Below, piece after piece: positions 1 through 20,761 of a stretch of 20,761 nucleotides of DNA (positions are counted from its first letter, which is position 1; each line of letters starts with the position of its first letter). Both the position numbers and the translations under genes were made by a program. The stretch is from a virus: the IMG/VR virus record IMGVR_UViG_3300025137_000378, positions 1-20,761 of that record, one strand, 5' to 3'. Under the pieces are notes generated by a model. That model saw only the letters and a list, made by a program, of their open reading frames with translations, made no database searches and was not told the origin of the DNA.

Positions 1-2
1 TA

Positions 3-3000
3 ATGACAAAGAAAGGGTTGACGATTGATGACATCGTTCCCGACAGGAACAACGTCATTAACCTCAAACAAGTACAAAAAGCCGTACAAGCCAAGGACGC
101 AAACCCCAGCCCAGCGGCCATGCGAAACGAAGACCTCCTGATCAAGTACCTAGATCAGATGGGCGACGACGTACCACAAGATAACGTGCGTGCGGAACTT
201 GCGCTTGAGCTGGAGAGTGCAGACGTCGAAGACCCAAACGCCATATTGGCCATGTACGACGCTTTCATTGCCGAAAACAAAGCAGAGCAGACCGAACTAG
301 ACGAGCTGACCCAGATTGCCGAGCGGGCAGTTAAGGACTTTAAGCCGAACGCGTCGCAAACGAAACGGATACGCGACTACGCTAAAAAGCTAATGGAGCC
401 AGAAGATGGCAAAGCCAGCGGCTTTGACAGCGACACCGCAAACAGACTAGCCAAGCTGGCTATAGCAAAAGATCACTACGACCAACTCGATTTACCCGCA
501 GAGCAGATACCTACTGTCAGTATCGGTGGTCAGAAGGTTCCGATCCGCGACGTGATGAGCAAGGTTCGTCTGGACCCCCAAGCCTATGCTGCACAGCAAC
601 GTCGCATGGGCACCAGCTCTGCCATCGAGAGCGCGTCCGAACTCGTCGGCGCTGGCCGTAACGAAAACGGCAGGGTCATCGCAATGCTTCGCGGCGGCGC
701 ACGTCTTAACAAGACTGACAAAGCGAGAACGGAACACAAGACACTACTTGATCGTAACGAAAACTTTTTTATGGGCGAAAGCTATCTTGAAGAGGGACAA
801 GCGATCCAGAGGTCTACGGACAACATGGCCGCTAATGCTCGCAAGACCACGCTTGCAGAGCACTTGGTTCGCACAAAAATGGCACCGAACCCAAACGCTG
901 CAAAAAAGATGATTGGTGCGAAAGACGCGAAACCCACGGTCGCTGGTATTAAAGCCACAGCTTCCACAGAGGTGGGAGTGGGAGACATCGTATTCGTCGG
1001 CGGCAACCCAATTCCAGCACGAGAAGAGCTGCCCACAATCATTGGGTTTGAGGCTACAGGAAGCACAATCGTACACAGGCTGTCTGGCAAGCCAAGTCGA
1101 GTAAAGAAGGGTACTGTTGTCTTTGCTGATGGCAAGACAAAGCGCACATACGACAGCCCGCAGACCGTGTTAATCAAGCGTGACCCTAGCCTTCTCAAGC
1201 AAGACAGCAGACCAGCAGTCACAGAGACGAAAGACAGCACTGTTGACGGTCAAGTTATGGACGATCTAAGACGTCCAGACAGAGGGCTGGCACCAATCGG
1301 TGTGCCTCTTGCCAATGCTCAAGCACTTCTTGATCCTGCCAATGGCACACGTCTGGCGATTATCAAACACAAAGAAGACGCCAGCGACATTCGCATCATG
1401 CACCCACGACAAGCGGCAAACAACGTAACGCTTGAAAGTCTGGCGGGCAAAGCGGGCATCGAGAACTTTGAGGTAAGATACATTCAGTCCCATCATCGTC
1501 TGAGCGACACAATGACGGTTGATGCAAAGACGCGGCTGTTTAACGAAATCGCAGAAGACTTTATTCCTGTAGCGGGCGTGGAGTTTCAGCCACTAGGCGG
1601 CGTATTCATGTCAGGCAATGCCACTGGCCGTGGGTTCCCCACGTCGTCTGAGGGTCTTGGCAAAGTACCAATCAGCAAGTCTGACCTGACCGAACAAGAG
1701 ATGCTGGCGCTCGACCGCTTCTCGACCAAGCCAGTGAAGGACATGAAGAGCCTAAGTGCGGCTCAGATCGTCAACTACATAGCCAAAGCAGAGAACGCGC
1801 CCATCCCTAAAACCGAGAACGAGATGGCCGTCCTCATCTCTGACCTAGAACAGATGCACATGGTGCTACGTCGCGAGATACCAGAGGGTTACGTTAAGCC
1901 CGCTGGCGTCCGCGAGGAAGTAGCGGCAGAAATCCAGACGATCTTTAACAAGGTATCGCCAGAGGAAGGCGTTGCTGCAAAACGAATGATAGAGGGTCTT
2001 GGCGGCGACATGTCCAAAGCCCCCGCCTTTGATGAGCCGTCTGGCACTTTTCGGTACAACCCCAAGACAAACAAGATCGAGGGCACCGACCAGATTGCGA
2101 CAGCAGACAAGGGTGAACGCACGCCCATGCTCCTGCGCGAGACAGCGTCGTGGGCATACGATAACATTATGACACCAGAGGATCGTCTGGAGTTTTGGGG
2201 TGCGCTCAAGCGGCAGATTGCCAGCGGAGACACAACCCTTCTGGCCCCTATGAAAGATTATAAGCCCAATCAGTCAGGCGCAGCGCGTCGCATCTTTGCT
2301 GACAACTTCACATCGTGGGCGCTAGAGAACCGTTCGGCTGGCCACTTTAAAGACACTGGCTTCTGGCCCAAGCTGCAACGGTACATCAAGGGCGTCTTTG
2401 ATAGATACTTCTCCAAGAAAGCAATCGACCCAGAGCTTGAGCCAATCTTTGCCAAGGTGCTGCCGGACGGAGACATGCACTACCGTAAGTTCGATGACTT
2501 CAAAGAGCCAAGAAGTGCAGCGGGAATTGTTTACAAGGGCTACCAGCTAAAGCTCCAAATCGCAGAAGAAAATATAAAAGAAGCGATCACCGCTTACGGC
2601 CCCAAGCGTGACGGCAGTGATACCAGAGTTGTCAACGCGTTCGAAGATTTGAGGCGCGTCTACGCGGGCATCGTTGCTAATGTTGGGCCGCGCTCTGACA
2701 AGGCAGTTTACGGAGCGAAAGCGTTTTACAAAGACAACACGCTCATGCCGTTCAAGCGGTACAAAGACATCTACACTCAGCGGTTCGCTGACCTAAACCA
2801 AATGATCTACAACGGCAACAATGGGCTGGTAGATAACCGCATCAGTGACGCCGAGTTTGCCACTACCGAGCAAGAAGGGTGGCGCGTCGAAGCTGACCAG
2901 TCCGAAATTGCGGGCGCATTGATTGACGCGTACTATGAGGGTCACAAGAAATTTACCCCAACAGCAAAACCACCAAGCAAGATTGTAAACGAAGACTTCA

Positions 3001-6000
3001 CAACCTTGGAGTATTCAATTCTGCTTGCACAAAATATCCTCAAGGCTGCATACGTCACCGCTGAGAACGGAAGCCAACTATCTACTCCATTTACCGTAGT
3101 CAAGAAAAGCAAAAAGAAGAACAAGCTGGTTGAGACGACAATAGTCAAGCACGCCAACGCCAAACAGCGGCAAGCAGACGCTATTAAAAAAGCCCTTACT
3201 GGCAAAGAGAAAGGGCAAAAGAAAAGGGTCGGAGCAGGAGACGACCCATATACAACAAAGCTGCGGGTGATGAACCAGCAGCAGCTTGAGGAAGAGTTCA
3301 GAGCTAACTCCACCGATAAGAGCCGCCAAGAACAAATCTCTTGGATGATGTATGAGCGCGACAACAACGCTTACGAAGGCAACCTTTCGCACACGAACAT
3401 TCCTCGCGGCGACATCCCACAAGATTGGGCAAGGTTTAGCGAGCAAGATTTCTACCCTATGCTGCGCGACGCTTTGTATGAGGGAGACGGCAACACGGTT
3501 GACGCCATCATCTCCGAGCATACGCGTCGTATGCAGGCGAAGAAGTACGGTAAGAACAAAATACCTCAGTACCTCCGAGCGTCCTATGTGCGTCAGCGGA
3601 TCAAGGCTGAAGTAGACGCAGGCGCAGGCGCGTACACGTCGGCTGGCATACCGCCCAGTGCGCCGTTTAATGTCCGCAACATCCTGTCCTACCTTACGCA
3701 CCGCGACCCGAAGGTAAACTACACCCAGCGGACAATGACTTATCGGATGATTAATCTGATGGGCAAGGCAACACGAGACGTGCTTGACGACACCAACATT
3801 ATGGACGCTTCAGACGTAGCCCGTCTCGCTGGCGTTGACCCGATGGGTATGAAGAACGTCGCTATGGATTTTCGTGGCGATCAATTCAAGAAGCTCCGCT
3901 CGGACAGCCGCCGTCTGGCCATTGGCCTCACTAAAGGCAACACCAACCCCTTCGACGTAATCCACGAAATCACACACACAGTGGTGCGTGCAGGCATGCT
4001 CCCCAAGCAGGAAATGGACGCGGTTGTTGAGCTGTATCGCAGCGCAGATGACGGGCTGAAAACACGTATTAACAAGGACTATGGAGGTAAATACCCAGAT
4101 GCAAGTGAGGCACAGAAGGAGCTTATCCTTGCCGAAGAATGGTTCGCGGAAAACCTCACAAAATACATGGGCGAGCGCGTGGCCAGAGGCGACATACTCA
4201 AAGCCCTCAACGGTGGAGACATGGCCTCTCTCAGCCTCAAGAACTCTTTCCACTCAGCGATAGACAGGGCAATCGAGTACGTTGCCTACATTGTCAACGG
4301 TCTCATTGGCCGTAAGACAGTGAAACAAAACTTTCGTCGCCTTATGTTCTACGGCAACATGTTCGAGCAGCCATCCAAGGCACCATTTGCTACTATGGGC
4401 CGAAGAGCCAGAGCAGTGCCCACAGCCTACGCTGGCCAATACGCCAGTGACGTCTTGCGACAGTCGAACGGTACACGTCTGGCCCGCATTAAGAAGTACA
4501 CAGGCGGCGGCAAGTTCAGCGAGAACGAAGATGGCCCGATAACTTACTTCCATGCCACTCCGAACGGCGGCGCGTTTAACCGCGAGACGAACCCAGACGT
4601 CGTCATGTCTCAGGGTGGTGGAGCATACGGACCTGGCATCTACATTTCGCCAGACGCCCAGACGTTAGACAGCGTCTATGCCAGACGACCCACCATCGGC
4701 GCAATGACGTCTATGATCAACACATCCAAGGCGTCAGACGAGATCAAAGAAGAGCTGCGCGAAGCTGCGGTAGAGCTGGGCGAAGTCAGGTCTTTGCTGT
4801 CAGAGAAACGCCGTGCTTACGCAGAAGCAAGTGACACATTAGAGGATTACGACCAGCAGCAGGGTAGCATGCTTGGCGGTATCCGTATGGAAGACTTGGA
4901 TGAAGAAAGCGTAGCCCTGCTCAAGTACGAAAGCGAGCAATACGCCAGAACAAAAGACGACTTGGCCGAAGAGATAGATGACCTACTGGCCAATGAGGAA
5001 GCGATCAGCGACTTGATGGATCGATATGGTATCGTGCCAGAGCCGCTAGTTATGCCGCTTTATACGCGTATGATGAACACTGCCGACTTCTCCAGCTCAA
5101 CCAAGCACGGGCTGGACGAGCCGTTTATGCAGGCGATCTTCCGTAAGCTCATTGACGACGGCGTCTATACACAGCCTGACCTTGAGAAGCGGATCGTTGG
5201 CATGCCGCAAACTGGCTACAACGGAGACAGAACTTACAACATGCTGGCCGATCTTTTTGCAGACACAGGCGTGTCCCGCACACAGGCCAAAGCGTCAGTG
5301 AACGGCATGCTTGAGGACATGGGATACGACAGCCTAAAGACCACACACATGAACACTTTGACCGAGCGTGAAGCCTTTGGCGACATGAGCGAGGAAGGTC
5401 TCAGAGCGGGCACACAGAAAGTCTACGACGCGTTCCTGCTCTTCAATCCAGAGCAGGCCAAACATGTTGAAGCCAAGGCTTTCGATCACGACGACGCACG
5501 CATGTATTTTCGTGATACGGGCACCTCCCCCGCTGGTTTCAACGGCGCAGTCGTGACCGAGATGGCAGAAGGTAACATCGACAGTCTGGACCCGAACAAG
5601 GCAACCGAGTACTTGGACGATCTGGAAGCCAAGGGCACGCCAACCGATTTGGTGGACGCGATGGGGTCAATCATGCGCGAGCGCGCGCTGTCACCTCGTG
5701 AGGAAACCGCAGTACGCAAGCTCGGCCCACTCGGCTTCCTCAAGTCTCAGTCTGGCCGTATGGAAACAATGGGTATGAACTGGCTGGGTGGCTGGTACAA
5801 GCAGCACTTCCCAGACAACAGCCAAGCCTTTGCGTCCAAGTTTATGCCACTGCACAAGGCGATGAAGGATTTGCCTGACGCAGACGGTAAGTTCAAGACT
5901 TGGCGCAAACGCAACGCTGGCCTCTACGGCAAGGAAGCAGCGCAGCCAGAAAGCCATAGCCGCATCGTCAAGGCGCTGCGATTTGGCCCGACCAGCACGT

Positions 6001-8225
6001 ACTTCAACCGCTTGAGTGCGAGCGAGCAGATGGTTGCGAACAGAATACGCAAGGAGTTCAACGACGAACATGAGCGTATGAGAGCAGCAGAAATGTTCGT
6101 GGGCTTCAGACGAGATTACGTCCCGCAAATCTGGAAACCAGAGACAATTCGCAATGACGAGGCTGGCTTTAAGATGGGCATGGCCGAATACTACAGGCAG
6201 GAAAAAACCTCTGCTGGCGTCGTATTCACTCAAGACGAACTCAAAGAGTTTGTCGATAGCATGTATGACAAACTGGCCAATCTCGATGCAGAGGACGGCG
6301 TAAGCACGTCGTCGTCTCGCGGGTCATCCACAAACTCCCCTGCTTCGTCTCTGGATTACAGCAGAATGATTGAGCTTGAAAAGTATCCACGAGCTATGGA
6401 GATGCTGGACGGCTACCTAGAAAACAATCTTGAAGCCATGCTAATCAAGTCCTTTGAGGCCAGCACGCGTCGCCTGCTTCACGTCGAGAAGTTCGGCCTT
6501 AACAGCCACGGCGTGTCTGACTACATCACCGCGTCTGAGGGTGGTGCCAAGGGCATCGCCAAGCTACTCAGCACTAACAAAGAATACGTTAAGAACTTCC
6601 GTGTAGTTGACGGCGGCGAAGGTGTTACTGAGGTCGATCTCAAAGAGAGCACGCTGATGCCCTTCGCGAACAAGCCAGAGGCAGCACCCAAATTTGTTGA
6701 CGCTCTGATCCAAGTCTACAACTCACCCGCTGGTGGGCCAATCGCACGAGACATGCTCATGCGTGCAGCCGTCACCACGTCTAGCGGCGCGATCAGCAAG
6801 ACGTATGAACGCAGAGTGGACGCAATCATGGGTGCGCTTGAGGACTTCAAGGGTGTGGCCACACCGATGACGAATGACGAGCACGGCTTCCTAGAGAACG
6901 CCATGCGCGTTGCACGCAAGCAACCAATCAACGGTGGCGTTGCGAACGGTAAGGTCGCCTTGCGTACCAGCCGCACCCTGCGGTCAATCAACAACGTCTC
7001 TCTGCTTGGCTTTACCACCCTCACCTCTTTGGGTGACACGGTGCTGCCAATGATCAGAGCTGGATCGTTCGGGGCGTGGGCGAAAGGCATCAAAAATTTG
7101 CAAGACCCAGCCTATGCCACGGCCATGAAAAATGTTGGCGTTGCAATGGAAAACATCGTCCACGACCGCATGGTGCATATGTACGGCGGCGTGGACAGCA
7201 AGTTTTCAAACGCCTTCTTTAACGCTACGATGTTGACGCCTTGGACGGATATGATGCGCCAGATGGCTGGGGCTGTAGGGCATGAAGCCTTTAAGACTTA
7301 CCAACTCAAGACGGTGCAAAGCTACAATCCAAGCGCCACACTTGAACAGCAGCCTCGTGCCTACAAGATTGCCTACCGTCAGCTAAAGCAGTTTGGCTTA
7401 GAGAAGTATGCGATGGGACAGTCGATGGGGGGCGTATCACTTTCAGACAAGAGCTTGCTTGAGACAGACAAGAGCTTGCGTATGGGTGTACTGCGGTTCG
7501 CAAACGAAAGCGTGTTTCAGCCAAACGCAGACGACGTGCCGATCTGGGCGCAGACGCCGCTCGGCGCACTGGCCTTTCAGCTCAAGTCCTTTCCCCTGAT
7601 GATGGGCCGTATGTCTGGCCACATACTCAGAGAGGCGTTCCCTAAGAGCGGCCAGCCGCGCAACATCAAGCCACTCCTCTACTTCCTTTCACTTGGCCCT
7701 GCCGCTGGTGCGGGAGCAGCAGCCATCAAGGACGTCGTGCAAATGCGCGGCGGTGAGGACGAACGGTCGGCAGACGTGCGTGTGCGGAACGCTATGAAGT
7801 TTGCGGGTTACGACGAGAAGGTTCACGGCAACGAGCAGGACTTCCTCGGCTGGTATCTCGAAGGCTTAATGGTCATGGGTGGCTTTGGCCTTATCGCAGA
7901 CATCGTACACTCAGCGGCAAGTCAGGTGGATAACGGAGCCTACGGGCAGCAGCGCGTCTGGTCGTCTCTGCTCGGCCCGACATACGGTCTTGGTAACTCG
8001 GCGTTTACGACGCTCGGCGGTGCCAAAGATGCAATGTTTAACTCAACGCCAGAAAGCAACGCAAAGGAACGGTCAGCCGTTCGTGAAGTTGTCACCAGAA
8101 CCCCCGTGCTTGGTGGCATAAGAGCGTTCCGCGAAAACGTAACAGACGCAGTGGCAGGAGAACCAAGCAGTTCGTCTGGCGGTCGCGGCGGGTTCAGCGG
8201 AAGTTTTAACGGATCATGGGGATGA
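3..8225 (+). CDS. Giant polyvalent / injected virion-type protein with metallopeptidase and ADP-ribosyltransferase-like domains
   Basis: The 2,740-residue frame is probably a virion protein delivered with phage DNA, of the 'polyvalent protein' type that carries several effector domains. Visible: a zinc-metallopeptidase motif HEITH at 1321-1325, followed by EEWFAEN (about 1378-1384) as candidate third ligand region; an ADP-ribosyltransferase-like domain from about 1513 to 1840, with YFHATP (1515-1520), GPGIYISPD (1543-1551) and a late FNPEQAK segment (about 1814-1820); a Ser-rich linker near 2101-2118; a C-terminal region typical of large phage internal proteins (ALAFQLKSFPL, about 2524-2534); two hydrophobic stretches near 2557-2575 and 2616-2640; and a Gly/Ser tail. 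ATG at 3 overlaps a possible upstream TAA (TAATG), suggesting coupling, but the frame has no stop before the window edge, so the true start may lie outside. The virion role is inferred from size, architecture and position before the lysis genes. Confidence 0.85.
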   Translation: MTKKGLTIDDIVPDRNNVINLKQVQKAVQAKDANPSPAAMRNEDLLIKYLDQMGDDVPQDNVRAELALELESADVEDPNAILAMYDAFIAENKAEQTELDELTQIAERAVKDFKPNASQTKRIRDYAKKLMEPEDGKASGFDSDTANRLAKLAIAKDHYDQLDLPAEQIPTVSIGGQKVPIRDVMSKVRLDPQAYAAQQRRMGTSSAIESASELVGAGRNENGRVIAMLRGGARLNKTDKARTEHKTLLDRNENFFMGESYLEEGQAIQRSTDNMAANARKTTLAEHLVRTKMAPNPNAAKKMIGAKDAKPTVAGIKATASTEVGVGDIVFVGGNPIPAREELPTIIGFEATGSTIVHRLSGKPSRVKKGTVVFADGKTKRTYDSPQTVLIKRDPSLLKQDSRPAVTETKDSTVDGQVMDDLRRPDRGLAPIGVPLANAQALLDPANGTRLAIIKHKEDASDIRIMHPRQAANNVTLESLAGKAGIENFEVRYIQSHHRLSDTMTVDAKTRLFNEIAEDFIPVAGVEFQPLGGVFMSGNATGRGFPTSSEGLGKVPISKSDLTEQEMLALDRFSTKPVKDMKSLSAAQIVNYIAKAENAPIPKTENEMAVLISDLEQMHMVLRREIPEGYVKPAGVREEVAAEIQTIFNKVSPEEGVAAKRMIEGLGGDMSKAPAFDEPSGTFRYNPKTNKIEGTDQIATADKGERTPMLLRETASWAYDNIMTPEDRLEFWGALKRQIASGDTTLLAPMKDYKPNQSGAARRIFADNFTSWALENRSAGHFKDTGFWPKLQRYIKGVFDRYFSKKAIDPELEPIFAKVLPDGDMHYRKFDDFKEPRSAAGIVYKGYQLKLQIAEENIKEAITAYGPKRDGSDTRVVNAFEDLRRVYAGIVANVGPRSDKAVYGAKAFYKDNTLMPFKRYKDIYTQRFADLNQMIYNGNNGLVDNRISDAEFATTEQEGWRVEADQSEIAGALIDAYYEGHKKFTPTAKPPSKIVNEDFTTLEYSILLAQNILKAAYVTAENGSQLSTPFTVVKKSKKKNKLVETTIVKHANAKQRQADAIKKALTGKEKGQKKRVGAGDDPYTTKLRVMNQQQLEEEFRANSTDKSRQEQISWMMYERDNNAYEGNLSHTNIPRGDIPQDWARFSEQDFYPMLRDALYEGDGNTVDAIISEHTRRMQAKKYGKNKIPQYLRASYVRQRIKAEVDAGAGAYTSAGIPPSAPFNVRNILSYLTHRDPKVNYTQRTMTYRMINLMGKATRDVLDDTNIMDASDVARLAGVDPMGMKNVAMDFRGDQFKKLRSDSRRLAIGLTKGNTNPFDVIHEITHTVVRAGMLPKQEMDAVVELYRSADDGLKTRINKDYGGKYPDASEAQKELILAEEWFAENLTKYMGERVARGDILKALNGGDMASLSLKNSFHSAIDRAIEYVAYIVNGLIGRKTVKQNFRRLMFYGNMFEQPSKAPFATMGRRARAVPTAYAGQYASDVLRQSNGTRLARIKKYTGGGKFSENEDGPITYFHATPNGGAFNRETNPDVVMSQGGGAYGPGIYISPDAQTLDSVYARRPTIGAMTSMINTSKASDEIKEELREAAVELGEVRSLLSEKRRAYAEASDTLEDYDQQQGSMLGGIRMEDLDEESVALLKYESEQYARTKDDLAEEIDDLLANEEAISDLMDRYGIVPEPLVMPLYTRMMNTADFSSSTKHGLDEPFMQAIFRKLIDDGVYTQPDLEKRIVGMPQTGYNGDRTYNMLADLFADTGVSRTQAKASVNGMLEDMGYDSLKTTHMNTLTEREAFGDMSEEGLRAGTQKVYDAFLLFNPEQAKHVEAKAFDHDDARMYFRDTGTSPAGFNGAVVTEMAEGNIDSLDPNKATEYLDDLEAKGTPTDLVDAMGSIMRERALSPREETAVRKLGPLGFLKSQSGRMETMGMNWLGGWYKQHFPDNSQAFASKFMPLHKAMKDLPDADGKFKTWRKRNAGLYGKEAAQPESHSRIVKALRFGPTSTYFNRLSASEQMVANRIRKEFNDEHERMRAAEMFVGFRRDYVPQIWKPETIRNDEAGFKMGMAEYYRQEKTSAGVVFTQDELKEFVDSMYDKLANLDAEDGVSTSSSRGSSTNSPASSLDYSRMIELEKYPRAMEMLDGYLENNLEAMLIKSFEASTRRLLHVEKFGLNSHGVSDYITASEGGAKGIAKLLSTNKEYVKNFRVVDGGEGVTEVDLKESTLMPFANKPEAAPKFVDALIQVYNSPAGGPIARDMLMRAAVTTSSGAISKTYERRVDAIMGALEDFKGVATPMTNDEHGFLENAMRVARKQPINGGVANGKVALRTSRTLRSINNVSLLGFTTLTSLGDTVLPMIRAGSFGAWAKGIKNLQDPAYATAMKNVGVAMENIVHDRMVHMYGGVDSKFSNAFFNATMLTPWTDMMRQMAGAVGHEAFKTYQLKTVQSYNPSATLEQQPRAYKIAYRQLKQFGLEKYAMGQSMGGVSLSDKSLLETDKSLRMGVLRFANESVFQPNADDVPIWAQTPLGALAFQLKSFPLMMGRMSGHILREAFPKSGQPRNIKPLLYFLSLGPAAGAGAAAIKDVVQMRGGEDERSADVRVRNAMKFAGYDEKVHGNEQDFLGWYLEGLMVMGGFGLIADIVHSAASQVDNGAYGQQRVWSSLLGPTYGLGNSAFTTLGGAKDAMFNSTPESNAKERSAVREVVTRTPVLGGIRAFRENVTDAVAGEPSSSSGGRGGFSGSFNGSWG

Positions 8226-8235
8226 GGAGTAAGAC

Positions 8236-8436
8236 ATGACTTTAGCAATGGAGCGCATCTTAGCTTGGAAGCTACTGCCTCGCATATTGATGGCCGTAAT
8301 GGCCGTCATGTACTGTCGAGTTTTAGAATGGGGGATGAGCCTCGAAGACTTGTCCACGCAACAAAGCGCAATGATTTCAGTATGTTCTGGCGCAATGACA
8401 GGGACGATAGCCGTCTGGCTCTCGCATGAAAAATGA
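8236..8436 (+). CDS. Small two-helix membrane protein, holin-like
   Basis: This 66-residue protein has two hydrophobic segments, about residues 11-30 and 44-62, separated by a short polar stretch (SLEDLSTQQ), and a charged end (SHEK). A strong ribosome site GAGGAG (8224-8229) sits 6 nt before the ATG and overlaps the stop region of the giant protein gene. It ends in an ATGA overlap with the next membrane protein. Small two-helix proteins directly before a muramidase are often class II holins or antiholins, and similar small proteins occur in marine phages, but I cannot name the family. An internal ATG at 8248 is possible but poorly placed for the ribosome site. It could equally be a membrane protein unrelated to lysis. 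Confidence 0.72.
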   Translation: MTLAMERILAWKLLPRILMAVMAVMYCRVLEWGMSLEDLSTQQSAMISVCSGAMTGTIAVWLSHEK

Positions 8437-8816
8437 TACAAGCACTTATAGGACCACTCGCTAATCTTGCTGGCACTTGGCTGCAAGGCAAAGTCGAAAC
8501 AAAAGCAGCCGAGACAAAGATCAAGGTGACACAGGCCGAGGCTAAGTCTCAGATACTTATGTCGCAAGCTCAGTCGGAAGCGAACTGGGAAAAGATTATG
8601 GCCGAAGGCTCAAAGCACTCGTTTAAGGACGAGTATATTTTGGGCCTAATGTCCATTCCAATGATCCTTTGTTTCTGCGGCCCGAAAGGACAATCCATTG
8701 TTTTTGATGGCTTTGATGCACTCAGCAAGGCACCCGACTGGTTTATTTACACATGGGGCTGCTGTGTGGCCGCGAGCTTTGGGATACGTGGCGCAACCAC
8801 GTTTTTTAAGAAATGA
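8433..8816 (+). CDS. Three-TM-type phage holin-like protein
   Basis: The 127-residue protein has a short N-terminal hydrophobic segment (about 4-18), a long charged, probably coiled-coil region (20-65, rich in Lys, Glu, Gln and Ala), then two hydrophobic segments, about 69-84 (LGLMSIPMILCFC) and 102-121 (FIYTWGCCVAASFGIRG). This order and the SFKDEYILGLMSIP stretch resemble the GTA-type three-transmembrane holin family (GTA_holin_3TM) common in alphaproteobacterial phages and gene transfer agents. It would make the inner-membrane lesion that releases the muramidase. Start and stop overlap both neighbours as ATGA, so all lysis genes appear translationally coupled. Family assignment rests on recalled pattern, not a search. 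Confidence 0.7.
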   Translation: MIQALIGPLANLAGTWLQGKVETKAAETKIKVTQAEAKSQILMSQAQSEANWEKIMAEGSKHSFKDEYILGLMSIPMILCFCGPKGQSIVFDGFDALSKAPDWFIYTWGCCVAASFGIRGATTFFKK

Positions 8817-8956
8817 CAGTCGTTCGTCTTCCCGTGCTCTCAGACGCAGACAAACAGTTTGTCCTATTGGAACAGCAGCGGGCAGAGATCAGACGACAAA
8901 GAGAACTGATAGACAGGCGCAAACTAAAGAGGAAAAGCCATGAAGAAAAACTTTGA
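8813..8956 (+). CDS. 47-aa charged helical protein in the lysis cassette
   Basis: A 47-codon frame starts at an ATGA overlap with the holin-like gene and ends inside the muramidase start region (17-nt overlap with the ATG at 8940). The product is very rich in Arg, Lys, Glu and Gln after residue 13 (for example QQRAEIRRQRELIDRRKLKR) and should form one amphipathic or coiled-coil helix. It has no signal peptide or membrane segment, so a spanin role is not supported. The overlaps at both ends and position in the cassette are the main evidence that it is translated. Function unknown. Confidence 0.55.
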   Translation: MTVVRLPVLSDADKQFVLLEQQRAEIRRQRELIDRRKLKRKSHEEKL

Positions 8957-9447
8957 TAAGTGTTTGGCAATGTTGCTAAAACACGAAGGTGGGTATGTAA
9001 ATCACCCGCGACCCAGGGGGTGCTACTAATCTTGGCGTGACCAAGAGCGTGTATGAGAAGTGGGTAGGTCGAGCCGTGAGCTTCGACACAATGAAAGCCC
9101 TTACTCAAGACGACGTAGCACCCATCTACAAAAAGAACTATTGGAACAAAGGGAAATGTGACGATCTGGCCAGTGGTTTGGATTGGTCAGTGTTTGACAT
9201 GTACGTCAATTCTGGCAATCGTTCTGCCAAGCTGTTGCAGGGCCTTGTTGGTGCAAAACGAGACGGCGCGATTGGACCCAAGACGTTAGAAGCTGTCAAT
9301 GGACATGACCCCGAAGAACTGATCGAGGGAATGTTTCGCAAGCGTCAAGAGTTTTATGAGAGCTTGCGGACATTCGATACGTTTGGAAAGGGCTGGACCC
9401 GTCGCAACAAAGAAACACTAAAGCAGTCTATCGACATGCTTGATTAA
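8940..9447 (+). CDS. GH108-type muramidase (endolysin), frameshifted in this sequence
   Basis: The enzyme would cut peptidoglycan glycan strands at lysis. The first frame, ATG 8940 to TAA 9027-9029, encodes FDKCLAMLLKHEGGYVNHP with the EGGY motif whose Glu is the expected catalytic residue of GH108. The rest lies in the +1 frame: RDPGGATNLGVT from about 9007, then a C-terminal region like PG_binding_3 (GLDWSVFDMYVNSGNRSAK; DGAIGPKTLEAV) to the stop at 9445-9447. The family pattern YVN-x-PRDPGGATNLGVT is restored if two bases (one CG step) are missing from CCGCGAC near 9006-9012. With that repair the protein is about 169 residues, the usual family length. A GTG-initiated downstream frame at 9037 would lack the catalytic Glu. 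Either this is a sequencing or assembly error, a real lesion, or a programmed +1 shift; error is the simplest reading. Confidence 0.8.
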
Positions 9448-9632
9448 ATGTTGCGGCCCTTTACTCTGAGCACGCTGACATACTCCTTGAGTTCGTCTCG
9501 CGCATAGTAAAGGTCTAGCTTCGCGGATGAAGCAGGGCTGTGGCTGTAAGCTGCGTCCTGCTTTTCGTTTACCATGCGCTTTAAGAAAGAAAGCTCTGAT
9601 TGCTCGGCGGGAGTAAGGGCTGCGTCACCCAT
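9444..9632 (-). CDS. Small hypothetical protein, last gene of the recombination operon
   Basis: This 62-residue product starts at ATG 9632-9630, inside an ATGGGTGA overlap with the upstream gene, and begins MGDAALTPAEQSELSFLKRMVNEKQDAAYS. It is largely helical and charged, with a C-terminal Arg/Lys patch. A longer in-frame opening up to 9800 exists, but that part reads like a shadow of the upstream gene (basic, low complexity), so the short start is preferred. Its TAA overlaps the muramidase TAA on the other strand. No family recognised; the TPAEQSEL and TPAQRWQI starts of this and the preceding gene look alike, which may reflect a shared short motif. Confidence 0.5.
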   Translation of the reverse strand: MGDAALTPAEQSELSFLKRMVNEKQDAAYSHSPASSAKLDLYYARDELKEYVSVLRVKGRNI

Positions 9633-9807
9633 TCGCGTTAGCTTTTTCGTCGGTCGGACGCCCACCGTTGTGACTTTGCCGTGGCAATCCGTAGTTGAAG
9701 CCATTCTTCGTCCAGTTTTGGCGCTCGCGCATTGCTTGGTTTTCTTCCTTGGCCGTGTCCAAGACGATCTGCCAGCGCTGGGCGGGTGTAAGATTTTCAT
9801 CAGTCAT
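9625..9807 (-). CDS. Small hypothetical phage protein
   Basis: A 60-residue protein beginning MTDENLTPAQRWQIVLDTAKEENQ and then becoming Asn/Gly/Arg-rich and probably disordered. It begins at an ATGA overlap with the DUF6378-like gene and ends in an 8-nt overlap with the next gene, so it is embedded in the coupled minus-strand operon. The N-terminal half is a likely helix. I do not recognise a family. Confidence comes from the tight coupling on both sides, not from homology. Confidence 0.55.
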   Translation of the reverse strand: MTDENLTPAQRWQIVLDTAKEENQAMRERQNWTKNGFNYGLPRQSHNGGRPTDEKANANG

Positions 9808-10151
9808 TTTTTATTGCTCTCCACTAGCTCTGCCAGCAGGGCAGCATAGCCCATACTGTCGATATGATTATCCATGTGATCTGGATTGGCGATCTTGCGA
9901 CCAAACTTTATCATTTCCATGCACATCAGCACTTGCTCTGTCGTGATGTGGATGCCCAAGACGACACCCCACAGCTTTGCGATCTTTCTGTGTAGCTCAA
10001 CAAAATCGCCATAAGTTTTGGCGCGATCACCTTCGATAATGCGCTTGGCTTCATCCAGAAACTCGCCCTTGGTCTGGGGCGTCTTACGGTTCGTCACTGG
10101 CATCTTCGTTACCTTTGTCGGCGTGGGACCGAACATTCCATCGTGGCTCAT
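9804..10151 (-). CDS. DUF6378-like phage protein
   Basis: The 115-residue product carries a pattern I associate with DUF6378 of phages: RAKTYGDFVELHRKIAKLW, then ITTEQVLMCMEMIKFGRKIANP, then HMDNHIDSMGYAALLAE. It is mostly helical with a conserved Asp/His-rich end, reminiscent of small all-alpha nucleotide-handling folds, but no activity can be claimed. The start at 10151 is chosen because AGGAG lies 6 nt upstream; the ATG at 10157 abuts that same AGGAG with no spacing. It overlaps the gene before it and is joined by ATGA to the gene after it. It travels with recombination genes, suggesting an early role. Confidence 0.75.
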   Translation of the reverse strand: MSHDGMFGPTPTKVTKMPVTNRKTPQTKGEFLDEAKRIIEGDRAKTYGDFVELHRKIAKLWGVVLGIHITTEQVLMCMEMIKFGRKIANPDHMDNHIDSMGYAALLAELVESNKK

Positions 10152-10296
10152 TGTCATCTCCTAATGCCTCGTCTGCGACGACGGCGTACCATTGCGCCCC
10201 GTCGCTGATTGCTGCGACTTGTGAGATGGTCTTTAGTGCCTCTCTTAGCCGCTTGTTGTCGTCTAATAATTCTGCGAAAGTCATCCTTTCGATCAC
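10084..10296 (-). CDS. Small helical hypothetical protein
   Basis: The 70-residue product starts at an ATGA overlap with the Cas4-like nuclease gene. It begins MIERMTFAELLDDNKRLREALKTISQVA, a probable short coiled coil, followed by an acidic tail ending NEDASDEP. An alternative start is Met5. Such short 'leucine-zipper plus tail' proteins are frequent in phage early operons without known function. It overlaps the following gene by about 68 nt, a long overlap that makes its tail less certain than its head. Confidence 0.6.
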   Translation of the reverse strand: MIERMTFAELLDDNKRLREALKTISQVAAISDGAQWYAVVADEALGDDNEPRWNVRSHADKGNEDASDEP

Positions 10297-11114
10297 ATCA
10301 CCTTCTCCTTTGGCCGATACAGTTCGTAGTCATCGCAGGGCTGGTGGCACTGCCTATCATGCACGTCGCAGTGCCAGCCGCCGTCCTCTCGCGGGAAGGC
10401 GAAGGAGCACGTTGAACAACGCACTTCGACTTCTAGTCCCTCCCAGCACACGCCCTTCTTGAAGCAGAAGTTGCATCGCCAATCGTCTGGATTGTCGGAT
10501 ACCTTGGCCGCTTGGCCAGACATGACATGCTCAACACGCGCCATCAGGTAGGCGTACTGGATGCTGTCGGCCTCTACGAACTCACAGTGGTACTCGCTGG
10601 TATTCTTGGAGATGGCGATGAACACGGCCTCTTCAAAGCCAGACATTCCCATCATCATCTGTAGCTGGTCGTAATATTTTGGGTGCGCTTTCTTCACACC
10701 GTGCTTCACAAATTTCTGAAAGCTGGCGTGGTTCATAGACTTGATCTCAAGGCAGCGCAGTATCCCGTCGTCTGTTTCTATGTGTCCGTCCATGTGGCAC
10801 GAGACGTGCCCGCCATACAGGCGATAGCTATGTTGCTTACCCGTCAGTCCATCGACTTCGAACACGCGGACGTCTGCGTTTTCCTTGAGGTCTTTGACAA
10901 CGACGTCCTCTAGTATGTGACCCAGCGCAAAAATGCGCTGGGTCCGAGCCGCGATCTGAGGTTCTGGGAAACCCCGCAAGCTATAGGCTAGAGCTGCGTC
11001 GCAGGGAGACCCAACGCCACTCGCACCTATATACTCTCGCGCCCTCTTTATCTTCGTCTGCTTGTAGCCAGCATCGATAGCCTCAACGATGTCGGCGGCA
11101 GTAACGATTTTCAT
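10293..11114 (-). CDS. PD-(D/E)XK nuclease with Fe-S-type cysteines (Cas4/AddB-like exonuclease)
   Basis: Likely a DNA exonuclease that makes single-stranded ends for the phage annealing system. Of 273 residues, the catalytic core shows GHILE (65-69), the MDG Asp109, LEIK with Glu123 and Lys125, and the YYDQLQ motif with Gln150. Cys38 (SPC) plus Cys214-x2-Cys217-x5-Cys223 matches the four-cysteine spacing that holds a 4Fe-4S cluster in Cas4, AddB and Dna2. A second set follows (Cys233, Cys236, Cys249, Cys256, Cys260, with nearby His residues), probably a zinc ribbon absent from ordinary Cas4. The start forms a TAATG with the DUF669 stop. No CRISPR array or other cas gene is visible, so a recombination role is inferred, not CRISPR adaptation. 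Confidence 0.85.
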   Translation of the reverse strand: MKIVTAADIVEAIDAGYKQTKIKRAREYIGASGVGSPCDAALAYSLRGFPEPQIAARTQRIFALGHILEDVVVKDLKENADVRVFEVDGLTGKQHSYRLYGGHVSCHMDGHIETDDGILRCLEIKSMNHASFQKFVKHGVKKAHPKYYDQLQMMMGMSGFEEAVFIAISKNTSEYHCEFVEADSIQYAYLMARVEHVMSGQAAKVSDNPDDWRCNFCFKKGVCWEGLEVEVRCSTCSFAFPREDGGWHCDVHDRQCHQPCDDYELYRPKEKVM

Positions 11115-11554
11115 TAGAACGGAATTTCGTCGTCTATAGATTTCGAGGTTTCACCGACTGGTAGAAACGCCTTAATCTCAGGGTACTGATCCCCGTTGTC
11201 ACGCTTGCGACCCATCTTTACATCGATCTGCACAGACAGACCCTTGAGTGAGCTGATGTCTTTCGGATTGTTGGGGTTTGGATGCTTGGCACATTCAAGT
11301 AAAGACTTGAGCTGAGACAGTCCGATCTCAACGGCCTTGGCGTTGGCATTAACGACGTTAAAATCGTTGAGTATAGTCTTGCCATTATCGTCCGCGAAGT
11401 GGACCCGCACACGAGAGTGCGCTGGGTTGCTGCATTTCTCCACCGCAGCGTCGGTGATTTTGACGTTGTGGTTGCCGACTTCAATTCGGCTGGATGTTGG
11501 CCCACTGTCAGCATCTATGCCAGACAGGTCTAGTTTTCCGAAATCAAAGCTCAT
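11114..11554 (-). CDS. DUF669-type single-stranded DNA-binding protein
   Basis: The 146-residue protein has the layout of phage DUF669/SSB-like proteins: an N-terminal MSFDFGKLDLSGID, a beta-rich centre (RVRVHFADDNGKTILNDFN), LSQLKSLLECAKHPNP, LKGLSVQIDVKMGRKRDNGDQYPEIKAFLP, and an acidic end SIDDEIPF. A terminal DDxIPF-like peptide is also the partner-docking tail of bacterial SSB, which supports ssDNA binding. It lies between the Sak4-like ATPase (ATGA overlap) and the exonuclease (TAATG overlap), the expected position for an SSB that loads or protects the annealing substrate. Confidence 0.82.
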   Translation of the reverse strand: MSFDFGKLDLSGIDADSGPTSSRIEVGNHNVKITDAAVEKCSNPAHSRVRVHFADDNGKTILNDFNVVNANAKAVEIGLSQLKSLLECAKHPNPNNPKDISSLKGLSVQIDVKMGRKRDNGDQYPEIKAFLPVGETSKSIDDEIPF

Positions 11555-12327
11555 GCTGCTTTATCCTTAGTTTTTTTCTTGGTTGCCATGCGAGCCAACA
11601 GCTCGGTTACGTCATCGCAGCGCTCAACCGCTGCCAATGTTTGCTGGGGGTCACGCGTCTTGCCGTGCCAGCCGCTGACCTCGTCTGTCGCAAACCAACG
11701 CACCACTTTGGGCGGGCCACTCTCGGCTTGTTCGGTGGTGCGGACACCAGCAAATACGTGGTCGAAGATTGCAGGGATGTGTTTCGCAACCGCGTTGCCT
11801 TTCACGAGCGGCCAATATTGAGTGACGCCGTTAGCGTCTTCCTCCTCTTTGGCCAAACAGGTGACGAACACATGCACTGGCAGATCACGTATCTGCTTGA
11901 GTACGCCAGTCATCATGCGAGAGTTGTCGCCCCATTTTTCAAAGCCGTTCTTCGATCCCTCATGCACCTTCTCAAGATGCTCCATGAGGCGGTCAGACAC
12001 TTCTGTCAGGCTGTCAATAGCCACCCAGTTGTAGCCTTGCGTCTTCAGAAAATCTGGATGCGTAAGCCATTTGAATATCTGCATGAAGCTGTACGTTCCA
12101 GCCGCCTCGTCGCATGGGCCGTCCCAACTCGTGAACGGAATGTAGTCTATATCCACGTCCTCGACGGACTTGAGGCCAGCTTCGCCGCTGACGATCAGCC
12201 CCTTGCCGTAACGCTTATGGAAGAACCTACATTGGTAGGTCTTGCCGAAGCCGTGATGCGAGTAGAGCATCGTCTTGTGCGACCCGCTGCTCATCAGCGC
12301 TCCCGTGCTGCTTGGTTTAAATTTCAT
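11551..12327 (-). CDS. Sak4-like RecA-fold ATPase (recombination/annealing)
   Basis: The 258-residue protein is a compact RecA-fold ATPase resembling phage Sak4 annealing proteins. Walker A is SHHGFGKT (23-30), with Ser in place of the usual first Gly; Walker B is NWVAIDSLTE (98-107) with Asp103. The central NGFEKWGDNSRMMTGVLKQIRDLPVHVFVT stretch, given in part, is typical of the group. The C-terminus is basic (KKKTKDKAA). A ribosome site GAGGAA stands about 5 nt before the ATG. It heads a seven-gene overlapping operon and diverges from the HTH/primase operon. With the SSB and exonuclease it would form a single-strand annealing or recombination machine. Confidence 0.85.
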   Translation of the reverse strand: MKFKPSSTGALMSSGSHKTMLYSHHGFGKTYQCRFFHKRYGKGLIVSGEAGLKSVEDVDIDYIPFTSWDGPCDEAAGTYSFMQIFKWLTHPDFLKTQGYNWVAIDSLTEVSDRLMEHLEKVHEGSKNGFEKWGDNSRMMTGVLKQIRDLPVHVFVTCLAKEEEDANGVTQYWPLVKGNAVAKHIPAIFDHVFAGVRTTEQAESGPPKVVRWFATDEVSGWHGKTRDPQQTLAAVERCDDVTELLARMATKKKTKDKAA

Positions 12328-12427
12328 ATGTTCCTCGTTTTTTTCTGGGCGACATCATTGACGCCCTTATGACACCCACGTATGTATCTCAATAGTGACA
12401 CCCATGCAACACCCTAAAGGAAAAAAA
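12328..12427. promoter_or_regulatory. Divergent control region between the recombination and primase operons
   Basis: On the plus strand TTGACG (12358-12363), 17 bp and TATGTA (12381-12386) form a plausible sigma-70 promoter. The -10 read on the minus strand is TACATA, preceded at 17 bp by a weak TTGCAT (12409-12404), so two promoters may share one -10. Four octamers lie here on the plus strand: TGACGCCC 12359-12366, TGACACCC 12370-12377, TGACACCC 12396-12403 and CAACACCC 12407-12414. Each pair is spaced exactly 11 bp, and the two pairs flank the shared -10. Binding would be expected to control both promoters. Confidence 0.55.
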
Positions 12428-12619
12428 ATGAAGCAGTTAAACATTGAGCGATTGATCAAGGATTTAGGTGGGGCCGCTGCCGTGGCCGAAGCAACAGGCG
12501 TGGTTCGAACGCAGCCGTATGCGTGGATCAGACGTGGCAGTATCCGAACGACGATACTTGAACGGATCAAAGAGACGCACCCGCTTATCGACATCAACCA
12601 ATACTTTGAGGAAGTCTGA
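12428..12619 (+). CDS. Small HTH DNA-binding protein (Cro-like)
   Basis: The 63-residue protein is nearly all a helix-turn-helix: LIKDLGGAAAVAEATGVVRTQPYAWIRRGSI is given in part as GGAAAVAEATG (helix 2) and RTQPYAWIRRG (helix 3). It resembles Cro/YdaS-type phage regulators. ATG 12428 is chosen over the in-frame ATG at 12395 because AAAGGA stands 5-10 nt upstream of it and because the earlier start would cover the operator-like repeats. It ends with TGA directly abutting the primase ATG, so it is co-transcribed with it. It is a leading candidate for the protein that binds the neighbouring repeats. Confidence 0.75.
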   Translation: MKQLNIERLIKDLGGAAAVAEATGVVRTQPYAWIRRGSIRTTILERIKETHPLIDINQYFEEV

Positions 12620-14524
12620 ATGAGCAACCTAGACGCAGCGCTGGAACTGCTCGATCTAGGGTGGTCAGTTATCCCGTGCAAACCTGAGACAAAGCGACCG
12701 CGCATTAAGTGGAAGCAGTACCAAGAGACGCTGCCCACCGAGGCAGAGGTCGAGACGTGGTGGACGGAGAACCCCAACGATCCTATCGCCCTTATCACTG
12801 GCGCATTGTCAGGCATCGTTGTTGTTGACTGCGACAATGAAGAGGCGCTGCACGCAGCCTTTGACGCGGGGATGAAGTCACCCTTTCGCGTCAAGACTAA
12901 ACGCGGCCATCACCTGTACTTCCAGCACCCGCGAGACGGCGTGCGTCGGGGGCCAAGGGCAGGGGTCAACTCACGGGGCGCAGATTGGCCTCGCATTGAC
13001 GGGTTAGATTTCCGTGGCGACGGCAGCTATGCACTGTGTCCACCGTCAAACAATTACTCGTGGGAGATAGCTACTGGCTACTCGCTAGACCCAGACGAGA
13101 TGCCTGTCTGGGAGGACTGGACGCCTAGTATCAAGGATGAAGATGAGGGATTTTCGTTCGCAACACTTGACCTATCGACGGTGGTCGCACGCAACCCTGA
13201 CGAGTTCATCAGCGAGTGGGATCGGACAGCCAAGTATGTGCGCGAGACGTACCCTACAACTTTAAAGATACCATCGGGCGTGGGTAACGGGCGCAACGAA
13301 CGGGTAATGAAATACGTCTCCGAGCAGATAATGGAGGGGAACTTTGGCCCCGAACTGCGCGTTCGTGGCTACGCTTTTATGCGAGAATTTTTCGAGGAGT
13401 TCTTGTCCGAGGCTGAGTTCGAGGCGACCTGTCGGAGCATGGAGCAGAGCGAGAAGCGCAATCACCCAGAGCGTTTCAACAGCGAAGGTGAGTACGTCCA
13501 TCGAAAGAAGATTGAGGAGGAGAAAGCGCAAGAGAACGGAGGCGGTCGGTCGCGCAAGCTCATCGTCATGTCAGACGCAGAGGAGATGATAGAAAAAAGC
13601 TCGGCGCGTCAGTATCTTATCGAGCCTTGGCTACCGCCAGCCTCGATCACACAGGTGTATGGCTACAGTGGGCACGGCAAGTCTATGTTCGTTCAGAACG
13701 CTATGGCTGCACTGGCTGCTGGTAAAAAATACTTCGGCCCGTTCGAGGTAATGCAGCCAGCCAAGGTGTTGTATATGGACTTCGAGATGGGCATGTCCAC
13801 CATCGCCAGACGTCTGCTTGAGATGCGGCAGATACATGGCAACACTGCTGACCGCCTGCAAATCTGGACGCCATTTGTTGACGACGTCGAGATGAACTTA
13901 CGCACGCAAGAGGGGTTGTTGGAACTGCAAGGTTGGGTGGACGCTGTTAAACCTGACGTTGTAGTGATCGACACGCTACGCACAGCCTATCCAGGTCTAT
14001 TGGAGAACTCGGCAGACGAGTGGGCCAAGGTAAATCAGTTGGCCGTTCGTCTGCGTAACTCTGGATACGCCGTCATTCTGGTTCACCATAGTAACAAGCC
14101 AAGCGATAGTGGTGTCGGGCGAGAAGCGGGAAGCACGAACCAGCTCACTGTACTAGAGACACAGATCAGGGTGACGCAAGTTTATCAGGACGAGGACACG
14201 GCCAGACAGAACGCTGCTATCCATGACGACAGCTACGAGCGGCCAGTGTGGCCAAGCCTGTCAGCCAAGCTGGCCCCAGACTTCAGCCTGTTTATGGTTA
14301 TGGAGGTTCGTTACGGAAAGGTGCGTGAGTGGAGTGACGCGCATGATCGTGTGCAGTGGATCGGCTTCGCACAGAACAACAAGACAGACGAGCGTTGTGT
14401 CGTGAGCAGCAAGTCCACCAAGCAACGCGCCAAAGACATGGCGTTGGATGGCAAATCTATCGACGACATCAGTCGGGTTCTACAACGACCAAATCGTCAG
14501 CTTCGTGAATGGTTGGAAATTTAG
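12620..14524 (+). CDS. Primase-polymerase / RepA-type helicase fusion
   Basis: The 634-residue protein should prime and unwind DNA at the phage fork. The N-terminal Prim-Pol domain (about 1-165) shows WSVIPCKPETKRPRIKW, the metal-binding VVVDCD with Asp70 and Asp72, the GHHLYF histidines 97-98 and DFRGDGSYAL (130-139). The C-terminal RecA-like domain (about 325-560) shows Walker A GYSGHGKS (348-355), MDFEMG, Walker B VVVIDTLR (447-454) and VILVHHSNK with His489/His490. A short HTH-like end (SIDDISRVLQRPNRQLREWL) closes it. The ribosome site GAGGAAG is about 6 nt upstream, and the gene abuts the HTH gene. No DNA polymerase is seen in this window. Confidence 0.9.
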   Translation: MSNLDAALELLDLGWSVIPCKPETKRPRIKWKQYQETLPTEAEVETWWTENPNDPIALITGALSGIVVVDCDNEEALHAAFDAGMKSPFRVKTKRGHHLYFQHPRDGVRRGPRAGVNSRGADWPRIDGLDFRGDGSYALCPPSNNYSWEIATGYSLDPDEMPVWEDWTPSIKDEDEGFSFATLDLSTVVARNPDEFISEWDRTAKYVRETYPTTLKIPSGVGNGRNERVMKYVSEQIMEGNFGPELRVRGYAFMREFFEEFLSEAEFEATCRSMEQSEKRNHPERFNSEGEYVHRKKIEEEKAQENGGGRSRKLIVMSDAEEMIEKSSARQYLIEPWLPPASITQVYGYSGHGKSMFVQNAMAALAAGKKYFGPFEVMQPAKVLYMDFEMGMSTIARRLLEMRQIHGNTADRLQIWTPFVDDVEMNLRTQEGLLELQGWVDAVKPDVVVIDTLRTAYPGLLENSADEWAKVNQLAVRLRNSGYAVILVHHSNKPSDSGVGREAGSTNQLTVLETQIRVTQVYQDEDTARQNAAIHDDSYERPVWPSLSAKLAPDFSLFMVMEVRYGKVREWSDAHDRVQWIGFAQNNKTDERCVVSSKSTKQRAKDMALDGKSIDDISRVLQRPNRQLREWLEI

Positions 14525-14672
14525 TAGTGCCGTGCGGACGGATTGCTGTGACCTTTGCGTCGGGGCAATGCCGTCTGACCGCATCAATCACGGCAGCGAT
14601 TTGTGGATATTTATCTCTGTTGGATTTTTTATTACTCAAAACGGTACAACGCTTTACTCTATTCGCTTTCAC
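14469..14672 (-). CDS. Possible small gene convergent with the primase end
   Basis: The 67-codon frame opens with GTG at 14672 (an in-frame TGA lies just before it) and reads SNKKSNRDKYPQIAAVIDAV, then RRHCPDAKVTAIRPHG and ADDLVVVEPD, a composition that looks genuinely protein-like. Its last 56 nt overlap the primase 3' end on the other strand. A good minus-strand promoter (TTGACT, 17 bp, TACAAC, 14755-14727) points at it. The weakness is the absence of a clear ribosome site before GTG or the TTG at 14642. If not coding, the transcript could be an antisense or regulatory RNA. No family recognised. Confidence 0.5.
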   Translation of the reverse strand: MKANRVKRCTVLSNKKSNRDKYPQIAAVIDAVRRHCPDAKVTAIRPHGTTKFPTIHEADDLVVVEPD

Positions 14673-14805
14673 TCAATCGTTGATCACGCCCAAGGCGTGA
14701 GCAACTCAATCGCTACAAGCTCCTGCGTTGTACCGTTCTTGGCCCGATAAGTCAACACCCTTATGACACCTTGACAGTTTTAATTTGACACCCTAGTTCG
14801 CGCAT
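14525..14805. promoter_or_regulatory. Structured intergenic region with inverted repeats, hairpin and operator-like sites
   Basis: A perfect 13-bp inverted repeat (AACGGTACAACGC 14640-14652, complement 14725-14737) encloses a direct repeat ACTCAATCG (14671-14679, 14704-14712), which itself flanks a 7-bp hairpin with CAA loop (14684-14700). A minus-strand promoter reads TTGACT (14755-14750), 17 bp, TACAAC (14732-14727), its -10 lying in the right arm. A plus-strand TTGACA is at 14771-14776, with only a weak -10 (TAGTTC) 17 bp on. Operator-like octamers: CAACACCC 14753-14760, TGACACCT 14764-14771, TGACACCC 14786-14793, in register at 11 and 22 bp. A replication origin next to the primase gene is possible but unproven. 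Confidence 0.55.
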
Positions 14806-15099
14806 ATGGCAAGGGTTGAACTGACCGAGGATGATCGTAACTGGCTGCGTGAGCGACACTGGATGGAGACGTATCCAGACATGGCCTTACGCATTGGCTG
14901 CTGCGTGGATACAATCAAGCGCATCCTAGTTCGCGAAGGTCTGCAAGAGTTTGACGGGGCCAAGTACCAAGTCAAACGCCACAACCACGTACGCCAGTGG
15001 AACAGACCATGCCTCGACTGCCAGTCAACAGAGCTGCGACCGCGCATGTGGTTCTACTGTACGCCCTGTCGCAAGAGGCGAGGGCATACAGATGAGTAA
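14806..15099 (+). CDS. HTH plus zinc-ribbon protein
   Basis: The 97-residue protein has an N-terminal helix-turn-helix-like half (YPDMALRIGCCVDTIKRILV, about 23-42) and a C-terminal zinc ribbon, Cys69-x2-Cys72-x12-Cys85-x2-Cys88, with a basic end. It likely binds DNA and may be an early regulator or nuclease accessory. No good ribosome site is seen before ATG 14806. The TGACACCC site ends 12 bp before the ATG, so a promoter at TTGACA 14771 would give a nearly leaderless message. An 8-nt ATGAGTAA overlap joins it to the nuclease gene. Confidence 0.68.
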   Translation: MARVELTEDDRNWLRERHWMETYPDMALRIGCCVDTIKRILVREGLQEFDGAKYQVKRHNHVRQWNRPCLDCQSTELRPRMWFYCTPCRKRRGHTDE

Positions 15100-15511
15100 G
15101 ATGAAGAACAAAGGCGACGGCTACGAGCGAGAGCTGGCCGCTTACATCAATGACCTTACTGGCCTTAACGCGTCTCGCGCACCCCTATCTGGCGGTGGTG
15201 CTATTGGCATCCTGTCTGGCGGTGCTGACTTACTCGGAACTCCCAGCATTTTCATCGAGGCCAAGCGTGTCGAACGTCTAAACTTCCACGACGCTATGCG
15301 ACAAGCCGAGCGCAACATACAACAGACGCAATCGCCAGACATACCTATCGTCATCAATCGGAAGAACCGCATGCCTACTGGCCAGTCACTTTGTCTGCTC
15401 AGACTGGACGACCTCCTATTCTTCTATCGCTATTATTTAAAGGCAGAAGGATACGTCACGGAGGATGACCAAGATGACGACACCCCACTTGAGAATAGTG
15501 CAGAAGAATGA
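15092..15511 (+). CDS. PD-(D/E)XK nuclease, Hjc-like Holliday-junction resolvase type
   Basis: The 139-residue protein has the archaeal/phage Hjc-like layout: KGDGYERELA with Glu12, a Gly-rich loop GGGAIGILSGGADLLG with Asp46, IFIEAKR with Glu56 and Lys58, and the QAERN motif with Gln71. It would resolve branched DNA made during phage recombination or replication; the acidic tail (DDQDDDTPLE) is typical of DNA-mimic-like ends and of uncertain role. The chosen ATG 15092 has GAGGG about 8 nt upstream and sits in the 8-nt overlap with the previous gene; the frame is open further upstream but that part only shadows the zinc-ribbon gene. Confidence 0.78.
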   Translation: MSKMKNKGDGYERELAAYINDLTGLNASRAPLSGGGAIGILSGGADLLGTPSIFIEAKRVERLNFHDAMRQAERNIQQTQSPDIPIVINRKNRMPTGQSLCLLRLDDLLFFYRYYLKAEGYVTEDDQDDDTPLENSAEE

Positions 15512-15770
15512 CGACCCAGACGACAAGGTAGCGGCAAGGATAATCGGCGTGGACGTCTACGATAAAGAAGAAGTTATCGCAGCAGCCGAGCACTTACTCA
15601 AGTCAGCGCGAGACGGAGACATCAAGGCGTTCGCCGTCTGTTACCTCTCTTCGTCTGGCAATTCCACTGGCAGCTTAGTCACCTCCTCCTGCGACGACGA
15701 CGTTCACGCAACCATCGCTGGCATCGAGCTGATGAAGCAGAGGTTCATCTTGGAAACCCTCGAAGACTGA
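15474..15770 (+). CDS. Hypothetical phage protein
   Basis: The 98-residue product contains DVYDKEEVIAAAEHLLKSAR, then IKAFAVCYLSSSGNSTGSL and IAGIELMKQRFI. The pattern of a helix, a small beta sheet with 'AFAVCYL' and a final helix occurs in many phage and prophage hypothetical proteins; no function is known to me. GGAGG at 15460-15464 gives 9-nt spacing to ATG 15474, whereas the in-frame ATG 15465 abuts it, so 15474 is preferred. The gene starts within the nuclease 3' end and is probably translated by coupling. Confidence 0.65.
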   Translation: MTTPHLRIVQKNDDPDDKVAARIIGVDVYDKEEVIAAAEHLLKSARDGDIKAFAVCYLSSSGNSTGSLVTSSCDDDVHATIAGIELMKQRFILETLED

Positions 15771-15771
15771 T

Positions 15772-15798
15772 GGCCTTTGCCCCTTGCGGGGCACGGCC
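15772..15798 (+). terminator. GC-rich hairpin after the nuclease operon
   Basis: GGCC and TGCCCC pair with GGGGCA and GGCC around a TTGC loop, with a small internal bulge. It lies immediately after the stop of the preceding gene. There is no T-run behind it, so it is at best a Rho-dependent, processing or stabilising hairpin rather than a classical intrinsic terminator. The next gene has its own strong ribosome site 30 nt on. Confidence 0.35.
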
Positions 15799-15836
15799 AG
15801 ACGTAAAAGCAAACGTGACAGCCAAAGGAGGCGACA

Positions 15837-16316
15837 ATGATTGATCCCATCAGCGCATTTGCTGCCGCTCAGAGCGCCTTTACGCTTACAAAAAAATTGA
15901 TCGGTGCTGGCCGCGAACTCCACGACGTTTCGAAATCACTGAGTTCATTTTACGAAGCGTGCTCAGACGTATCCAAAGCTGAGAGCCAAAGAAAAAATCC
16001 CAAGCTCCACGAGAAGCTGGGCAAAGGCTCAGAGAGCATAGAGCAAGAAGCGCTGCAAATTATCACCCATCGCAAAGCTCTGATCCAACATCAGAAGGAC
16101 TTAAAATTCCTTCTCAACATGCGCTACGGTCCAAACACGTACAAGGAGATGACTGATCTCCGCAAGCAAATCAGAGAAGAGCGTGAGCGCACAGTCTACC
16201 GAGCAATGGAAGCAAAGCGAGACATGCAGCAGAACGCGCTGATCCTTGCACTAGCCATTGGTATATTCGGCACATTAGGAGGGGGCGTGTACCTTATCGC
16301 TCTGGCCGTAGGATGA
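15837..16316 (+). CDS. Phage membrane-anchored helical protein beginning MIDP
   Basis: The 159-residue protein starts MIDPISAFAAAQSAFTLTKKLIG, continues as a long charged helical body with probable coiled coil (about 95-130), and ends in one hydrophobic segment (about 134-158, ALILALAIGIFGTLGG and following). It resembles a small protein family I know from marine podoviruses that also begins MIDP. The ribosome site AAAGGAGG is near-perfect, about 5 nt before the ATG, suggesting high expression. It is joined by ATGA to a Cys-rich protein gene. The C-tail anchor suggests an inner-membrane or virion-associated role; function unknown. Confidence 0.75.
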   Translation: MIDPISAFAAAQSAFTLTKKLIGAGRELHDVSKSLSSFYEACSDVSKAESQRKNPKLHEKLGKGSESIEQEALQIITHRKALIQHQKDLKFLLNMRYGPNTYKEMTDLRKQIREERERTVYRAMEAKRDMQQNALILALAIGIFGTLGGGVYLIALAVG

Positions 16317-16576
16317 AACCGCTGCTCGTCTCGATGTACCTTGCGGGTCTGCTCAACCCAGAGACAGTGACGTGCTACCTGTGGAAACGGTTGGAAATTA
16401 ACGGCACTAAAAATTGCATATATCGTGGCCCGAACCGCACAGTCTACACGCACTACCCAACGCACAACTGGAACGAGTGCGTCAAGACTTTCCAGTGTCC
16501 GTACTCCAGCATGAAAGACAAGAAACCCACGGTCCACGAGATGTTGAAAGGCTTACGCGAGGGCTTCGGCAATTAA
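16313..16576 (+). CDS. Cys-rich small protein, possibly exported
   Basis: The 87-residue protein has a short hydrophobic start (LLVSMYLAGLL, 4-14) and four cysteines (21, 35, 56, 62) spaced as if for two disulphides, with TKNCIYRGPNRTVYTHYP between them. The same partner order (MIDP protein then Cys-rich protein) occurs in other marine phages as I recall it. An export role is inferred from the N-terminus and cysteines; no clear signal-peptidase site is visible. It begins at an ATGA overlap and ends just before the 19-bp inverted-repeat element. Confidence 0.7.
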   Translation: MKPLLVSMYLAGLLNPETVTCYLWKRLEINGTKNCIYRGPNRTVYTHYPTHNWNECVKTFQCPYSSMKDKKPTVHEMLKGLREGFGN

Positions 16577-16696
16577 AATCACCGCCATTTCTCAATAGTG
16601 TCGAGTATTGTCATGACTTTTTTCTACGTTTTTCGAATTTTCAAAGAAAAAAATTAAACACGACTTAAAAACCTAGTGACAATACTCGACACTATA
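16577..16696. repeat. AT-rich element bounded by perfect 19-bp inverted repeats
   Basis: The arms ATAGTGTCGAGTATTGTCA (16595-16613) and its complement (16677-16695) are exact over 19 bp and enclose 63 bp of AT-rich sequence. Inside, TTTTTTC (16618-16624) pairs with GAAAAAA (16646-16652), giving a nested stem. It lies between two convergent genes, and the right arm ends 1 bp before the stop codon of the minus-strand winged-helix gene. Neither arm is followed by a T-run at the outer side. A bidirectional terminator, an origin, or a binding site for a dimeric protein are all possible. No target duplication flanks it, so it does not look like a transposon remnant. Confidence 0.75.
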
Positions 16697-16939
16697 TTAT
16701 CCCACACCCCAATCCTTGAGGTACTTGTGGAAGTTCGGACCCTTCTCCCAGCCCCCGTGTTTAAGTTTCGTTAGGAACCTCGCGTGACACAGTTTGTTAA
16801 AATGCTGCGAGACGACACCCTGAGTGACACCCCTGCTTGCAGCTACGTCACCCTGCCGCAGCGGTGCCCCCTTCATCTGGCTCAGTAGCCTCGATGTTAT
16901 TATCGCTGTCTTGATCTCCGTTGGACTGAACCTGTACAT
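16697..16939 (-). CDS. Winged-helix DNA-binding protein
   Basis: The 80-residue protein reads FSPTEIKTAIITSRLLSQM, GDVAASRGVTQGVVSQHFNK and LCHARFLTKLKHGGWEKGP, a MarR-like winged helix with recognition helix around GVTQGVVSQHFNKL and a wing near KLKHGG. It is a good candidate regulator. The start at 16939 overlaps the preceding gene by 92 nt in another frame; Met22 (16876) is an alternative but would remove helix 1. The gene contains CGACACCC and TGACACCC 12 bp apart (16813-16832), and its stop codon touches the 19-bp inverted repeat. Confidence 0.65.
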   Translation of the reverse strand: MYRFSPTEIKTAIITSRLLSQMKGAPLRQGDVAASRGVTQGVVSQHFNKLCHARFLTKLKHGGWEKGPNFHKYLKDWGVG

Positions 16940-17147
16940 CTCGCTGCGCCACTTTCATAATACTATTTGCCACCCAGCCTGCGTTGTGCAAGCTGGCGTT
17001 TAAATTGTTGAGCACGGTCACAGCGGCATCCGCGCCACGCAAGTTGGCATTAAAATTTATCTCAACACCCTCTAACTTCTCATCGTTCACAATGGCGTAG
17101 ACGTTGCCGACGTTTACGGCCTTTCTCTCGTCAGTGGACTGTGTCAT
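16848..17147 (-). CDS. Hypothetical protein, acidic tail
   Basis: The 99-residue product begins MTQSTDERKAVNVGNVYAIV, has a compact beta/alpha-like middle (VEINFNANLRGADAAVTVLNNLNASLHNAG, given in part), and ends in a disordered acidic, Asp/Glu/Asn-rich tail. It starts in a 17-nt overlap with the upstream gene, supporting one transcript. Its tail is encoded by the same bases as the winged-helix head in another frame, so one of the two may be shorter than given. No family recognised. Confidence 0.6.
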   Translation of the reverse strand: MTQSTDERKAVNVGNVYAIVNDEKLEGVEINFNANLRGADAAVTVLNNLNASLHNAGWVANSIMKVAQRDVQVQSNGDQDSDNNIEATEPDEGGTAAAG

Positions 17148-17298
17148 TTGTCGCTTCCTTTAATCTCTCCATGCGCCAAATCAATTCGCACATGCGTTCA
17201 AATTCTTCCTTCTGCACGTCTTCTGCGAGCGTGTCGTAAAGGGCCATCGCCTCGTCGATGGTGGTGTTTATTGCCTGTATAACTTCTTTGTCAGTCAT
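17131..17298 (-). CDS. Small helical hypothetical protein
   Basis: The 55-residue product MTDKEVIQAINTTIDEAMAL and following is helical, Glu-rich, with EEFERMCELIWRMERLKEA near the end. ATG 17298 has GAGG about 7 nt upstream; the longer frame to 17379 would run through an operator-like repeat and has no clear ribosome site. It leads a three-gene minus-strand operon that ends in the winged-helix gene. No family recognised. Confidence 0.55.
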   Translation of the reverse strand: MTDKEVIQAINTTIDEAMALYDTLAEDVQKEEFERMCELIWRMERLKEATNDTVH

Positions 17299-17495
17299 CT
17301 CAGAACCTCGTGTAAAGCGTCGTACTAAATAATCTAGGGTGTCAAATCTCGAATATTTCAGCACACCTTTTGTGCTCAATCAAGTCTAAATACGGTCGTT
17401 AATTTGCCTAATTTGTGTCACGACACACGAATTTAGACACCCTTCTGCTCGTCTACTTACACCCAAGAAAACAACTTAGGCATATCAATAGGTTG
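17299..17495. promoter_or_regulatory. Operator/dyad cluster beside the integrase, possible attP or promoter region
   Basis: Contents: GGGTGTCA 17337-17344 inside a 14-mer shared with 14783-14796 (opposite strand); AGCACA-N5-TGTGCT 17360-17376; GTCTAAAT/ATTTAGAC 17384-17391 and 17431-17438; TGTGTC-AC-GACACA 17414-17427; AGACACCC 17435-17442 and TTACACCC 17457-17464, 22 bp apart. It lies after the integrase stop and before the small minus-strand operon, so it should hold that operon's promoter. An attachment site next to int would be usual, but no core can be identified without the host junction. Confidence 0.5.
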
Positions 17496-18749
17496 TCACT
17501 TGTCTGGTATGTACGTCTCAGGGTGTGTATTTTCGTCGTCATCTTCCCCCATCAGGGTAGCTGTTTCCTCTTGTGACAGAGCGTTTGAGAGGTTAATTCC
17601 AAGCGCGGATGCGTCAACTCTATCTCGTTTTGTCGTGGTATTACAGCCACTTAACTCGTTGTGGTTGCGCCCACCCCCACTCCCAACGGGTACGGAAACA
17701 TGCGTTTCGTGTGTCAATTTTGTGCCAATCGACACCCGTCCACCATCCAGCAGATCGACCGTGCTCGCCAGATGAGACGAACCCAAATGCGCGTAGCGCA
17801 TCACCATCGTCAAAGACATGTGGCCCAACAAATCGGCCACCGCTTTTAGCGTCGCGCCATTCTGGACAAGATGACTGGCGAACGTGTGCCGCATGTCGTG
17901 ACATCGAAAGTCCTCAATGCCCAACCCCTCAATCACTGGTATCGTGAACCGATAAAGATCACTCTTCGTCCAGCGTCTCAACCCGATCCGCTTTTGGTTT
18001 GTGAACAGGGCACCCTTCATCTTGGCTCTGCGCTCAACCATTGGCCTGATCCTCGGATGCAGTGGCACGCGCCTAGCTCTCAGCTTTCCGCTCGACCCCT
18101 TGCGTGTCCTCAGTATCACCTCACCGCTCATAACGTCGGTGTGGTTCAGCGCGAACGCCTCACCCAACCGAGCGCCCGTGAAGAACAGAAACGATACAAC
18201 GTCTTTGCTGTCCTGCGTCGGCATCGCATCAATAAAACGATCACGTTCCTCCACATCCAACCAGCGGCATCGCCCCTCGCCATCACTTGGCTTGTCGAAC
18301 TTAACGTCTGGCACTGTCACGCCCTTGCCCCTGACGTGGTTGAAGCAAGCCTTTATGCTGGTCATGTAACGTCTAATCGTGCTGCCCTTGACCCCCATCG
18401 AACTAAAGTATCTGTCCACCTCAAGCGTGGTCAACTCGCCCACTTCCTTGTGGCCAAAGGCACGGTCAAATCGAGTGAGGTATCGCATACTGGCATACCC
18501 CACCCCATCGGGCCTCGCGGCGAACATTCGTATCACGTCGCCCACCGTCGTAACGTCAGACGTTGTGGCTGGCGCATCAACCTTCTGCGCCTCGGCCATT
18601 ATGATGTCGGCCATCTTCTTGCTGGCCCATGCCTTCTGGTGAAATGTGTGGCCCGTCGTCTTTCGAAGGCGGACCTTCTTCCCATCGTGGCGGGTAATCG
18701 TACCCACCACTTGCCAGACGCCTTGTCGTAGCTTTAAGCTAACTGTCAT
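17496..18749 (-). CDS. int: Tyrosine recombinase (phage integrase) with long C-terminal tail
   Basis: The 417-residue protein would integrate and excise the phage. An N-terminal arm domain (1-60) precedes a SAM-like core-binding domain (about 66-155). The catalytic domain shows Arg194 (TGARLGEA), Lys217 (RTRKGSSG), His284 and Arg287 (HDMRH), His310 (LLGHMS) and the nucleophile Tyr319 (MVMRYAHL), so it should be active. A tail of about 80 residues after DLLDGG (332-337) is polar, with Gly- and His/Asn-rich parts and an acidic end (GEDDDENTHP). Most relatives end soon after the Tyr. GGGGTG stands about 5 nt before ATG, inside the overlapping LuxR-type gene. Confidence 0.93.
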   Translation of the reverse strand: MTVSLKLRQGVWQVVGTITRHDGKKVRLRKTTGHTFHQKAWASKKMADIIMAEAQKVDAPATTSDVTTVGDVIRMFAARPDGVGYASMRYLTRFDRAFGHKEVGELTTLEVDRYFSSMGVKGSTIRRYMTSIKACFNHVRGKGVTVPDVKFDKPSDGEGRCRWLDVEERDRFIDAMPTQDSKDVVSFLFFTGARLGEAFALNHTDVMSGEVILRTRKGSSGKLRARRVPLHPRIRPMVERRAKMKGALFTNQKRIGLRRWTKSDLYRFTIPVIEGLGIEDFRCHDMRHTFASHLVQNGATLKAVADLLGHMSLTMVMRYAHLGSSHLASTVDLLDGGRVSIGTKLTHETHVSVPVGSGGGRNHNELSGCNTTTKRDRVDASALGINLSNALSQEETATLMGEDDDENTHPETYIPDK

Positions 18750-19194
18750 TTGTCACCCCATGAATTGCTTCGTAAAACGGATCAGGCTCTTCGTAGTTTT
18801 CGTCCCAATCTTTTGGCAAACCCCTTGTCATTCTGATGTACGTGTCGGGGTCAACCTCGTTAAACGGCACCAGACACTTAGCTACTATTGATGCGCGAGA
18901 CGACACCTGTAACTTCTTCATCAGCGTCCTTACGTGAACCTTGGCCGTGTTGACCGTCACTCCCAAACGCTCGGCAATCTCTTCGTTGCTTGCGCTCCGC
19001 AACAACATCTGTAAACAGACATGCTGCTTGATCGTCCAGCCATGCAGCAAATGTGTAGCGTCGTGGTGATGCTTCGTTTGAGCTTGTGGTTGCGTCGGCA
19101 TTGGTGTTGTCGTCGGCTTGCTATCATCCATCAAACTTAATTTCATAATTAAGTGGTCGAGTTTATTCTCGATCCGATCTAGTTGCGTGCTCAT
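18739..19194 (-). CDS. Stand-alone LuxR/GerE-type HTH regulator
   Basis: The 151-residue protein has a short N-terminal coiled coil (STQLDRIENKLDHLIMKLS), a Pro/Gln/His-rich linker, and a full GerE-type HTH (about 52-107: NEEIAERLGVTVNTAKVHVR then LMKKLQVSSRASIVAK). It lacks an autoinducer-binding or receiver domain, so it is probably always competent or regulated by partner or amount. ATG 19194 is chosen because AAAAGGG lies 6 nt before it; the frame is open to a GTG at 19218. It overlaps the integrase start by 11 nt, so integrase translation is probably coupled to this regulator. A role in the integration decision is inferred from that. Confidence 0.8.
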   Translation of the reverse strand: MSTQLDRIENKLDHLIMKLSLMDDSKPTTTPMPTQPQAQTKHHHDATHLLHGWTIKQHVCLQMLLRSASNEEIAERLGVTVNTAKVHVRTLMKKLQVSSRASIVAKCLVPFNEVDPDTYIRMTRGLPKDWDENYEEPDPFYEAIHGVTNDS

Positions 19195-19405
19195 TGCGTA
19201 CCCTTTTGGTTTTGTCACGGAGCGACCCTACGTGCATTGCTGCCATCTCTTGGCATCCAATAGTCATGGTCGCATCCTTTCTAAGGTGCTTCAAAATTGG
19301 TGCGCCTTTCGGTGGGGCTGTTGGCCCATTGGCCCACTGGGTGGTTGCGCCAGACGCTGCGACCGATGGCGTAGTAGTCGCAGCCGCCGCCGCCATGCTT
19401 TGCAT
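19163..19405 (-). CDS. Doubtful small Ala/Thr-rich protein
   Basis: A frame from ATG 19405 (open to a TTG at 19447) encodes about 80 residues: MQSMAAAAATTTPSVAASGA, then a region with APILKHLRKDATMTIG and a basic end. It overlaps the LuxR-type gene start by 32 nt. There is no good ribosome site. Its composition could be a frame artefact in an otherwise empty leader. It is listed because it fills most of a 380-nt gap and is oriented with its neighbours. Confidence 0.3.
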   Translation of the reverse strand: MQSMAAAAATTTPSVAASGATTQWANGPTAPPKGAPILKHLRKDATMTIGCQEMAAMHVGSLRDKTKRVRNEHATRSDRE

Positions 19406-19573
19406 TTCTTGGTTTGCCTGTGATCCGGTATGCTCACCATAGCGCAAAAAAACGACGTGGTTTTTCGCTCTTGAAAACGGCGAGCCTTTACTTACTGTGA
19501 TCGTATCAATAACCTGTCTCCCACTTATTACGTCTTATGTGTATCTCTAGGGATACACTAGAGTGCAGAGATG
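19406..19573. promoter_or_regulatory. Regulatory gap with three dyads upstream of the LuxR/integrase unit
   Basis: An 18-bp near-palindrome AAAAACGACGTGGTTTTT (19448-19465) centres on ACGT. Two overlapping dyads follow: GTGTATC-N6-GATACAC (19539-19558) and CTCTAG-N7-CTAGAG (19545-19563). The second pair sits next to the stop of the gene ending at 19574. Such dyads suit a dimeric repressor controlling the leftward regulator/integrase transcript. I see no consensus sigma-70 promoter with both boxes and correct spacing here. Confidence 0.45.
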
Positions 19574-20053
19574 TCAAGCCATAAACACAGTGGCTATGTG
19601 AACCTTGAGTTTTTTAAAGCTATCGAACTTCTCGATGCACTCACTGTCCTCGAACACATGGTCCCTTCCGTCGTGCTCCATCGTGATGTTACTGCCGTCC
19701 TCACGCCGCATCAGGGCATAAGACTTCGGCTCCGCACGAAACCCAACGACGTAATACCCGCCAACATCCACGGCATCCTTCACGTCAAAGAAATACTCAC
19801 CCACGATACAATCGGTGCCCTTCGCCCCACCATCATATGAGGTCAACGTCTTGCACCAATACGGCTTGCGCCCCTTCCATGCCCCCTTCTTCTTTGCCAC
19901 CTTCGCTGGCCCACTGCCCGCCATGCTGATCCTCGCTTCCGCAAGGAACCCGTCACTCTCTGCTTTCCTTGCCAGACGAACAAGCAACTCACGCTTCTCC
20001 TCCAACTCCATGCCATCATAGATCGTCTCGACCCTTCGAATAAATATCGTCAT
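19574..20053 (-). CDS. Hypothetical phage protein
   Basis: The 159-residue protein starts with a helical region (MELEEKRELLVRLARKAESD) and a basic loop (KVAKKKGAWKGRKPYWCKTL), then a beta-rich part including GTDCIVGEYFFDVKDAVDVG and GGYYVVGFRAEPKSYALMRR, and ends IATVFMA. No motif is diagnostic. AAGGAG is about 9 nt before ATG. A GC hairpin separates it from the gene upstream, the only real gap (about 50 nt) in this minus-strand run. Confidence 0.65.
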   Translation of the reverse strand: MTIFIRRVETIYDGMELEEKRELLVRLARKAESDGFLAEARISMAGSGPAKVAKKKGAWKGRKPYWCKTLTSYDGGAKGTDCIVGEYFFDVKDAVDVGGYYVVGFRAEPKSYALMRREDGSNITMEHDGRDHVFEDSECIEKFDSFKKLKVHIATVFMA

Positions 20054-20074
20054 TTCTCTTACTCCTTACGTTGC

Positions 20075-20098
20075 GCCGCCGCCCTCACGGGCGACGGC
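20075..20098 (-). other. GC-rich hairpin between two minus-strand genes
   Basis: As minus-strand RNA, GCCGTCGCCC pairs with GGGCGGCGGC (one G-U pair) around a GUGA loop, a GNRA-type tetraloop. No T-run follows, so it is more likely a stability or processing element, or an attenuating hairpin before the ribosome site of the next gene, than an intrinsic terminator. Confidence 0.4.
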
Positions 20099-20104
20099 AA
20101 AAAC

Positions 20105-20443
20105 TTACGACCTCACAAAGTGCATCTTCAGAAACCAACGAACCATCCCGCGCAGATCGCTTGCGCTCTCGCTGTTGCGGGGCTTGAACCCCGCACCATC
20201 CGCGCAATCAATGAACACCTCGCGAAGATCATCGGCCAGCATATCCAACAACTCGTCAGTCAGTGCGTCGTCCTTACTCACAACCACTGGCTCGTCTTCA
20301 CGCCACATCGGGGTGGGCAGGGCAGACGGCTGTCGTCTCGAACGTACCCTCGGCAGTGCTGGCTCCACCACTGGCTGCGTCACATCTCCAAAGCCCAGCT
20401 CGGCCATGCGTTGCGCTGCAATCTTGCTCTTTACATCACTCAT
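20105..20443 (-). CDS. Hypothetical phage protein
   Basis: The 112-residue product has a helical start (SDVKSKIAAQRMAELGFGDV), a Pro/Arg-rich linker (about 24-45), and an acidic helical second half (LTDELLDMLADDLREVFIDC) ending in a conserved-looking LRGMVRWFLKMHF. It starts inside an 8-nt ATGAGTGA overlap with the gene upstream, so it is translated with it. The Arg/Pro linker between two helical parts suggests a small adaptor. No family recognised. Confidence 0.6.
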   Translation of the reverse strand: MSDVKSKIAAQRMAELGFGDVTQPVVEPALPRVRSRRQPSALPTPMWREDEPVVVSKDDALTDELLDMLADDLREVFIDCADGAGFKPRNSESASDLRGMVRWFLKMHFVRS

Positions 20444-20761
20444 CGTTCTTCATCCTCTTGGTTCTAAAAAATCCATCGTGCTCTGGGTGCATCGCCATAA
20501 ACAATCTGCTGTAATACGCGATGTAATCGTTCTTTATTTTGAACTCGCCCGTCGTCCTCACCGTCGTCTCCCAACGGATCATGTTCACAATTAGCCAGGG
20601 ACTTAGTCTTGTGTGCCCTGCATCAATCGCCTCAAATGTGAAGCGTTCGAACAACTCCCAAACCTCTGGGTTCTCCTTGTGCCACAACCACCATTGTTCT
20701 TTCTGGGTGAGTGGCAGGCCGATGATCTTCTCGTCGGCCCTCAGTTTCTCAGCGATACCCA
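20436..20761 (-). CDS. Hypothetical phage protein, 5' end beyond the window
   Basis: The visible 107 codons read through the window edge without a start: IAEKLRADEKIIGLPLTQKE, then WHKENPEVWELFERFTFEAI, SPWLIVNMIRWETTVRTTGE and FKIKNDYIAYYSRLFMAMHP. I recognise this as a common phage/prophage hypothetical type: the ending 'YYSRLFMAMHPEHDGFFRTK' is characteristic, but no activity is assigned. A TTG at 20687 is not the likely start because coding sense continues upstream. It is the most upstream gene seen of the leftward cluster. Confidence 0.7.
   Translation of the reverse strand, partial: GIAEKLRADEKIIGLPLTQKEQWWLWHKENPEVWELFERFTFEAIDAGHTRLSPWLIVNMIRWETTVRTTGEFKIKNDYIAYYSRLFMAMHPEHDGFFRTKRMKNDE

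Follow-up and report, generated by a model that had tools for sequence, protein, structure and literature searches.

The repeated octamers that mark the early control regions of this phage probably resolve into two operator classes. A 20-bp dyad, GTGTAT-N8-ATACAC (class B), would be the operator of a phage-encoded LuxR-family protein, and the other octamers would be half-sites with an ACACC core (class A), read by phage regulators; on the sequence comparisons described here, we give this reading a probability of about 0.6. The window (the whole stretch of DNA analysed, 20,761 nucleotides) is, judging from its genes and their order, DNA of a marine, temperate, alphaproteobacterial phage of the CRP-810 type. 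Its prim-pol is 66% identical, over 99% of the length, to the primase of Roseobacter phage CRP-810. The two share the gene order Sak4-like, Cro-like HTH, prim-pol, two small genes, winged-helix, integrase and LuxR, with the prim-pol, Sak4-like, integrase and LuxR genes syntenic, and the synteny of primase, Sak4, LuxR, int and cobST described for the CRP-810-type family is common to the window (PMC11288001). Phages of this type are temperate, found ocean-wide and in their majority equipped with an integrase; CRP-810 integrates at tRNA-Thr, and LuxR is present in 107 of 251 related genomes (PMC11288001). A word search of that paper found LuxR mentioned, and operators, promoters or a repressor for CRP-810-type phages absent. 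The largest gene of the window is a 2740-aa open reading frame (3-8225). Searches returned no tRNA in the window, Rfam matches there only to microRNAs and lncRNAs at chance level, and no confirmed relatives among prophages sought in GTDB genome contigs by primase plus LuxR. Gene calls in the relatives' contigs are automatic, and several of these contigs are fragments.

The octamers and the genes next to them are placed as follows, in window coordinates:

12328-12427, unstranded: site 1, a 100-bp divergent control region between a Sak4-like gene (minus strand) and the Cro/YdaS-like 63-aa gene with prim-pol (plus strand), from open reading frames and family matches
12359-12366, plus strand: copy a, TGACGCCC, overlapping a TTGAC -35-like hexamer (12358-12363) with a putative promoter role
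12370-12377, plus strand: copy b, TGACACCC, an exact match and putative class A half-site
12382-12401, unstranded: weak class B dyad, ATGTAT-CTCAATAG-TGACAC, with 9 of 12 arm positions (3 mismatches)
12396-12403, plus strand: copy c, TGACACCC, exact, and right arm of the site-1 class B dyad
12407-12414, plus strand: copy d, CAACACCC, 11 bp past copy c, overlapping a leftward TTGCAT -35-like hexamer (12404-12409)
12428-12619, plus strand: 63-aa Cro-like HTH protein (HTH63), with a weak PF15943 (YdaS) match and Xfaso1 Cro and N15 Cro as nearest solved folds
14748-14795, plus strand: site 2, putative class A copies at 14753, 14764 and 14786 (11 and 22 bp apart), upstream of the gene at 14806
16697-16939, minus strand: winged-helix (ArsR/MarR-like) gene, from profile/family match and gene order; a further candidate reader of the repeats
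17333-17346, minus strand: site 3, minus-strand copy, AGGGTGTCA / ATTTGACACCCTAG, from word search
17435-17464, plus strand: site 3, pair AGACACCC (17435) and TTACACCC (17457), 22 bp apart, in the int-proximal region

The initial annotation had listed ten copies of a single octamer. All ten coordinates are right, but TGACACCC stands for a family: only four copies are exact (12370, 12396 and 14786 on the plus strand, 17337 on the minus strand), four carry one mismatch (12359, TGACGCCC; 14764, TGACACCT; 17435, AGACACCC; 17457, TTACACCC) and two carry two (12407 and 14753, both CAACACCC). The longer words it described are real, a 13-mer common to the first two loci (12364-12376 and 14758-14770) and a 14-mer common to the second and third (14782-14795, and 17333-17346 on the minus strand). 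A fifth exact copy, absent from that list, lies at 16825 (plus strand); since this copy and a GACACCC at 16814 fall inside the coding sequence of the winged-helix gene on the minus strand (codons GVTQGVVS), we rejected both as control sites. Shuffled sequences lead one to expect 0.59 exact octamers in the window, where there are five, a number reached in 0 of 100 shuffles. No 6-mer is more over-represented in the non-coding DNA of the window than ACACCC, which occurs 20 times in the window; once small genes that the initial gene calls lacked had been added, 8 of these occurrences fall between genes, where 1.7 would be expected (p=1.6e-4). The motif is thus not equally frequent inside genes, the intergenic excess being found in the window, G001, G002, G003 and CRP-810, although it is absent in G013, G015 and G005. 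Most likely, the octamers are cis-regulatory half-sites in early control regions, to be read by the phage's own regulators.

What relatives conserve is the core ACACC/GGTGT, not the full TGACACCC, and comparison among them appears to resolve the octamers into the two overlapping elements, ACACC half-sites and the 20-bp dyad. Class A takes the form either of direct ACACC repeats at about 11 or about 21 bp or of a 14-bp dyad, ACACC-N4-GGTGT. Spacing by one or two helical turns (10-11 or 20-22 bp) recurs in relatives: across 21 related contigs, in which intergenic DNA makes up about 11% of the total, direct pairs at 10-11 bp are found 8 times between genes and twice within them, and pairs at 20-22 bp 12 times and twice, some of these counts being inflated by near-duplicates from sister contigs. 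Direct pairs no more than 60 bp apart number 26 against 3.3 in shuffles. The N4 dyad occurs 6 times in intergenic and once in genic DNA; neighbouring spacers show no comparable peak, and the intergenic inverted matches with N12 are mostly one site repeated in sister contigs. The gene arrangement around site 1 is the same in relatives, and a 21-bp pair recurs there in 11 of 31 primase clusters; at the position of site 2, pairs at 20-21 bp are also present in L005, L006, L007 and CRP-810. The proposal that repeats in phase with the helix mark the divergent control regions is supported by their conservation in relatives, and these regions cover the recombination, replication and int-proximal operons.

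Could the repeats be mainly TTGACA-like -35 hexamers, belonging to divergent sigma-70 promoters and hardly serving as operators? Copies a and d do overlap TTGAC/TTGCA hexamers, the one at copy a being conserved in the sister lineages L003, L005, L006 and L007, and AAGTCAACACC at site 2 contains the reverse complement of TTGACT, with a -10-like hexamer 17 bp further on in lineages inspected by eye. However, the conservation of ACACC reaches beyond TTGACA and extends to GGTGTA arms, and neither the helical spacing nor the N4 dyad is explained by promoters; a consensus sigma-70 scan of the region does not rise above chance, so that all -35 and -10 assignments given here are tentative. We consider this explanation improbable. 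A single -10 hexamer common to both site-1 promoters was dropped, TATGTA being a poor fit to TATAAT and the promoter scan lending no support. The position of copy b reads TTGACACC in all sister lineages.

The initial annotation had also raised phosphate control, in which host PhoB would act on these promoters through Pho boxes. The likeness is superficial and consists of a repeat of 11 bp and of GTGTCATAAGGGCGTCA at site 1: two CTGTCAT repeats at 11 bp are not above background, the window has 13 Pho-box-like sites where shuffled sequences have 17.3, and the best Pho-box matches (of 14 positions) have four mismatches at site 1, five at site 2 and six at site 3. TGTCA is not conserved across lineages, and the conserved core is GGTGT/ACACC, not CTGTCAT. 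PhoB control is accordingly very improbable.

Arm sites of the integrase were considered for site 3; they would leave sites 1 and 2 unexplained. Near the integrase, a 14-bp palindrome, TGTGT-N4-ACACA, lies at 17414-17427, with equivalents in G001, G002 and G004, its centre varying between relatives. Beside prim-pol, a perfect 13-bp stem (14640-14652 / 14725-14737, 72-nt gap) has counterparts of 8-14 bp in 28 of 29 lineages and of at least 10 bp in 25 of 29 (3.9% in shuffles), with arms that differ yet stay complementary; it is a candidate replication origin or structured RNA. A 29-nt inverted repeat, 86% complementary, lies between two gene ends (16595-16623 / 16667-16695), in place of which the sister contig G001 has a GC-rich hairpin.

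The class B dyad is found in its perfect form upstream of luxR:

18739-19218, minus strand: LuxR-family (GerE) protein, 159 aa, with a predicted N-terminal helix (residues 6-29) and the GerE domain at about 63-121
19539-19558, unstranded: perfect class B dyad upstream of luxR, GTGTAT-CTCTAGGG-ATACAC, matching at all 12 arm positions

In a matrix scan, the top genome-wide match falls upstream of luxR in the window, G001, G002, G004, CRP-810, G010, G011, G025, G005, G008, G009 and G006; this ranking applies to every LuxR-bearing contig that reaches far enough and is descriptive, the matrix having been trained partly on these same sites. Because of this overlap, we turned to a held-out set of luxR loci, among which 24 of 30 have a dyad with at most one mismatch within the upstream 450 bp, where sequence elsewhere in these loci leads one to expect 0.09. 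After dereplication, 15 of 20 held-out regions carry such a dyad with a spacer of 8, while every other spacer from 0 to 20 gives 0 or 1 and the reversed control gives 0. Besides luxR, CRP-810 has dyads at 1707 (cobS, of cobST), 9569 (int-proximal), 14359 (site 2) and 16971 (site 1). The site-1 dyad of the window, with a score of 9.9, does not exceed the shuffle maximum alone, and its support comes from synteny, dyads one or two mismatches from the consensus standing at the same place in CRP-810, G002, G003 and G004. Neither of the near-complete, LuxR-less G013 and G017 has a dyad site above shuffles in the matrix scan. LuxR was not detected in G015 either, yet this contig has a 12/12 GTGTAT-N8-ATACAC at cobS (29545-29564). 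A small open reading frame may separate the dyad from luxR in the window, so that luxR may come second in its transcript.

The protein itself belongs to the GerE family (PF00196, E=3.1e-10, above the cutoff), and GerE folds lead a PDB search with it, although no E-value falls below 0.001. No sensor domain was found in it by profile, predicted structure or fold search: the roughly 60 residues before GerE form one predicted helix and a low-confidence stretch, not an autoinducer-binding domain, and GerE is followed by a C-terminal tail. The quorum-sensing role suggested for it (PMC11288001) is therefore not supported, GerE being the only domain found in it. Its recognition region, N-T-A-K-V-[HY]-V-R, is nearly invariant, as is the dyad. 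This conservation, the location of a conserved inverted repeat near the protein's own gene and the lack of good dyads in G013 and G017 make LuxR the natural candidate for class B, which is most likely the autoregulated operator of this protein. The initial annotation had counted a LuxR-type protein among candidate regulators, a choice strengthened by the family-wide dyad upstream of luxR and its overlap, at site 1, with the copy at 12396. As in the lux box, TraR box and NarL 7-2-7 operators, a GerE-domain protein here has an interrupted dyad close by, about 20 bp long, and the half-site containing TAC and the apparent autoregulation are also those of LuxR/GerE operator systems. The lux box has different arms and a 6-bp gap, against GTGTAT/ATACAC with 8 bp between them in the window. 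Unlike LuxR/GerE systems (with NarL/FixJ-type HTH), the phage protein has those few residues before GerE and no autoinducer or receiver domain that could be found. VqmA of vibriophage VP882, which appears in the fold search (PDB 7dwm), is likewise a phage-encoded GerE-domain regulator, but binds its ligand through a separate sensor domain (PMC8284805), none being seen in the window's LuxR.

Are both classes read by the same protein? The initial annotation had inferred one regulator covering replication, recombination and the int-proximal operon; the data fit two overlapping operator classes, with LuxR and the 63-aa protein both candidate readers of class A. In a single-regulator arrangement, for which some NarL-family regulators offer a precedent, LuxR/GerE would bind the dyad together with extra direct half-sites placed a turn or two from it. 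In CRP-810, L145, L162 and others, site 1 does have a GGTGTC copy 21 bp away from the GGTGTA arm of its dyad. Site-1 ACACC copies number 0, 0, 0 and 1 in the four LuxR-less clusters among the 19 scored, compared with a median of 2 (rank test, p=0.008; Fisher, 0.018), which, like the HTH63 comparison below, rests on few independent events; the four clusters occupy scattered tips of the primase tree, not a single clade, and LuxR-less L192 and L180 are nested beside LuxR-bearing relatives. However, ATACA is invariant in 44 of 44 class B arms and differs from TGACACC, where TACA is not kept, so that A and B may be sites of different proteins. A LuxR-bearing SAR11-like clade (L008, L019) and L164 are also poor in ACACC, and held-out luxR promoters show no preference for flanking ACACC. 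A common regulator for both classes, and with it binding of class A by LuxR, is possible but doubtful.

The other candidate is the 63-aa protein encoded next to site 1. Its Cro-like assignment is structural: the model has a pLDDT of 94.9 and matches Xfaso1 Cro and N15 Cro with probabilities of 0.97-0.99, though with E-values that are not significant, and its YdaS match stays under the PF15943 cutoff (20.8 bits versus 30). Class A could consist of operators for this protein alone, in a divergent switch like those of lambda or CP-933P. Its gene abuts the densest cluster of copies, its nearest folds are Cro proteins, and the 14 bp of ACACC-N4-GGTGT are the size of a Cro operator. Before R-T of the recognition helix, ACACC-rich lineages have V or A and ACACC-poor ones Q, and in two separate lineages the change to Q goes along with 0-1 copies. 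In CP-933P, the divergent PaaR2/YdaS region in which YdaS works spans 97 bp, with direct repeats that overlap inverted ones (PMC8630535), much as the 100 bp or so of site 1 beside its YdaS/Cro-like gene; the repeat there is GTTTAGTAA, however, and the partner is a repressor/toxin-antitoxin locus instead of a Sak4-like recombination gene. Against exclusive reading by the 63-aa protein, L183 and L192, LuxR-less and ACACC-poor, possess it with V, and G016, a partial contig, retains ACACC copies where HTH63 was not found. We regard this exclusive version as plausible, with somewhat less than an even chance, and binding of class A by the 63-aa protein as such as close to an even bet. The presence and absence data support the 63-aa protein and LuxR each as a possible reader; the former would be the likeliest, failing which LuxR or another factor would take its place, and class A may also be read by both the 63-aa protein and LuxR.

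From the computed enrichment, spacing, dyad and dyad position upstream of luxR, we infer the binding protein and the sign of regulation for a circuit with two operator classes. LuxR/GerE would regulate its own promoter through GTGTAT-N8-ATACAC and, in at least some relatives, also the cobST, int-proximal, site-2 and recombination/replication promoters. At luxR and cobST, probable -10 regions and the dyad overlap, so that repression is the probable effect of binding, and LuxR would thus repress its own and its target promoters. The octamer at 12396 would be a degenerate arm of the class B dyad at the divergent promoter of sak4 and the Cro-like gene and primase. The LuxR dyad would there meet class A sites, with two regulators competing as in the YdaS/PaaR2 region of CP-933P (PMC8630535).

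More speculatively, and in our view doubtfully, a sensorless GerE protein may, through a new dyad, control luxR, cobST and the int-proximal, recombination and replication genes as master regulator of a regulon common to the family, cooperating or competing with a Cro-like protein on interleaved, phased half-sites, in a lysis-lysogeny switch unlike CI/Cro. The dyad and the domain picture together argue against the phage LuxR as a quorum-sensing receptor. Since the family carries a specific 20-bp site ahead of luxR and cobST is among the predicted targets, the function of phage LuxR can be tested directly, and these predictions can be checked in CRP-810 and its host FZCC0198, both of which are cultured.
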